Below are positions 1-64,000 of a stretch of DNA of 64,000 nt, piece after piece; within the stretch, counting starts at the first letter, position 1; the number at the start of each line of letters is the position of its first letter. The DNA is from Hydrogenovibrio thermophilus (lineage in GTDB: Bacteria; Pseudomonadota; Gammaproteobacteria; Thiomicrospirales; Thiomicrospiraceae), in assembly GCF_004028275.1 (NCBI RefSeq), contig NZ_CP035033.1:2104501-2168500 (forward strand), written 5' to 3'. The notes under the pieces are model-generated. The model worked only from the letters and a program-made list of their open reading frames with translations. It was not told the origin of the DNA and made no database searches. The position numbers were made by a program, and so were the translations under genes.

Positions 1-14
1 TAGGAAAACGTTTT

Positions 15-509
15 ATGTGTGACTGCCAATCCAACACCACAACCCCCGAAGACTTTATGCGCCAAGCCATTGCCCTTTCCAAAGAAAAAATGGAAGCCGG
101 GTTCGGCGGCCCCTTCGGTGCGGTCATCACTCAAAACGGTCGAATCATTGCGGAAGGCTATAACCAGGTCACCTCGGCCAACGATCCCACCGCGCACGCC
201 GAAGTCACCGCCATCCGCAACGCCTGTGCGGCGCTGGGTACCTTCGATTTGGCCGGTTGTGAAATTTACACCAGCTGCGAACCCTGCCCCATGTGCCTGA
301 GCGCCATCTACTGGGCCAGACTGGACAAAATGTACTACGCCAATTCGCGTGAAGACGCCGCGGACATCGGGTTTGACGATGCCCTGATTTACGAAGAGAT
401 TTCAAAGCCGATTCTCAGTCGCAACCTGCCGACCTTCCGCCTTCTGGAAGACGAGGCCATCCAGCCGTTTAACGACTGGAAAAACAAAACCGACAAAACC
501 CCTTACTAG
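15..509 (+). CDS. guaD: Guanine deaminase (CDA fold)
   Basis: This 164-residue protein has the cytidine-deaminase fold of Bacillus-type guanine deaminases, which convert guanine to xanthine and ammonia in the cytoplasm. The zinc site is visible as HAEV (His61, Glu63) and PCPMC (Cys91, Cys94). The stretch GGPFGAVI, and NDPTAHAEV with AIRNAC after it, favour guanine deaminase over the tRNA adenosine deaminase TadA. The start has a weak AGGA element at positions 2–5. It is followed by nucleoside ABC transporter genes in the same direction, which fits purine use. The operon may begin left of the window. A broader nucleoside deaminase role is the alternative. Confidence 0.85.
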   Translation: MCDCQSNTTTPEDFMRQAIALSKEKMEAGFGGPFGAVITQNGRIIAEGYNQVTSANDPTAHAEVTAIRNACAALGTFDLAGCEIYTSCEPCPMCLSAIYWARLDKMYYANSREDAADIGFDDALIYEEISKPILSRNLPTFRLLEDEAIQPFNDWKNKTDKTPY

Positions 510-523
510 CGCCGACTGGCAAC

Positions 524-540
524 GGGCCTGCCACAGGCCC
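524..540. other. Small intergenic hairpin
   Basis: GGGCCTG and CAGGCCC pair around a CCA loop between the guanine deaminase gene and the ABC ATPase gene. There is no U-tract, so it is more likely an mRNA-processing or stabilising hairpin than a terminator. Confidence 0.45.
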
Positions 541-561
541 TAACAGCAGAGGATGTTGCAC

Positions 562-2091
562 ATGACGGAACCCCGACTACAACTGGAAAACATTACCAAA
601 CGTTTTCCCGGCTGCCTGGCCAATGACCAGGTGAATCTCAATATATTACCCGGCGAAATTCACGCGTTACTCGGTGAAAACGGTGCCGGAAAGAGCACGC
701 TGGTCAAAATGATCTATGGTCTGCTCAAACCCGATGAAGGTCAGATGCTCTGGGAAGGACAAGCGGTCGACATCGACAGCCCGAAAACGGCCCGCCATTA
801 CGGCATTGGCATGGTGTTTCAGCATTTTTCGCTGTTCAATGCCATGACAGTGTTGGAAAACATCGCCGTCGGTATGGACGAAGCCTTTGATTTGAAGGCT
901 TTGGAAAAGCGCATTCTCAACGTTTCCGCCGATTACGGCCTACACATTGACCCGAAAAAACTGATTCACGACCTTTCGGTTGGCGAACGTCAGCGCGTGG
1001 AGATCATCCGCTGCTTGCTGCAACACCCGAAACTGCTGATTATGGACGAACCCACCTCGGTTTTAACCCCGCAGGAAGTGGACAAGTTGTTCGTCACTCT
1101 GCGCCGTTTATCGTCGGAAGGGGTTTCCATTCTTTACATCAGCCACAAGCTCGACGAAATCAAAACCCTGTGCCATCGTGCCACCATTCTTCGCGGCGGC
1201 CAATTCATTCAAGAAATCGACCCCACCCAGGAAACCGCGGCCAGCATGGCACAACTCATGGTCGGCCAAAAAATCATTCCGCCGAAACGCCAATCCAACA
1301 AAACCTTTGAAGACGATGTCATTCAAGTGCAGCACTTATCATTGAAGTCCTCGCAACCTTTCGGCAACGATTTAAAAGACATCAATTTCACCATCAGCCA
1401 AGGCGAAGTGCTCGGCATTGCCGGGATTGCCGGAAACGGTCAAACCGAATTGCTCTCCGCCCTCAGCGGCGAAGCGGACACCGACGTCGACACCATCATT
1501 ATTCACGGCCGCCCCAGTGGCAATCTGCCCAGCAACCAACGCCGCATGATCGGCATGGCGTATGTGCCGGAGGAACGGTTGGGCCATGCGTCGGTGCCGG
1601 ATAATGCCTTGCACGAAAATGCGTTTTTAAGCGGCTATCAAGCCAAAAAACTGCACCATCGCGGCTTTATCAATTTCAAAAAACGCAATGAATACGCGCA
1701 AATGGTGTGCGATAAATACAATGTCAAACACGCTGGCATCGGCAGTGCCGCCAAAAGCTTATCCGGCGGGAACTTGCAAAAATTCATCGTCGGACGGGAA
1801 ATCGAACAAGGCCCCAGCCTGTTGATTGCCGCTCAACCGACCTGGGGCGTCGATGCCGGCGCCGCGGCCGCCATCCACCAATCCATCCTCGATTTGGCGG
1901 AAAAAGGCAGTGCGGTGCTGGTGCTGTCGCAGGATTTGGATGAAATTTTCGAGGTCTGTGATTCGGTGTGCGTGATCTACGAGGGCACCTTGTCCGACGC
2001 CTACCCGATTTCCGACATCAGTCGCGAAGAAATCGGGTTGCTGATGGGCGGTATCACCACGCCCGAGGGAGGACACAACCATGTGGCTTAA
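562..2091 (+). CDS. Nucleoside ABC transporter, double ATPase
   Basis: This 509-residue tandem ATPase belongs to the RbsA/YufO-like class that powers nucleoside (BMP-family) and sugar importers. The first half has a full Walker A (GENGAGKST, about residues 38–46), signature LSVGERQR and Walker B LLIMDEPT. The second half has a degenerate Walker A (GNGQT) and an intact LSGGNLQK signature, as is normal in this class. I chose ATG 562 over 553 because AGAGGA at 547–552 is correctly spaced only for 562. It overlaps the first permease gene by 11 bases. The likely binding protein is encoded at 7367–8455, so the importer genes are split. Confidence 0.9.
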   Translation: MTEPRLQLENITKRFPGCLANDQVNLNILPGEIHALLGENGAGKSTLVKMIYGLLKPDEGQMLWEGQAVDIDSPKTARHYGIGMVFQHFSLFNAMTVLENIAVGMDEAFDLKALEKRILNVSADYGLHIDPKKLIHDLSVGERQRVEIIRCLLQHPKLLIMDEPTSVLTPQEVDKLFVTLRRLSSEGVSILYISHKLDEIKTLCHRATILRGGQFIQEIDPTQETAASMAQLMVGQKIIPPKRQSNKTFEDDVIQVQHLSLKSSQPFGNDLKDINFTISQGEVLGIAGIAGNGQTELLSALSGEADTDVDTIIIHGRPSGNLPSNQRRMIGMAYVPEERLGHASVPDNALHENAFLSGYQAKKLHHRGFINFKKRNEYAQMVCDKYNVKHAGIGSAAKSLSGGNLQKFIVGREIEQGPSLLIAAQPTWGVDAGAAAAIHQSILDLAEKGSAVLVLSQDLDEIFEVCDSVCVIYEGTLSDAYPISDISREEIGLLMGGITTPEGGHNHVA

Positions 2092-3157
2092 ACTGGAAGC
2101 ACGAAGCCAGCCTTCTAAACGCATGACGTACCTGTCCCCTTTGTTGGCCGTGGTGTTAACGCTGTTTTCCGGCATGATCTTATTCGCGATGATGGGGCAC
2201 TCCCCGCTTGAAGGCATTTATGTCTTTTTCGTCGAGCCGGTGACCTCGCTTTATGGCCTCGGCGAACTGGCCGTCAAAGCCACGCCGCTCGTCTTGATTG
2301 CCATAGGCTTGGCCATCGGGTTCAAGGCCAATGTCTGGAACATCGGTGCCGAAGGCCAATTGGTCATGGGCGCCATTGTTGGCGGCGGTTTAGCGCTCTA
2401 TTTTCACGAATCCGACAGCGCCTGGTTACTGCCCAGCATGATCGTCTTCGGCGCTTTGGGCGGTATGCTCTGGGCCGCGATTCCGGCCTGGTTGAAAACA
2501 CGCTTCAACACCAACGAAATTTTGACCAGCCTGATGCTCACCTACGTCGCCATTCTGTTATTGAATTACATGGTCAACGGCCCTTACCGCGATCCGACCG
2601 GCTACAACTTCCCGGAATCCCGTCTGTTTCAAGACGCCGCTTTATTGCCAACCTTACTGGAAGGCACGCGCCTCAATCTAGGCAGTGTCATCACGGTAAT
2701 GATTCTGGCCGGACTGTGGGTCATGTTGGCCAGAACCATTATCGGTTTCCAGGTGCATGTTGTCGGCCAAGCGCCGCAAGCCGCGCATTACGCCGGTTTT
2801 AATCATAAGAAAATCATTTGGTTCACCTTTCTGCTCAGTGGCGGGCTGGCGGGCATCGCCGGCTTGATGGAAGTCGCCGGCCCCATCGGTCAACTGTTAC
2901 CAAGCATTTCACCCGGCTATGGGTTTACCGCCATCATCGTGGCTTTTCTAGGGCGATTACACCCGGTCGGCATTTTACTGGCCGGGCTACTCATGGCGCT
3001 GTCCTATCTGGGCGGCGAAACGGCCCAGATTGAAATGGGACTGCCTGTCGCCTTGACCGGCGTCTTCCAAGGCCTACTTTTGTTTTTCTTACTGGCTTCG
3101 GACGTCTTGATTCGCTACCGGGTTAAATGGAACCGCGTTCCCAAAGGAGAGCACTGA
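2081..3157 (+). CDS. Nucleoside ABC transporter permease 1
   Basis: This 358-residue inner-membrane protein has about ten hydrophobic segments and matches the BPD_transp_2 permeases of nucleoside importers (YufP/NupP-like). Typical family stretches are KANVWNIGAEGQLVMGAI near residue 85 and NTNEILTSLMLTYVA near 145. The start follows GGGAGG. It overlaps the ATPase gene upstream by 11 bases and shares TGATG with the second permease, so translation is probably coupled. The two permeases are expected to form the heterodimeric channel. Confidence 0.9.
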   Translation: MWLKLEARSQPSKRMTYLSPLLAVVLTLFSGMILFAMMGHSPLEGIYVFFVEPVTSLYGLGELAVKATPLVLIAIGLAIGFKANVWNIGAEGQLVMGAIVGGGLALYFHESDSAWLLPSMIVFGALGGMLWAAIPAWLKTRFNTNEILTSLMLTYVAILLLNYMVNGPYRDPTGYNFPESRLFQDAALLPTLLEGTRLNLGSVITVMILAGLWVMLARTIIGFQVHVVGQAPQAAHYAGFNHKKIIWFTFLLSGGLAGIAGLMEVAGPIGQLLPSISPGYGFTAIIVAFLGRLHPVGILLAGLLMALSYLGGETAQIEMGLPVALTGVFQGLLLFFLLASDVLIRYRVKWNRVPKGEH

Positions 3158-4083
3158 TGGATTTCTCACTTGATACAACCTCCTTAATTATTGTCACCAT
3201 TATCACCGCGGCCACGCCGTTATTGCTCGCCGCGCTCGGCGAACTGGTCAACGAAAAATCCGGCGTACTAAACCTGGGACTGGAAGGCATGATGGTGGTG
3301 GGTGCCGTAATGGCCTTTTTGACGGTGACGTCAACCGGCAGTGCCACCCTGGCGATCATCGTCGCCATTTTATCCGGCATGGGAATGGCGCTGATTTTCA
3401 GCGTGCTCACCTTATCGTTACAATCCAACCAAGTGGCAACGGGATTAGCCCTAACCATTTTCGGTTTGGGTTTGAGTTCGTTAATCGGCATCAATCTGGT
3501 CGGGATGGCCTATGATGGTTTACCGAAATTGAACATTGCTTTTCTCAGCGACCTTCCATTTTTTGGCAATGTTCTGTTCAGCCACGACATTTTGGTCTAC
3601 TTCTCCATTGTGATGGTATTCGTCACCTATTGGTTTCTTAATAAAACCAAATATGGCTTGGTTTTACGCGCCGTCGGCGAATCCCATGACGCAGCCCACT
3701 CCATCGGCTACCCGGTGATTAAAATTCGCTATATGGCCGCTCTTTACGGCGGCGCCATGAGCGGTTTGGCGGGCGCTTACCTTTCCCTGGCCTATTCCCC
3801 TATGTGGGCGGACAATATGACCGCCGGGCGCGGTTGGATTGCCCTGGCATTGGTGGTGTTTGCGATGTGGATGCCGTCTCGGGTGCTATTGGGAGCTTAC
3901 ATGTTCGGCGGCATCACGATTTTACAACTTCACGGGCAAGGCATGGGCATTGATATGCCCTCCGAATTCCTGTCCATGTTGCCGTATCTGGCGACAATTA
4001 TCGTCCTGGTGCTGATTTCCCGCCAAGCGCAAAACAATTACGCACCGGCGTGCTTAGGCAAACCTTTCCATTCCATACGCTAA
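3157..4083 (+). CDS. Nucleoside ABC transporter permease 2
   Basis: This is the second BPD_transp_2 permease (308 residues; YufQ/NupQ-like), with the family stretches LGELVNEKSGVLNLGLEGMM near the N-terminus and a Gly/Ala-rich AALYGGAMSGLAGAYLSL segment. A start at 3127 is possible in frame, but ATG 3157 has AAAGGAG at 3143–3149 and overlaps the preceding stop as TGATG, so I prefer it. It is the last gene of the operon; a strong palindromic terminator follows 13 bases after the stop. Confidence 0.9.
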   Translation: MDFSLDTTSLIIVTIITAATPLLLAALGELVNEKSGVLNLGLEGMMVVGAVMAFLTVTSTGSATLAIIVAILSGMGMALIFSVLTLSLQSNQVATGLALTIFGLGLSSLIGINLVGMAYDGLPKLNIAFLSDLPFFGNVLFSHDILVYFSIVMVFVTYWFLNKTKYGLVLRAVGESHDAAHSIGYPVIKIRYMAALYGGAMSGLAGAYLSLAYSPMWADNMTAGRGWIALALVVFAMWMPSRVLLGAYMFGGITILQLHGQGMGIDMPSEFLSMLPYLATIIVLVLISRQAQNNYAPACLGKPFHSIR

Positions 4084-4096
4084 GCCTTCCGCCCTT

Positions 4097-4130
4097 CGTT
4101 AAAAACCACCAGGCCTGGTGGTTTTTAACG
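4097..4130. terminator. 34-bp perfect palindrome terminator
   Basis: This is a perfect 34-bp inverted repeat centred on CCAGGCCTGG (4109–4118), with CGTTAAAAACCA on the left and its complement on the right. It forms a GC-rich stem with A-rich 5' and T-rich 3' flanks, so it can end transcription on both strands. Its inner 26 bp are identical to the terminator at 20296–20321. Confidence 0.85.
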
Positions 4131-4520
4131 TTCGAATATGTCTACCGTCAACCTCTCCGATAAGCGTCTGCTCGCCATTCTGATTTAACACGCGTCCGCC
4201 CCATCCCTTAAAGCCAGCAAGCCGAGCAAGAGGTTAGATGCGTTATCCTCGTCCTCCCGGCCCCCACATCTGGATAGGGTCAATGACGTAATCTCGACAC
4301 ACAGCCGTTTGGATTAAGGCAACGCCAGTTGCGCTCTCAAGGCCTCATTTTGACGCGCTCTCTAGACACCATAAGAAAGGAAGCACTTGCCGCTCGAAAG
4401 GCGCAAGGGATTAAGAGCTTAAGATCGTAAGGCGAGGAATGATGATTCAGCAGCTGGCAAGCTGGCTAAGCCCAGTTGTTTAGAGACCGGCTCGACACTG
4501 CGAAACACTTGTGACAGGCA
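4131..4520. other. Unassigned 390-bp intergenic stretch
   Basis: I see no convincing ORF, tRNA or known RNA here. Base composition is close to coding. It lies between two terminators that face each other, so it may be a decayed gene remnant. Nothing in it could be matched to a family by eye. Confidence 0.4.
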
Positions 4521-4546
4521 TAAAAAAAAAGCGGCTAAAAAGCCGC
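4521..4546 (-). terminator. Terminator of NCS2 permease gene
   Basis: GCGGCT–AAAA–AGCCGC (4531–4546) is preceded on the + strand by a run of nine A. Read on the – strand this is a hairpin followed by U9, a classic intrinsic terminator 21 bases beyond the permease stop codon. Confidence 0.9.
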
Positions 4547-4567
4547 CTTCCGTTCAGGGAAGAAAGG

Positions 4568-5968
4568 TTAGGATGCAGCAGATTTAGACGTTTCCGTCAC
4601 CGCTTCATCCTCTTGAACTTCAGCCACAACCGTTTTATCGGGTAAAATGAAGCTCATAATAATCGCTGTCAAACCGCCAAGCGTCACGGCTGAACCAAGA
4701 ACGTTCTGTACCAATGTAGGCATTTCTTTCATGACATCCGGGTTAAAGGCGACCCCTAAACCGGCACCAAAGGACACGGCCATAATCAGCAACTTACGAC
4801 GATCCAAATGCTCGGAAGCCAGAATCTTCACACCCGCCGCGGCCACCGTACCGAATAGAACCAAGGTGGCCCCACCCAAAACCGGCTTCGGCATATTTTG
4901 CAAAACGCCACCGATGATAGGGAACAACCCCAAAATAACCAGCATACCAGAAACGAAATAGGCAATATAACGACTGCCAACACCGGTCAACTGAATAACC
5001 CCATTGTTCTGACTGAAGGTGGTATTCGGGAAGGTGTTCAGCACCGCCGCAATCATCGAGTTCACACCATCCGCCAAGACACCGCCTTTAATACGAGACA
5101 TGTACAACGGCCCCGAAATCGGTTGCTTGGACACCATCGAGTTGGCCGTCAAGTCGCCCGTCGATTCAATCGCGGTAATCAAATAAATCAAGGCCACCGG
5201 AATAAACGCACCCCAATCAAATGAGAAACCATACTTAAACGGAATCGGGAAGTTCATCAGCGGTAACGTGGCCAAGTTATCAAACGACAGTTTGCCCATC
5301 AGGCCAGCCACGATAAAACCAACGCCCAAGCCAATGATGATCGCCGACAGACGAATCCAGGCATTGGATGAACGGTTCAGAACAATGATAATCGCCAAGA
5401 CCAACAGCCCCAGAGAAAGGTTTTCAAGGCTGCCGAAATCCGGGGCTTTAAACCCACCGGCCAAATCAGTAATACCGACTTTAATCAAGCTGATACCGAT
5501 AATGGTGATGACAATTCCCGTGACCAATGGCGTAATGACACGTTTTAATTTGTGCAGGAATTGACTCAGAAAAATTTCCACAAAGGCCCCAAAAAAGCTG
5601 ACGCCCAAAATCAGAGCCATAATTTCATCCGGGCCGCCCCCTTTGGATTTCGCGATAAACCCGGCGGCCAGAATGGAACTCAAAAAGGCAAAACTGGTGC
5701 CTTGCACACATAACATGCCCGAGCCAATTTTAAATGGACGGCGTGCCTGAATAAAGGTCGCAATCCCCGAGACAATCAATGCCATGCTGATTAAGTAGGG
5801 AATATGACTTCCCAACCCCAACACCCCACCGATAATCAAAGTAGGGGTAATAATGCCAACAAAACTTGCCAAAACATGTTGCAGCGCGGCAAAGCTCGAC
5901 TCTCTAATAGGTGGTCGATCATCTAATCCATAAATGAGATCCGACGAGTCATGATCACTGTTACTCAT
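4568..5968 (-). CDS. NCS2 nucleobase:cation symporter
   Basis: This 466-residue polytopic membrane protein (about 14 helices) belongs to the nucleobase:cation symporter-2 family (UraA/XanQ/UacT/PbuX), which imports xanthine, urate or uracil with a proton or sodium ion. The family signature QNNGVIQLTGVGSRY lies about three-fifths along, with the following PKPVLGGATLVLFG block. The start has GGAGAGAAG just upstream. Neighbouring purine deaminases suggest xanthine or urate rather than uracil as substrate, but specificity cannot be read from the sequence alone. The hydrophilic tail after the last helix is rich in Glu and Val. Confidence 0.9.
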   Translation of the reverse strand: MSNSDHDSSDLIYGLDDRPPIRESSFAALQHVLASFVGIITPTLIIGGVLGLGSHIPYLISMALIVSGIATFIQARRPFKIGSGMLCVQGTSFAFLSSILAAGFIAKSKGGGPDEIMALILGVSFFGAFVEIFLSQFLHKLKRVITPLVTGIVITIIGISLIKVGITDLAGGFKAPDFGSLENLSLGLLVLAIIIVLNRSSNAWIRLSAIIIGLGVGFIVAGLMGKLSFDNLATLPLMNFPIPFKYGFSFDWGAFIPVALIYLITAIESTGDLTANSMVSKQPISGPLYMSRIKGGVLADGVNSMIAAVLNTFPNTTFSQNNGVIQLTGVGSRYIAYFVSGMLVILGLFPIIGGVLQNMPKPVLGGATLVLFGTVAAAGVKILASEHLDRRKLLIMAVSFGAGLGVAFNPDVMKEMPTLVQNVLGSAVTLGGLTAIIMSFILPDKTVVAEVQEDEAVTETSKSAAS

Positions 5969-6229
5969 AAGCTTCTCTCCGTTAAGTCTTTAATCACACA
6001 GTACGAAGCCAAAACTTCGAACCTTTCCATAACCCAACAGCAATTAACTAACCATTCTTACAATAAATTGAAAACAATTTTAAAAAAATAAAAATACTTT
6101 AAAATCAATGCCTTGAAGTACAAAAAAACCAACACAGTAAATTATATTTACAAAATATTGTTCACAATAATAAAAATTATTGCACTCACAACGAGAATGC
6201 ACGCACTAAAGCTGTGCAATTTTCAAGCG
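5969..6229. promoter_or_regulatory. AT-rich promoter region of permease gene
   Basis: This 261-bp spacer is markedly AT-rich compared with its surroundings and separates the adenine deaminase stop from the permease start. TATTGTTCACAATA at 6156–6169 resembles a diverged copy of the TTGTAYACAA operators found elsewhere in the island. I see no purine-riboswitch core. Confidence 0.45.
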
Positions 6230-7258
6230 TTATGCGCCCGTTAACACTCTGTTTTTACGACTAAAACGCATTAATTTTTCCAAATAATGTGCTTTTCGTT
6301 CCTGTGGCAGAAAACTCGCTTCAAAACTGTTCTTGGCCAACTCAATCAACTGGTTCGGTTTGAGCTGAAAGGCTTCTTGTACGGCTGTAAAGTTCTCAAC
6401 CAAATAGCCGTCAAAATACGCCGGATCATCGGAATTCACCGTCACCTTCAAGCCCAGATTCATCATTTTCAACAACGGATGTTCGGAAACCTTCTCCACC
6501 ACTTTCAGCTTTAAGTTAGACAAAGGGCAAAGCGTCAAAGGCATCTGCATTTCCCGCAGTTTGGCCACTAACTTCATGTCCTGCAAGGCATTGTTACCAT
6601 GATCGATACGCTCCACTCGCAGCACTTCGACGGCGCCTCGTACGTAACTGGCATCGCCTTCTTCACCCGCATGTGCCACCAGGCGAAAACCGGCTTGCCG
6701 TGCTTTTTGATACAGCGATCGAAATTTCTCCGGCGGGTTATTGCGCTCCGACGAATCCAATCCTATTCCGACAATATAATCTTGATAGGCAATCGCTAAA
6801 TCCAACGCCTTCAAACCATCGTCTTCGTCCAGGTGCCTTAAGATTGATAAAATCAACTGCGACTCGACCTGTAAATCGGTTTTCGCTTGCTGCATGGCAC
6901 GGATAATGCCCTTCAGTACCGTTTCAAACGCAATGCCTCGTGACAAATGCGCCTGCGGATCAAAGAACATTTCCACATAGACAATGTTCTGGTCTGCGCA
7001 ACGCTGCAGGTAATGAAACGTCAGGTCAAAAAAATCCTGTTCGGTCTGCAGCACCGCCATGCCCTGGTAATAGACATCCAGAAACGACTGCAAATCTTGG
7101 AAATCATAAGCGGCACGAATGTCGTCTACCGAGTCATATGGCAGCGACAGCCCATTGCGTTTGGCCAAGTCGAACATCAATTCCGGTTCCAAAGTCCCCT
7201 CAATATGCAAATGCAGTTCGGCTTTGGGCATCTTTTCAATCAAATTTTGTATTTTCAT
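6230..7258 (-). CDS. Adenine deaminase (ADA superfamily)
   Basis: This 342-residue amidohydrolase is of the adenosine-deaminase superfamily. The N-terminal metal motif reads AELHLHIEGTLEPE; the Glu of HLHxEG (Asp in true adenosine deaminases) together with the FLDVYYQGM.VLQTEQDF block points to adenine aminohydrolase (adenine to hypoxanthine, EC 3.5.4.2). Other active-site elements are HAGEEG, RIDHG and SDDPAYF. An in-frame start at 7300 is rejected because its codons lie inside the terminator hairpin at 7281–7298; ATG 7258 begins MKIQNLIEKMPK as in the family. It lies downstream of the BMP gene on the same strand. Confidence 0.87.
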   Translation of the reverse strand: MKIQNLIEKMPKAELHLHIEGTLEPELMFDLAKRNGLSLPYDSVDDIRAAYDFQDLQSFLDVYYQGMAVLQTEQDFFDLTFHYLQRCADQNIVYVEMFFDPQAHLSRGIAFETVLKGIIRAMQQAKTDLQVESQLILSILRHLDEDDGLKALDLAIAYQDYIVGIGLDSSERNNPPEKFRSLYQKARQAGFRLVAHAGEEGDASYVRGAVEVLRVERIDHGNNALQDMKLVAKLREMQMPLTLCPLSNLKLKVVEKVSEHPLLKMMNLGLKVTVNSDDPAYFDGYLVENFTAVQEAFQLKPNQLIELAKNSFEASFLPQERKAHYLEKLMRFSRKNRVLTGA

Positions 7259-7274
7259 CTCAACATCCAGATAC

Positions 7275-7298
7275 AAAAAAGGGGCGGAAAACCGCCCC
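7275..7298 (-). terminator. Terminator/attenuator after BMP gene
   Basis: GGGGCGG–AAAA–CCGCCCC with six A on its left edge gives, on the – strand, a strong hairpin plus U6. It ends the BMP transcript only 17 bases before the adenine deaminase start codon. Deaminase expression therefore depends on read-through past it. Confidence 0.88.
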
Positions 7299-7366
7299 AT
7301 TGTTCAAAGTTCCAACTCAAATTGATTTTTAGTTAAGTCATTCACTACTCTGAGTTTTCACAGAAC

Positions 7367-8455
7367 TTATTTCGGTAAACGGCCTTCAACACCGTCGACA
7401 TACCAGTCCATGCCCAACAACACCTTGTCGGACAGATGTTCGCCCTCAGGCACCATCAGTTTTCCGTCCTGGTTTTTCAACGGCCCTTGGAAAGGATGTG
7501 TTTTGCCGGATTTGATATCGTCAATCGTTTTATTGGCCAAGGCCACCACGTCTTTCGGAACAGCCTCGCTGAATGGGGCAATTGACACCATGCCAGATTT
7601 CAAGCCACCCCAAGTGTCTTCAGACTTCCAGTTTCCATCCATCACCGCTTTAACCTGATCGATGTAATACCCACTCCAATCATCGATAATGGCACTCAAC
7701 TGAGCTTTCGGCGCAAAGGCTTTCATATCCGAGGCCTGGCCAAAACCGTAAATCCCACGTTGTTCAGCCACCTGCAAAGGCGCCGGGGAATCTGTGTGCT
7801 GCATAATGACGTCCACACCTTGGTCAATCAAGGCTTTGGCCGCGTCACCTTCTTTGCCCGGGTCATACCAAGAGTTCACCCAAACCACCTTAACGGTCGC
7901 ATCCGGATTCACACTTTTCAAACCTTGTACGGTCGCGTTAATGCCGCGCACCACTTCCGGAATCGGGAATGAACCGATGTAACCGATGACATTCGATTTC
8001 GTCATTTTCCCCGCCACCACACCGGCGACATAACGACCCTCATAAAAACGGGCACTGTAAACACCGACATTCTTCGCGGTTTTATAACCGGTCGCATGTT
8101 CGAATTTGACATTCGGATAGCGCTTAGCGACTTTCAATGTCGGGTTCATAAACCCAAAGGAAGTCGTAAAAATAATGTCATTACCGCTTGCGGCCAGCTT
8201 GCGAATCACTCGTTCCGCATCGGCCCCTTCCGGCACCTTTTCCACAAAGGTGGTTTTGACTTTATCTCCGAAGGCTTTCTCAACCGCCAAGCGGCCTTGG
8301 TTATGTTGATAACTCCAACCGTGGTCACCGATCGGTCCCACATAAACAAACCCGGCTTTAACCGGTTCTTCAGCCAAGGCTGCGGTATTGAACAACCCGA
8401 ACAACGAGGCGCCCAGCGTCAAAGCCAAGGGTTTTAAAAACGTTCTTCTTTTCAT
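7367..8455 (-). CDS. BMP-family nucleoside-binding lipoprotein-like protein
   Basis: This 362-residue periplasmic substrate-binding protein is of the BMP/Med family (basic membrane protein), with the N-terminal YVGPIGDHGWSYQHNQGR block and the ADAERVIRKLAASG region. The signal sequence begins MKRRTFLKPLAL, a Tat-like RRxFLK motif, followed by a hydrophobic stretch and AALA|EE as probable cleavage site; there is no lipobox. The start at 8455, not 8485, has AAGGAG seven bases upstream. It is probably the binding partner of the ABC importer at 562–4083, although the genes lie on opposite strands. Substrates are expected to be nucleosides or purine bases. Confidence 0.9.
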   Translation of the reverse strand: MKRRTFLKPLALTLGASLFGLFNTAALAEEPVKAGFVYVGPIGDHGWSYQHNQGRLAVEKAFGDKVKTTFVEKVPEGADAERVIRKLAASGNDIIFTTSFGFMNPTLKVAKRYPNVKFEHATGYKTAKNVGVYSARFYEGRYVAGVVAGKMTKSNVIGYIGSFPIPEVVRGINATVQGLKSVNPDATVKVVWVNSWYDPGKEGDAAKALIDQGVDVIMQHTDSPAPLQVAEQRGIYGFGQASDMKAFAPKAQLSAIIDDWSGYYIDQVKAVMDGNWKSEDTWGGLKSGMVSIAPFSEAVPKDVVALANKTIDDIKSGKTHPFQGPLKNQDGKLMVPEGEHLSDKVLLGMDWYVDGVEGRLPK

Positions 8456-8485
8456 GCAATTCTCCTTTTCAAGGATTCGATGCAA

Positions 8486-8510
8486 ATAACGCTGGTCAGA
8501 CCAGCGTTAT
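8486..8510. other. Intergenic hairpin between porin and BMP genes
   Basis: ATAACGCTGGTC and its exact complement flank a single A: a 12-bp stem. There is no U-tract on either strand. In a porin–binding protein transcript it could adjust relative expression by protecting the upstream mRNA or by partial termination. Confidence 0.7.
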
Positions 8511-8543
8511 CGTTAAAATGATTCCGTATCGTTCAGTGTCGTA

Positions 8544-9305
8544 TTAGAACGTCCACTTAATAGCCGCCTGCGGCACACTTTCATCAATGTCTGAACCGTA
8601 TTTATTCATCCAGTAAGACCACTCAACACCGGCATATAGCTGATTTGGCGCGCCCCACAATGCCCCCGCATCGATGAACAGACGAGGTGAAGAGGTGATG
8701 TTTTCTTTCTTACCAACATTGTTTTCAGCCGTGGCGTAATCGAAGTAACCTTCAAACACCCACTTGGTTGGCCCCAATTCGAAAGGCGCCATCCAAACTA
8801 AAGTCACCTGGAAGGCTTCACTGGTTTCGCCAGAGTAGAAATCCGACTCGCCGATACGTTGATAGAAGTTCACCTTAGCGACCGGTACACCCGGTACATC
8901 CAAGTCAAACCCAAGACCGAATAATTTCGCGTTGGTCACGTCACCCAATTCCCAGGTACCTGTTAGGGAAACGTCTTTAACAAAACCGAAAGACAAGTCT
9001 TTACCGGTCATTTTTCCAAGAGAGAAACTCGGTGAGAATTCACCATAGAAAGAACTGTCGGAAGAGTTTGGATCCGTCACATCCACGAAGAAGAAGTTAG
9101 AACCGTATTTCCAGCCATCCACGTGCTCAAGCGTTAGCACTTGCGTATCGTATTCCGTGTTTGATGGCACACTTTTATATCCAGAGCCATCCAGCAACAA
9201 CACACTGGTTTTACTCCAGTCAGCTGCCTGGGCAACCGAAGCTCCTAATAGCCCGGCGGATAGCGCCAAGCCTTTCAGAAAGTTCGTTTTTTTAAATAAA
9301 GTCAT
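8544..9305 (-). CDS. Tsx-like nucleoside channel, outer membrane
   Basis: This 253-residue protein has a signal peptide (hydrophobic core GLALSAGLLGASVAQA, cleavage before ADW) and alternating amphipathic strands ending in the C-terminal aromatic WTF, the usual signature for the outer-membrane assembly machinery. Composition and length match the Tsx/OmpK family of nucleoside-specific channels. RBS AAGGATG precedes the start. It is first in a – strand unit with the BMP gene, so uptake across both membranes is encoded together. Tandem operator-like palindromes lie upstream at 9343–9368 and 9492–9515. Confidence 0.83.
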   Translation of the reverse strand: MTLFKKTNFLKGLALSAGLLGASVAQAADWSKTSVLLLDGSGYKSVPSNTEYDTQVLTLEHVDGWKYGSNFFFVDVTDPNSSDSSFYGEFSPSFSLGKMTGKDLSFGFVKDVSLTGTWELGDVTNAKLFGLGFDLDVPGVPVAKVNFYQRIGESDFYSGETSEAFQVTLVWMAPFELGPTKWVFEGYFDYATAENNVGKKENITSSPRLFIDAGALWGAPNQLYAGVEWSYWMNKYGSDIDESVPQAAIKWTF

Positions 9306-9342
9306 TATCGTTACATCCTTCTACTTGGTTAAATGTGAACAA

Positions 9343-9368
9343 GATTGTATACAATCAATCTATACGAT
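9343..9368. promoter_or_regulatory. Operator-like tandem palindrome, proximal
   Basis: GATTGTATACAATC (9343–9356) is a perfect 14-bp palindrome. A weaker copy (TCTATACGAT) is centred 13 bp further on. It lies 38–63 bp upstream of the porin start. The shape fits a GntR/FadR-type dimer site. Confidence 0.75.
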
Positions 9369-9491
9369 GGTTAGCAATCAAGATGCCAATGTCATATTTT
9401 TTTCACACTTCTCGGGTCAAAAAACCTAACGCAATGATTTTATTAAAAAACTTTTCTAAACTGTCTCCAGGGTTTTTATCAAACAAACATG

Positions 9492-9515
9492 TTGTATACA
9501 ATTAATGTATACAAT
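9492..9515. promoter_or_regulatory. Operator-like tandem palindrome, distal
   Basis: TTGTATACAA (9492–9501) is followed by ATGTATACAAT (9505–9515); centres are 13 bp apart, the same spacing as in the pair at 9343. It lies about 190 bp upstream of the porin gene and just past the end of the 8-oxoguanine deaminase gene. Confidence 0.75.
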
Positions 9516-9577
9516 GCACCAAAATCTTCAATCATATTGCACCAGATGCAAACATCTGCACCTCAATGCTAAATTTA

Positions 9578-10930
9578 TTAAGTCACTAAATGATGCGCAC
9601 CCATTCCGTGCGATTGCATCAAGGCCTCCACATCCAAGTCCAGCAAGGTTCCGTCTTTCACTCGCCACTGCCCTGCCACCATTAAGCGGTCCACTTGATG
9701 TGCGCCGCACAACACCAGAGCGGCCAACAGATCACCGGCACCGGAAAAACGGAGTTCATTCAACTTGAACAAAGCCAAATCGGCCTGTTTGCCGACGGCG
9801 ATTTCGCCGATATCATTCCGTCCCAAGCAAGCGGCTGAACCTGTGGTTCCCCAGCTCAATGCCGTTAAGTGTGTCATTTCATCAGCCTGATAACGCAATC
9901 GCTGGATCAACATGGCCTGTCTCAGCTCTTCAATCATATTGGAGCAATCATTCGAAGCTGAACCGTCCACACCGATCCCCACCGCACAACCGGCCGCCTC
10001 CAGCTCAAGACCGCGGCAAATGCCCGATGCCAACACCATATTGGACGACGGACAATGACTAATGCCGACACCGGCTTGGCCGAGTCGAGCGATTTCTTCG
10101 TCATTAAAATGAATGCCATGCGCCAGCCAAGTACGATGATTCAACCAATCCACTTTTTCCAAATAATCCAGCGGACGCAAACCAAACATCCGCAGGCAGA
10201 AATTGTTTTCATCTTCCGTCTCCGCCAAATGCGTATGCAATCGCACATCGTATGCTTCCGCCATGCGTGCCGTTTCCCGCATCAGGTCTTCCGTCACTGA
10301 AAACGGCGAACAGGGTGCTAAGGCAATCCGCGTCATGGCCCCATCATCGGCATCGTGATAGGTTTTGATCAGCCGTTCACTGTCGGCCAAAATCGTTTCT
10401 TCGGTTTGCACCGTATTCTGGGGCGGCAGCCCGCCTTGCTCTTCGCCCAGGCTCATGGAGCCTCGCGTTAAGTGGGTACGCATCCCCAGTCGTTTGGCGG
10501 CCTGCAGCTGAATATCAATGGCCGATTCCAAGCCGTCGGTAAAAACATAATGATGATCGGAGGTCGTCGTACAACCGGACAGCATCAGCTCGGCCATCGC
10601 CAGCGTGGAAGCCACTTCCAATTGCTTTTCCTGCAAATTGGCCCACACGGGATAGAGCGTTTTCAGCCACGGAAAGAGACGCTTGTTCAAGGCGTCCGGA
10701 TGCGCGCGCGTCAAGGTTTGATAAAAGTGATGGTGTACATTGACCAGGCCTGGTAAAACCACCGATTCCGACGCATCGTACACCGAATCCACCGGGATCA
10801 TCGGGGTTTGCCCCTTTGCCACCAGCTCGACAATTTCCTGACCTCGCACCACCAGGCCACCGTCGGCATTCGCGTCATTAGCGGTAAAAATAGCCAGCGG
10901 GTTTTGAATCCAAAGGGTGGAAGTCGTCAT
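9578..10930 (-). CDS. 8-oxoguanine deaminase
   Basis: This 450-residue metal-dependent amidohydrolase is of the cytosine/atrazine deaminase (TrzA/AtzF-like) group. It has LPGLVNVHHHFYQTLTRA for the first metal site, HTHLAETEDE in the middle, HGIHF, and GVDGSASND near residue 320. The FYQTLTRAHPDALNKRLFPWLKTLYPVW region is typical of characterised 8-oxoguanine deaminases (8-oxoguanine to urate, EC 3.5.4.32). ATG 10930 is preferred over TTG 10936 because AGAGG is spaced eight bases from it. It is the last gene of the seven-gene ureide operon, 76 bp after the RraA-like gene, and contains one CCAGGCCTGG. Confidence 0.88.
   Translation of the reverse strand: MTTSTLWIQNPLAIFTANDANADGGLVVRGQEIVELVAKGQTPMIPVDSVYDASESVVLPGLVNVHHHFYQTLTRAHPDALNKRLFPWLKTLYPVWANLQEKQLEVASTLAMAELMLSGCTTTSDHHYVFTDGLESAIDIQLQAAKRLGMRTHLTRGSMSLGEEQGGLPPQNTVQTEETILADSERLIKTYHDADDGAMTRIALAPCSPFSVTEDLMRETARMAEAYDVRLHTHLAETEDENNFCLRMFGLRPLDYLEKVDWLNHRTWLAHGIHFNDEEIARLGQAGVGISHCPSSNMVLASGICRGLELEAAGCAVGIGVDGSASNDCSNMIEELRQAMLIQRLRYQADEMTHLTALSWGTTGSAACLGRNDIGEIAVGKQADLALFKLNELRFSGAGDLLAALVLCGAHQVDRLMVAGQWRVKDGTLLDLDVEALMQSHGMGAHHLVT
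10744..10753. repeat. CCAGGCCTGG copy (intragenic)
   Basis: Exact decamer, read on the – strand as Pro-Gly-Leu in the LPGLVNVH motif of 8-oxoguanine deaminase. Confidence 0.95.
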
Positions 10931-11006
10931 CGTCAATGCCTCTTTGTGTTTAACAGGAAATTATGCTCGGAAATAATCTACCGAAAGCCTGCGTGAGAAC
11001 CACGCC

Positions 11007-11504
11007 TTAAGGAAAGTACTCGGCAAACTCCGCGAAGGCATCCGTCGAGACCAGTACACCATCCTCGTCGATATACAAGGTATTCGACAAATCGATGTCC
11101 AACCCGGCGAAGCGCAATGGCACCGACAAATGACCCGGCCGGGTCAAATGCCCTTTCATCGGGCAGGTGCCCAGTGCCCAAATGCCTAACGGCATGGTTT
11201 TCAATAATGCAGAATCACGAATGTAACCGTGAATCAACAGGCCTTTCCAGCCGTTTTTAACGGCTAAGTCAGCCATACGGTCCCCCATCACCGCGCAATA
11301 GTCGCCTTCAGCGTCCACCACTAAAATCCGTCCGTGACCGGGTTGTTTAAGAATTTCCCAAAACAAAGCATTGTCGTGTTTGATCTTAAGGGTTTCCACG
11401 TCGGCCGACATCCGCGACAACCCACCGAAGGATTTAAAAACCGGTTGTGCGACCTGTAGCAAATCACGGTATTTATCGCAAATATCCGGTGTACCCATTT
11501 CCAT
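11007..11504 (-). CDS. RraA-like family protein
   Basis: This 165-residue protein has the RraA / 4-hydroxy-4-methyl-2-oxoglutarate aldolase fold. Visible landmarks are the VVDAEGDYCAVMGDRMADLAVKNGWKGLLIHGYIRD block (substrate loop GD and RD residues) and the C-terminal DEDGVLV. Family members are aldolases or decarboxylases of 2-oxo acids, or RNase E inhibitors. Its place in a ureide operon favours a metabolic role, perhaps on a glyoxylate or oxalurate-type product, but this is inference. It overlaps the preceding gene as TGATG, with GGAG eight bases upstream; an alternative TTG at 11507 is less likely. Confidence 0.8.
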   Translation of the reverse strand: MEMGTPDICDKYRDLLQVAQPVFKSFGGLSRMSADVETLKIKHDNALFWEILKQPGHGRILVVDAEGDYCAVMGDRMADLAVKNGWKGLLIHGYIRDSALLKTMPLGIWALGTCPMKGHLTRPGHLSVPLRFAGLDIDLSNTLYIDEDGVLVSTDAFAEFAEYFP

Positions 11505-12748
11505 CAAGGTGTCTCCAAAGTCTCAAGGCCCGCATCATAGTGTGCGGCCAATTTTTTCAAAGCCAATAATGTGGTTTGCAAAGCCGCTTCCGCATCCTCA
11601 CAAGTCACATCCTCATCCGGGTGATGACTGATGCCGTCTTTGCAGCGCACAAACAACATGGCGATGTCGGTGATTTCCGCCATGGTCATGGCATCATGCC
11701 CGGCCCCACTGGCCAGACTGCGCACATGGTTCTTCAATTTCGCAATGGACTGCTCGAATAATTGACGGAATTCGGGGTGACAGTTTTTCGCCGGTGCCAG
11801 ATGGTATTCTTTCCAGTAAATGTCCACATCCCGCTGCATGCAAATGGCTTCACTGGCCAGAAAAATCAAATTCATGACTTTTTCGCGTAAAGCATCGTCC
11901 TCACTGCGAATATCGACTGTAAACTCCACCATACCGGGAATGACATTCACCGCATTCGGATAGACTTTAATGTGCCCGACCGTTGCCACCAACTGGTGGA
12001 TTTGGGCACTTTTCTCAATCATTAAATTCACTTCCGACGCCGCCGCCAAAGCATCCTGGCGCAATGACATCGGGACGGTACCGGCGTGCCCCGGCTCCCC
12101 TTCAATCATCACTTTAAAACGGCGCGCGCCGGCAATGGCCGACACCACGCCTACCGGCAGATTCTCCGCCTCCAACACCGGGCCTTGCTCCATGTGAATT
12201 TCCCAAAACCCGAGCAGGTTATCGCCCTTACGCGACGCGGCACGATAGTCCTGCGGATTCAAACCACAAGCTTCCAGCGCAGCGGACAAACTGATGCCTT
12301 GTGCATCGGTCAGTTCCAGCGTGTCATCATCCCATTGTCCGACAACGGCACGGCTTCCCAACATGGAGGCTTCAAACCGCACCCCTTCCTCATCACCAAA
12401 GCCGACCACTTCCAGGTGAAAGGGCAACTCCAAGCCGGCCTTAACCACTTGGTCGACCACCTCAATGGCGAGCATTACCCCCAAAATACCGTCGAACTTA
12501 CCGGCATTCGGCACCGTGTCCAAGTGGGAGCCCAGAATCAAGGTGGGGGCATCCGGGTTTGGACAAGCATAGCGACCCCATTGGTTTCCCACCGGATCAA
12601 CCCAGGTTTCCATTCCGGCTTCCTGCATCCATGCCTCAACCTGTTTCAAACCTTCCATATAAGCCGGTGATAAATACAGGCGGGAAATACCTTTCAGCGT
12701 ATCGGTGATTTCCGCCAATCGGTTACAACGATCAATCACCCGAGACAC
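11504..12748 (-). CDS. allC: Allantoate amidohydrolase
   Basis: This 414-residue enzyme is of the M20 family, hydantoinase/carbamoylase subgroup. It should release ammonia and CO2 from allantoate to give ureidoglycine. Metal ligands lie in GSHLDTVPNAGKFDG (about residues 75–90) and GFGDEEGVRF. The GEPGHAGTVPMSLRQDA dimerisation stretch and the late AGHDAM motif are also present. The start is GTG, overlapping the upstream stop by one base (TAGTG), with GAGG nine bases before. N-carbamoyl-amino-acid hydrolase is the alternative assignment; the aminotransferase next door favours allantoate. Confidence 0.85.
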   Translation of the reverse strand: MSRVIDRCNRLAEITDTLKGISRLYLSPAYMEGLKQVEAWMQEAGMETWVDPVGNQWGRYACPNPDAPTLILGSHLDTVPNAGKFDGILGVMLAIEVVDQVVKAGLELPFHLEVVGFGDEEGVRFEASMLGSRAVVGQWDDDTLELTDAQGISLSAALEACGLNPQDYRAASRKGDNLLGFWEIHMEQGPVLEAENLPVGVVSAIAGARRFKVMIEGEPGHAGTVPMSLRQDALAAASEVNLMIEKSAQIHQLVATVGHIKVYPNAVNVIPGMVEFTVDIRSEDDALREKVMNLIFLASEAICMQRDVDIYWKEYHLAPAKNCHPEFRQLFEQSIAKLKNHVRSLASGAGHDAMTMAEITDIAMLFVRCKDGISHHPDEDVTCEDAEAALQTTLLALKKLAAHYDAGLETLETP

Positions 12749-13983
12749 TAAGACGCCTCGCCATTGTAGACAGCCATGGCGCGATCAATGCCTTCGCCTT
12801 GCGGGAGTTTATGCCCCATGCGGCGCAACACGTTTTCCAACGCGGAAAGCGTGGTTAAAACGGCATCTTTACGAGCGTTATATCCCATGGTACCAATACG
12901 CCAGATTTTGCCTTTCAGGTGCCCGAAGGAGGTGCCAATTTCAATGCCGAAATCCAATAACATCGATTGACGCACCGCTTCACCGTCGACGCCTTCTGGA
13001 ATATACACTCCCAGAACATTGTTCATTTTATTGGCCTGATCCCCGAACAGCTTCAGATTCAACCCTTCCGCCCCGGCGCGCATCGCATCGCCATTTAATT
13101 TGTGACGTGCGATGGTGTTTTCCAAGCCTTCCTGCAACACGATGCGAGCGCACTCACGGGCGCAATACAGCATGGAACTGGCTTCGGTGTGGTGATTCAA
13201 GCGTTCTTCGCCCCAATAATCCAAAATCATCGGCAAATCGAAATAATTGGAGCGGATAATCTGCCCCTGACTGTCTTGATGGTGCGCATCACGGATGCCC
13301 GCTTCGATGTGACGACGCTGGTTAATCACGTCCACAAATCGGTCACTCAAAGTAATCGGCGCACTGCCCGACGGGCCACCCAAACATTTCTGCAAGCCGA
13401 CCGACACCGCATCCAAGCCCCATTCATCGGCCTTAAACGCATTCCCTACAATCGACGCGGTGGCATCGCTGTACAACAACACATCGTAACGCTGGCAAAT
13501 CGCGCCCAGTTCTTCCAACGGCTGCAACATGGTGGTCGCGGTATCGCCCTGCACCACCGCCAGCATTTTCGGACGAATGGTTTTAATGGCGTCTTCAATT
13601 TGATCCGGCGTAAAGACTTGCCCCCACTCCACATCCAGCGTGTGCACTTCGGCCCCGCAACGATGCGCGATTTCCGTTAACAAATGCCCGAAACGCCCAA
13701 ACACCGGCACCAGGACTTTATCGCCCGGTTCCAGCGCTGACACCAATACCGATTCAATTCCGGCGCGGGAAGTGCCGTCAATCAACAGCGTCCATTGGTT
13801 TTGGGTTTCGAAAATCTGGCGATACAACGCCATTGTCTCGTTCATGTAACTCGTCATCGCCGGGTCATATTGTCCGACCAACTGCGCCGACATGGCACGC
13901 AGCACACGCGGGTCGGCGTTGATTGGCCCCGGCCCCATCAGCAAACGCGGTGGCGGATTGATTTGATCAAATGATTCAGACAT
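12748..13983 (-). CDS. pucG: Ureidoglycine–glyoxylate aminotransferase-like
   Basis: This 411-residue class-V PLP aminotransferase is of the alanine–glyoxylate type. N-terminal GPGPINADPRV, the DGTSRAGIES pocket, SDATAS and the PLP lysine in GLQKCLGGPSG (near residue 198) are visible. Between an allantoate amidohydrolase and other ureide genes it most likely acts as (S)-ureidoglycine–glyoxylate aminotransferase, making oxalurate (N-carbamoyl-2-oxoglycine) and glycine, as PucG does in Bacillus. Alanine– or serine–glyoxylate transamination is the alternative. ATG 13983 lies five bases after the exporter gene, and its last base is shared with the allC start. Confidence 0.85.
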   Translation of the reverse strand: MSESFDQINPPPRLLMGPGPINADPRVLRAMSAQLVGQYDPAMTSYMNETMALYRQIFETQNQWTLLIDGTSRAGIESVLVSALEPGDKVLVPVFGRFGHLLTEIAHRCGAEVHTLDVEWGQVFTPDQIEDAIKTIRPKMLAVVQGDTATTMLQPLEELGAICQRYDVLLYSDATASIVGNAFKADEWGLDAVSVGLQKCLGGPSGSAPITLSDRFVDVINQRRHIEAGIRDAHHQDSQGQIIRSNYFDLPMILDYWGEERLNHHTEASSMLYCARECARIVLQEGLENTIARHKLNGDAMRAGAEGLNLKLFGDQANKMNNVLGVYIPEGVDGEAVRQSMLLDFGIEIGTSFGHLKGKIWRIGTMGYNARKDAVLTTLSALENVLRRMGHKLPQGEGIDRAMAVYNGEAS

Positions 13984-13987
13984 CTTT

Positions 13988-14812
13988 TTATACCCCTATG
14001 GCTTGAATAAACATACGCACCCCGGTAATCAATAACACAACCGCAAACACCTTTTTCAACGTCTGCGCGGGGAGCTTTTGTCCCAACTTCACACCCAGCG
14101 GTGCAAACAGGACCGTTAACGGAACAATCAATAAGAAACTTGGCCAATTCACCAGGCCTACGGTACCAAACGGCGCACTCAGCGGCGCTTGGCCAAACAG
14201 AAACATCACGATGGCCCCCGGCAGGGCAATAATCAGCCCGAAGGCTGCGGCCGTGCCCACGGCACGATGCGAAGCAAAACCGAACTTACTCAGCACCGGC
14301 ACACCAATGGTGCCGCCACCGATACCGGCCATCACCGATAAACCGCCTACCGTCGTGGCGCTGACGCGTTGCCAAAGCCGGCTGGGCAACCGTGCCGCTT
14401 CCGATTGTTTATGCAAAAACATCCGTACCGCCACCAACATGGCGATGAGCGCAAATAAAATAATGAAGCCTTCGCTTTGCACTTGCGACACCAGCAGACT
14501 GCCCGCCAACACGCCCAACAACATGAAAACCCACCAGGCCTGGATCAAACCGGTATCGACATTGCCTTTTTGACGATGCGCACGTATCGAGGAAATCGAT
14601 GTGGGAATAATCGTCGCCAGAGAGGTGCCCGTCGCCAAACTCATGGCGTCCATCGGCGTCATACCGACTTGTTGAAAAATAAAATACAACACCGGCACGA
14701 TGACAATGCCTCCGCCCACACCAAGCAAACCGGCCAACAAACCCGCCACCACACCGGTCACAATCAACGCTGACCAGAAAGGCCACAATTCCACGACTTG
14801 AGAAATGTCCAT
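13988..14812 (-). CDS. TauE/SafE-family anion exporter
   Basis: This 274-residue integral membrane protein has two repeated four-helix halves; the Gly-rich GLLAGLLGVGGGIVIVPVL and MAGIGGGTIGVPVL motifs each open a half, as in the TauE/SafE (DUF81) family. Known members export sulfite, sulfoacetate or other organic anions. Within this operon I infer export of a ureide end-product such as oxalate or oxamate. ATG 14812 overlaps the preceding stop as TGATG with GGAGG seven bases upstream. One CCAGGCCTGG falls in it. Confidence 0.85.
   Translation of the reverse strand: MDISQVVELWPFWSALIVTGVVAGLLAGLLGVGGGIVIVPVLYFIFQQVGMTPMDAMSLATGTSLATIIPTSISSIRAHRQKGNVDTGLIQAWWVFMLLGVLAGSLLVSQVQSEGFIILFALIAMLVAVRMFLHKQSEAARLPSRLWQRVSATTVGGLSVMAGIGGGTIGVPVLSKFGFASHRAVGTAAAFGLIIALPGAIVMFLFGQAPLSAPFGTVGLVNWPSFLLIVPLTVLFAPLGVKLGQKLPAQTLKKVFAVVLLITGVRMFIQAIGV
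14534..14543. repeat. CCAGGCCTGG copy (intragenic)
   Basis: Exact decamer inside the exporter gene, read as Gln-Ala-Trp (IQAWWVF) on the – strand. Confidence 0.95.
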
Positions 14813-16389
14813 CAATGCACCTCCCCTGTTAGACCCGCCCCGTCACTGCGCGGATCGGAAGCGGCATCCACCCGGCCATCCCCGGACAACACAATCGCCC
14901 CGGCATGCCCCATTTTTTCGGACAAACTCGGCACCGTTTGCAATTGATGACCTAACTGTTGCAACGAATCGCCCAGGCGCTCCGCCAACCCGGCTTCCAA
15001 CTTCAAATCATTCTGCTGATCGCCCCAGGTCCGGCCCAGCAGCCAGCGGTCTTCGGCAATGGCGTCCGCCAATGGCTTTTCGTCATAGGCGTAACGCGTG
15101 TAAAGCGCGGCTTGTGTTTGCGGCTGACCTTCTCCGCCCATGGTGCCGTACACCATACGACGACCGTCGTAAAACTCGCACATCGCCGGATTCAAGGTAT
15201 GAAACGGTTTTTTATTCGGAGCCAAGGCATTCAGGCTGGTTTCGTCAAGACTAAAGCTGGTGCCGCGGTTGTTCCACACCAAGCCGAACTCCGGTATCGT
15301 CACCCCACTGCCGAATTCCCAATACAGGCTCTGAATGTAACTGACCATGACGCCATGTTGATCCACCGCGCCCATCCAAACGGTATCGCCAGGCCTGGCG
15401 GTTTTTGGCCATGGCATGGCTTGATTCGGCTGTATCGCGTCCAGACAAATGTTCAAAGACGCCTCCGACAGCCAATCCTCTAAAGGCGTGGTCACACGTG
15501 AGACATCGGCAATCTGCGCGTCGCGAATTAAAAAGGCTTGCTTGGTGCATTCCACCAAATGATGCACCTTGTCCAGTTCCCCCCAGTCCGGCTGATACAA
15601 CTTATCGTATAAGGCCAAAATCAATAAGGAAGCCAGACCTTGCGTCGGTGCTCCGACGTTATACAAGGTGCCCAAAGTGGTTTTCGTACTCAAGACTTCC
15701 ATCGGAACCGCTTGGTATTGGTTTAAATCGTCCGCCTGAATCGGACTGCCGTGGCGGTTTAAAAATGCGCCAATGGCATCGGCGATGTCACCTTGATAAA
15801 AACTGTTCAAACCGTCTTCCGCAAGCCGTTTCAGCAAATTCGCCAGGCCTGGGTTTTTAAAGGTTTCCCCCGTTTTTAACGGCTGTCCATCCGGCAAAAA
15901 CACCTCGGCAAAACCGGGCACGTCTTTGAGGTTTTCGTAAGTTAAAGCGCTGGCATCAGCCAAACTTTCCGTGACGTCGATACCTTGTTCCGCGAAAAAA
16001 ATCGCCGATTGCAACACTTCTTGCAACGGCCAGTTAGAGAACCCTTTCGCGGTCATCAATTGCCGCGCTTTCTCCCAGCCGGACACCGCGCCAGCCATAT
16101 CAATCGCCGCCTTCGGGCCACGTGAAGGAATCGTTTCCTCGTCCCGATAAAAGTCCAAATCGGCCGCCGCCGCCGACCAACCGGATGCATCAATCGCGAC
16201 GGGTTTTTCACCCGGGGATTGGATCAACCAAAAGCCATCGCCCCCCAAGCCCGTCATGTGCGGATACACGGCCGACACCGACGCCGCCGCGGCAATCATC
16301 GCGTCCACGGCATGACCGCCTTTTTCCAAAACCGCCAAGCCCGCCTGCGCCGATTGGTGGTGCGGTGCGGTAAACGCCACCTTAGCCAT
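14812..16389 (-). CDS. Gamma-glutamyltransferase-fold hydrolase (HpxW-like)
   Basis: This 525-residue Ntn-hydrolase is of the gamma-glutamyltransferase family. N-terminal AGLAVLEKGGHAVDAMIAAA and GGDGFWLI are typical, and the self-cleaving Thr is likely in PGDTVWMGAVDQHG near residue 334, which opens the small subunit. There is no signal peptide, unlike periplasmic glutathione-degrading enzymes. In Klebsiella a cytoplasmic relative, HpxW, is an oxamate amidohydrolase of purine catabolism; an adjoining amidase and aminotransferase support the same role here (oxamate to oxalate plus ammonia). It carries two CCAGGCCTGG copies and overlaps the amidase gene by eight bases. Confidence 0.8.
   Translation of the reverse strand: MAKVAFTAPHHQSAQAGLAVLEKGGHAVDAMIAAAASVSAVYPHMTGLGGDGFWLIQSPGEKPVAIDASGWSAAAADLDFYRDEETIPSRGPKAAIDMAGAVSGWEKARQLMTAKGFSNWPLQEVLQSAIFFAEQGIDVTESLADASALTYENLKDVPGFAEVFLPDGQPLKTGETFKNPGLANLLKRLAEDGLNSFYQGDIADAIGAFLNRHGSPIQADDLNQYQAVPMEVLSTKTTLGTLYNVGAPTQGLASLLILALYDKLYQPDWGELDKVHHLVECTKQAFLIRDAQIADVSRVTTPLEDWLSEASLNICLDAIQPNQAMPWPKTARPGDTVWMGAVDQHGVMVSYIQSLYWEFGSGVTIPEFGLVWNNRGTSFSLDETSLNALAPNKKPFHTLNPAMCEFYDGRRMVYGTMGGEGQPQTQAALYTRYAYDEKPLADAIAEDRWLLGRTWGDQQNDLKLEAGLAERLGDSLQQLGHQLQTVPSLSEKMGHAGAIVLSGDGRVDAASDPRSDGAGLTGEVH
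15389..15398. repeat. CCAGGCCTGG copy (intragenic)
   Basis: Exact decamer, read as Arg-Pro-Gly just before the predicted catalytic Thr of the hydrolase. Confidence 0.95.
15843..15852. repeat. CCAGGCCTGG copy (intragenic)
   Basis: Second exact decamer in the hydrolase gene, read as Pro-Gly-Leu (NPGLANL). Confidence 0.95.
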
Positions 16390-17557
16390 CGTTTACCTCC
16401 AATAATCTTTCCGACAACGCAATCAATGCCTTGTCTTGCTGCATGGCACCGAATAACGACACGCCCCAGGGCGCGCCTTGATCTTTTAAAACCGGCAAAT
16501 GCAGTTGTGGACGCCGAGTCAAACCGGCCAACGCCGTTAACCCCATCAACTCATTTCGATAATCCGCTAGCTCTTCAGGTGTTTCGTCCAACAAAGGCGC
16601 CGCACCCGGCGTTGTCGGCATCATGACCACCGTGTCGTCCGATGGCAAATAATCATCAATTTGGCGACGAATACTGGCCCGGTCACGTTCGGCTTGTTCA
16701 TATTGGGCTTCGGTAATCGTTCGGCACCAATCAAACCGCGCAGCAATGTCACTGCCGAGCACCGGCTTTTCGTTAGTAATCCATTCACCGTGAACCTGCC
16801 AGGCCTGAAAGCCTTGCAAGGTGCGATAGGTTTCACTGGCGAACGACAACAAAGATTCGTCCAGTTCAATATGGGATACGGCCTCGAACACGGCCGCTCT
16901 GTCTGCCAGCCAATTGGTGGCATCATCCGTCCACAAATGACGGCCCTGGATAATGGGATGGAACACGACCAGCTGTTTTGGCAAGTGTACGGTTTGCGGC
17001 GGCAACATCACATCGGCCACCTTAGATAAGGTCTCCAAGTCGCGCGTCATCCAGCCGATGGTATCGAACTGCGGCGCCAACGGCACCATATTGTCCATTT
17101 CAATCACACCGTGGGTGGGTCGCAAGCCGAACAGACCATTGTAACTGGCGGGCACTCGAATCGAGCCACCGGTATCCGTGCCCAGTCCGATGTCCGCCAA
17201 CCCCATGCTCACCGCCACCGCCGAACCGCTACTGGAGCCACCGGGAATACGCCCTTCTGCAGCGTAATTACAAGGTGTACCAAAGTGATAATTGATGCCG
17301 TTCAGGCTGTACGCCAGTTCATCGGTTAAGGTTTTCCCGACCAGCTCAACTCCCGCATTCAAAAGTTTTAAAACCGATGACGCCGTCTCATCCGGCACCG
17401 GGTGCGATTCTAACCAATGTGGATTCCCTGCCGATGTCGGCACGCCGGCCAGGTGAAACAAATCCTTCACCGCCAAACGCAGGTGATTCAAAGGCCCTTC
17501 TTTAACCGGATAAGCCCCTTTTAAATCCAGCACCATGCCATTTAAAACGCTGTTCAT
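16382..17557 (-). CDS. Amidase signature family enzyme
   Basis: This 391-residue amidase has the Ser–Ser–Lys triad: Lys in RLAVKDLF (near residue 32), the cis-Ser in GGSSSGSAVAVS and the nucleophile Ser in GTDTGGSIRVP. It is shorter than GatA and most like the free-standing indoleacetamide-hydrolase/AMI1 type. It opens the ureide operon, and the gene after it encodes a GGT-fold hydrolase, a pairing also seen in hpx gene sets. A substrate such as oxalurate or another ureide amide is inference. No strong ribosome site precedes ATG 17557. Operator-like palindromes lie 27–50 bp upstream. Confidence 0.82.
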   Translation of the reverse strand: MNSVLNGMVLDLKGAYPVKEGPLNHLRLAVKDLFHLAGVPTSAGNPHWLESHPVPDETASSVLKLLNAGVELVGKTLTDELAYSLNGINYHFGTPCNYAAEGRIPGGSSSGSAVAVSMGLADIGLGTDTGGSIRVPASYNGLFGLRPTHGVIEMDNMVPLAPQFDTIGWMTRDLETLSKVADVMLPPQTVHLPKQLVVFHPIIQGRHLWTDDATNWLADRAAVFEAVSHIELDESLLSFASETYRTLQGFQAWQVHGEWITNEKPVLGSDIAARFDWCRTITEAQYEQAERDRASIRRQIDDYLPSDDTVVMMPTTPGAAPLLDETPEELADYRNELMGLTALAGLTRRPQLHLPVLKDQGAPWGVSLFGAMQQDKALIALSERLLEVNDG

Positions 17558-17583
17558 TCTGAGTGTTTAAAACCTAAATAAAT

Positions 17584-17607
17584 AATGTACACAATATTGT
17601 ACACAAT
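17584..17607. promoter_or_regulatory. Operator-like tandem palindrome of ureide operon
   Basis: Two copies of ATGTACACAAT / ATTGTACACAAT with centres 12 bp apart lie just upstream of the amidase start. They match the TTGTAYACAA pattern upstream of the porin gene, so one regulator probably controls both – strand units. Confidence 0.75.
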
Positions 17608-17682
17608 ATAAATTCAGATAAAAAGCGATAACGACAAACACCCTTGGTTCATCCAAACATTATGCGAAATGAAAAAGAAAGA

Positions 17683-17759
17683 TGGTGCCTCCTCTGTGAC
17701 TTGAACACAGGACCTACCGATTATGAGTCGGGTGCTCTAACCAACTGAGCTAAGGAGGC
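17683..17759 (-). tRNA. tRNA with CAU anticodon (Ile2 or Met)
   Basis: This is a complete 77-nt cloverleaf with encoded CCA: acceptor GCCTCCT/AGGAGGC, D-arm AGCTCAGTTGGTTAGAGC, anticodon loop CTCATAA on a CCGA/TCGG stem, and T-arm CTGTG-TTCAAGT-CACAG. The anticodon CAU allows elongator Met or lysidine-modified Ile. The GACTCATAATCG arm, an unpaired 27–43 position and TTCAAGTC resemble tRNA-Ile2, but I cannot decide from sequence alone. Confidence 0.95.
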
Positions 17760-17947
17760 AGATTGACGTGCAATTTTTGAAACCCTGATTGATACAGGAT
17801 GACAGATACAGCGATTGAAAAGGACGATATTATAAAGAAAACGACAGGGTTTTCATCATGTTTTTTGGCGAGCACCCAAATCACTCTCATAAAACGCACT
17901 CAAAAACAGGGTTGCCACCTTGTTGCGCAAAAACACCTTATCAAGGT

Positions 17948-19315
17948 TTATGGCATTAAATCATGGTCGATTTCAGAATACGCGGTGACCTGATTGCGCC
18001 CTTTATCTTTTGAGACATACAGCGCTTTATCCGCCTGGGCAAGCAGTGCATCGATATTGGCACTTTCCCGGTTACTTTCAACCACCCCTAGACTGACGGT
18101 AAATTGAATAAATTGCTGATTGTGTTCTAACTCGATTTGACTGATTTGCTGGCGAAGAGTTTGCGCTATAGCCAAAGCCTCCATTTCAGCGGTATTGGGT
18201 AACAGCACCGCAAATTCTTCCCCGCCTAACCGACCCAACAAATCGGCCGGACGTAGATGGTTTTGAAGCGTGTTGGCAAACGCTTGCAGTGCTTTGTCCC
18301 CCAAAGCGTGGCCATAGGTGTCGTTGAGCTTTTTAAAATAATCGATATCGAGCATAATCAAACTCAACGGCGTTTTTTGCTGATACGACTGATCCAACAT
18401 CTGTTGCCCGAAGTCAAAAAACGCACGGCGGTTGCTGAGATGCGTCAGCGGGTCGCTGTAAGCGAGTTTTTCCGCACTTTCCTTGGCCTGTTCTAAATCG
18501 AACGTACGGGCCTTGACCTTTTCATCCAACTCTTGGTTTAGCTTTAACAACTCGTGTTGGTGCCCGTTCAATCGCTGAATCATTTGGTTGTAACTGTCTT
18601 TTAAAATGAGCAGTTCGTTTTTATCCGTCCACGGGATTTCCAGTTCTATCGGTTGCGGAGATTGGGTGTTTTGCTGCTGAATCTTCAGGGTAAATTCTTC
18701 CAGTGGTCGCCCCAAGTATTTTTTGATAAAGAAATAAATAATGAACCAAAGCGCGAAGGTTTTGATTAAGGAGTTAATCAGAATCAGAAAGAAGCCGTAT
18801 TTGACCCGTTCAAATACCAGATGGTCATTGGAATAAAGCGTCACTTGCCCTAAAAGAATATCTTCGTCAAACGCCGGGCCTTGATAGTGAATGGGAAATT
18901 GGTAATCGAAAAGCGATTTGGCGCCCAACCCGAACAGCTGCTGCTCTGTGGGGTTGCCCATCGAGTCAAAGTAGGTGACTTCGTTTTGTTCATTGAATAC
19001 GGTGCCGATCTGCAAGTCCATCTTGTGGTCGAGCGATTCAATTTTAACCCCCACCACGATGGGAAGGTTGTACATGCCCTGTAAAATCGAGCGTAGCAGC
19101 TCCTGATTGTACGTCCAAACCGAATCGGAAATGCCCTTACCAAAGGTGGCCGGTAAGGTTTGAATTTCTTCATAAAACTCTTTTTTGGTGTTTTCGTATT
19201 CTTTGTAAAGCTGAATCACCGTCACCAGTACCGCCACCAAAAAATAAAACCCGAAGATGACGGTCAACAGGTGGAGCGCAATGGATTGACGATAACGGTT
19301 CAGTAAGCCACGCAT
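17948..19315 (-). CDS. Membrane diguanylate cyclase (GGDEF)
   Basis: This 455-residue sensor enzyme has a transmembrane helix at about residues 14–36, a periplasmic domain of about 130 residues, a second helix near 170–195, a HAMP-like linker, a short coiled coil and a C-terminal GGDEF domain. The active-site motif is GGEEF near residue 363, with DIDYFKKLND.YGH upstream, so c-di-GMP synthesis is expected. No RxxD inhibitory site precedes GGEEF. Its start lies 15 bp after the stop of a periplasmic binding-protein gene, suggesting a two-gene sensing module. Confidence 0.88.
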   Translation of the reverse strand: MRGLLNRYRQSIALHLLTVIFGFYFLVAVLVTVIQLYKEYENTKKEFYEEIQTLPATFGKGISDSVWTYNQELLRSILQGMYNLPIVVGVKIESLDHKMDLQIGTVFNEQNEVTYFDSMGNPTEQQLFGLGAKSLFDYQFPIHYQGPAFDEDILLGQVTLYSNDHLVFERVKYGFFLILINSLIKTFALWFIIYFFIKKYLGRPLEEFTLKIQQQNTQSPQPIELEIPWTDKNELLILKDSYNQMIQRLNGHQHELLKLNQELDEKVKARTFDLEQAKESAEKLAYSDPLTHLSNRRAFFDFGQQMLDQSYQQKTPLSLIMLDIDYFKKLNDTYGHALGDKALQAFANTLQNHLRPADLLGRLGGEEFAVLLPNTAEMEALAIAQTLRQQISQIELEHNQQFIQFTVSLGVVESNRESANIDALLAQADKALYVSKDKGRNQVTAYSEIDHDLMP

Positions 19316-19330
19316 TTAAGTCATCATACT

Positions 19331-20137
19331 TTATTGTGCTTGCCAATCTTGAATGCCGTAACGTTCCAGCAATTCTTGTAAACGGCCGCTTTTTCGCATT
19401 TTCAGCGTTTCTTCCGAAAGGATTTTGGCGTATTCCGCGGACTTGGGATTTTTAGGCGAGAAACTGCTGTAAACGTCAATCACGGCGCTGGTGGTGCCGG
19501 ACACTTTCAACTGATCGGATTTACCCATTTGTTTGGCCTTATATTCCAAAACGATTTTGTCTTCAATGATGGCGGTCAAACGGCCATTGATGAGCATTTC
19601 AATTAATCTTTCCAGAGGCTTTTCGCCGGTAATGGCCAGAACATTTTCCGGATTTTGATTAATGTAGTCCATCACCGTCGGATCCACATAATCGTACCCT
19701 TTGATGATGCCGATCATTTTCGCTTGCTTGAGCGAGTCGGTTCCGGTATAGCGCCAGGACGCGTCTTTCTGACTGAAAAAGGTGCTGTTGCTTTTCCCTA
19801 ACGGAAAATCGGGAAACACGAAATCCGGCGCTTCTTCTCGGAAGCAGGCCATGGTGCCGTCCAGCTTGCCTTCTCTAATCAGTTGCAAACCTCGGTAATA
19901 AGAAACCTCGACAAACTCCACCTCATGCCCTCTCGCTTTCAGTGCCTCCTCCATCAAATCGCCCAAATAACCGACCTTGCCTTGGTTTTGACTGGGAATG
20001 CAGTCGTAAGGGCACCATTCATCGGTCGCGATGCGAAGGGTATCCGAAAACGCATAAGTGGGGAGAATGACCATAAGACAGGTCAATATCAAGCCGAAGC
20101 TCAGAGAGGTTTGGGGTTGCTTGGCTTCCGCACGCAT
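19331..20137 (-). CDS. Periplasmic solute-binding protein (SBP_bac_3)
   Basis: This 268-residue protein has a signal peptide (hydrophobic LILTCLMVILPTYAFS) and a type-II periplasmic binding domain like those of amino-acid ABC importers (LRIATDEWCPYDC at the start, YLGDLMEEALKARG, and LIREGKLDGTMACF). Two early cysteines (WCPYDC) may form a disulphide. There are no ABC permease or ATPase genes nearby; instead it is followed at once by the diguanylate cyclase gene, so it may present a ligand to that receptor's periplasmic domain. Confidence 0.83.
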   Translation of the reverse strand: MRAEAKQPQTSLSFGLILTCLMVILPTYAFSDTLRIATDEWCPYDCIPSQNQGKVGYLGDLMEEALKARGHEVEFVEVSYYRGLQLIREGKLDGTMACFREEAPDFVFPDFPLGKSNSTFFSQKDASWRYTGTDSLKQAKMIGIIKGYDYVDPTVMDYINQNPENVLAITGEKPLERLIEMLINGRLTAIIEDKIVLEYKAKQMGKSDQLKVSGTTSAVIDVYSSFSPKNPKSAEYAKILSEETLKMRKSGRLQELLERYGIQDWQAQ

Positions 20138-20295
20138 GGTGATACTCCAAATAAAAGTAAGGTTTTTCCATTATAGGGTTTCCACCCGAATACTTCCATA
20201 AGAGTTATTTCGAATGAAATGCGTGATTCATTGACCGAATAAAATGGCGTTAGAGGCGAGAACAGGTCAGAAATGAAAACGTTGGAAAGAAATGA

Positions 20296-20321
20296 AAAAA
20301 CCACCAGGCCTGGTGGTTTTT
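20296..20321. terminator. 26-bp perfect palindrome terminator after rpoD
   Basis: A perfect inverted repeat centred on CCAGGCCTGG (20304–20313), identical over 26 bp to the inner part of the terminator at 4097–4130. A and T runs flank the stem, so it can terminate rpoD transcription on the – strand. Confidence 0.85.
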
Positions 20322-20377
20322 CAGATGCTCATTACGGGCTTGCCGGTAATGTTTGTCGTGATGTGAACGGCTTAAAA

Positions 20378-22162
20378 TCAGTCCAAAAAGCTTTTCAAAC
20401 GCTCGGCACGACTTGGATGACGCAGTTTGCGCAGGGCTTTGGCTTCGATTTGACGGATACGCTCACGCGTTACGTCAAACTGTTTACCAACCTCTTCCAA
20501 CGTGTGGTCGGTGTTCATGCCCAAACCGAAACGCATACGCAACACTTTAGCTTCGCGCGGCGTCAAGGTGCTGAGCATTTCACGAACGGTTTCGCCCATG
20601 CCTTCCAAATCGGCGGAATCCTGCGGAGACAGGATATTGGAATCTTCGATAAAGTCGCCCAATGAGGAATCTTCATCGTCACCGACCGGGGTTTCCATGG
20701 AAATAGGTTCTTTGGCGATTTTCATCACTTTGCGAACCTTGTCTTCCGGCATTTCCATTTCTTCGGCCAGTTCTTCCGGCGTCGGTTCACGCCCCATTTT
20801 TTGCAACAACTGACGCTGGATTCGGTTCAGCTTGTTGATGGTTTCAATCATGTGCACCGGAATACGGATGGTACGCGCCTGGTCGGCAATCGAACGGGTG
20901 ATGGCCTGACGAATCCACCAAGTCGCGTAAGTGGAAAACTTGTAACCACGACGATATTCGAACTTTTCCACCGCTTTCATCAGGCCGATGTTGCCTTCCT
21001 GAATCAAGTCCAGGAATTGCAGGCCACGGTTGGTGTATTTTTTGGCGATGGAAATAACCAGACGCAGGTTGGCCTCAATCATTTCACGCTTGGCAACACG
21101 CGCCTGACTCTCGGCCTTGCTCAAATCCTTGTAGATGGTTTTGAATTCGTTGATCGGCATTTTTTCCGATTTTTCAATCATCGCCAAACGCTTTTGCGCG
21201 CGCTTCACTTCGGAACGCACCGCTTCCAACGCATCGGCTTTATCCGAATGCGCTTCTTTCAAACGATCAATCAATTCGTAATCGGTTTCGGAACCGACGA
21301 ACAGTTTCAAGAAGCTAGGACGCGGCACACCGGCTTGACGCATCGCCGCATTCACGATGTTACGCTCCTGCTCGCGAATACCGGCGATTTTCATTTTGAT
21401 GGTCTTGATCGTACGGTTGACGAACACCGGCGACAATTTGACCGTCGCCAACAATTCAACGACTTTCGCACGCTGCTTGACCGACTTCGGATCGGAATAG
21501 CCTTTTTCGGCTTCCATCTTTAACGTTTCGGTATTCAGCTTGTCGAGATTTTTCAAGAACTCGTCCAGCTCTTCCTGATTGATACCGTCTTCTTTCGGCT
21601 CACCGGAATCATTATCCGGCGACAATTCTTCAATCGGAATATCGACCAGGTCTGACGGACGTACAAACCCTTGAATCAAGTCGGCGGTTTTCCCTTCCCC
21701 TTCGTCGATGCGAGAGAAAGAGTTCAACAAATCGGTCGCGACCACCGGGTATTTCGCCATGGCTTCCAGCATGTCGCGGATGCCGTATTCGATACGCTTG
21801 GCAATCTCAACCTCGCCCTGACGCGTCAACAGTTCGACCGACCCCATTTCGCGCATGTACATACGCACCGGATCGGTGGTACGACCGAATTCGGCATCGA
21901 CTTCCGCCAGTGCCAAAATCGCGGCCTCAGCGGCGGCATCGTCGAAGGTTTCACCTTCTTTGGTCAAAAGTTCGTCGGAGTCCGGCGCGGATTCGAACAA
22001 TTGAATCCCGAAATCCCTTAGAATCGTTAATACTTGTCCAAGCTGATCTTCCTCGATATCATCCGGCAGAACATCGTTCACGTCGGAAAACGTCAAGTAA
22101 CCCAGATCCTTGGCTCTTTCAATCAAGTCAATTAACTGCTGCTTTCTTTCTACTCTTGTCAT
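20378..22162 (-). CDS. rpoD: Primary sigma factor RpoD (sigma-70)
   Basis: This is the 594-residue housekeeping sigma factor. The N-terminal region 1.1 ([18 protein letters not shown]), region 1.2 ([21 protein letters not shown]), the acidic non-conserved insert, region 2 ([41 protein letters not shown], then the WWIRQAITR helix), region 3 and the region 4.2 helix-turn-helix ([22 protein letters not shown]) are all in order. ATG 22162 has GAGG five bases upstream; an upstream in-frame TTG at 22207 is unlikely. It is the last gene of the rpsU–yqeY–dnaG–rpoD block. Confidence 0.97.
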
Positions 22163-22222
22163 CTTTGCCTCAATTTTAGATTCTAAGGAAGGAACCGAAC
22201 CCTCCAAAAAATAGAACAGAAT

Positions 22223-22228
22223 ATTATA
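22223..22228 (-). promoter_or_regulatory. Possible internal rpoD promoter (-10)
   Basis: An AT-rich stretch between dnaG and rpoD holds a perfect TATAAT on the – strand, about 60 bp before the rpoD start. I do not see a clear -35 element. Confidence 0.4.
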
Positions 22229-22302
22229 CTAGATTTTCAATAAGATTTTGAATTTTCATCAAAATCAAACCTGGAAACAGACTGAATTAAACCGCGCGAA
22301 TC

Positions 22303-24042
22303 TCAATCGTTTTTGCCCATTAACTTTTCCGTTAGGGCCTTTCTGTCGCGCTCTTTCTGCAGCTCGGTTCCAATTCTCAGCACGATGGCTTTAAATTCAT
22401 TTTCGATAAACGTATCGTCGTTTTGTATTTCAATGCCGTGAACCTGTTTCAACACCCGTTCACGCGGGGCTTCACCCAACCAGGCTGTGACGGCTTCCGG
22501 CACATAATTATTGGCCTGCAATACCTGTACCAATTGCGCCAAAAAGCGGTATTCGGCATTATCGGAGCGCTTCAAATCCGCAATCAAAGCTTCGGAAAAC
22601 ACGCCGCCCCACGACGGCCTTGCCAGTAACAGGCGAATCAGCTTCAACACCACACTGGTGGCTTTCAAATTCACCGGTTTTTCGGGTTGCTTAGGCGCTT
22701 TCTTTGCCGTGGACGACACCCGTATCCCCATCACCTGCCCCAGACGCCATACCGGCATTTCCACATAATCCGATAGGATTTTGGTCAGCAAATCCGGCAT
22801 CGCGTCCGGTGCCGACACAATATATGGTTTGGCCAATGCGATCAATTGTTGTTGCCCTTCAGCGCTCGACAACGGCAAGCCGAGCCGCCCGATCAAGCCT
22901 TTAAACAGGAAATCGGACAAGGTCATGGACTGCTTGACCCGTGCCTTGAAGCCGTCCACGCCCTCTTTGCGAACGGTGGAATCCGGGTCTTCGCCCTGAT
23001 CCAAAAACAAAAACCGCACCGAGCGGGTACCGACCATATTCGGCAAGGCCAGCTCCAAGGCCTTCCAGGCGGCTTTCTTGCCCGCTTCGTCGCCGTCAAA
23101 ACAGAACACCACTTCGTTCACTTGGCGAAACAGAATATCCAAATGTTCCGCCGTGATCGCCGTTCCCAATGTCGCCACCGCATTGCGAATGCCGAACTGC
23201 GCCAGTGCCACCACGTCCATATAACCTTCCACCACCAGAATATGGTCGGGGTTCTCACGCGACTGGCGCATTTCATACAGGCCATACAAGGTGTATGTCT
23301 TATGGAATATGGGCGTTTCCGGCGAATTCAAGTACTTAGGCTGATCTTCCGGCGTCAAAACCCGTCCGCCGAACGCCACAACCCGGCCCCGGCCGTCCCG
23401 AATCGGGAACATGATACGGTGCCGAAAACGATCGTAGGTCTTACCGTCGTCTTTTTGCACCAGCATACCGGTTTCCACCAGCTGCTGTTTCAACGTCGCG
23501 TCGGCTTTCAAGCCGGACACCAGACTGTCCCAACCCGGCGGCGCAAAACCGATGACAAAGGTTTTGGCGATTTCGGAGGTCAGGCCGCGTTGCTTAAGAT
23601 ATTGCTTGGCTTCCTCAGAGGCGGGGTGATTCTTCAATTGCTGGCGGTAGAACTTGGTCACGGCGTGCATCACGTCGTATAAATCCCGCGAGGCCTGTTG
23701 TTGCTTGGCTTCTTTCGGAGTCAACTTCTCGCGCGGCACTTCCATGCCGTTCATCGCGGCCAACGTTTCCACTGCTTCAACAAATGTCAAACCGTCGTAT
23801 TCCGTCAGAAACTTGATGGCATCGCCACTGGCCCCACAACCAAAGCAATGATAAAACTGCTTTTGCGGATTCACGTTAAAGGACGGTGTTTTTTCGTCGT
23901 GGAACGGGCAACAGGCTTTGTAGGTGCTACCGGCTTTCTTCAACGGCACCCGTTGATTAATCACCTGTACGATGTCCGCCCGAGCCAGCAGGTCTTCGAT
24001 AAAGGAACGCGGGATACTGCCCTTAGGCGACTTTCCAACCAC
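22303..24042 (-). CDS. dnaG: DNA primase DnaG
   Basis: This 579-residue primase makes RNA primers at the replication fork. The N-terminal CHC2 zinc site is Cys45, His48, Cys66 and Cys69. The catalytic Toprim core shows VEGYMDVVAL and FCFDGDEAGKKAAWKAL, and the C-terminal third is the helicase-interaction domain. The start is GTG with AGGAG nine bases before it. It follows a terminator-like hairpin (24111–24143), so its expression relative to rpsU–yqeY may be reduced or driven by its own promoter. Confidence 0.96.
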   Translation of the reverse strand: MVGKSPKGSIPRSFIEDLLARADIVQVINQRVPLKKAGSTYKACCPFHDEKTPSFNVNPQKQFYHCFGCGASGDAIKFLTEYDGLTFVEAVETLAAMNGMEVPREKLTPKEAKQQQASRDLYDVMHAVTKFYRQQLKNHPASEEAKQYLKQRGLTSEIAKTFVIGFAPPGWDSLVSGLKADATLKQQLVETGMLVQKDDGKTYDRFRHRIMFPIRDGRGRVVAFGGRVLTPEDQPKYLNSPETPIFHKTYTLYGLYEMRQSRENPDHILVVEGYMDVVALAQFGIRNAVATLGTAITAEHLDILFRQVNEVVFCFDGDEAGKKAAWKALELALPNMVGTRSVRFLFLDQGEDPDSTVRKEGVDGFKARVKQSMTLSDFLFKGLIGRLGLPLSSAEGQQQLIALAKPYIVSAPDAMPDLLTKILSDYVEMPVWRLGQVMGIRVSSTAKKAPKQPEKPVNLKATSVVLKLIRLLLARPSWGGVFSEALIADLKRSDNAEYRFLAQLVQVLQANNYVPEAVTAWLGEAPRERVLKQVHGIEIQNDDTFIENEFKAIVLRIGTELQKERDRKALTEKLMGKND

Positions 24043-24077
24043 TTACCGTCACTCCTTCAACTTGGTCTGAACACAGC

Positions 24078-24086
24078 TTATCCACA
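24078..24086. promoter_or_regulatory. DnaA-box-like sequence upstream of dnaG
   Basis: A perfect TTATCCACA nonamer lies 36 bp upstream of the dnaG start. One copy in 64 kb may be chance, but the position is suggestive. Confidence 0.4.
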
Positions 24087-24110
24087 GAAAAATACACATC
24101 CCTTAAACGC

Positions 24111-24143
24111 AAAAAACCCGCCGGTGCATACACCTGCGGGTTT
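24111..24143 (-). terminator. Terminator/attenuator between yqeY and dnaG
   Basis: On the – strand AAACCCGCAGGTG pairs with CACCGGCGGGTTT (one mismatch) around a TATG loop and runs into U6. It sits between the yqeY stop and dnaG, as expected for graded expression in a macromolecular synthesis operon. Confidence 0.85.
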
Positions 24144-24177
24144 ATCTGATTGTAACCAATTTTTGAATTAAAAGCGC

Positions 24178-24627
24178 TTAGCCGAGCTTAGACTTAATCA
24201 ACTTGCTCACTTCAGCCATATCGGCACGGCCTTGCATTTTCGGCTTCAACAGCCCCATGACCTTCCCCATGTCTTGCATGGAGCTGGCTGACACTTCCGC
24301 AACCGCCTCATCAATCATCTGAGCGATTTCCGCTTCCGTCAAGGCTTGCGGCAGAAAGTCCTGGATAACGGTCATCTCATACGCTTCCTGCTCGGCCAAT
24401 TCCGGTCTGTCCGCATCCAAATACTGTTGGTGGGAGTCGCGTCTCTGCTTCAACATCTTATCCAAGATCGGCAGTACGTCGGCATCGTCTTCAAGGGTGG
24501 TTTGTTTGTCCACTTCCACTTGTTTGATGGCCGCGAGCATGGAGCGGATCACCGCCAGGCGCTCTTTTTCCTTCGCCTTCATGGCTTCCTTCATCGCGGA
24601 AGTCAGTGTTGCTTTTAATTCTGACAT
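24178..24627 (-). CDS. yqeY: GatB/YqeY domain protein
   Basis: This 149-residue helical protein matches YqeY, a stand-alone relative of the GatB tail domain that binds tRNA in the amidotransferase. ERLAVIRSMLAAIKQVEVDK, KRRDSHQQY-type and the C-terminal GKVMGLLKPKMQGRADMAEVSKLIKSKL are characteristic. ATG 24627 is preferred to TTG 24630 since AGGA lies eight bases upstream of it. It sits 23 bp after rpsU and its precise cellular role is unknown. Confidence 0.92.
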   Translation of the reverse strand: MSELKATLTSAMKEAMKAKEKERLAVIRSMLAAIKQVEVDKQTTLEDDADVLPILDKMLKQRRDSHQQYLDADRPELAEQEAYEMTVIQDFLPQALTEAEIAQMIDEAVAEVSASSMQDMGKVMGLLKPKMQGRADMAEVSKLIKSKLG

Positions 24628-24650
24628 CAATTCAATCCTGAAACCGATGC

Positions 24651-24866
24651 TTAGTACATACGAGTTGTACGACGGTTCTCACGAGACAAACGCTTGGCAA
24701 GACGCTTAGCAGCAGCGGCTTTCATACGTTTTCTGGCCCAAGTAGGCTTCTCATAGAACTCACGCTTACGAGACTCGGTCAATACACCGGCTTTTTCGCA
24801 AGCACGCTTGAAACGACGTAGGGCTACGTCAAATGGTTCGGTATCTCTTACTTTTACGCTTGGCAT
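24651..24866 (-). CDS. rpsU: Ribosomal protein S21
   Basis: This 71-residue basic protein is full-length bS21 of the small subunit ([20 protein letters not shown] at the start, Arg/Lys-rich helical tail). It opens the macromolecular synthesis operon and is divergent from tsaD, a common gammaproteobacterial arrangement. Confidence 0.97.
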
Positions 24867-25093
24867 AATCTACTCTTTCTTTTAAATTCGTTTAACGATT
24901 TTCAACGTGGAAAACCAGGAAAACGCGAATTATAAAATTAACCTTCTAATTTTGCAAACAAAACTTCGGACATTTCCGGTGTTTTTGTTAAAATTTCGAG
25001 TCTTTCAAATAACAAACGCGACATCGGCCGGGGATTCACAAAATATCCGATTGCGCCGCGCTCGCTAAAATCGATTCACAACCAGCGGATACT

Positions 25094-26161
25094 ATGCACA
25101 CAACCGACATCAACGCGCCGTCCTTGACACTGGGCATTGAAACCTCCTGCGACGAGACGGGCATCGCCCTCTACCATTCGGAAAAAGGTTTGTTGGCGCA
25201 TTCCTTATACAGCCAAGTGAAACTGCATGCCGAATACGGCGGCGTGGTGCCGGAACTGGCGTCCCGCGACCATGTCCGCAAAATCCTTCCTTTGGTTCGT
25301 GAAACACTCGATAAAGCTCAAACCCAGCCATCGGACATCACCGGCATTGCTTATACTCGTGGCCCCGGTTTAATGGGCGCGTTACTCTCCGGTGCCGCGG
25401 TGGCGCGCAGCCTGGCTTTTGCCTGGCAACTTCCCGCCGTCGGCGTCCACCATATGGAAGGCCATTTGCTCGCCCCCATGCTGGAAGACACCCAACCCGA
25501 ATTTCCCTTTATTTGTTTATTGGTCTCTGGCGGTCACAGCATGATTATCCGCGTGGACGGCATTGGTCGTTACCGCTTACTGGGCGACACGCTCGACGAC
25601 GCCGCCGGTGAAGCTTTCGACAAAACCGCCAAAATGCTCGGCCTGGGCTACCCGGGCGGCCCAGAAGTTTCAAAGCGCGCCTTGCAAGGGGTTTCGGATC
25701 GCTACAAGTTTCCACGTCCGATGGTGGACCGCCCCGGTCTCGACATGAGTTTCAGCGGTTTGAAAACCTATACGCTCAATACCTGGCTGAAAGCGAAAGA
25801 CGAAAACGACGCCACCGAACAGACCCAAGCCGATATTTGCCGTGCCTTCGAAATGGCGGTGGCCGATACCTTGCGCATCAAATGCAAGCGCGCTTTGGAA
25901 CAGGAAGGGTTGAATCGTTTGGTCGTGTCGGGCGGTGTCAGCGCCAACCGGGAAATTCGCGAACAACTGACGGCGTTGATGGACAAACGCCGCGGCGAAG
26001 TCTTCTTTCCCCGTTTAGAGTTCTGCACCGACAACGGCGCCATGATTGCTTATGCCGGGTCGAAACGTTTGGCAGCCGGGCAATCCGACGATTTGAATTT
26101 CGCCTGCCAACCGCGCTGGGACTTGGAGTCCCTCACGCCAATCGACGATTCAGTCGTTTGA
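25094..26161 (+). CDS. tsaD: tRNA t6A synthesis protein TsaD
   Basis: This 355-residue ASKHA-fold protein transfers threonylcarbamoyl to A37 of ANN-decoding tRNAs together with TsaB, TsaE and TsaC. It starts with a typical [15 protein letters not shown]. The metal motif is [10 protein letters not shown], followed by [31 protein letters not shown] and the terminal [14 protein letters not shown] and [13 protein letters not shown] blocks. The leader of about ten N-terminal residues is slightly longer than in E. coli. TAAAAT at 25065–25070 is a possible -10. Confidence 0.97.
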
Positions 26162-26176
26162 GTCAAACGCCGAAAC

Positions 26177-26791
26177 TCAATCCGCTTTCGGTTTCTTTTT
26201 AATCAGGTCTTCTTCGCCTTTGAGCAGGCGTTGGATATTACTGCGGTGGCGCCAGAACAGAATCAACGTCATCAAGGTCGTCACGCCCACCCAACTCATT
26301 TCCGCATCGGACAGAAAATAGATATACATCGGCGCCAGCGCAGTGGCAATCAAAGCCGATAAAGATGAAATTTTCAACACCTTAGCGACAAACAACCAGG
26401 TTCCCGCCACGGCAATTCCGATCGGGAAGGACAATCCGAACATCACCCCCAACATGGTGGCCACGCCTTTTCCACCTCGGAAACCGAAAAACACCGGATA
26501 CAAATGCCCGATGAAACTCGCGAAACCGATTAGGATCACCAACAACGGTGACCAACCGGCATAGTTGGCCAGCACCACCGGCACAAAGCCTTTCAGAATA
26601 TCGCCCAACAGCGTCACCGCCGCCGGTTTGGAACCATACAGGCGTTTGACGTTGGTCGCCCCCGGGTTGCCGGAACCGTCTTGGCGCGGGTCGCCCAACC
26701 CCATCAACCGGCAAACGATAATCGCCGAGGAAATCGAGCCCAGACCATAAGCCGCCAAAAGCGCCAACCATTGCATACCTGTAAAATCCAC
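26177..26791 (-). CDS. plsY: Glycerol-3-phosphate acyltransferase PlsY
   Basis: This 204-residue five-helix inner-membrane enzyme transfers acyl groups from acyl-phosphate to glycerol-3-phosphate, the first step of phospholipid synthesis. Motifs are LGSISSAIIVCR, GSGNPGATNVKR (motif 1) and FRGGKGVATMLG (motif 3). The start is GTG 26791 with AAGGA nine bases upstream; ATG 26776 would shorten the leader but lacks good spacing. It is convergent with tsaD and divergent from folB. Confidence 0.94.
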   Translation of the reverse strand: MDFTGMQWLALLAAYGLGSISSAIIVCRLMGLGDPRQDGSGNPGATNVKRLYGSKPAAVTLLGDILKGFVPVVLANYAGWSPLLVILIGFASFIGHLYPVFFGFRGGKGVATMLGVMFGLSFPIGIAVAGTWLFVAKVLKISSLSALIATALAPMYIYFLSDAEMSWVGVTTLMTLILFWRHRSNIQRLLKGEEDLIKKKPKAD

Positions 26792-26946
26792 TCTTCAGAA
26801 TCCTTTTTTGTTGAATCGAAAACTTATCGACATGTCGTCCGTGATTTGGAAGCGCTATTTTAACGAAATATGCGATAATTTCGAACAGAATTCATTCATC
26901 GCACCCCAAACGCGATGGATAACTGCATAGATTACGAGTGGATTTT

Positions 26947-27306
26947 ATGGCACAAGACACCATCTTTATACAGGGGTTAAAAACCCAGGCCGTCATCGGC
27001 GTGTACGACTGGGAAAAACAGTTCAAGCAACCTTTGATTTTCGATTTATCACTCGCCACCGACCTGCGTGCCGCAGCGCAATCCGACCGGTTGGCGGACA
27101 CCGTCAATTACAAAGCCATCAGCGATGAAATCATCGAGTTGGTCGCCGCCAGCCGTTTTGAATTGATTGAATCGCTGGCCGAAGCCGTTTGCCAACATAT
27201 TTTCGACCATCACGCCGGCGTATCGGCCATTGAACTGACGTTGCACAAACCCAATGCCGTCATCGAAACCGATTCCGTCGGACTGAAAATCCACCGTCAG
27301 CGCTGA
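26947..27306 (+). CDS. folB: Dihydroneopterin aldolase FolB
   Basis: This 119-residue folate-pathway enzyme forms 6-hydroxymethyl-dihydropterin. The N-terminal IFIQGLKTQAVIGVYDWE, the VNYKAI motif and the catalytic Glu of ELIESLAEAV are present, with KP near the end. ATG 26947 with GAGTGG five bases upstream is preferred to GTG 26938. A bidirectional palindromic terminator follows. Confidence 0.94.
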   Translation: MAQDTIFIQGLKTQAVIGVYDWEKQFKQPLIFDLSLATDLRAAAQSDRLADTVNYKAISDEIIELVAASRFELIESLAEAVCQHIFDHHAGVSAIELTLHKPNAVIETDSVGLKIHRQR

Positions 27307-27331
27307 CCGAGAAACACGAAAAACCAAACAA

Positions 27332-27355
27332 AAAACGCCCAGGCCTGGGCGTTTT
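27332..27355. terminator. 24-bp perfect palindrome terminator after folB
   Basis: AAAACGCCCAGG and its complement meet at the centre of CCAGGCCTGG (27339–27348). It lies between convergent genes and can stop transcription from both sides. Confidence 0.85.
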
Positions 27356-27379
27356 GTCAATTCGGCTGTAGCGAATAAC

Positions 27380-27841
27380 TCAGCTCTGCCCCATCAATGC
27401 CTTCTGCTCCTGAGCGGCCTGGCGAATCATCGGCACCGCCTGTTCCATATACAACGACGCCTGGTGCACGGTAATCTTGTTCAAATCATGGTAATCCTGC
27501 TGAAATTGTTGTCCGTTCTGGCGCGACAGGTTACGAATCACCTTATGGAACAGACGTTCACCGTCCGCCAAACGTACCATCGTCACCAATTGTTCCGGTG
27601 TCAGTTGTGTTACCAGTTTTTGCAACACGCGATCGTCCATCGACACCAACTTACTCGCCAGCGCACGGTAAGCATTCAATTTTTTATTCAAACCGTCCAT
27701 ATCGGCCGTGGCGTGATTACCCAGCCGCTCACCGACCAGCTTATGCAACAGTTCCAGCGACTCCAGCGGCAACTCGAAAAACACCGGCCCCATTTCCAGT
27801 ATGTATTGACCGTCGTGATCACGTTTGGCGGTAATATCCAT
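27380..27841 (-). CDS. FliG-like small protein, copy B
   Basis: This 153-residue cytoplasmic protein has no signal sequence or membrane segment. An N-terminal part of about 45 residues (EMGPVFFELPLESLELLHKLV) is followed by a helical part (SMDDRVLQKLVTQLTPEQLVTMVRL, then KVIRNLSRQNGQQFQQDY) that reads like the middle/C-terminal domain of flagellar switch protein FliG (LDDR.IQK.LREV, then NMS.R, then a helix ending in a long tail). It is a paralogue of the upstream gene, eight bases away, with AGGA six bases before ATG. No other flagellar gene is nearby; function unknown. Confidence 0.7.
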   Translation of the reverse strand: MDITAKRDHDGQYILEMGPVFFELPLESLELLHKLVGERLGNHATADMDGLNKKLNAYRALASKLVSMDDRVLQKLVTQLTPEQLVTMVRLADGERLFHKVIRNLSRQNGQQFQQDYHDLNKITVHQASLYMEQAVPMIRQAAQEQKALMGQS

Positions 27842-27849
27842 GCGTCGTC

Positions 27850-28314
27850 CTAAATGTATTGCGTATTCTTGTCAAAAAACTCGATTTTGCCCTGACATTC
27901 CAATTCGAACATCTTTTCGACCACCCGTTTGATGGCGGCTTTGGCTTCATCGTTATTCGGTGGTGCCGGATTGGCCATATCCGCATTCAATTGCTTGGCG
28001 AGGATGCCGCCGACATTGCGCAACACCACCTCGTTCAACGTCTCGTCCTGAGCAACCAGCATCAATTTCAATAAATCCTGGTTATCCACGCCGCGTACCA
28101 ACAATTGCACCCCGGCGTCGTCCAGTTCCCGGATACGACACCCCAGCTTAATGTAACTTGTCAGGGTCGAGTGGGTTTGGCCGTGCTCCAGCGCCACCAA
28201 ATGCTCCAGGGTGATGTTCAGCAGTTCTACCGAAAAACGGTCCAGCCGAATCGACGCGTAACCGATATGCACCAACCACTCGTTTTCATGGACTTTTTTA
28301 ATCCCTAACTTCAT
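27850..28314 (-). CDS. FliG-like small protein, copy A
   Basis: This 154-residue paralogue of the following gene has the same N-terminal layout (HIGYASIRLDRFSVELLNITLEHL), then ELDDAGVQLLVRGVDNQDLLKLMLVAQDE, VVLRNVGGILAKQL and a final VVEKMFELECQGKIEF. The last part corresponds to the LEEEGKI ending of the FliG middle/C-terminal domain. A Pro-rich linker (NPAPPNNDEAK) separates the helices. It could be a motor-interacting regulator or an unrelated protein using the same armadillo-like fold. Divergent from the methyltransferase gene; overlapping -10-like elements lie at 28402–28414. Confidence 0.7.
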   Translation of the reverse strand: MKLGIKKVHENEWLVHIGYASIRLDRFSVELLNITLEHLVALEHGQTHSTLTSYIKLGCRIRELDDAGVQLLVRGVDNQDLLKLMLVAQDETLNEVVLRNVGGILAKQLNADMANPAPPNNDEAKAAIKRVVEKMFELECQGKIEFFDKNTQYI

Positions 28315-28408
28315 CTCTGTTCAAGCCTCATGCGCAATGAATTCTGACTGAATAATGACTAAGCAAAAAGACTGCCAAATCCCAATCCAATCTCAACGGA
28401 TACTATAC

Positions 28409-28414
28409 TATAAT
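28409..28414 (+). promoter_or_regulatory. -10 element between divergent genes
   Basis: TATAAT on the + strand, overlapped by TATAGT elements on the – strand, 31 bp upstream of the methyltransferase start. The -35 match is poor. Confidence 0.45.
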
Positions 28415-28445
28415 AGTCGAAATTTAAAATATCGAATGGCCTCGC

Positions 28446-29630
28446 ATGAAACCGACACACCAGCTTCCAACCCCGCCACCCGAGAATCAAGCCCGTAGCG
28501 ATGCCCTGGCCCAGAAAATCCGCCAAGCGTTGAAGCGCCACGGTTCTCTGTCATTCGCCCACTTCATGCAAATGGCGCTGTATACGCCAGGCCTGGGCTA
28601 TTATTCCAGTGGGCTGCCGAAAATCGGCGCGCAAGGTGACTTCATCACCGCACCGGAAATTTCACCGATTTTTTCACGCTGCCTGGCCCGCCAAGCGGCG
28701 CAGGTGTTAACGTCATTGGAACACCCCAACGTCATCGAATTCGGTGCCGGGAAAGGCACCATGGCCAAAGACATCCTGCTAGAACTGGACGCCTTGCAAC
28801 AACCGGTCGAGCACTACTTCATCGTCGAACTCAGCGCCGATTTGCGCGCCCGGCAAGAAGACACCCTGAAAACCTTGCCGGATGCGCTGTTCGAAAAGGT
28901 CGTCTGGTTAGACCAGTTGCCGAAAAAACCGATGGAAGGCGTCATCATCGCCAACGAGGTGCTGGATGCCATGCCGGTGGAAAAACTGCGCCTGGAAGCC
29001 GACCAAAGCCTGCGCGGCTATGTCACCTACAACGAGAGCAAACAGCGCTTCGAATGGGAATATCACCCGGTGACCGACCCGACACTGCAAAAAGCGGCCA
29101 ACGGCATTCTCAGCCAGATAGGCCATCCGCCGTCGCAAGGCTATGAAACCGAAATCAACCTCAACATTCAGCCGTGGTTGCAATCCATTTCCGACTTTTT
29201 GACCCACGGCGCCTTACTGTTGGTGGACTACGGCTACACCCGACGAGAATACTACCAACCGGCTCGCCGCATGGGCACTTTGCGCTGCCATTACCAGCAC
29301 CGCGCCCACAGCGACCCCTTCTTTTACCCAGGCCTGCAGGACATCACCGCTCACGTCGATTTCACCGCCGTGGCGGAGTCCGCTTTCGACGCCGGTTTCA
29401 AGGTAGCCGGCTTCACCACCCAAGCGCATTTCTTGATGGGCAGCGGTTTGCTGGAAATGTCGGGCGACCCGGAAATGGACATCACCGAATCATTGAAAAT
29501 CGCCCAGCAAATCAAAACCCTGACCCTGCCGGACGAAATGGGCGAAAGCTTCAAAGTCATCGCCCTCACCAAAGGCTGTGACCTATCGCTGATGGGCTTT
29601 AAGCTCCGCGATTTAAGACACCAACTCTAA
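28446..29630 (+). CDS. SAM-dependent methyltransferase (MidA/NDUFAF7 family)
   Basis: This 394-residue protein is of COG1565. It shows DFITAPEISPIFSRCLARQ, the SAM-binding VIEFGAGKGTMAKDIL, GVIIANEVLDAMPVEKL and LLVDYGYTRREYY, all hallmarks of the family whose mitochondrial member NDUFAF7 methylates an arginine of complex I. The bacterial substrate is not known. One CCAGGCCTGG is read as PGL in the early TPGLGYYSSG motif. Confidence 0.9.
   Translation: MKPTHQLPTPPPENQARSDALAQKIRQALKRHGSLSFAHFMQMALYTPGLGYYSSGLPKIGAQGDFITAPEISPIFSRCLARQAAQVLTSLEHPNVIEFGAGKGTMAKDILLELDALQQPVEHYFIVELSADLRARQEDTLKTLPDALFEKVVWLDQLPKKPMEGVIIANEVLDAMPVEKLRLEADQSLRGYVTYNESKQRFEWEYHPVTDPTLQKAANGILSQIGHPPSQGYETEINLNIQPWLQSISDFLTHGALLLVDYGYTRREYYQPARRMGTLRCHYQHRAHSDPFFYPGLQDITAHVDFTAVAESAFDAGFKVAGFTTQAHFLMGSGLLEMSGDPEMDITESLKIAQQIKTLTLPDEMGESFKVIALTKGCDLSLMGFKLRDLRHQL
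28587..28596. repeat. CCAGGCCTGG copy (intragenic)
   Basis: Exact decamer in the methyltransferase gene, encoding Pro-Gly-Leu. Confidence 0.95.
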
Positions 29631-29673
29631 CCGACCAACACCACCGAACGGACTATTCATACAAGGAAGCGGC

Positions 29674-30483
29674 ATGGAACAAACACTGGACTGGATTCAA
29701 ATCACCTTTCTCGCCATCATTCAGGGCTTGACCGAATTCCTGCCGATTTCCAGCTCCGGCCATTTGATTCTCATCCCTCAGCTGTTCGGCTGGCAAGACC
29801 AAGGCTTAGCGTTCGACGTGGCGGTTCACATCGGCACTTTATCCGCCGTGTTGCTGTATTTCCGTCAGGACGTCTGGCTCATGACTCGTGACTGGACCAC
29901 CTCGCTGGTCACCCGTCAGCCCACCAGCAATAGCCGCCTGGCCTGGTGGGTGATTTTCGCCACCTTGCCGGCGGTGATTTTCGGTTTCATCATCAACAAC
30001 GGTTTGGAAGAAGCGCTACGCGACCCATTGATTATCGCCGCAACCACCATCGGGTTCGGGGCCTTGCTCTGGTGGTCGGACGTCAAAGGCAAACGCATTC
30101 GCGACGAACACAGTTTAAGCTTCAAAGACATTCTCATCATCGGCTTTGCGCAGGCTTTGGCACTGATTCCCGGCACCTCGCGCTCCGGCATCACCATCAC
30201 CGCCGCACTGATGGTCGGCCTGACACGTGAAGCGGCCGCCCGTTTCTCCTTCCTATTGTCCATTCCGATTATCCTCGGCGCCGGTCTGTTAAAACTAAAA
30301 GACCTTCTCGACAGCGCCCACCACGTACAGTGGGATGCCATGATCGGCGGCGTCATCTTGTCCGGCCTGACGGCTTACGCCGTGATTGCACTCTTCCTGA
30401 AATGGATTAATTCCATCGGCATGGCCCCCTTCGCCTGGTACCGCTTCATTCTCGGCGCGGTATTGATTGCGCTGTTTATTTAA
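29674..30483 (+). CDS. uppP: Undecaprenyl-diphosphatase UppP/BacA
   Basis: This 269-residue inner-membrane enzyme recycles undecaprenyl diphosphate for peptidoglycan synthesis. Conserved EFLPISSSGHLIL (near residue 22) and PGTSRSGITI (near residue 166) carry the catalytic Glu, Ser, His and Arg residues. AAGGAAG lies six bases before ATG. About eight membrane helices are visible. Confidence 0.96.
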   Translation: MEQTLDWIQITFLAIIQGLTEFLPISSSGHLILIPQLFGWQDQGLAFDVAVHIGTLSAVLLYFRQDVWLMTRDWTTSLVTRQPTSNSRLAWWVIFATLPAVIFGFIINNGLEEALRDPLIIAATTIGFGALLWWSDVKGKRIRDEHSLSFKDILIIGFAQALALIPGTSRSGITITAALMVGLTREAAARFSFLLSIPIILGAGLLKLKDLLDSAHHVQWDAMIGGVILSGLTAYAVIALFLKWINSIGMAPFAWYRFILGAVLIALFI

Positions 30484-30570
30484 AAAGCACCAAGCGTATA
30501 ATGAACAAAATGACGACGCATAAACCGCGATCGTCTTTTCCACCACGCTTCCAAACTCAGCAGGTGCCGA

Positions 30571-32067
30571 ATGCCGACCATTGATTTTTACACTGCGGCT
30601 CAAAGCCGTGCCATCGACCGCTACGCCATCGAAACCCAAAAACAGCCAGGCCTGCTGCTGATGAAGCGTGCCGCCTATTTCGCCTACCAAACGTTGAAAG
30701 AAACCCAACCGGACGCTGAAAAAATTGTCGTACTGTGCGGCGGTGGCAATAACGGCGGCGACGGCTGGGTGCTGACGCAATACGCACTGCTGGAAGGTCG
30801 TCAGGTCACGGCGGTACTGCTGGGAGATGAAACGAAAATTCACGGCGATGCTCTCGCGGCGTTACAGGAACTCAAAGCCCTCGGGCTGTCGCCCACCACC
30901 TTTCAGAGCGACCGGTTACAGGATGCGGATATCGTCGTGGACGCGGTTTTCGGCACCGGTTTGAATCAACCGGTTTCCGGCGACTTCGCCGAGATATTCC
31001 AGCAGGTGAACGACGCCCACAAGCCGGTGCTCGCCATCGACATTCCCAGCGGCCTCCACGCCGACACGGGTCACATTCTCGGCACGGCCATTCGTGCCTC
31101 CCACACCTGCACTTTCATCACCCAAAAACCGGGGCTATACACCCACATGGGGCCGGAAACCGCCGGCAAGATTCATTTCAGCCCGTTGTTCCTCAACCGG
31201 GACAGCTATCAAGGACAAACGCCCATCGCACAAAACCATTCTCTGAAGCACTGGTTGGGACAACGTCCACCGGTCACCGCCTCCAGCCACAAAGGACGTC
31301 AAGGCACGGTATTGCTGACCGGTGGCAATCACCATATGATGGGAGCCATCCAACTGGCCGGTTTGGCCAGTTTGACCAGCGGCGCAGGCCTGGTGAAAAT
31401 TGTCACGCAACCGGAACACTTGGTTGCCCTCACCCAGGCGCAGCCGGAATTGATGACTTATTCGCAAAACGATTTAACCGATCTTCTGCCGCAAACCAAT
31501 GCCATCGGCTTGGGCCCGGGCCTCGGTCAGGACGATTGGGCGCAGGCCTTATTCCAATCCATACTAACCAGCGAATCATCCAAATCCACTCCCAAAGTCC
31601 TGGACGCCGACGCACTGAACCTGCTGGCCAAGCAACCGCAAACACAACCTAACTGGGTGCTGACACCGCACCCGGGCGAAGCCGCCCGTTTACTTGGCTC
31701 CGATACCGCAGACATCCAGCGAGACCGCTTCAAAGCGGTGATGGAATTGCAAAAACGTTACGGCGGCGTGGTTGTGTTGAAAGGCAACGGCACTTTGGTG
31801 TATGACGGGAGACGTATGGAACTGTGTACGGCGGGCAACGCCGGTATGGCAGTCGGCGGCATGGGCGATGTATTGACTGGTGCCATCACCAGCTTTCTGG
31901 CGCAAGGCATGGGATTGTTCGAAGCAGCGTGTTTGGGCGTATCACTGCACGCCCACAGTGGCGACGTGCTGGCGAACCAAACCAGCCAGGCCGGCGTGAT
32001 TCCGTCCGACTTGGCACTGACCATGAGTCAACTGCTCAGTTATACCCAAGCGCAACCAAATCCGTAA
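30571..32067 (+). CDS. nnr: Bifunctional NAD(P)H-hydrate repair enzyme
   Basis: This 498-residue fusion has an N-terminal epimerase (NnrE; AQSRAIDRYAIE, VVLCGGGNNGGDGWVLTQYA, DAVFGTGLNQPVSG, to about residue 215) and a C-terminal ADP-dependent dehydratase (NnrD; GRQGTVLLTGGNHHMMGA, GLGPGLGQDDWAQ, LTPHPGEAARLLG, NAGMAVGGMGDVLTGAI). Together they repair hydrated NADH and NADPH. It follows uppP by 87 bp; TATAAT at 30497–30502 may be its own -10. Confidence 0.95.
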   Translation: MPTIDFYTAAQSRAIDRYAIETQKQPGLLLMKRAAYFAYQTLKETQPDAEKIVVLCGGGNNGGDGWVLTQYALLEGRQVTAVLLGDETKIHGDALAALQELKALGLSPTTFQSDRLQDADIVVDAVFGTGLNQPVSGDFAEIFQQVNDAHKPVLAIDIPSGLHADTGHILGTAIRASHTCTFITQKPGLYTHMGPETAGKIHFSPLFLNRDSYQGQTPIAQNHSLKHWLGQRPPVTASSHKGRQGTVLLTGGNHHMMGAIQLAGLASLTSGAGLVKIVTQPEHLVALTQAQPELMTYSQNDLTDLLPQTNAIGLGPGLGQDDWAQALFQSILTSESSKSTPKVLDADALNLLAKQPQTQPNWVLTPHPGEAARLLGSDTADIQRDRFKAVMELQKRYGGVVVLKGNGTLVYDGRRMELCTAGNAGMAVGGMGDVLTGAITSFLAQGMGLFEAACLGVSLHAHSGDVLANQTSQAGVIPSDLALTMSQLLSYTQAQPNP

Positions 32068-32087
32068 CCAAATCGTTTAAGGTCTGC

Positions 32088-33206
32088 TTAAGATTCGCTC
32101 TTGTCTTCGGCAGGCAAAAACGCGCTCAACTGTTTGATCTGTTCATACAGCGCGTCTTCCGAATCGGCGACCAAGTTGATGTGCCCCAGCTTGCGCCCCG
32201 CTCTTTCGGCCTTATCGTACAAATGCAGAAAGGCGTTCGGCATTTTCAACACCTCGGCCACCGGACCGGTTTCGCCGATGATGTTAATCATCGCCGCCAC
32301 CGGTTGACGTGGCGACGTATCGCCCAACGGCAGCCCGGTGATGGCTCGCACATGGTTTTCAAACTGGCTGGTCAAAGCCCCTTCAATGGTCCAATGCCCG
32401 GAGTTGTGGACACGCGGTGCCATTTCATTGGCGACCAAGCCATCGACCGTTTCGAACAACTCCAGTGTCAGTACGCCAACGTGGTCCAGTTTATCCAGTA
32501 AGGCTTTCATATAGGCTTCCGCCTGCGTCTGAACGGTTTCGGAAATTTGCCGTGCCGGCGCAATGGTGTAACGCAGAATGCCATCATGATGAACGTTCTG
32601 CACCAACGGATAGTAAACGTGTTCGTTATCAGCGTTGCGCACCGCGACAATCGACAGTTCGCGACTGAAATCGATAAACCCTTCCAAAATCAATTCCCGG
32701 CCGCCGATGGCTTTCCAGGCCTGGTCGATTTGCGACTTTTCTTTGAGGACGAATTGCCCCTTACCATCATAACCTTCGGTGGTGGTTTTCAGGACGGCTG
32801 GCAAACCGATTTCGTCCACCGCCTGAGTCAGGTTTTCCAACGAATCGACGACTTGATAAGGCGCACACGGAATGCTCAGTTCATCGAACAAGCCTTTTTC
32901 ACGACCGCGATGCTGAGAATAATACAAGGATTTTTCGCCCGGATACACTGGAATACTGCGAGCGATTTCGCGCACCATTTCCACCGAGGTGTTTTCGCTT
33001 TCGTAGGTCATCACATCGGAAAACTTGACCAGGTCTTTCAAGGACTCAACTTCATCAGTGTACATCTGCCCCAGCAAGGCAGACGGTTCGTCATGACTGG
33101 TGCCTAGAAAACCGAATTTCTGCCCCAGCGGATAGCCGGCAATCGCCAACATACGACCCAATTGGCCGGCTCCCAAAACACCGATTTTCTTTGTGATAGG
33201 CGTCAT
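32088..33206 (-). CDS. purK: N5-carboxyaminoimidazole ribonucleotide synthase
   Basis: This 372-residue ATP-grasp enzyme of purine synthesis carboxylates AIR to N5-CAIR. GVLGAGQLGRMLAIAG opens the protein; VLKTTTEGYDGKGQFVL and NEMAPRVHNSGHWTIEGALTSQFE form the nucleotide and catalytic sites. ATG 33206 with GAGGAG is chosen over an upstream TTG. It is the partner of purE, upstream, from which it is separated by 164 bp with a hairpin at 33283–33310. A CCAGGCCTGG falls in DQAWKAIGG. Confidence 0.96.
   Translation of the reverse strand: MTPITKKIGVLGAGQLGRMLAIAGYPLGQKFGFLGTSHDEPSALLGQMYTDEVESLKDLVKFSDVMTYESENTSVEMVREIARSIPVYPGEKSLYYSQHRGREKGLFDELSIPCAPYQVVDSLENLTQAVDEIGLPAVLKTTTEGYDGKGQFVLKEKSQIDQAWKAIGGRELILEGFIDFSRELSIVAVRNADNEHVYYPLVQNVHHDGILRYTIAPARQISETVQTQAEAYMKALLDKLDHVGVLTLELFETVDGLVANEMAPRVHNSGHWTIEGALTSQFENHVRAITGLPLGDTSPRQPVAAMINIIGETGPVAEVLKMPNAFLHLYDKAERAGRKLGHINLVADSEDALYEQIKQLSAFLPAEDKSES
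32715..32724. repeat. CCAGGCCTGG copy (intragenic)
   Basis: Exact decamer in purK, read as Gln-Ala-Trp on the – strand. Confidence 0.95.
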
Positions 33207-33282
33207 ATCGCTCCTCAATTTCCGTTGTTTGCTGTGGTGATGACTTGTTCATTCGACCGATGGTCATGCATGACATTGAGCG

Positions 33283-33310
33283 CCTTTTCCGGTTATTCGA
33301 CCGGAAAAGG
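33283..33310. other. Hairpin between purE and purK
   Basis: CCTTTTCCGGT and ACCGGAAAAGG pair over 11 bp around a six-base loop. There is no U-tract, so it may set relative purE/purK levels rather than end transcription. Confidence 0.65.
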
Positions 33311-33370
33311 ACAAGACAGGTATTTTACGTGAAAAGCCGCGAACTGGGTAGGGAATCTACTCGCGAAACG

Positions 33371-33883
33371 TCAGTCGCGCGGATCCGGGTTATCCAACAC
33401 GAACTGGGTTTGTGCTTCACGGAAAGCGCGCACGGCTTCACGCACAGCCGGGATATGTGTGCCGACCATTTGCGACGCCAGGATACCGGCGTTCTTGGCA
33501 CCGGCGTCGCCGATGGCCAAGGTACCGACCGGAATGCCGCCCGGCATCTGCACGATGGACAATAGCGAATCTTCACCGCTCAAGGCACGGGATTGAACCG
33601 GCACACCCAAAACAGGCACGATGGTCTTGGCGGCAACCATGCCCGGCAAATGCGCCGCACCGCCGGCACCGGCAATGATGACTTGCAAGCCACGGGCTTC
33701 AGCCGTTTGGGCGTATTCAAACATCAAATCCGGCGTTCGATGCGCGGACACCACCTTGACCTCATAAGGCACACCGAATTGCTCCAGCATGTCCACGGCG
33801 TTTTTCATGGTGGGCCAGTCCGATTTGGACCCCATAATGACACCGACCAACGGTGTTTGATTTTCAGTTTTCACGGTCGACAT
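33371..33883 (-). CDS. purE: N5-CAIR mutase PurE
   Basis: This 170-residue octameric mutase converts N5-CAIR to [38 protein letters not shown] and the [20 protein letters not shown] block are all as in class I PurE. A longer frame runs upstream to 34054, but ATG 33883 is the family start; the extension is not conserved-looking. It is first in the purE–purK pair. Confidence 0.97.
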
Positions 33884-34010
33884 AATTTCGTACCTGTTTT
33901 GAAAAAAGCGGCTAATTTTACATGAACCTGACCACTTTGCAAGCAAAAAAGACTCAGCGGGTAAAACCCAAGTCTTTGTTATGACTGATTTTTTAAACGA
34001 CCAAAACCCA

Positions 34011-34020
34011 CCAGGCCTGG
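34011..34020. repeat. CCAGGCCTGG copy (intergenic)
   Basis: Exact decamer in the spacer between the EAL/GGDEF gene and purE. Flanks are not symmetrical, so unlike the other intergenic copies it does not extend into a terminator palindrome. Confidence 0.95.
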
Positions 34021-34079
34021 CCAAAAGCAACATCCTATCACACGATTCAAGCAAGCTTAAAAGAAGTGAATTGACTCGG

Positions 34080-35879
34080 TCAGGCGCGCATCAGCCCGAC
34101 TTGACGGGAGTCCACCACATAATAGGTGTTGCCCCCTTGGGATTTGGCACCTTTTTTGGCGCGCGTGGCGTAAGACGATAGTTTTTGAGTATGGTCGAAC
34201 ACGCCGGGATGCACCAGCAACACCCCCAGCGATAACGACATCATTGGAAAGAACACCTTTTCACCCGCTCGGTCCTCGGCATAGATGCCGCCGCGATGAC
34301 GGTCTTCCTGAGTGTAAAAATTCAAACTGGCGAACTGGAAACCTTTCAAAATGCGCTGACACACCATTTCATATTGCATATCCGGCATCACCACCACAAA
34401 ATCGTCCCCACCGACATGCCCGATAAAGGCTTCCTGCACACCGAGGGACTCTTTCAACACCCGCGCCACCGCGCTGATGACCTGATCACCCTGTTCGAAA
34501 CTGTAATAATCGTTATACGGCTTGAAGTTATCGACGTCGACGTAAATCACCACAAACGGCGACTGACGATCGAGGTATTCCTGAATCATATTCTGAATCG
34601 GCACATTGCCCGGTAAACCGGACAGCGGATTGGCGTACTGCGCACTGCGGATTTTCAAGTCGGTGATGACCCGCAACAATTCCATAAAGGAACCACAGCC
34701 TTTGTAATTGCCCTTATCAGTCAAAATAAAGGTGCCCTTATCGTAGGAACCGTTTTCAGTGATTTCCCGACTCGCCTCCACCAACGGCGTATTGATATCG
34801 AACACCAATGGCGACGGGTCCATCAATTTGGCAATGTTTTTACGGCCGTGCAAATCGCGCCCGAACTTACTCGCCAACAGTTCGGTCAATTCGCGCCGCC
34901 ACACCATGCCGTGCACCCGGCCTTTTTCGACAATCGGCACATAATCCACACCGGGACGGTGCAGCAGTTCATCCGTCATCTGATCGATGGTGGTGTCCAA
35001 CGGCATGGTGAACGCTTCCCGGCACAACAGCTTGACCGTTTCTTTCGGATTGGTCACATCCTGAACGACTTCGTTCCACTTGTAATCCAATGTCAGGGCC
35101 GTGGACGGCGACGGGCGCTTCAACAGATACCCCTGCACGAAATCCACACCCAGTTTTTCCAAAATCTGCAACTCGGCTTCGGTTTCCACCCCTTCGGCGA
35201 TGATTTTGGTGCCGAGACTCTTCGCCAATGTCAGAATGGTTTCCATAAACCGATACTTGTCGGCTTGCTTGTCGATGTCGGCGATGAAGTGTTTGTCGAT
35301 TTTAACGAAATCGGGTTTGACCTCCGACCACAGCTTCAAACCGTTGTAACCGGAGCCCAAGTCGTCAATGGCGACCTTGAACCCCATTTTGCGGTAATGT
35401 TGAATCGCGTTCAGAAACAGGCCGCTGTCTTCCACCGGTTGCAATTCGGTGATTTCAATCACCACTTGATGGATATTCAAACCGTAATAATTCAAGCAAT
35501 CCAGCGTCAAACCGGAACGATGGTCGACATTCATCAACGAACTGACCGACACATTCAAGAACAGCTTCACCTGATTCTGATGCTGCGCCACCGATTTCAT
35601 AAAGTTTTTGATGGACACCCGGCGGGCCATCAAATCCATTTCCAACAAGCAACCGTGGTCCGATGCCAAACGAAACAGATGAGCGGGCGAATACAGGGCG
35701 GAATTATCCGGTCCGCGCGTTAAGGCTTCGAACGCAAACACGGAACGCGTTTTCAGGCCGACAATCGGCTGAAAATGTGTTTGAATCCGTTGGTGATCGA
35801 AAATATCTTTCAATTCCCGACCCAATGGCGAATGTTGTAAGCCGGAGCATTTCGCTTCCGGCAAAGTCACTCTTTCCAC
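34080..35879 (-). CDS. EAL–CBS–GGDEF c-di-GMP protein
   Basis: This 599-residue cytoplasmic protein has an EAL phosphodiesterase domain (about 25–265), a pair of CBS repeats (about 280–405) and a GGDEF domain (about 425–595). The EAL site looks active: [37 protein letters not shown] and AEGVETE. The GGDEF motif reads GGDDF, with the fourth residue changed, and lacks an RxxD site upstream, so it may be a nucleotide sensor instead of a cyclase. The start is GTG with CGGAG six bases before. I infer c-di-GMP hydrolysis controlled by adenine nucleotides at the CBS pair. Confidence 0.88.
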
Positions 35880-36092
35880 GACTCACTCCGTTTAAACTCT
35901 CCGTCCTCAAAGCATCATGCCCAAAGACCCAATTTGCAGCGGATGGTAACAAAAAGCCAATATCGCAAATATGACAGTTTGATGATATTCGAACAAATCA
36001 TCCCGGCAATTTCCTTAATAAAACCAAGCCTAAATCACCGAAAATCCAATAAAAAACTTGCATCCGACGCACAATTTAACGAAAATTGCGCC
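35880..36092. promoter_or_regulatory. Promoter region between EAL gene and metK leader
   Basis: This 213-bp divergent spacer is AT-rich in its right half. No ORF is supported; it must contain the promoters of the EAL gene (–) and of the metK leader (+), but no full -35/-10 pair stands out. Confidence 0.4.
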
Positions 36093-36151
36093 TAGCGCCG
36101 ATTTGACTCATCAGCTTGCGGGCGCCTAAATAAGTACGGCTAAAGCGAGGA
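36093..36151 (+). ncRNA. SAM-II-type riboswitch, metK leader
   Basis: The leader matches the SAM-II pseudoknot. P1 is GCGCC (36095–36099) with GGCGC (36121–36125). Loop 1 begins GATTTGA and ends CTTGC (36115–36119). After P1 comes TAAATAA, then the conserved GGCTAAA (36138–36144). The second helix can pair CTTGC with GCGAG (36145–36149), or G36118–C36119 with G36139–C36140 as in the known structure. It ends about 73 bp before metK, the SAM synthetase gene, which fits feedback control. The assignment is by eye. Confidence 0.78.
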
Positions 36152-36224
36152 GCTTGTTCACACCTTCCCGCCTGATATTCCGTATCTCAACTTTGCAATA
36201 TTTTGAACTTGAGGACAGTTATCT

Positions 36225-37382
<1,158 letters not shown>

Positions 37383-37467
37383 GCGACCTGTTTCGCGGAC
37401 CCCGGTCGCCTCATCGCCTGACCGCCGTTCAATACGGCGGTCATCCAGAAAAGCGCAAGGAAAACAC

Positions 37468-38325
37468 ATGCAGTCACAACAACAATACGAACAAAAACTC
37501 AGCTTGGAATTCTTCCCGCCCCGCACCGAAAAAGGCATGGAAAAGCTGAAAACCGTTATTCAGGAACTCTCACCGATTCAACCGGAATACATGTCCGTAA
37601 CCTACGGTGCCGGCGGCACCACCCAAAGCCGCACCATCGATACGGTGCGTTACATCCAAACCGAAACCGATAACGAAGCGGCGCCGCACTTGACCTGCAT
37701 CGGCGCGTCCGAGGAAAGTGTTCTGGAGTTGCTCGACACTTACGAAGCCATGGGCATCAAGCGCATCGTCGCCCTACGCGGCGACCTGCCGTCGGGCATG
37801 ATGGACCCGGGCGAATTCAAATACGCCAGCGACCTCATCGCCTTCATCCGACGCGAGCGCGGCGACACCTTCAAGCTGGAAGTGGCCGCCTATCCGGAAA
37901 CCCATCCGCAAGCGCGTAACTGCAACATTGGCATCAAATGGTTCAAGCACAAGGTTGAACAAGGCGCCGACTCTGCCATCACCCAATATTTTTACAATGT
38001 CGACAGCTACCTGTACTTCATCGACAACTGCGAGCGCTCCGGCATCGACCTGCCGATTGTGCCTGGCATCATGCCGATCACCAACTATGAAAATCTGGTG
38101 CGTTTCTCCGAAGGCTGTGGCGCGGAAGTGCCCCGTTGGTTGAAATGTCGTCTGGAAAGCTTTGAAGACGACCAGGAAAGTTTGCTGGCATTCGGTGAAG
38201 ACGTGGTCACGGAACTGTCACAACGTTTGCTGGACGCCGGTGCCCCCGGTCTGCATTTTTACAGCATGAACCAATCCAAACCGGTATTGAACATCGTCAG
38301 CCGACTGACGTTTAAAGACCGCTGA
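37468..38325 (+). CDS. metF: Methylenetetrahydrofolate reductase
   Basis: This 285-residue FAD-dependent TIM barrel reduces methylene-THF to methyl-THF for methionine synthesis. SLEFFPPRTEKGMEKL, MSVTYGAGGT, RGDLP, YPETHPQA and ITQYFYN are the family motifs. AAGGA precedes the start by eight bases. With metK it forms a methyl-cycle cluster probably under the same riboswitch. Confidence 0.97.
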   Translation: MQSQQQYEQKLSLEFFPPRTEKGMEKLKTVIQELSPIQPEYMSVTYGAGGTTQSRTIDTVRYIQTETDNEAAPHLTCIGASEESVLELLDTYEAMGIKRIVALRGDLPSGMMDPGEFKYASDLIAFIRRERGDTFKLEVAAYPETHPQARNCNIGIKWFKHKVEQGADSAITQYFYNVDSYLYFIDNCERSGIDLPIVPGIMPITNYENLVRFSEGCGAEVPRWLKCRLESFEDDQESLLAFGEDVVTELSQRLLDAGAPGLHFYSMNQSKPVLNIVSRLTFKDR

Positions 38326-38338
38326 TTTCGGGCTCGTC

Positions 38339-39094
38339 ATGAGAATTCCGCGTTTCTACCTGCCCGCCGATCTGACCGCCGGGCGAACCCTGTCTTTAGA
38401 CAAGGATCAGGCGCATTACGCCCTGACGGTGTTGCGTTTGAAACATGACCGTCCGGTCGAAGTCTTTGACGGACGTGGCACTTGTGCCCAAGCCACGCTA
38501 TTACACACCAGCCGCCGCACCGCCGACGTGGTCATCGAAAGTACGGCGTCGCCGGTGACCGAATCGCCGTTGGAAACGGTTTTATTGCAAGGCATCTCCA
38601 AAGGCGACCGTATGGATTACAGCATACAGAAAGCGGTGGAACTTGGCGTGACCCGCATCCAGCCCCTGTTCACCGAACGCTGTGATGTGAAGCTGAGCGG
38701 CGACAAACTGGACAAAAAACGTCGTCAATGGCAAGACATCGCCATCAACGCCTGTGAGCAATCCAACCGCAATGTGGTGCCGGAGATTACCCAACCCGAA
38801 ACCTACCAGGCCTGGCTGAAAGCCGCGAATGCTCCGAGCGGACTGGTGCTCAGCCCCACGGCGGAGCACTCGCTGACCACATTAAACCCAAGTTTGGCGG
38901 AAAGTCCCATTCACTTGTTCATCGGGCCGGAAGGCGGTCTGACGGACGATGAAGTCGACTTGGCCGTGGACGCGGGCTTGACGGCCATCCAACTTGGGCC
39001 GCGCATTTTGCGCACCGAAACCGCCGCCCCGGTGATTCTCGCCGCCTTGCAAACGCTATGGGGGGATTTCACCACCCCGATGACCGCTTCATGA
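38339..39094 (+). CDS. rsmE: 16S rRNA m3U1498 methyltransferase
   Basis: This 251-residue SPOUT methyltransferase has an N-terminal PUA-like domain (RFYLPADL, HYALTVLRLK, FDGRG) and the knot region LFIGPEGGLTDDEV with LGPRILRTETA near the end. It starts 13 bp after metF and probably shares its transcript. A CCAGGCCTGG copy encodes QAW in a non-catalytic segment (TYQAWLKAA). Confidence 0.95.
   Translation: MRIPRFYLPADLTAGRTLSLDKDQAHYALTVLRLKHDRPVEVFDGRGTCAQATLLHTSRRTADVVIESTASPVTESPLETVLLQGISKGDRMDYSIQKAVELGVTRIQPLFTERCDVKLSGDKLDKKRRQWQDIAINACEQSNRNVVPEITQPETYQAWLKAANAPSGLVLSPTAEHSLTTLNPSLAESPIHLFIGPEGGLTDDEVDLAVDAGLTAIQLGPRILRTETAAPVILAALQTLWGDFTTPMTAS
38806..38815. repeat. CCAGGCCTGG copy (intragenic)
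   Basis: Exact decamer in rsmE, encoding Gln-Ala-Trp. Confidence 0.95.
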
Positions 39095-39133
39095 CGCAAA
39101 CGGCGACCTGCAAACCGGAAACGATTTTGTATA

Positions 39134-39297
39134 ATGAGAGCTTTGCATGAGTGAGATGCGAGAGAAAAATGAGGAAAAAACTGACTGCTCAAGGCGTAAA
39201 ACGCAGCTAATAGCTCGCTATTGGCAAGTTTTACAACGACAATCAGGCGGTTTTTAACCATTTTTATCCGTGTAATCATCTCGTACAAAGCTCTCAT
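39134..39297. mobile_element. MITE-like inverted-repeat element
   Basis: This is a 164-bp element between rsmE and gshA. Its ends are perfect 12-bp inverted repeats (ATGAGAGCTTTG at 39134–39145 and the complement at 39286–39297), extending to 16 of 18 matching bases. Inner blocks also pair across the element (AAAAAC, GTAAAAC, AATAGC with their complements), so the whole can fold into a long imperfect hairpin. There is no transposase. No clear target duplication is visible. It may equally be a chromosomal structured RNA. Confidence 0.65.
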
Positions 39298-39327
39298 AAC
39301 CTTTACTGTTTAACATTCGAGAACACT

Positions 39328-40647
39328 ATGCCATTATCAACCAATCAAGTCCCCCACCTGCAAACGGCCCTCACCGGTCCCCTTCTGGAACTGGAAGAAC
39401 ATTTGCTGAATCACCAGGCGGACATCGAATGCTGGTTCCGAAAACAATTTAAAGAAACGCCCGCGCCTTTCTATGCATCGGTGGATTTGCGCAACGCCGG
39501 TTATAAACTGGCGCCGGTTGATACCAATCTGTTCCCGGCCGGTTTCAACAACCTGCACCCCGACTTACGCCCTTTGGCCATTCAAGCCGCGCAAAGCGCC
39601 GTCACCCAAGCCTGTCCGATTGCCGACGGCGTTCTGCTGATTCCGGAAAACCATACCCGAAACCAGTTTTATCTGGAAAACCTCGCGGTCTTGCAGGAAA
39701 TCCTGATTGCCGCCGGCTACGAAGTGCACATCGGCAGCCTGAACCCGGAAATCACCGAGCGCACCGAAATCGAGCTGCCGTCCGGCAAAACGCTGGTGCT
39801 TCGTCCTTTGGAAAAACAGGGCGACCGCGTCGGGGTCAACGACTTCTTCCCATGCGCCGTCCTGTTGAACAACGATTTGTCCAGCGGCCGCCCGGAAATT
39901 CTGGAGAACATCGATCAAACCTTACTGCCGCCGCTGGACCTGGGCTGGGCCGATCGCTTTAAAACCGAGCATTTCGACCACTACAAAAACGTCTCCAACG
40001 AGTTTTCGAAAATGGTCGACATCGACCCTTGGTTGATTAACCCCATGTCGATGCAATGCGGTCCGGTGGACTTTAAGGAGCGTGAAGGTCTGGAATGTCT
40101 GGCCGGCGCGGTCAATACCGTCTTGCAGGAAACCCAACGTTATTATGACCAGCACGACATCGCCTGTAAGCCGTTTGCCATCGTCAAATCCGACAGCGGC
40201 ACTTATGGCATGGCCATCATGTCGGTCGATACCCCGGAAGACGTTCTGAACCTCAACCGCAAACAACGCAACAAGATGTCCTCCGCCAAGGAAGGATTGG
40301 TTGCCAAACAAATGCTGGTGCAGGAAGGTGTTTACACCCACGAAACCATCAATGACGCCGTGGCGGAACCGGTGGTCTACATGATTCATAACCAAGTGGT
40401 CGGAGGCTTTTACCGAGTACACACCGGTAAAACCGCCACCGACAATTTGAATTCGCCGGGCATGCATTTCGAATCCCTGTCGTTTGCGACTTCCTGCGTG
40501 ATGCCGGACCAAACCCAGGCTCCGGATGCCAGCCCGAACCGCTTCTATGCCTACGGCGTAGTGGCCCGTCTGGCCTTGCTGGCCGCGGCACGTGAAATCG
40601 CCGATGCCAAACGCGAAGCCGCCAACGAAAAAAAGGCCGCCTCATGA
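39328..40647 (+). CDS. gshA: Glutamate–cysteine ligase, proteobacterial type
   Basis: This 439-residue enzyme is of the Acidithiobacillus-like GshA family, distinct from E. coli GshA and the plant type. YASVDLRNAGYKLAPVDTNLFPAGFNNL near the N-terminus, KSDSGTYGMAIMSV and the KQMLVQEGVYTHE region are typical. It makes gamma-glutamylcysteine, the first step of glutathione synthesis. The last codons overlap the gshB start (ATGA), so the two are translationally coupled. The Ala/Lys-rich tail looks unstructured. Confidence 0.92.
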   Translation: MPLSTNQVPHLQTALTGPLLELEEHLLNHQADIECWFRKQFKETPAPFYASVDLRNAGYKLAPVDTNLFPAGFNNLHPDLRPLAIQAAQSAVTQACPIADGVLLIPENHTRNQFYLENLAVLQEILIAAGYEVHIGSLNPEITERTEIELPSGKTLVLRPLEKQGDRVGVNDFFPCAVLLNNDLSSGRPEILENIDQTLLPPLDLGWADRFKTEHFDHYKNVSNEFSKMVDIDPWLINPMSMQCGPVDFKEREGLECLAGAVNTVLQETQRYYDQHDIACKPFAIVKSDSGTYGMAIMSVDTPEDVLNLNRKQRNKMSSAKEGLVAKQMLVQEGVYTHETINDAVAEPVVYMIHNQVVGGFYRVHTGKTATDNLNSPGMHFESLSFATSCVMPDQTQAPDASPNRFYAYGVVARLALLAAAREIADAKREAANEKKAAS

Positions 40648-41615
40648 GTTTATTGAACGTCGGCATTGTGATGGATCCGATCGCGGACATCAAACCTTAT
40701 AAAGACAGTTCCTTCGCCATGCTGCTGGAAGCCCAGCGCCGCGGCCACCAATTGCATTATATGGAACCGACCGATCTGTTTTTAAAGAACGGTCGGCCGT
40801 TTGCCGAAACCACCGAACTGAAAGTCTGGGACCGAGCCAAAAGCGATACCACTTCGCAGTTCTATGGCTTCGGCGCCAGCCATGAAACCGATTTGAGCGA
40901 ATTGGATATTATTCTGATTCGTCAGGATCCGCCGTTCAATAACGACTATCTATATGCCACCCATATGCTGGAACTGGCCGAAGCACAGGGCGTGCTGGTG
41001 ATCAACAAACCGCAATCCCTGCGCGATGCCAATGAAAAACTGTTCGCCAGTTGGTTTCCGCAATGCATTCCGCCGACACTGGTCGCCGCCGAGGCCGCTC
41101 GCTTGAAGCAATTCGTCCAAGACCATCAGGATGTCATCTTGAAGCCTTTGGATGCGATGGGCGGCGCGTCGATTTTCCGGGTCACCGCACAGGACCCGAA
41201 CATCAACGTCATTATCGAAACCATGACCGACCACGGGCGTCATCACATTATGGCGCAAATTTATCTGCCGGAAATCAAACAGGGCGACAAACGTATTCTA
41301 TTAGTGAATGGCGACCCCATGCCGTATGCGCTGGCGCGCATTCCCGCCGAAGGGGAAACCCGTGGCAATATCGCCGCCGGCGGCCAAGGTGTGGGCATGG
41401 CGTTAACGGAGCGGGATGAATGGTTGTGTGAACAGATTGCGCCGACCTTGCGCCGCAAAGGGCTGCATTTCGTCGGTTTGGACGTCATCGGCGATTACAT
41501 CACCGAAATCAACGTCACCAGCCCGACTTGCATTCGGGAGTTGGACGAACAATACGGACTGAACATCGCCGGTGAACTGTTTGACCACCTCGAAAGCTTA
41601 ATGCCACCGGCTTAA
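40644..41615 (+). CDS. gshB: Glutathione synthetase
   Basis: This 323-residue ATP-grasp ligase adds glycine to gamma-glutamylcysteine. MDPIADIKPYKDSSFAMLLEAQRRGH at the start, LIRQDPPFNNDYLYAT, VILKPLDAMGGASIFRV and the final DVIGDYITEINVTSPTCIRE with the glutathione-binding loop are complete. It is followed by a terminator palindrome 40 bp later. Confidence 0.97.
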   Translation: MSLLNVGIVMDPIADIKPYKDSSFAMLLEAQRRGHQLHYMEPTDLFLKNGRPFAETTELKVWDRAKSDTTSQFYGFGASHETDLSELDIILIRQDPPFNNDYLYATHMLELAEAQGVLVINKPQSLRDANEKLFASWFPQCIPPTLVAAEAARLKQFVQDHQDVILKPLDAMGGASIFRVTAQDPNINVIIETMTDHGRHHIMAQIYLPEIKQGDKRILLVNGDPMPYALARIPAEGETRGNIAAGGQGVGMALTERDEWLCEQIAPTLRRKGLHFVGLDVIGDYITEINVTSPTCIRELDEQYGLNIAGELFDHLESLMPPA

Positions 41616-41655
41616 AACCGATTGCGCACCGATTACGTTTGTTGAATTCGAAGAT

Positions 41656-41683
41656 GAAAAACGCCCAGGCCTGGGCGTTTTTC
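41656..41683. terminator. 28-bp perfect palindrome terminator
   Basis: A perfect inverted repeat centred on CCAGGCCTGG (41665–41674) with GAAAAACG and CGTTTTTC ends. It lies between convergent gshB and a chemoreceptor gene and can serve both. Confidence 0.87.
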
Positions 41684-41686
41684 CGT

Positions 41687-44335
41687 TTATCCGGCGCGTA
41701 ACGCCGGGAGCGGTTCGGTGCGACTGTGCTCGAACACCACCTGCTCCAAAACGCCGAGCGCCTTATCGAGCTTCTCGGTGACGATGACGAATTCATCCAA
41801 CATGCCGTCCTGCAGGGACAAGGTGTTGAAATCTTCCGGTAGATTCTTGGCGTCGCGACACTCCAGCACCAACTTCACCAGATTGTGCTGTCGAGTGTGC
41901 AGCTCCACGACTTCCTTCATTTGATCCAAGGCTTCCAGAGAGGGGTCGGCGCTCAATAATTGCCCCAACGCCTGACCGACACTGCAACGGCCCGGATCCA
42001 CCGCCGCTTGCAAGTCGATGTCCACCTCCATGCCGCACAAATAAGATTGAATCATGGTACGCCAGATGCGCATTTTCTGACGGGCTTCGGACAGCCGGAC
42101 ACCGTGTACCGCCGGATAACTTTGCGCTTTCCCCTGCATCAGGCTTTCACTGATTTGGAATTTCTGTACTTCGTTGGTCAGTAGACTGGCTTGGTCATGT
42201 AAGGATTCCGCCGACGCAGAGGTTTCTTCCACCAGCGCGGCGTTGTTTTGAATGTTTTCATCCAAGGACCCGAGGGCGCGGGTCACTTCCGACACACTTT
42301 GCTGCTGGTCGCTGATGGAAGCCGTCACCGTCTCCAGAGTGCTTCCGATTTTGGCGACACTCTCATTGACTTGTTTGAACACTTCATGCGATTGCTGAAC
42401 CCGGTCGGCACCCTCATTGATGCGTTGCCCGGAATCCTCAATCAGTTTTTTGATTTCCTGCGCGGCATCGGCGGACTTGGCGGCCAACGTGCGCACCTCA
42501 TTCGCCACCACCGCAAAACCGCGCCCGTGTTCGCCGGCACGCGCCGCTTCCACCGCAGCATTCAACGCCAGCAAATTGGTTTGGAAAGCGATGCTGTCGA
42601 TCATGCCGATGATGTCACCGATTTTGGCGGAGGTTTCCCGAATGCTGTCCATGGCTTCCACCGACGCCAACATCACTTCGCCGGCCTTATCGTTTTCCTG
42701 CATGGTTTGTTGCGTCAAGCCGGATACTTCGGTTAAGGATTGGGTGTTTTCAATCTGCAACTGGTTGATGTTCTGCATGGTGGCGTTCAACTCTTCCAGC
42801 GTGGCGGCCGCTTGCTGAGTACGCACCGACAAATCGTTGGCGGCCTTGGCCGAATCGCTGGACGCATTACTGGCCGACGCCGCCACTTCTTTGATTTGCA
42901 GCATGATGACGCTCAAATTATCCAGCGACACATTCATCGCGCCTTTCATCGCCGCCAAGGAACCTTGCAAATCTTTTTCCACCCGCGTGGTCATATTGCC
43001 GGACGCCAGATTGACCATCACCCCGACCATGTCTTCCAACGCCCCGTTCATTGTGGCCAACAAGGCATTGATGTCCGTCGCCGTGGTGTGGAAGAACCCT
43101 TCCAACCCCTGAGTGTTCAATTTGATGTCGGTATGCCCTTTCGAGGCCAATGACAAGGCATTGTTCAAAGTCTCTTCAATGCTACGTTGCTGTGTTAAAT
43201 CCATCCACTCGACAATGGTGCCGATGCGTTTTTGCTCATCATTGATGACCGGTTGCATGGTCAATTTCAAAATCAAATTTCCGACCGAAATTTCCGCCAC
43301 GTGCCGATCGGTCAAATTCGCCAACAACTGTTTTTGATGCTGGGGATGGCGATGGAACACATCAATCGATTTACCCACCAAATTATCGGCATCGAACCCG
43401 GGCACTTCTTCGGCAATCGCCGAGGCGTGACGTTTCAATAAATCGTGGAGGGCGTGGTTCAAATAGATGACGTCGTTATTTTGGTCGGCCACCATCATAT
43501 TAGTGGTGGCGCTGTCGAGCGCAACCTTCAATCGGGTGTTTTCATGCAGCTGGCGGGTGCGTTGTGCGGTTTCCGCACCGACTTGCGTCTGCATCATTTT
43601 CACCGAGGCCAACACCCCGCTCAGGGAATGAAAACCGTAGGTCTCCAAATCGGAATGGAAATTGCCGCTGCGCACTTGCGTCATGATTTGGCGCGCTTTC
43701 TTCAAGCGGGAGAAAACATAACGCCGCCCCATAAAGGTGCCCACCAACAGAATCGCCGCGACGGGCAAACCGACCGCCGCCGGAATCGTCAACAACCCGG
43801 CCGACGTCACGGCTTGCAAGGCGATTAAGAACACAATCAACGACACCATGACGTTGACCGGATGAATGTGATGGAAGAGATTGAAACGTCGGGACGGGCT
43901 CATCAAATAGCCCTGACGAATCGACGCCTTGCCATTTTGAATCTGTTTGTAAAGCGCCTCGGCCGAGGCCTTTTCCGCATCGGAAATGCGTGTCCGAACC
44001 GATTGATACCCAACCAGCTCGTTGGCTCGCAATACCGGCGTGATGTTGGCTTTCACCCAATAGAAATCGCCATTCTTACAACGGTTTTTGACATACTGCG
44101 TCCAGGGTTTGCCTTGCTTGAGCGTTTGCCATAAATCTTTGAACACCGCCGCCGGAACATCCGTGTGCCGCAAAATATTGTGCGGCTGTCCAATCAACTC
44201 CTGGCGGGTATAACCGGAGATGTCGACAAAGTCGTCGTTGCACTCAACAATGGTTCCGTTCAAATCCGTCGTCGAAATAATCGTCGACCCCGGCTTCACC
44301 TCTCGTTCGTTTCCTGTCAGCTCTACTTTTTTCAT
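41687..44335 (-). CDS. Chemoreceptor, PAS–TM–PAS–HAMP–MCP, degenerate CZB
   Basis: This receptor has about 882 residues. An Aer-like N-terminal PAS ([24 protein letters not shown], then [13 protein letters not shown]) is followed by two membrane helices (about 160–205), a second PAS with [14 protein letters not shown]-like repeats, and the signalling hairpin ([32 protein letters not shown]). The C-terminus resembles a chemoreceptor zinc-binding domain, but the first His is Met (KMRIW versus AHRQW in the receptor at 53191). Cys (GRCSVG) and the later His residues remain. The start is uncertain: ATG 44335 and GTG 44353 both lack a good ribosome site. Confidence 0.85.
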
Positions 44336-44541
44336 TTTTAACCGTTCTTTCACCCTTTAAGGGTTAGAATAACCACACTGAATACTCTGGTCATCGCGGA
44401 CATTTTCATCGGAAATTCGAGGGTTAATACGTTTTAACAATCACGAATATTTGTTTACGCGGATGAACCTTTTCTCATTATAAACATATTTTATAAAAAC
44501 CCAAATTTTGTTTTATCCAATACATTTCAAGTAAATTCCAT

Positions 44542-45585
44542 ATGAAATTCAACGGTTTTCCATTCAAACACTTCGCCATCGCTGTCCTCGCCTTTTGGGG
44601 ACTGACCGCCTGTTCTCCGCCCACCCAAACCGTTCAGGAAGTGTTTTACGTATTCGGCACCGAAGTGCGGGTCGAAATCGTCGACGCGCCGCAAGCCAAA
44701 GCCGAACACGCCATTCAAGGCATCGAAGCCACCTTCCAGCAATTCAATCAGGATTGGCACGCCTGGGAAAAAGGCGGCATTCTCGGCAACATCAACGACG
44801 CCATCGCCGCCCGACAACCGATTACCATTGCCGACAGTGTCAAACGCTTTATTCTCAAATCGCAAACCCTCGCCGCCGAATCGGATTATCTGTTCGATCC
44901 CGGCATCGGACAATTGATTGAGCTCTGGGGCTTTCACTCCGAAGACTGGCACGGGCCGCCGCCCAGTGAAGAAACCCTCCAGGCCTGGCTAAAATCGCGC
45001 CCGTCCATTCGCGACATTTATTTCAAAGGCAACACCCTTTACAGTCGAAACTCGAATGTGCGTCTCGACTTCGGCGGCAATGCCAAAGGATTGGCGCTCG
45101 ACTTGGCGATTGAAAGTTTATTGCACGCCGGCATTGAAAACGCCATCGTCAACATCGGCGGCGACATGCGCATCATCGGTTCGAAAAACCCGGAAAACCA
45201 CCAGGCCTGGCGCATCGGCATTCAAGACCCGGACCACCCGAAGACTGCCTTGGCAAGCCTGCAAATCAACGGCGACGAAAGCATCGTCACGTCCGGCACC
45301 TATCAGCGTTACTTCACCTGGAAAGGCAAGCGTTACAGCCACATCATTAACCCGAATACCGGTTACCCGGCGGACCACTTCATTTCCGTGACGGTGGTGC
45401 ACCCGGATGCCACCACCGCCGACGCCGCCGCCACGGCCCTGATGATTGCCGGGCCGTCCGGCTGGGAAAAAATCGCCCGTCAGATGGGCATCACCGAAGC
45501 CTTTATGGTGGACGGAAACCGCCAAACCTACGCCACACCGACCATGAAAAAACGTTTGCACTTGCTGGATGCGAAAAACTCGTAA
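44542..45585 (+). CDS. apbE: FAD:protein FMN transferase ApbE
   Basis: This 347-residue lipoprotein (LTAC lipobox at about residues 21–24) attaches FMN to Thr residues of NqrB/C, RnfD/G-type proteins. GTEVRVEIVD, LDFGGNAKGLALDLA, IVNIGGDMRIIG, the YSHIINPNTGYPA motif and DAAATALM are all present. Neither Nqr nor Rnf genes lie in the window. Two CCAGGCCTGG copies lie within 230 bp of each other here, both encoding QAW. Confidence 0.95.
   Translation: MKFNGFPFKHFAIAVLAFWGLTACSPPTQTVQEVFYVFGTEVRVEIVDAPQAKAEHAIQGIEATFQQFNQDWHAWEKGGILGNINDAIAARQPITIADSVKRFILKSQTLAAESDYLFDPGIGQLIELWGFHSEDWHGPPPSEETLQAWLKSRPSIRDIYFKGNTLYSRNSNVRLDFGGNAKGLALDLAIESLLHAGIENAIVNIGGDMRIIGSKNPENHQAWRIGIQDPDHPKTALASLQINGDESIVTSGTYQRYFTWKGKRYSHIINPNTGYPADHFISVTVVHPDATTADAAATALMIAGPSGWEKIARQMGITEAFMVDGNRQTYATPTMKKRLHLLDAKNS
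44979..44988. repeat. CCAGGCCTGG copy (intragenic)
   Basis: Exact decamer in apbE, encoding Gln-Ala-Trp (LQAWLKS). Confidence 0.95.
45201..45210. repeat. CCAGGCCTGG copy (intragenic)
   Basis: Second exact decamer in apbE, encoding Gln-Ala-Trp (HQAWRIG). Confidence 0.95.
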
Positions 45586-45633
45586 AAAAACCGTCAAAAC
45601 CGGCCACTAAAAAATCAACGCGATTTGGCAAGC

Positions 45634-45642
45634 TGATATAAT
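45634..45642 (+). promoter_or_regulatory. Extended -10 promoter of yqgE operon
   Basis: TGATATAAT is a perfect extended -10 element. It ends only eight bases before the yqgE ATG, so transcription should begin at or next to the start codon. Confidence 0.6.
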
Positions 45643-45650
45643 TTACGGCT

Positions 45651-46217
45651 ATGGAACAGCTGAACTCTCTCGAACATCATTTTCTCATCGCCATGCCGAA
45701 CCTGGCCGACAGCTGGTTCGACAAAACGCTGGTGTACATCGTCGAGGACAACGAACACGGTTCGATGGGGCTGGTCGTCAACCTGGAACACGGTTTGACC
45801 GTCGAACAACTGCTGGAACATTTTGAGCTCACCATTGAGCATCCGTCGCCACTTTTGGAACAGAACATCATGATGGGCGGCCCCATCGACATGGAGCACG
45901 GCTTTATCCTGCACGAACCGCAGGGGCACTGGCAAAAAAGCCTGCCATTACGCGACCGATTGGCGATGACCGTCTCGGAAGACTTTCTCAAGTCACTCGC
46001 CAGCGGTGATGCGCCCGAGAAACTGGTGGTGTGTCTTGGCTTCGCCGGATGGGAAGCGGGGCAACTCAATGAAGAAATCCAAGCCAATAACTGGCTGACG
46101 ATTCCCTATAACGAAGCCCTGCTGTTTGATGTGCCGACCAAGAAAAAATGGCAAGTCGCACTCAACACACTGGGGATTTCACCGGAATCGCTCAGCATGG
46201 ACGCCGGCCATGACTAA
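45651..46217 (+). CDS. yqgE: YqgE/AlgH family protein
   Basis: This 188-residue cytoplasmic protein is of UPF0301. HHFLIAMPNLADSWFDKTLVYI, HGSMGLVVN, MMGGPID and LGFAGWEAGQLNEEI.. are diagnostic. Function is not established in most bacteria. It overlaps ruvX by eight bases and opens the yqgE–ruvX–pyrB–pyrC' operon. The promoter seems so close that the mRNA may be leaderless. Confidence 0.93.
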   Translation: MEQLNSLEHHFLIAMPNLADSWFDKTLVYIVEDNEHGSMGLVVNLEHGLTVEQLLEHFELTIEHPSPLLEQNIMMGGPIDMEHGFILHEPQGHWQKSLPLRDRLAMTVSEDFLKSLASGDAPEKLVVCLGFAGWEAGQLNEEIQANNWLTIPYNEALLFDVPTKKKWQVALNTLGISPESLSMDAGHD

Positions 46218-46659
46218 GGCCATCGATCCCCAAACGCTCGACGGCGTTATTCTGGGGTTCGACTTCGGTTTGCGGCGCATCGGTGTGGCCGTTGGCCAAA
46301 CCATTACCCGCACCGCCACGCCGGAAGCCATCGTCCAGAGCCGGGACGGCAAACCGGACTGGGAACACATCACTCGCCTGTTCGAAACCTGGCAGCCCCA
46401 GGCGGTGGTGGTGGGATTACCCATGCGATTGAACGGCGAAGAACAGGCCTTGACGCAACCGGCTCGAAAATTCGGCCAACGCCTCAGCGGCCGCTACCAT
46501 ACGCCGGTGTTTTATATCGAAGAACAACTCAGCTCGATCGAAGCGGAACAACGCAACGCCGGCGCCAAAAACACAACCCAACCGATTGACGACCATGCGG
46601 CCCAAATTATTCTTGAAAACTGGTTAGACGCGCTCACGACACAGAAGGAAACATCATGA
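46210..46659 (+). CDS. ruvX: RuvX/YqgF RNase H-fold nuclease
   Basis: This 149-residue RNase H-fold protein acts in 16S rRNA 5'-end processing or Holliday-junction resolution. [41 protein letters not shown] and the final [14 protein letters not shown] contain the acidic active-site residues. ATG 46210 is chosen; the frame is open further upstream but there lies inside yqgE. It shares ATGA with pyrB. Confidence 0.94.
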
Positions 46660-47675
46660 GACTCACAACCCCCAACATCCAACTCAATGAACAAGGAAAG
46701 CTGCGCCATTTCCTGACACTGGAAGGCCTCAAGCAACATCATTTGACGGAAATCCTGGACGTTGCGGAAAGTTTCATCGATCCGACCTCCGGCCAAATCA
46801 AAAAAGTGCCGAATCTGCACGGTAAGACCATCATGAACCTGTTCTTCGAACCCAGCACGCGCACGCTGACCACTTTCGAAATCGCCGAAAAACGTTTGTC
46901 CGCCGATGTGGTGAACCTCAATATCGAAACCTCATCCACCAAAAAAGGGGAAACCCTGCTGGACACCCTTTGGAATCTGGAAGCCATGCTGGCCGATGTC
47001 TTCGTGGTGCGCCACAGCGAAAGCGGCGCCGCCCATTTCATCGCAAAACACGTCGCCCCTCACGTCCACGTGGTCAATGCCGGTGACGGCCAGCACGCCC
47101 ACCCGACTCAGGCGATGCTCGACATGTTCACCATCCGCAAACACAAAGGCGATATCTACGACCTGAAGGTCGCCATCATCGGGGACGTGCAACATTCCCG
47201 CGTGGTGCGCTCGCAGATTCAAGCCTTGAGCATTCTCGAAGCGCGCGAGATCCGCGTCATCGGCCCGAAAACCCTGATGCCGTCACATCCGGAAGCGCTC
47301 GGCGTCCACGTCTATGAACACATTGAAGAAGGCCTGGACGGCGTCGACGTCATCATCAACGTCCGCCTGCAAAGCGAACGCATGAAAAGCGCCCTGCTAC
47401 CCAGCGGCAAGGAATTCTTCAACCTGTACGGCCTGACCAAGGAACGTCTGGGCTACGCCAAGCCCGACGCCATCGTGATGCATCCCGGCCCGGTCAACCG
47501 TGGGGTGGAAATCGACTCCGAAGTCGTGGACGGACACCAATCGGTGATACTCGAACAGGTCACCTACGGCATCGCCGTGCGCATGGCGGTGATGAGTGTC
47601 ATCATCGAAAACGCGAGACAATTGAACGAAAGCAAGCTGAGTGAAGCGAAAGCGACAGAGGAGACAGAAGCTTGA
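46656..47675 (+). CDS. pyrB: Aspartate carbamoyltransferase
   Basis: This 339-residue catalytic chain commits carbamoyl phosphate to pyrimidine synthesis. [21 protein letters not shown] (the usual STRTR reads STRTL), [14 protein letters not shown] and [13 protein letters not shown] are present. It is longer than E. coli PyrB and followed directly by an inactive dihydroorotase-like gene, like the dodecameric pyrB–pyrC' ATCases of pseudomonads, so no pyrI is expected. AAGGAA lies six bases before ATG. Confidence 0.95.
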
Positions 47676-48958
47676 GACTGTTAATCGAAAATGCCCGAAT
47701 CATCGACCCCAGTCAGTCACTTGACCAGGTCACCAATCTGTATATTGCACGCGGCCGCATCCAAGCCATCAGCGACACGGCACCGGAAGGCTTCTCGCCG
47801 GACCAAACGATTGACGGCACCGGCAAGTGGATTTTCCCAGGCCTGGTGGATTTGCATGCTCGTCTGGCCGAACCCGGCAGTCGCTACGAAGGCAGCATCG
47901 CCTCCGAAACCAAAGCCGCCGTGGCCGGCGGCATCACCACCATCTGCTGCCCGCCGGACACCAACCCGGTCAACGACACCCAGGCGGTGACCGAACTGAT
48001 TCAGCGCCGCGCTCGCCAGGCCGCCACAGCTTTCGTTCTGCCGCTGGGTGCCATCACGCAAGGATTGGAAGGCAAAATGCTCAGCAATATGGCGGCATTG
48101 AAAAACGCCGGCTGCATCGCCTTAAGCCAAGCCGCCCAGCCGATTCAGAATGCCTTGACGCTGAAAAACGCTATGGCCTATGCCGTCAGTAATGACGTGC
48201 TCTTGATGATGCGCTGCGAAAACTCGCAACTGAAAAACAAGGGCGTAGTGCACAGCGGCGTCATCAGCAGTCGTCTCGGTTTGCCTGAAATCCCAGCCTC
48301 GGCGGAAACCACCGCGCTGGCGCGTAATCTGATTCTCGCCGAGGAAACCGGCGCACGCATCCACATATCGCAAATTTCCACCGCTCGTTCGGTGGAAATG
48401 ATTGCCGATGCGAAAAAGCGCGGCATGCAAGTCACCTGCGACGTGGCAATTCACCAACTGCACCTGACCGAATACGATGTGATGGACTTTGATTCCCTGT
48501 TCCATGTTTCGCCTCCGCTACGCACCCATGAAGACAAGGAAGCGTTGCGTCTCGGCGTCAAAACCGGCATCATCGACGCCATCGTCAGCGACCATACGCC
48601 GCTTGACCGCGACGTCAAACTATTACCATTCGGCGAAAGCGAACCGGGCATCAGCGGATTGGAAACCCTGCTGCCGTTGACCATGAAACTGGTACAGGAA
48701 GGCGTTTTGGACATTCACACCGCACTGGCGGCTTTAACACAACGTCCGGCCGACATTCTCGGTATTCAAAACGGCAGTTTAATCGAGGGGCATTACGCCG
48801 ACTTCAGCCTGTACAACCCGGAGGCCATCTGGACGCTGGAGCGCTCGGAAATGATTAGTCAGGGCGACAATTCACCCTTCAGCGGCTGGGAGTTCAATGG
48901 TGAAATCGAAGCCACTTACTTCCAAGGCCGTCCGGTCTACCGCAATAACCAGGTCTGA
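47672..48958 (+). CDS. pyrC': Inactive dihydroorotase-like subunit (PyrC')
   Basis: This 428-residue dihydroorotase-fold protein has lost metal ligands. The HxH motif reads [14 protein letters not shown]-type reads MRCENSQ, and the HxxHxS motif reads HISQIST; only SDHTP keeps the usual shape. It is therefore probably a structural partner of PyrB, as in Pseudomonas. The start is TTG overlapping the pyrB stop (TTGA) with GAGGAG eight bases before. One CCAGGCCTGG encodes PGL. Confidence 0.92.
47837..47846. repeat. CCAGGCCTGG copy (intragenic)
   Basis: Exact decamer in pyrC', encoding Pro-Gly-Leu (FPGLVDLH). Confidence 0.95.
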
Positions 48959-48967
48959 GACGATAAC

Positions 48968-49555
48968 GTGCGTTGGATTGGGCAACAGGAACAGCCGAAC
49001 GGCTTTTATCTGATTGAGGTTGAACAAGACGACGAGACCGAACGTCCGGTCAACTTCGCCGTCACCGACGGCGAACGACAGGCTCTTTTATTCAGGCAAC
49101 AGGGGAATAAACTGCTGTTCATGACCGAACAGCCTTTTCCCAAACCCGCCGAATTACAACCGAAAAACACCCAGGCCTGGGCGTTTTTAAACGACCTCAC
49201 CGCAAGCTTATCCCCATCGCAACCGGTGTTGATTACCGGAAGCCATCAAGCCTTAGCCACGGTATTTTATCTGGCCGACCGGTTCCGGGAAACGTTTGAT
49301 GTCCGCGCGGTATTGGCCAGCGAATCGGCCTTTCCCTTTGTGGTGAAACCGGCCCGTTTCTTATTCCCGGATTTTCCGGCTCAGGCCATTGGTGCCGCGA
49401 CCCTGTTGGAGGATTGGAAAATCCCCAACCGGCTGTGCAGTGAAGCCGCGTTACCGGGCTGTTTCGATGGCCGCCTCGGCGACCTTTGGTCACAATGGAC
49501 GCCACCGCCGCATTGGCAACAAGTGGACTGCGACCACCTGCCCACCACCGCGTGA
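48968..49555 (+). CDS. Hypothetical protein after pyrC'
   Basis: This 195-residue protein starts at GTG nine bases after pyrC', with only a weak ribosome site. I do not recognise a family with certainty. A PVLITGSHQALATVFYLADRF segment followed by ASESAFPFVVKPARFL could be an oxidoreductase-like alpha/beta fold, but no cofactor motif is complete. Two Cys lie in the last 60 residues (RLCSEAALPGCFDG). Its position suggests co-transcription with pyrB–pyrC'. A terminator-like near-palindrome lies inside it. Confidence 0.7.
   Translation: MRWIGQQEQPNGFYLIEVEQDDETERPVNFAVTDGERQALLFRQQGNKLLFMTEQPFPKPAELQPKNTQAWAFLNDLTASLSPSQPVLITGSHQALATVFYLADRFRETFDVRAVLASESAFPFVVKPARFLFPDFPAQAIGAATLLEDWKIPNRLCSEAALPGCFDGRLGDLWSQWTPPPHWQQVDCDHLPTTA
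49163..49188. repeat. Terminator-like palindrome inside a coding region
   Basis: AAAAACAC, then CCAGGCCTGG (49171–49180), then GCGTTTTT: one mismatch from the perfect terminator palindrome at 41656. It lies in frame in the hypothetical gene and is read as KNTQAWAF. On the – strand RNA the mismatch becomes a G·U pair. Confidence 0.85.
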
Positions 49556-49629
49556 GACCGACCAACACCGTCTAAACAATTCGACCGGCTGTCGCGGATT
49601 GCGGAAATCGATACGGCTTATTTGTCGGC

Positions 49630-49857
49630 TTATTCCACTTCGCTGGACTGACGTCGCAACTCGTGGGCGTATTCTTCCAACAACTTGGCGGCGCGATGCG
49701 ACTGCTCCGAATGCACCACCCCCAAAGCGGCGCTGATCAGCATCTCCAACTCTTCGAAATGCTCTTCGCCGATGGCGTCTTTTTGTTCCTGGTTCAACAT
49801 CCGTTGAAACCGGGCCACCACTTCTTTCGCATGGCCGTGATAATGCATTTTCGTCAT
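49630..49857 (-). CDS. Small hypothetical protein next to ppk2
   Basis: This 75-residue soluble, mainly helical protein begins MTKMHYHGHAKEVVARFQRML and is rich in His and Glu. AAGGA lies eight bases before ATG. It is 40 bp downstream of ppk2 on the same strand, so probably co-transcribed. No known domain is recognised; a helical bundle acting on polyphosphate stress is only a guess. Confidence 0.7.
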   Translation of the reverse strand: MTKMHYHGHAKEVVARFQRMLNQEQKDAIGEEHFEELEMLISAALGVVHSEQSHRAAKLLEEYAHELRRQSSEVE

Positions 49858-49897
49858 GATGAAATTCCTTTCGTTCAGTTCAAATGAAGCCTTGGCT

Positions 49898-50689
49898 TCA
49901 GTCTTCTTTAAATACGTCTTCGCCGCTGCTGAGAATCAACGGATCGGGTTGCAAAATGTCTTCGTTCTTATCGTCGTAAGGGAAATAGTTCAACACATAA
50001 CGCATGGCTTCCAAGCGCGCGCGTTTCTTATCGTTCGACTTGATGACCGTCCAAGGCGCTTCATTGGTATTCGTGTAAAAAAACATGTCTTCCTTGGCAC
50101 GCGTGTAGTCCTCCCATCGGTCCAGGGACGCCAAGTCCATTGGACTCAACTTCCATTGTTTCAACGGATCGTTTTTGCGTGCGTTAAACCGGCGTAGTTG
50201 CTCGTCACGCCCCACCGAAAACCAAAACTTCATCAAATGAATCCCGCTGGCGGTAATCATCCGTTCGAACTCCGGTGCCTGGTGCATGAACTGATTGTAT
50301 TGCGGCGGGGTACAAAAGCCCATGACCCGCTCCACGCCCGCACGGTTATACCAGGAACGGTCGAACAAAACCATTTCGCCGGAGGTCGGCAAGTGCTGAA
50401 TGTAGCGTTGAAAGTACCATTGTCCTTTTTCGGTTTCGCTGGGCTTGTCCAACGCCACCACACGTGCGCCACGAGGATTAAGGTGCTCCATAATCCGTTT
50501 GATGGTGCCACCTTTCCCGGCCGCGTCACGCCCTTCGAACAAAATGATCAAGCGCTCCCCATTGTGCTTGATCCACTTCTGCAATTTCAACAACTCGATT
50601 TGCAACTGTTCTTTGGTTTCTTCGTATTCCGAACGGCTCAATTTTTCTTTATAGGGATAATTTACGTCGCTGGATTTGATTTTCTTCAT
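49898..50689 (-). CDS. ppk2: Polyphosphate kinase 2
   Basis: This 263-residue P-loop kinase uses polyphosphate to phosphorylate nucleotides. LFEGRDAAGKGGTIKRI is Walker A, FDRSWYNRAGVERVMGF is Walker B with the lid, and RWEDYTRAKEDMFFYT and the APWTVIKSNDKKRARLEAM block complete a single-domain PPK2, of class I (ADP-type) by its length. AGAGGAAG lies upstream of ATG. Divergent from yggS. Confidence 0.94.
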   Translation of the reverse strand: MKKIKSSDVNYPYKEKLSRSEYEETKEQLQIELLKLQKWIKHNGERLIILFEGRDAAGKGGTIKRIMEHLNPRGARVVALDKPSETEKGQWYFQRYIQHLPTSGEMVLFDRSWYNRAGVERVMGFCTPPQYNQFMHQAPEFERMITASGIHLMKFWFSVGRDEQLRRFNARKNDPLKQWKLSPMDLASLDRWEDYTRAKEDMFFYTNTNEAPWTVIKSNDKKRARLEAMRYVLNYFPYDDKNEDILQPDPLILSSGEDVFKED

Positions 50690-50925
50690 GAAGCTTCCTC
50701 TGACTCAAAACGTTTTCGATGAATGACCGCAACCGATGCAACCAATTTTTTTAGGTGTATTTTTTTCATTCTACGCCCGCCGACCGCTCAGTACCATAAA
50801 AACCATTCAATTGTCCGGAATAAGGCGCGCTTATCCCGGCAAGAAGCCGACAGCCGACCTTGGAAATGTTAAAATGAACGTTAAGATTATTCATGATTCA
50901 CGCCTTCCAATCCGCAGGAAACGAG

Positions 50926-51615
50926 ATGAACAACACACTGCTCAGCCGCTATCAACAGGTTTTAAACCGAATCGAAACCGCCCGTAAAGACAGCGGTCGC
51001 CATGACCCGGTCACTCTGCTGGCCGTCAGCAAAACCAAACCGCTGGCCGACATCGAAGCCCTGGCCGAGGCCGGACAAAAAGCCTTCGGTGAAAACTATG
51101 TGCAGGAAGCCTTGGAAAAAATCGCTCAACGACCGGATTTGGAATGGCATTTTATCGGCCCCATCCAGTCCAATAAAACCAAGCCTATTGCCGAGCATTT
51201 CCAATGGGTACACAGTGTGGATCGTTTGAAAATCGCCAAACGTCTGTCGGCGCAAAGACCACCAGGCCTGGGCGATTTGCAGATATTACTTGAAGTGAAC
51301 GTCAGCGAGGAAGCTTCCAAGTCCGGATTCCGACCGGAAGAAATCCTCGACGTGACCGAAGAAGTGATGGCGTTGCCAAACCTCTCGTTGCGTGGTTTGA
51401 TGGCGATTCCGGCCCGTACTGAGTCAATGGAAGCCCAGCGCGAGCCCTTTCGCCAACTGCGCGACTTGCTGACGGAAATGCAACAGCGTTTTCCGCAGGC
51501 GCCATTGGACACTTTGTCGATGGGCATGTCCGCCGATCTGGAAGCGGCGATTATGGAAGGCAGCACCCTGGTGCGGATTGGAACCGATATTTTCGGCGCA
51601 CGCAACTACGCCTAG
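50926..51615 (+). CDS. yggS: PLP homeostasis protein YggS
   Basis: This 229-residue PLP-binding TIM barrel is of the PLPBP family. The PLP Lys is in LLAVSKTKP (near residue 35); FGENYVQEALEK, WHFIGPIQSNKTK, HSVDRLKIAKRL and MGMSADLEAAI are typical. ATG 50926 with AGGA six bases before is preferred to the upstream 50893. It regulates free PLP and amino-acid pools. A CCAGGCCTGG copy encodes PGL (RPPGLGD). Confidence 0.95.
   Translation: MNNTLLSRYQQVLNRIETARKDSGRHDPVTLLAVSKTKPLADIEALAEAGQKAFGENYVQEALEKIAQRPDLEWHFIGPIQSNKTKPIAEHFQWVHSVDRLKIAKRLSAQRPPGLGDLQILLEVNVSEEASKSGFRPEEILDVTEEVMALPNLSLRGLMAIPARTESMEAQREPFRQLRDLLTEMQQRFPQAPLDTLSMGMSADLEAAIMEGSTLVRIGTDIFGARNYA
51262..51271. repeat. CCAGGCCTGG copy (intragenic)
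   Basis: Exact decamer in yggS, encoding Pro-Gly-Leu. Confidence 0.95.
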
Positions 51616-51649
51616 TCCGCCAAAAATCCGAAACCCAAATCCAAAAACG

Positions 51650-51674
51650 AAAAAGCCGAACATTTCTGTTCGGC
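51650..51674 (-). terminator. Terminator of 51776–52792 gene
   Basis: GCCGAACA–TTTC–TGTTCGGC with five A at its left edge. On the – strand this is an 8-bp hairpin followed by U5. It may also serve yggS from the other side. Confidence 0.8.
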
Positions 51675-51775
51675 GCTCTCCTTTTTGAACCGGCACGAAA
51701 ACTGCCATACCGGCCATCGACATCGTGCCTTTTCTAAGCGCGGCACGTATCCCGATTAATAACGTTATCGGCCGA

Positions 51776-52792
51776 TTACTCGGTATCTTGAGTGGTTTCA
51801 GCCGCTTCGCTATCAGCGCTTTCGTTGCCGGAAGCGTCATCCATTGAATCAAACGTCGGGCCGGCCGGCACTTCAATACCACTCGGCTTTAAGGTGACCG
51901 TATCCAACCCGGCCGCGTTCGCCAACTGGTCGTGGAATTCTTTCACACGGTCATACCAGGTTGCAGCCTGACCTTCTTCTCCGGCACGCTGCGCCAAACT
52001 GTCGGCCAGCCATTCATCGAATTTTTCACGTGCGTTGGCAAAGAACTCGTCCAGCTTCTCAACAGCATCCTGCATATTCTGCAGATAAGGCGGTAACTGA
52101 GCGATTTGACCGCCCGAAACGGCGTCACCGGTTTCGGTATCCTGCACACCCTGATACGCCTGAGCCTGCTGATAATTAGCCGCATACATTTCGGTTTTCT
52201 GCATGTCCAGACTGAAGGATTGAATCTGCCCGAAGTCGATTTCAAGCTCTTGCGCTTTGGCAAAGGCCTTTTCGATATCGCCGTTGAAGAATTCATTCGA
52301 CAAGGCGTCCACTTTCTCGAACACATCGAAAATGGCATTCAGTTCGTCTTCGTTCAAATCACCTTGTACCGAAAAACCAAAACGTTCTTCAAACGCGGTG
52401 GCTTCCATTTCTTCGGTGCTTTCAAAATAACGTGCGCCGGACGGTCCTTCTTCCTGACCGTATTCACTTTTGTAGGATTGGTATTGAGCATACAACTGAC
52501 GGAAGTCGACCTGTACCGTATCACCTTCCTGCGTTTGAATCTGCATCGTCATGGTTTGACTGTAGGCGTAAGATTGCTGGTATTGGGTACTGCCAGAAAC
52601 CGCCTGCAAACCTTGAGGGGAAGCGGAAAAGAAATCCGACAGGTTCGGCAGTGCCTGACTGTTTTCCAGCGCCTTTTCATCGGCTTGCTGACTGGCTTTG
52701 AACAATCCTTCCAAACCATTGGCGGACTTGTTGTTCGACGCACTATTCAGCAACGAACTGATGTAATCGTTTTGTGGCTTAATGAGTGACAT
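51776..52792 (-). CDS. Hypothetical acidic protein
   Basis: This 338-residue acidic, Gln-rich protein has no signal peptide or membrane helix. The first 90 residues are low-complexity (Ser, Asn, Gln, Tyr); a middle part has GDLNEDELNAIFDVFEKVDALS followed by helices; and the last 30 residues are Asp/Glu/Ser-rich. I do not recognise a family. ATG 52792 has AAGGAAG six bases upstream and is preferred to 52822. It is convergent with yggS and divergent from the chemoreceptor gene. Confidence 0.75.
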   Translation of the reverse strand: MSLIKPQNDYISSLLNSASNNKSANGLEGLFKASQQADEKALENSQALPNLSDFFSASPQGLQAVSGSTQYQQSYAYSQTMTMQIQTQEGDTVQVDFRQLYAQYQSYKSEYGQEEGPSGARYFESTEEMEATAFEERFGFSVQGDLNEDELNAIFDVFEKVDALSNEFFNGDIEKAFAKAQELEIDFGQIQSFSLDMQKTEMYAANYQQAQAYQGVQDTETGDAVSGGQIAQLPPYLQNMQDAVEKLDEFFANAREKFDEWLADSLAQRAGEEGQAATWYDRVKEFHDQLANAAGLDTVTLKPSGIEVPAGPTFDSMDDASGNESADSEAAETTQDTE

Positions 52793-53190
52793 ACTAATCT
52801 TCCTTTTCTGACAACGTTTCACGATAACACTCGTTCATGACAAGGCTCGGAAACCACACTGGGCTATTGTTATTATTCAACACCATTTGATTATATTTTC
52901 GGTGTGTATCGGTTTTAACGGCCAAAACGAAAAAGACTTTAACGATTTTTCATTAAAATCAATCAATTAGATTTAAGTCCCTTTCCAACGCCCATTCTAT
53001 AAGGTTTTAAGGCGACGTTCAAATTCGAACATCCGCACTTTTTCGAATCAAATATTAATTTTCTTTATTAATCAATAAGAAATAAAAACCTTAATTTCAT
53101 TGATGAATTTATCAACCTACGCTAATATACTTATATAAAAAATTCCATAATAATCAACGCATAACAACCTGCGACAGGATGGACGGCAAC
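52793..53190. promoter_or_regulatory. AT-rich divergent promoter region
   Basis: This 398-bp spacer, much richer in A/T than its neighbours, lies between the acidic protein gene (–) and a chemoreceptor gene (+). TTCAAATTCGAAC near 53020 is a short palindrome-like site. I see no clear sigma-28 motif and no ORF. Confidence 0.5.
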
Positions 53191-55965
53191 ATGAACCCAG
53201 CACACCCTGAAACACACGCCCCTGAAAACGAATACATCGTTCCCGACAATATCGCTCTCGTCTCCAAGACCGACCTGCACGGCACCATTACCGAAGTGAA
53301 TGATGCCTTTGAGCTGGCCAGCGGTTTCAGCCGGGAAGAGTTGATTGGCCAACCTCATAACATCGTACGCCACTCGGATGTACCCAAGCGGGTGTTCAAA
53401 GACATGTGGCACACCCTGAAAATGGGGGCGACCTGGTCGCAAGTGGTGAAAAACCGCCGCAAAGACGGCGGTTACTACTGGGTCAAAGCCAATGTGTCGC
53501 CCATTTATGAAAACAACCGGCACGTCGGGTATCTATCGTTTCGGACCCACGTCTCGGAATCCGAGAAAGCCGCCACAGCCGAAGCCTACCGCCAAATCAA
53601 TGCCGGAAAACGTCATATCCAGTACGGTAAAGTCTATCAAGGCATCAACTGGCCACAGATGAATTGGATGGCTCAAATGGCGCCGCAATGGCAACTGACG
53701 CTCTTGATGACGGTTTTTGCCGTCATCCCGTTTATCTGGCTGACGCAACACTTTTTGTCCGTCGGATTATTGGCGGCCATCAGCGCCATGATGTTGATTC
53801 CCGCCTTTCTTTACGGTTTACGGCTGTCCCGTTTTCAACAAAGCATTCAAAAAGCCCTGCAAAATGTCTCCGCCAACGAACCGATCAATATGAGCTGCCA
53901 TCGCCCTAAACACTTCGTCGGGCAACTCATCAACCCAGTGATTTCAGCCGCCATTTCGATTCGCTATGCGATTGAAGACAATCAGGCCAAAGTCGATGAA
54001 GCGGCCAAACTGCAAACCGCCATCAACCAGATTTCCAGCAATTTGATGATTACCGACGCCAACCTCAACATCGTTTATATGAACGATGAAATGCAGCGTT
54101 TCATGCAGACGGAAGAAGCCAAGCTCAAAGAGTATCTCCCACAATTCGAGGCCGGCAACCTCATTGGCCAGAACATCGATATTTTTCACCACAACGCCCA
54201 GCATCAACGTCAATTGCTCAACGAATTGAAAGAGCCTTATGTCGCCAACATCCAAATCGGCGACACCCATTTGGAAGTGAACACCATTCCCATTTTCAAT
54301 CGTGCCGGTAGCCGCACCGCCACTTTGGCGGAATGGCGAGATAAAACCCAGGAAATCCAGTTGATTAACCAGGTACAGAAAACGGTCAACGCGGCCAAAA
54401 ACGGACTGTTGGATCAACGCATCGACCTGAGCCGTGTGTCGGGGCTGGCCCGAGAGCTAAGTGGCGCCATCAATGAAATGATGGAAACCATCGAACACCC
54501 GATCAGCCAAGCGGTGGACCTAGGGGTCGCGCTCTCGGAAGGCAATTTGACCCAGCACATGCAAGGTGAATTCAAAGGCCGATTCGCCCTATTACAAGAC
54601 AGTCTGAATGTTGCCGTGGAAAATCTCTCCAATATGATGAACCAGACCCGCATCGCCATCCATAATGTCAACACCTGCGCCAATGAAATCAGCCAATCCA
54701 GTTTGAGTTTGAACGAGCGTACTCAGTCCCAGGCCGCCTCTTTGCAGCAAACCGCCGCCAGCATGGAACAGATGACCTCAGCCGTACAACAAAACGCCGA
54801 TAATGCCGGCAAATCGAGTCAGGTCACCCAGACCACCGCACGCCAAGCGGCGCAAAGTGAAACCGTCATGAGCAAAGCGGAAGACTCGATGAAGCAAATT
54901 CACGAATCCAGCCAGAAAATAAACGAAATCATCGGTTTGATCGACAGCATCGCTTTCCAAACCAATCTATTGGCGCTGAACGCCGCCGTGGAAGCCGCCC
55001 GTGCCGGCGAGCACGGCAAAGGCTTTGCCGTCGTCGCCGGCGAAGTGCGTAGTTTGGCGGGTAAAAGTTCGGAAGCGGCACGTGATATTCGCCAGTTGAT
55101 TGAAGACACGGTTTCCAAAGTATCGGAAGGCACCGACCAGGTTCGTGCCTCCGGCGAAGAACTGCATAACATTGTCGCCGCCATCGAAAACGTTAACGAA
55201 ATGATTGACGACATTGCCGTGTCCAGCCACGAGCAATCGGAAGGCGTCAAACAAGCCAACCAGGCCATCGCCGACATCGACAGTGCCGTTCAGGAAAATG
55301 CGGCACTGGTCGAGGAAACCACCGCCATGGCCGAAGACCTCAGCGGCATGGCGGAGTCCATGGAATCCAATGTCGCCCAATTCACCTTGAAACCGCCCAC
55401 ACACGAACACAATGCCCTGAAAGTCGGTAACTTCGACTTTGCTGCTGCTCGCCGCGCGCACCGCCAGTGGCGAGTCAAAGTACGTGCTTACCTGAACGAC
55501 TTCGAGATCGACTTCAACCGACAATCGGCCGATGACCCGACGCTCTGCCCCCTCGGCACCTGGCTCTATCAAGAAGGTCAGACGTATCAAAGCTTGCCGT
55601 CTTTTCAGGTACTGGAAAAATCCCACGCCAACCTGCATGCCTTCATCGGCCGCATTTTCGATTTGAAAGACATCGGCGATATGGAACAAGCCAATGACGA
55701 AATGCAAAAACTGGAAGGCCTCAGTCTCGAAGTGATTGAGCACATTCATGCACTGGAAGATGAAATATCAATGGGTGAAAGCCGACCGCAAAAAGCCATT
55801 AAACCTGAAATTCAAGCGCCTGAATCCAGTCAACCACAGCCGAACAAGGTTACCCGAATCCACCAGGCCTCGGCGCCGATTAAACAAGAACACCCAGACC
55901 TGGATCTCGCCGCCGCCACGCCCCAGTCCCCCTCGGAACCGGAGGACGACTGGAACGATTTTTAA
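53191..55965 (+). CDS. Chemoreceptor with PAS domains and zinc-binding CZB
   Basis: This receptor of about 924 residues has the same layout as the one at 41687–44335. An Aer-like PAS ([36 protein letters not shown]) is followed by two membrane helices (about 165–210), a second PAS-like part, HAMP-like segments and the MCP hairpin ([32 protein letters not shown]). The C-terminal CZB domain is intact: AHRQW, LCPLGTWLY and KSHANLH supply the His/Cys zinc ligands. A Pro/Gln-rich tail of about 60 residues ends in DDWNDF. ATG 53191 is preferred to 53179 by ribosome-site spacing. Confidence 0.88.
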   Translation: MNPAHPETHAPENEYIVPDNIALVSKTDLHGTITEVNDAFELASGFSREELIGQPHNIVRHSDVPKRVFKDMWHTLKMGATWSQVVKNRRKDGGYYWVKANVSPIYENNRHVGYLSFRTHVSESEKAATAEAYRQINAGKRHIQYGKVYQGINWPQMNWMAQMAPQWQLTLLMTVFAVIPFIWLTQHFLSVGLLAAISAMMLIPAFLYGLRLSRFQQSIQKALQNVSANEPINMSCHRPKHFVGQLINPVISAAISIRYAIEDNQAKVDEAAKLQTAINQISSNLMITDANLNIVYMNDEMQRFMQTEEAKLKEYLPQFEAGNLIGQNIDIFHHNAQHQRQLLNELKEPYVANIQIGDTHLEVNTIPIFNRAGSRTATLAEWRDKTQEIQLINQVQKTVNAAKNGLLDQRIDLSRVSGLARELSGAINEMMETIEHPISQAVDLGVALSEGNLTQHMQGEFKGRFALLQDSLNVAVENLSNMMNQTRIAIHNVNTCANEISQSSLSLNERTQSQAASLQQTAASMEQMTSAVQQNADNAGKSSQVTQTTARQAAQSETVMSKAEDSMKQIHESSQKINEIIGLIDSIAFQTNLLALNAAVEAARAGEHGKGFAVVAGEVRSLAGKSSEAARDIRQLIEDTVSKVSEGTDQVRASGEELHNIVAAIENVNEMIDDIAVSSHEQSEGVKQANQAIADIDSAVQENAALVEETTAMAEDLSGMAESMESNVAQFTLKPPTHEHNALKVGNFDFAAARRAHRQWRVKVRAYLNDFEIDFNRQSADDPTLCPLGTWLYQEGQTYQSLPSFQVLEKSHANLHAFIGRIFDLKDIGDMEQANDEMQKLEGLSLEVIEHIHALEDEISMGESRPQKAIKPEIQAPESSQPQPNKVTRIHQASAPIKQEHPDLDLAAATPQSPSEPEDDWNDF

Positions 55966-55989
55966 AAACCACATTTGTTCCTCAAAGTG

Positions 55990-56027
55990 AAAAACGCCCC
56001 TGAAAGATGGATTTAAGGGGCGTTTTT
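55990..56027. terminator. Terminator after the chemoreceptor gene
   Basis: AAAAACGCCCCT and AGGGGCGTTTTT pair over 12 bp with a 14-base loop. The T5 arm serves the + strand chemoreceptor gene. Confidence 0.9.
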
Positions 56028-56104
56028 GTTTGCAAACGCCGTATTTTCCCTTATGCTTAGACCGTCTTAGTTTAAACCGTTTTACCCGATTACGGAGAGT
56101 GTGC

Positions 56105-57382
56105 ATGTTCGAAATTGCAAAGCAGCGATTAGGAGAAGTCTTCAAACACATTGAAGTGGACGAAGAGGTCATCAACCGGTTATCGGTTCCGAAACGTTCC
56201 ATCAAAGCCAGTATCCCAGTACGAATGGATGACGGCAGTTTGCAAATATTCACCGGTTACCGCGTGCAATACGACGACACTCGCGGTCCGACAAAGGGCG
56301 GCATTCGTTATCACCCGCGCGTCAATCTGGACGAGGTCACCTCCCTGAGTTTCTGGATGACAGTCAAATGCGCCGTGGCCGGGTTACCCTTCGGCGGCGC
56401 CAAAGGCGGCATCACCGTGAACCCGAAAGAACTGTCGCAATTGGAAATCGAACGTTTGTCACGTGGCTACATTCGCGCCTTTGCCGATGTGCTGGGGGAA
56501 ACGCGGGACATTCCCGCACCGGACATGTACACCAACGCCACTATCATGGGGTGGATGGCCGACGAATATTCCGTCATCGCCCGCCGCCAGATTCCCGGCA
56601 TCATCACCGGGAAACCGCTGCACTTGAATGGATCGGAAGGCCGCACCCAAGCCACCGGACAAGGTGCCTTGTTCTGTCTGAGCGAATACGCCCGCCGCCA
56701 AGGCTGGGACATTCAAAACACCACCATCGCCGTGCAAGGCTTCGGTAACGCCGGTTACCATTTCGCCCGTCTGGCGCAACAGGCCGGCTATCGCGTCATT
56801 GCCGTGTCCGATTCAAAAGGGGCGGTTTGCACCGCCAGCGGACTAAACATCGACGACATCAAACAATTCAAAGACGAAACCAGTGAATTGAATTCCGTCT
56901 ATTGCGACGGCTCGGTCTGCAATGTGATCGAACACGAAACCCTCACCAACGAAGAACTGCTGGAAATGGACGTCGATGTTTTGGTGCTGGCCGCCATGGA
57001 GAACCAAATCACTCAGGAAAACGCCGATAAAATTCGTGCAAAAACCCTATTGGAAATCGCCAACGGCCCCATTTCCCCTCAAGCGGATGAAATCCTGCAA
57101 GCGAAAGGCACCCAAGTCATTCCCGACGTACTCGCCAACTCCGGCGGGGTGACGGTCAGTTACTTCGAATGGGTCCAGAATCGTTCCGGCTTTTATTGGG
57201 ACGCCGACGAAGTGGAAAGGCGCCTCGATAAAATCATGCGACGCGAAGCCAACGTGATTTACGATTTGGCGATTCGCTATCAAACCAGTTTAAGAACCGC
57301 CGCCTATATTCACGGCATCGACCGCCTGGCCGGCGCCATCGACCAACGCGGCAACCATAAACTCTTCAAAAAACCCATCTAA
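56105..57382 (+). CDS. gdhA: Glutamate dehydrogenase (Glu/Leu/Phe/Val family)
   Basis: This 425-residue oxidative deaminase is of the NAD-preferring hexameric type. RGPTKGGIRYHP, CAVAGLPFGGAKGGI (catalytic Lys), DIPAPDMYTNATIMGWM, the Rossmann VQGFGNAGYHFARL and the terminal VTVSYFEWVQN are conserved. ATG 56105 follows GGAGAG by five bases; an open upstream frame to 56030 overlaps the terminator and is rejected. Leucine or valine dehydrogenase activity cannot be excluded. Confidence 0.92.
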   Translation: MFEIAKQRLGEVFKHIEVDEEVINRLSVPKRSIKASIPVRMDDGSLQIFTGYRVQYDDTRGPTKGGIRYHPRVNLDEVTSLSFWMTVKCAVAGLPFGGAKGGITVNPKELSQLEIERLSRGYIRAFADVLGETRDIPAPDMYTNATIMGWMADEYSVIARRQIPGIITGKPLHLNGSEGRTQATGQGALFCLSEYARRQGWDIQNTTIAVQGFGNAGYHFARLAQQAGYRVIAVSDSKGAVCTASGLNIDDIKQFKDETSELNSVYCDGSVCNVIEHETLTNEELLEMDVDVLVLAAMENQITQENADKIRAKTLLEIANGPISPQADEILQAKGTQVIPDVLANSGGVTVSYFEWVQNRSGFYWDADEVERRLDKIMRREANVIYDLAIRYQTSLRTAAYIHGIDRLAGAIDQRGNHKLFKKPI

Positions 57383-57394
57383 TTCCCCCATCCG

Positions 57395-57416
57395 ACGGAC
57401 TGTTTTTTCAGTCCGT
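57395..57416. terminator. Hairpin after gdhA
   Basis: ACGGACTG and CAGTCCGT pair over 8 bp with a T6 loop. No U-tract follows on the + strand, so termination is likely weak. A TATAAT at 57423–57428 directly after it may begin proC transcription. Confidence 0.55.
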
Positions 57417-57517
57417 TGCCGCTATAATAGACACCCAATTCCCATTTGGACAGGCTTGGCAAACGGTACAGACCGTGAAACGCCCAACCAGCCAACGACA
57501 GACACGAGGTGATTTCT

Positions 57518-58354
57518 ATGGATTCGACAATCTGCTTTATCGGTGCGGGCAATATGTCCCTCAGCCTCATGGGCGGCTTGCTGGCCAGCGGCTACCCGAA
57601 GGATAAAATTCTGGCGACCGACCCCAGCGCGGATCGACGCCAGGAAGTCACCCAGTCACTCGGCATACCCTGCCTGGAAAGCAATACTGAAACCGCCGCT
57701 CAGGCCGACATCATCCTGCTGGCGGTCAAACCGCAACAGTTGGAACCGGTCTGCAAGGAACTGGCCGACACGGTGAAAGCGAAAGGCGCACTGGTGATTT
57801 CCATTGCGGCGGGTGTCCGAACCAGTGACATCGCTTTCTGGCTGGGTGGCGAAGCGGCCATTGTCCGCACCATGCCCAACACCCCGGCCCTGATTCGCAG
57901 CGGTGCCACCGGCCTGTTCGCCACTTCGGCCGTTTCCGACAGCCAGAAAGACCAAGCCGAAAACATTCTGCGCGCGGCTGGCCTGACGGTTTGGGTGCCG
58001 CAGGAAAGCGACCTGGACATTGTCACCGCCATCTCCGGCAGCGGCCCGGCTTACTATTTTCTGTTTATGGAAGCCATGCAAGCCGCCGGCCAGAAACTCG
58101 GACTGGATGAGTCCACCGCCCGTCTGCTAACGATTCAGACCGCATTCGGCGCGTCGAAAATGGCCCTGGAAAGTCCGGATGATTGCGCCACCTTGCGCCA
58201 GAAAGTGACGTCGCCGAACGGTACCACGGAAAAAGCCATTCAGACATTCGAACAGCACGACTTACGTGCTATCATTGAGGAGGCTATGACCGCCGCGAAA
58301 GATCGCGCCATCAGTCTGGCCGATGAATTGGGCACGACCCACAACAATTCCTAA
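57518..58354 (+). CDS. proC: Pyrroline-5-carboxylate reductase
   Basis: This 278-residue enzyme performs the last step of proline synthesis. The NADPH site GAGNMSLSLMGGLLASG, LLAVKPQQL, RTMPNTPALIRSGATGL, and the C-terminal AISGSGPAYYFLFMEAM and VTSPNGTTEKAI blocks are complete. ATG 57518 has GAGG eight bases upstream; GTG 57509 is the less likely alternative. Co-transcribed with yggT. Confidence 0.96.
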   Translation: MDSTICFIGAGNMSLSLMGGLLASGYPKDKILATDPSADRRQEVTQSLGIPCLESNTETAAQADIILLAVKPQQLEPVCKELADTVKAKGALVISIAAGVRTSDIAFWLGGEAAIVRTMPNTPALIRSGATGLFATSAVSDSQKDQAENILRAAGLTVWVPQESDLDIVTAISGSGPAYYFLFMEAMQAAGQKLGLDESTARLLTIQTAFGASKMALESPDDCATLRQKVTSPNGTTEKAIQTFEQHDLRAIIEEAMTAAKDRAISLADELGTTHNNS

Positions 58355-58375
58355 TCGAGTACACAGGAGCAAAGC

Positions 58376-58942
58376 ATGTCCCCAGTCGGTGAAGGCGGTT
58401 TATTTCTCATTCAATTTTTAGCAGGCCTGGTGATTTTCGTCTTGATTCTGCGCTTTTTCATGCGGGCCACGCATGTGGACTGGCGCCACCCGATCGTCAA
58501 CTTTGTCGCCAAAGTCACCAACCCGCTGTGCGCGCCCTTGAATCTGGCGTTACCGAAACCGGGCCGCTGGGACTGGAGCGCGCTGCTCACCGCCATGATT
58601 GTTCAAGCTTTGTTCGTCGTACTACTGGGCTTCTTAACCGACCGCAGCTTCTCCGTCGGACTGATTGCGATTTCCTCGGTGACGGAAATTCTCAATCAAA
58701 TGCTCGACATGATGTTCTGGTTAATCATCATTCAAGTGGTGTTAAGCTGGGTATCGCAAGGTTACAACCCGAATACGGCGATTTTCTATCAACTGGCCGA
58801 ACCGATTCTGCGCCCTTTCCAAAAAGTGATTCCGCCGATCGGCGGCCTGGACTTATCGCCGATTGTGGCCATCATCGCCATCAAGCTGACCCAAATTATT
58901 GTGGTGGGGTCCATTGCTCAACTGGGGCAAAGCTTACTATAA
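58376..58942 (+). CDS. yggT: YggT family membrane protein
   Basis: This 188-residue protein has two YggT repeats, four membrane helices and the motifs DWRHPIVNFVAKVTNPLCAPL and FYQLAEPILRPFQKVIPPIGGLDLSPIV. The family is linked to membrane integrity and osmotic tolerance, and commonly follows proC, as here (21 bp). A GCAGGCCTGG near-copy of the decamer lies at its 5' end. Confidence 0.93.
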   Translation: MSPVGEGGLFLIQFLAGLVIFVLILRFFMRATHVDWRHPIVNFVAKVTNPLCAPLNLALPKPGRWDWSALLTAMIVQALFVVLLGFLTDRSFSVGLIAISSVTEILNQMLDMMFWLIIIQVVLSWVSQGYNPNTAIFYQLAEPILRPFQKVIPPIGGLDLSPIVAIIAIKLTQIIVVGSIAQLGQSLL

Positions 58943-59041
58943 TAACGCCACGCTGGCGGTTTCTGGCAAACCGTCGGCCACCCCGTCTCATGGCACGTTC
59001 ATGGATGAACCCTTAACTCAACGAAGATTGTAACGCAACAG

Positions 59042-60202
59042 ATGACAGATTCGATTGGCCTCGTCGCGCCTCAAACAATGCATGTTTCGACCCCTCTGGA
59101 AATGGTCAGCGGTTCCGTATTGCCGGAATACGACCTGGTGTACGAAACCTATGGCACCTTGAATGACGATGCCTCCAATGCCGTGCTCATCTGTCACGCC
59201 CTCAGCGGCAACCACCATGTCGCCGGTCAATACGAAGGCGAAAAAGCGCGCGGCTGGTGGGACGGCTATATCGGCCCCGGCAAACCGATCGATACCGATC
59301 AATTTTTCGTGGTGTGCTCCAACAACCTGGGCGGTTGCCACGGTTCCACCGGCCCGGCCAGCATCAACCCGGAAACCGGCAAGGTCTACGGCCCGGACTT
59401 TCCGATTGTCACCTGTAAGGACTGGGTACACAGTCAAAACACCCTACGCGAGCATTTGAACATTGATCGCTGGGCCGCAGTCATCGGCGGTTCGATGGGC
59501 GGCATGCAGGTCATGCAGTGGGCCATGGACTATCCGGATAAAATCCGCCACGCCGTCGTGATCGCTTCGGCCCCGAAACTTTCCGCGCAAAACATCGCCT
59601 TTAATGAAGTGGCGCGCCGCGCCATTATGACCGACCCGGATTTCCACAACGGGCGTTTCATTGAAATGAACACCACCCCGAAACGTGGCTTGGCGCTGGC
59701 TCGCATGTTGGGGCATCTTACCTATTTGTCGGACGATATGATGGGCTCGAAGTTCGGTCGAGAACTACGTGAAGGCAAACTCAAATACAATTTCGACGTC
59801 GAATTCCAGGTGGAAAGTTACTTGCGTTACCAAGGCGAAAAATTTGCCACCAAACAAAACTTCGACGCCAACACCTACCTGCTGATGACCAAAGCCCTGG
59901 ACTACTTCGACCCGGCGTCGGAATACGACGACAACCTCACCGAAGCCCTGGCCGGTGCCACGGCGAAATTCCTAGTGGTCTCCTTCACCACCGACTGGCG
60001 TTTTTCGCCGGAACGTTCGCATGAAATCGTCAAGGCGTTGCTCGATAACGACGCCGACGTCTGTTACGCCGAAGTCAGTTCGCAGCACGGTCACGACGCC
60101 TTTTTATTGCCGAACGACCATTACGAAGGCGTCTTCCGCACTTACATGAAGCGGGTGCTGACCGATATTCAGGAAACGTCCAACACGGAGGAGCACGCAT
60201 GA
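59042..60202 (+). CDS. metX: Homoserine O-acyltransferase MetX
   Basis: This 386-residue alpha/beta-hydrolase acylates homoserine for methionine synthesis. Ser nucleophile in [13 protein letters not shown] (near residue 150), [12 protein letters not shown], and a late Asp ([10 protein letters not shown]) and His (SQHGHDAFL) complete the triad. O-acetyl versus O-succinyl specificity is uncertain. Two small hairpins (CGCCA/TGGCG and CGGTTT/AAACCG) lie in the 99-bp leader. It overlaps metW by four bases. Confidence 0.93.
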
Positions 60203-60813
60203 CTTTCAATCACATCTCCCCCGAATTCAAATTGATTGCCGATTGGATTGAACCCAACAGCCGCGTGCTGGACTTGGGCTGTGGCGAAGGTCAATTATTG
60301 GCCTATTTGAAACAGACCCATAACATCACCGGCTATGGCATGGAAATCGACCCGCAAAACAACATCAAGGCGATTGAAAACGGCATCAACGTCATTCAAA
60401 GCAATCTGAACAGCCACGATATTTGCGATTATTTCGATGAAGACTCATTCGATTTCGTCATTATGACCCAGGCACTGCAAGTGGTGAGCCGCCCGGATTT
60501 ATTGCTGGACGAAATGCTCACCGTCGGCAAACAAAGCATTATCACCTTCCCGAACTTCGCGCACTGGCGCAACCGCGCGCAACTGTTCTTCGGCGGGCGT
60601 ATGCCACAGAACGCCAGCTTGCCGAACCCCTGGTATAACACACCCAATATCCATCTCTGCACCTTCAACGATTTCGAAGACCTCTGCGAAGAAAAAGACA
60701 TCGAAGTCGTGGCCCGAACCGTGGTCAACAGCAAACACCAGCCGTCTTTGGCGATGAAGTTCGCACCGAACTGGCTGGGTGAAATTGCCCTGTATCAAAT
60801 CCAGCGTAAATAA
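60199..60813 (+). CDS. metW: Methionine biosynthesis protein MetW
   Basis: This 204-residue class-I methyltransferase-fold protein has [15 protein letters not shown] as the SAM-type motif. [13 protein letters not shown], then [25 protein letters not shown] and [17 protein letters not shown], are diagnostic of MetW. It acts with MetX and is translationally coupled to it (ATGA overlap). Whether it methylates anything is unknown. Confidence 0.95.
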
Positions 60814-60825
60814 AGTTTTTGTCAT

Positions 60826-60853
60826 TTGACAAACATGAAATTTTTGTTAAGAT
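60826..60853 (+). promoter_or_regulatory. Promoter of feoABC
   Basis: TTGACA (60826–60831) and TAAGAT (60848–60853) with a 16-bp spacer, upstream of a Fur-box match. Confidence 0.6.
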
Positions 60854-60868
60854 TTCACATCCAAAATC

Positions 60869-60887
60869 AATAATAATTATCATTTAT
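60869..60887. promoter_or_regulatory. Fur box of feoABC
   Basis: AATAATAATTATCATTTAT matches 14 of 19 positions of the Fur consensus. It lies just downstream of the -10 and immediately before feoA, so Fe(II)-Fur would block transcription. Confidence 0.75.
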
Positions 60888-60890
60888 TTT

Positions 60891-61145
60891 ATGAATCCAA
60901 TTACAAAGCTCAATCAGGAAACCGTCAGCCTCGCGGATTGCCGCCAGGATCAGACCTGCCGCATCCTTGCCTTGACCGGCGATTTGGCCTGCAAACTGCA
61001 TTTGGTCAACCTGGGCTTTCATACCGACAGCCACCTGAAACTGAGCATGATTCGCAATCAGTGCTACATTGTTTCCGTGGACGGTAGCCGTTTTGCATTG
61101 GATGCCAGCCTCGCCAAGAACATCCAGGTTCAACTGCTTTCATGA
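60891..61145 (+). CDS. feoA: Ferrous iron transport protein A
   Basis: This 84-residue SH3-like protein of the FeoAB system has CRILALTGDLACKLHLVNLGFHTDSHLKL.. and ends ALDASLAKNIQVQ. ATG 60891 is chosen because the in-frame sequence before it, from 60819, holds the promoter and Fur box. No clear ribosome site is visible. The stop overlaps the feoB start (ATGA). Confidence 0.9.
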   Translation: MNPITKLNQETVSLADCRQDQTCRILALTGDLACKLHLVNLGFHTDSHLKLSMIRNQCYIVSVDGSRFALDASLAKNIQVQLLS

Positions 61146-63454
61146 AACGACCGCTTCCGAATGCAACGCCGCATCATATCGCGTTGATCGGCAGCCCGAA
61201 TTCCGGGAAAACCACGCTTTTCAACCGCCTGACCGGGGCCAACCAGACCACCGGCAACTGGCCGGGTGTGACCGTCGAGAAAAAAGTCGGTCATTTTCAA
61301 GTCGGCCATGAAGCTTATCAACTGACCGACCTACCGGGCATTTACAGCCTGGAAAACTCCTCCCATTCAGGGCTGGACGAACAGGTCGCGCGCGACTTCC
61401 TGCAACACGAACACCTGGATTTACTCATCAATGTGGTCGACGCCACTTGCCTGGAACGCCAACTGTTCCTGACCGCACAACTGCTGCACATGGGGCTGCC
61501 GGTGGTGGTGGCGTTGAATCGAATGGACCGCTTGGAAAAAGCCCACCTCGAAATTGACATCGACACTCTGTCCGAAAAACTCGGCTGCCCGGTCCTGCCG
61601 ATTTCCGCCTATTACAATCAAGGCATCGACGAATTAAAAGAAAATCTACCAGGCCTGGCGGAAAAGCATACACCCCTGCATTTCGACCTGCCGGATGCCC
61701 TGCACCACTCGGTTCACAGCATCCGCGACCGTTTGTATGACGAGCCCAGTGCCGAGTCCTGCTGGCTGGCGTTGCAATACTTGATTGACCCGAACAAAGC
61801 GCCCTTTTCGTTACGGACCTTTGCCGCGGACGAAAAGCAGCGCCTGGAAGACCATTACGATGAAGAACTGGCCCTGATTGCGGCCGATTTATATTTCCAA
61901 TTCGCCCACGAGGCTGCACACACCAGTCAAACCCATACCGACAAATTCACCCGCGACACCACCTCGATTATCGACCATTGGGCGCTACACCCCTGGCTGG
62001 GCATGCCGATTTTCCTCGGCATCATGTACTTGATTTTCGCCTTGTCGATTACCATCGGTAATGTCTTCATCGACTTTTTCGACATCGGCGCTCAAGCCTT
62101 ATTCGTGGATGGCCCGGCTCAAGTGATGAACGCTCTGCACAGCCCCGAATGGCTGACAGTATTACTGACCCAGGGTGTCGGCGGCGGCTTGCAAGTCGTA
62201 GCGACGTTCATCCCGGTCATCGGCGGCCTATTCCTACTCTTATCGATACTGGAAGAAACCGGTTACATGCAACGCGCGGCGTTTATCATGGACCGCTTCA
62301 TGCGCCGCCTCGGTTTGTCCGGCCAAGCGTTCATTCCGCTGGTGGTCGGTTTCGGCTGTAACATTCCGGCCGTGCTCGCCAGCCGTACCTTGCCGGACGA
62401 ACGGGTTCGCATTATGACGGTCATGATGACGCCATTTATGTCTTGCAGCGCCCGTTTGACGGTCTATGTGCTGTTTGCCACTGCCTTCTTCGCCGATAAC
62501 GCCACACTGCTCGTGTTCTCGCTGTACCTCATCGGAATCTTAGCCGCGGTCGTCACCGCGCTTTTGCTGAAACACACTTTGCTGCAAGGCGAAACCGCTC
62601 CGCTGCTGATGGAACTGCCGACTTACCACCGCCCGTCACTGATGAACATCGGGCTGAACACCTACAACAAAATGAAAGGCTTTATTTTCGGCGCGGGTAA
62701 AATCATCGTTGTCATCGTTTTACTGATTAATGTCTTCAACAGCCTTGGCACGGACGGCTCGTTCGGCCATGAAAACCAGTCGGATTCGGTCTTGAGCAGC
62801 ATTGCCAAAACCGCGACCCCCATCGTCGAACCGCTGGGCGTGAATGAGGACAACTGGCCGGCGACCGTCGGTTTATTGACCGGGATTCTCGCCAAAGAAG
62901 TCGTGGTCGGTGCGCTGGATGCGCTGTATCAATCCATGGACGAAGTGCCGCAAGCGGAAACCACCGACGAATACGACTTCTGGGGTGAAATCGCCACCGC
63001 TTTCCAGACGATTCCGGAAAACCTGCAAAAATTCATCACCGACCTGACCGATCCACTTGGTTTGGAAGCCCTCACCAGCACCTCCGATTCCGAAAAAGCG
63101 GCCGAAGAACTGGACATCGCCGCCACGACATTGGATAAGATGGTCAAACACTTCAACGGTGAAGTCGCCGCTTATGCCTATTTGCTGTTGGTCTTGCTGT
63201 ACTTCCCGTGCGTGGCGACCTTCGCCGCCATCAAAAAAGAACTGGGCTGGCGCTGGGCCAGTTACAGCGGCGTTTGGAGCCTCTTCCTCGGTTACAGCGT
63301 GGCCGTAAGCTTCTATCAAATCATGACGTTCAATGCGCACCCGGTTACCAGCAGTGTTTGGCTGGGGATTTTCGCCGCCGGTTATCTATTGCTGTACGCC
63401 CTCTTGAAACGCATCGGCCAAAAGTCGTATCATTCGATTAATACCCAATTTTAA
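61142..63454 (+). CDS. feoB: Ferrous iron transporter FeoB
   Basis: This 770-residue inner-membrane Fe(II) importer has an N-terminal G domain (GSPNSGKTTLFNRL as G1, LTDLPGIYSL as G3, NRMD as G4), a GDI-like helical region to about residue 270, and about ten membrane helices with two Gate motifs (RAAFIMDRFMRRLGLSGQAFIPLVVGFGCNIPA). Its C-terminal half holds a periplasmic-facing loop with acidic residues. feoC follows in 15 bp. A CCAGGCCTGG copy encodes PGL in the G domain. Confidence 0.97.
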   Translation: MKRPLPNATPHHIALIGSPNSGKTTLFNRLTGANQTTGNWPGVTVEKKVGHFQVGHEAYQLTDLPGIYSLENSSHSGLDEQVARDFLQHEHLDLLINVVDATCLERQLFLTAQLLHMGLPVVVALNRMDRLEKAHLEIDIDTLSEKLGCPVLPISAYYNQGIDELKENLPGLAEKHTPLHFDLPDALHHSVHSIRDRLYDEPSAESCWLALQYLIDPNKAPFSLRTFAADEKQRLEDHYDEELALIAADLYFQFAHEAAHTSQTHTDKFTRDTTSIIDHWALHPWLGMPIFLGIMYLIFALSITIGNVFIDFFDIGAQALFVDGPAQVMNALHSPEWLTVLLTQGVGGGLQVVATFIPVIGGLFLLLSILEETGYMQRAAFIMDRFMRRLGLSGQAFIPLVVGFGCNIPAVLASRTLPDERVRIMTVMMTPFMSCSARLTVYVLFATAFFADNATLLVFSLYLIGILAAVVTALLLKHTLLQGETAPLLMELPTYHRPSLMNIGLNTYNKMKGFIFGAGKIIVVIVLLINVFNSLGTDGSFGHENQSDSVLSSIAKTATPIVEPLGVNEDNWPATVGLLTGILAKEVVVGALDALYQSMDEVPQAETTDEYDFWGEIATAFQTIPENLQKFITDLTDPLGLEALTSTSDSEKAAEELDIAATTLDKMVKHFNGEVAAYAYLLLVLLYFPCVATFAAIKKELGWRWASYSGVWSLFLGYSVAVSFYQIMTFNAHPVTSSVWLGIFAAGYLLLYALLKRIGQKSYHSINTQF
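61649..61658. repeat. CCAGGCCTGG copy (intragenic)
   Basis: Exact decamer in feoB, encoding Pro-Gly-Leu (NLPGLAEK). Confidence 0.95.
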
Positions 63455-63469
63455 CCACGGTGGGGTCCA

Positions 63470-63751
63470 ATGATTCTATTGGAGCTGAAACGTTACATCC
63501 GAACACACCAAAATGTCACAGAAGAAAACATTCTGAACCATTTTGACATCTCCCCCGATACGCTGGAAGGCTTGATTCGCCCCCTCATCGACCAAGGCCA
63601 CATCAAGGAGTCTTTCGCCCAGGCCAGTTGCGCCAGCGGACAATGCCAATCCGGCTGCGGACACAATGACGCCGACAAACACTACTTCTGGACCGACAAA
63701 CGCCACAAATCCCTGACGATTCCATTGGAAATCCAACCCGCCGCCCATTAA
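63470..63751 (+). CDS. feoC: FeoC-like regulator
   Basis: This 93-residue winged-helix protein begins MILLELKRYIRTHQNVTEENI, with helix-turn-helix LNHFDISPDTLEGLIRPLIDQGHI and a Cys-rich wing (CASGQCQSGCG, four Cys counting the one before). FeoC-type proteins bind a redox-active metal site and modulate FeoB stability. It ends the feo operon. Confidence 0.87.
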   Translation: MILLELKRYIRTHQNVTEENILNHFDISPDTLEGLIRPLIDQGHIKESFAQASCASGQCQSGCGHNDADKHYFWTDKRHKSLTIPLEIQPAAH

Positions 63752-63781
63752 AAATTTTTTACCCCATTCCGGGAATTGGCA

Positions 63782-63813
63782 TTGACTTTGCATGTAGGTT
63801 GGACAACTATAAT
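63782..63813 (+). promoter_or_regulatory. Promoter-like site at right edge
   Basis: TATAAT (63808–63813) is perfect and is followed by GGGCACCTCG, a GC-rich discriminator like those of stringently controlled genes. TTGACT (63782–63787) lies 20 bp upstream, longer than the usual spacer. Confidence 0.5.
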
Positions 63814-63850
63814 GGGCACCTCGATTAACCCCGAATAAAATTCTGCGGGA

Positions 63851-63956
63851 CTTAAAGGTCACTTATTCTAGGCGCGACTCGCCGGTCTTAGTCATTCTAT
63901 GGCCAAGAGTCGTAACAACGAAGAAGTGGTCTTTAAGCCCCGCCCGAAGGGGCTTA
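63851..63956 (+). ncRNA. Candidate structured RNA at right edge
   Basis: CTTAAAGGTCACTT (63851–63864) can pair with AAGTGGTCTTTAAG (63924–63937): 14 bp with two G·U pairs. TAAGCCCC–GCCCGAA–GGGGCTTA (63934–63956) is an 8-bp hairpin sharing TAAG with it, so the two are mutually exclusive. Smaller pairings (GGCG/CGCC) lie inside. It does not match tmRNA, RNase P, 6S or SRP RNA. A 33-codon ORF (63899–64000) overlaps but has no ribosome site. Confidence 0.45.
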
Positions 63957-64000
63957 GCCAAGTTCGCCAGTTCTACGTTGTGAACGTTTGCAAGGTCTAG

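Follow-up and report, generated by a model that had tools for sequence, protein, structure and literature searches.

Two adjacent genes of Hydrogenovibrio thermophilus encode short proteins that resemble FliG, and the question raised by this locus is what such proteins do at a site away from the flagellar genes. The window, by which we mean the whole stretch of 64,000 nucleotides analysed here, carries both reading frames where the original prediction had placed them, on the minus strand and 8 bases apart. Our reading, to which we assign a probability of about 0.5, is that they are accessory proteins of the flagellar motor working at the interface of stator and rotor. The pair, here called genes A and B, is composed as follows:

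27850..28314, minus strand: gene A, first gene of the pair, encoding a stand-alone FliG_C protein of 154 residues (open reading frame, Pfam and model)
28168..28314, minus strand: N-terminal module of A, spanning about residues 1-49 and made of three strands plus one helix (DSSP on the model)
27880..28134, minus strand: FliG_C domain of A, residues 61-145 (PF01706, 40.1 bits; VIA-align)
27842..27849, minus strand: gap of 8 bases between A and B, where the ribosome-site-like AGGA of B overlaps the stop codon of A
27380..27841, minus strand: gene B, second gene of the pair, encoding a stand-alone FliG_C protein of 153 residues (open reading frame, Pfam and model)
27695..27841, minus strand: N-terminal module of B, about residues 1-49, with the strand and helix order of A (lower-confidence model; A-B alignment)
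27404..27655, minus strand: FliG_C domain of B, residues 63-146 (PF01706, 30.1 bits; residue table)

Because of the overlap of this AGGA with the stop codon of A, translation of the two genes is likely coupled. Full-length FliG is encoded at 1,622 kb of the same chromosome and the pair at 2,132 kb, about 510 kb away, with FlhA at 905 kb and FliM at 1,613 kb. Eight window genes around the pair were scanned (DnaG, TsaD, glycerol-3-phosphate acyltransferase, FolB, Methyltransf_28, BacA, NAD(P)H-hydrate dehydratase and PurK) and none belongs to a flagellar family. With FliG, FliM and FlhA far off and the scanned neighbours non-flagellar, the proposed position outside a flagellar cluster is confirmed. 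A phage origin of A and B was considered and dropped, as neither matched a PHROGs family to E 0.01. Three rows of each protein were looked at for a membrane-type hydrophobic stretch, and none was found.

Both proteins, at 153-154 residues, exceed the curated cut-off of 23.3 bits for FliG_C, in line with their description as stand-alone FliG-like proteins. Both miss the cut-off of the FliG equivalog model TIGR00207 (226.7 bits; A 31.1, B 19.4), and FliG_C is the sole FliG domain that a Pfam scan detects in them. In FliG, the N-terminal and middle domains join the protein to FliF and FliM. Since these two domains are missing, A and B are not FliG. The likeness to the middle and C-terminal region of FliG that had been proposed thus stands for the C-terminal domain but not for the middle domain, which found no match; similarly, the terminal motif QGKIEF is present in A but absent from B. 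The N-terminal piece that both were said to share is recovered by a direct alignment of residues 1-112 of A with residues 1-116 of B (23% identity over 121 columns, E 4e-5 in this single comparison), and a profile of A recovers FliG chains at E 5e-8.

AlphaFold models of A (from 41 rows, mean pLDDT 87.5) and B (from 45 rows, mean pLDDT 83.3) both begin with three strands and one helix, after which comes a helix bundle. In the N-terminal module of A, DSSP assigns E3-9, E12-17, E20-24 and H26-42 on the model; this module holds many invariant residues, and G4, K7, E12, W13 and G18 are the same in all 41 rows. The corresponding part of the B model is less certain, with block-mean pLDDT values of 55-69. 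Structure prediction had been suggested as a check on the FliG likeness, and an unrelated fold was not seen: Foldseek searches of the PDB returned FliG chains at all of ranks 1-14 for A (E 1.1e-3 to 0.077, probability 1.00) and ranks 1-16 for B (E 3.7e-3 to 0.048). These E-values are modest; among the matches listed, only FliG chains reached probability 1.00, and the best value for any other protein was 0.63 for A (25 columns, E 2.8) and 0.54 for B (28 columns, E 3.0). Re-examination of the Foldseek matches by VIA-align gave Z-scores of 12.5-15.1 for A with 14 FliG entries, the next row reaching 6.0. One of the chains that match both A and B is 8ucs_H, a FliG domain bound to the MotAB stator (Z 12.8 with A). 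Tight fits to the FliG C-terminal domain have an rmsd of about 1.2-2.2 Å over 77-93 residues; several of the Foldseek fits of B have a large rmsd, the tight ones lying at 2.0-2.2 Å over 77-84 columns. For the N-terminal module of A the whole-model Foldseek and VIA lists contain no confident PDB match, and a known fold is still possible.

As far as it was sampled, with the Gammaproteobacteria covered by a profile search of class representatives, the pair is confined to one family of sulfur-oxidising bacteria. The family set comprises 62 genomes, which are also all genomes of the order in our collection. A occurs in 55 of them and B in the same 55, and in every one of these B adjoins A on the same strand, with a gap between the matched ends of 2-108 bases (median 19). 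The seven family genomes without the pair are G001-G004, which belong to one genus, G015, G039 (79% complete) and G053. Four of the 369 genomes in the class sample (G000, G016, G042 and G053) fall within the family; in the 365 others no pair was found and only long FliG-like reading frames matched, namely frames of 237-361 residues in 21 genomes for the A profile at E 1e-6 and of 327-422 residues in 99 genomes for the B profile at E 1e-5. A pattern-based scan of 84,980 named species genomes yielded 25 loci, all named Hydrogenovibrio, Thiomicrospira, Thiomicrorhabdus or Sulfurivirga, or else Thiotrichales or Gammaproteobacteria MAGs. The usual context is that of the window: relatives of its FolB, B, A and Methyltransf_28 genes occur together in 34 of 42 loci, several of which represent the same genome from two collections. 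Among the remaining eight, L085 is without folB near a contig end and seven are relocated copies. At one locus (L082, genome G020) the relatives of the midA-like, uppP-like and nnr-like window genes are each split over two overlapping frames, as if by frameshift or sequencing error.

K264 is a torque residue of FliG, and position R297 is K in all 21 family FliG sequences that we aligned. For E. coli, contacts have been reported between MotA R90 and FliG D288-D289 and between MotA E98 and FliG R281 (PMC12505986). The joint alignment holds 21 FliG sequences (of 57 in the family), 41 A, 45 B and three fused domains that are described below. R281 is found in 21/21 FliG rows and in neither A (0/41) nor B (0/45, with Q in 36 rows). 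Position 289 is acidic throughout (21/21 FliG, 41/41 A, 45/45 B), position 288 in 21/21 FliG, 38/45 B and 7 or 8/41 A (one row not printed). Position 264 is K in 21/21 FliG and basic in 44/45 B and at least 6/41 A, and position 297 is T or S in all 45 B rows. By this alignment, B has in most rows the charges that face the positive side of the stator but not those that face its negative side, and A as a rule retains one stator-contact charge position (289).

Of all flagellar genes, only those of the stator were found next to the pair. In five of the eight pair-holding Thiomicrospira genomes (G052, G054, G055, G059 and G060, among them Thiomicrospira microaerophila and Thiomicrospira sp. ALE5), the order pomA-pomB-A-B on one strand was read in each case; A lies 727-751 bases after the end of pomA and starts between a 4-base overlap with pomB and 20 bases after it. 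The other three genomes (G056-G058) keep the common FolB/Methyltransf_28 order. PomA and PomB of G052 pass the Pfam models MotA_ExbB, MotA_N, MotB_plug and OmpA, PomB of G055 passes MotB_plug and OmpA, and the remaining copies were recognised as stator proteins by similarity (PomA 76-90% identical to that of G052, PomB by eye). Inspection by eye also places R88, R89 and E96 of G052 PomA at the FliG-facing positions of Vibrio PomA, for which R88, K89 and E96 are reported among the FliG-facing residues (PMC10374538). By a rough estimate, a chance landing would have faced about 2,000 genes with two to four stator operons among them, and the relocation looks like one event common to the five genomes. 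A foreign origin of the relocated pair was considered and rejected: in a 64-row tree (19 of the 41 A, 21 of the 45 B, 21 FliG and three fused domains), built on a short domain and with 25 of 61 inner branches weak, the relocated B copies cluster with two further ones from Thiomicrospira (support 92/95), which makes a move inside the lineage more likely. Genome G054 has a second clade-specific PomA copy on another contig (G054:C30:21727-22479), and one A/B pair was found in it. Divergent from pomA-pomB-A-B and upstream of it lies a gene for a protein whose N-terminus is PAS-like and of Aer type (L121:1-1213, L122:538-1332), recognised by eye only, which would fit a motility neighbourhood.

A second association is provided by a gene fusion. 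In the Sulfurivirga-type genomes G016, G018 and G019, a protein of 292 or 296 residues consists of a hydrophobic part, here called M, followed by a FliG_C domain that scores close to the PF01706 cut-off (24.6 bits in G016 and 23.2 bits in G018, against 23.3). In G016 the A profile finds the fused protein at E 1.9e-15 versus E 3.3e-8 for the FliG of that genome, and in the tree the fused domains fall with A, with mixed support (96/62). Elsewhere M is a separate gene for 179-209 residues (12 loci read), which comes after an ApaH-like phosphoesterase gene in 8 of the 8 loci printed; the copy of the latter in the genome under study is of the Metallophos family. The M gene of this genome is located as follows:

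L159:4686-5303, on C1 at about 1,885.7 kb: M, with relatives in L160-L170

All 14 rows of M that we inspected contain a hydrophobic membrane-type stretch at about residues 40-105, mostly enough for two helices as judged by hydrophobicity. M occurs in 59 of the 62 family genomes, in 55 at E 1e-27 or better and in G001-G004 at 6e-12 to 2.5e-8; no match was obtained in G035, in G053 or in G017, where only the A gene matched. In the class sample, M was found in three members of the family, and three other genomes gave weak matches (6e-7 to 9e-4). Five members scanned against Pfam gave no family above cut-off, and no PDB relative better than E 0.66 was found by profile. Genome G017 thus has A and B without an M match, and M is present without the pair in G001-G004 and G015, which shows that M can be kept without A and B. 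When a protein and a domain form a fusion in one lineage, their separate counterparts elsewhere often touch each other. As an A-like domain is fused to M in the Sulfurivirga-type genomes, A may contact M, and M is perhaps a further unrecognised part of the flagellar motor.

The distribution of flagellar genes has to be read with care. Full-length FliG is present in 57 of the 62 family genomes and the pair in 51 of these 57; the six FliG-holders without it are the four genomes of one genus, G015 and the incomplete G039. No FliG was found in five genomes, four of which hold the pair (G017, G019, G034 and G048). We therefore discarded raw co-occurrence as proof, because 51/57 against 4/5 shows nothing alone, and likewise the use of stator absence to recognise loss of the flagellum: no PomA match at E 1e-15 was obtained in 10 of 62 genomes, most of which have FliG. 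FliG is probably missing from the assemblies of G017 and G019, since G017 has FlhA and FliM and G019 has FlhA. In the MAGs G034 and G048 (86-88% complete), FliG, FlhA and FliM are all unmatched and the pair is present; given that MotA-type matches remain, their flagellar contigs may simply be missing. The only complete genome without FliG, FlhA and FliM, G053 (one contig, 1,932,455 bases), is also without A, B, M and FliG_C. We presume that this genome is that of Thioalkalimicrobium cyclicum ALM1, reported as having non-motile cells and a genome called reduced (PMC4891895). The joint absence looks like one evolutionary event. In G035 two full-length FliG matches (C132 and C260) were seen, which could reflect mixed strains or a second flagellar system.

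Taken as a whole, a role of A and B as accessory proteins of the flagellar motor is quite probable. It is supported by the relocation to a stator operon in part of one genus, by the finding of an A-like domain joined to a membrane-type protein in one chain, and by the joint absence of the pair, M and flagellar genes in a presumably non-motile species. That they act on the stator itself is a more tentative proposal, which we hold at slightly below even odds. On the simplest account, the torque domain of FliG would have been duplicated in this family, detached from the C-ring and extended by a new N-terminal module, and both copies would have been retained to work with stator units, most likely where stator and rotor meet. 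B would use its acidic pair to dock on the cytoplasmic head of the PomA/MotA stator unit, passing no rotor torque; without the arginine that faces the negative side of the stator, it could hold the PomA pair and offer no rotor to turn. A, with most torque charges lost, would partner B and tie it to M, and A and B together would hold, load or brake stator units. Binding between A and B, docking on the stator, contact to M and the sign of the effect are what we infer here, and loading, parking and braking of the stator cannot be told apart from sequence alone. A more specific version, in which a heterodimer of cut-down FliG torque domains, held at the membrane by M, occupies the PomA/MotA pincer instead of the rotor and, as a free mimic of it, controls when a stator unit engages, is doubtful at present.

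Several observations weaken the proposed role at the stator-rotor interface. The linkage to stator genes looks like a single evolutionary event, and so does the joint absence; most loci (34/42) place the pair between FolB and Methyltransf_28 and not beside flagellar genes; and the genomes that have the pair are not simply those that have FliG. The pair and M are also separable in both directions (G017; G001-G004 and G015). No sigma-28-like flagellar promoter, scored against a consensus, stood out above 100 shuffles each in 28 upstream regions (25 of A and three of the stator operon). None of the 41 A rows and none of the 45 B rows has R281, and in A most of the remaining charges for stator contact are lost as well.

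These points leave room for other explanations. Both proteins could sit on the rotor side, binding FliG or FliM in the C-ring as extra FliG_C units or switch modulators and altering rotation bias or ring geometry without contact to the stator, much as in the original prediction that they could tune the switch complex. FliG_C indeed touches neighbouring C-ring domains as well as the stator, and the loss of most stator-facing charges in A would suit such a role. However, the FliG domains that join the C-ring are absent from A and B, and the stator genes are the only flagellar genes beside the pair, so that we regard the rotor side as unlikely and the stator side as more likely than tuning of the switch complex. 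Slightly less likely again is a function apart from the flagellum, in which A and B would serve another membrane motor of the MotA/ExbB/TolQ type or a housekeeping task and their adjacency to pomAB in one clade would be accidental. The housekeeping genes that usually flank the pair, the place of M after an ApaH-like phosphoesterase gene in the eight loci printed, and the two incomplete MAGs that keep the pair with no FliG, FlhA or FliM found all fit this explanation. Against it stand the close placement in the stator operon of five genomes and the fact that the pair, M and the flagellar genes are all missing from the presumed non-motile species, and both MAGs carry the MotA-type matches that leave their flagellar contigs possibly missing. 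For the suggestion that the proteins might be receptors in another system, nothing was found in support.

It could also be argued that A and B are decaying FliG duplicates without function, as they have lost residues that are invariant in the 21 FliG rows. This is very improbable. The listed A and B matches contain no internal stop codons, and the only broken copies are those of B in G044 (split over two contigs) and G048 (contig end). Against the nearest relative, G010, the window genes give dN/dS values of 0.018 for A and 0.035 for B, which indicates purifying selection in this one genome pair, most other comparisons among the five genomes compared being saturated at silent sites. The invariant residues of the N-terminal module also speak against decay.

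With FliG, the proteins have in common the fold of the C-terminal domain, and most B rows keep three of the four residues K264, R281, D288 and D289; unlike FliG, they are without its N-terminal and middle domains, have about half its length and an added N-terminal module, and have lost R281 in 86 of 86 rows. Leptospira interrogans has, besides FliG, a paralogue annotated as 'FliG C-terminal domain-containing protein' (MY479_RS01260, PMC13066512), which that paper lists in an expression table and names in one sentence; proteins named for FliG_C but distinct from FliG are thus annotated elsewhere too. The YcgR/PilZ flagellar brakes, in which one protein acts on MotA and FliG (PMC10140304, PMC12713396), are a proposed analogy only, and A and B differ from them in having no PilZ match (Pfam, to E 1). 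FlgX, a species-specific chaperone that serves stator units (PMC6686046), is again a proposed analogy only, likened by its description. The Vibrio cholerae proteins MotV and MotW are HubP-linked motility regulators of limited distribution outside the core motor, and suppressors of their loss map to FliG (for both) and FliM (for MotV); in contrast to A and B, they are described as membrane-bound, and FliG domains go unmentioned for them in the sections of that report considered here (PMC8789113). Among the literature matches listed, drawn from titles and abstracts and from open-licence PMC papers, none describes a stand-alone FliG_C pair.

Overall, the pair places a known domain in an architecture that is new, and its probable role is in a machine already known. 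No other natural decoy or loading factor for stators that derives from a domain of the rotor itself is known to us. The steps by which a stator unit reaches the rotor, engages with it and departs again are incompletely understood. If our reading is correct, a free rotor domain that binds the stator, is linked to stator genes and is retained in most of the family would provide a direct handle on stator engagement and a ready-made probe of the MotA-FliG contact, and two, perhaps with M three, unrecognised parts would be added to the flagellar motor.
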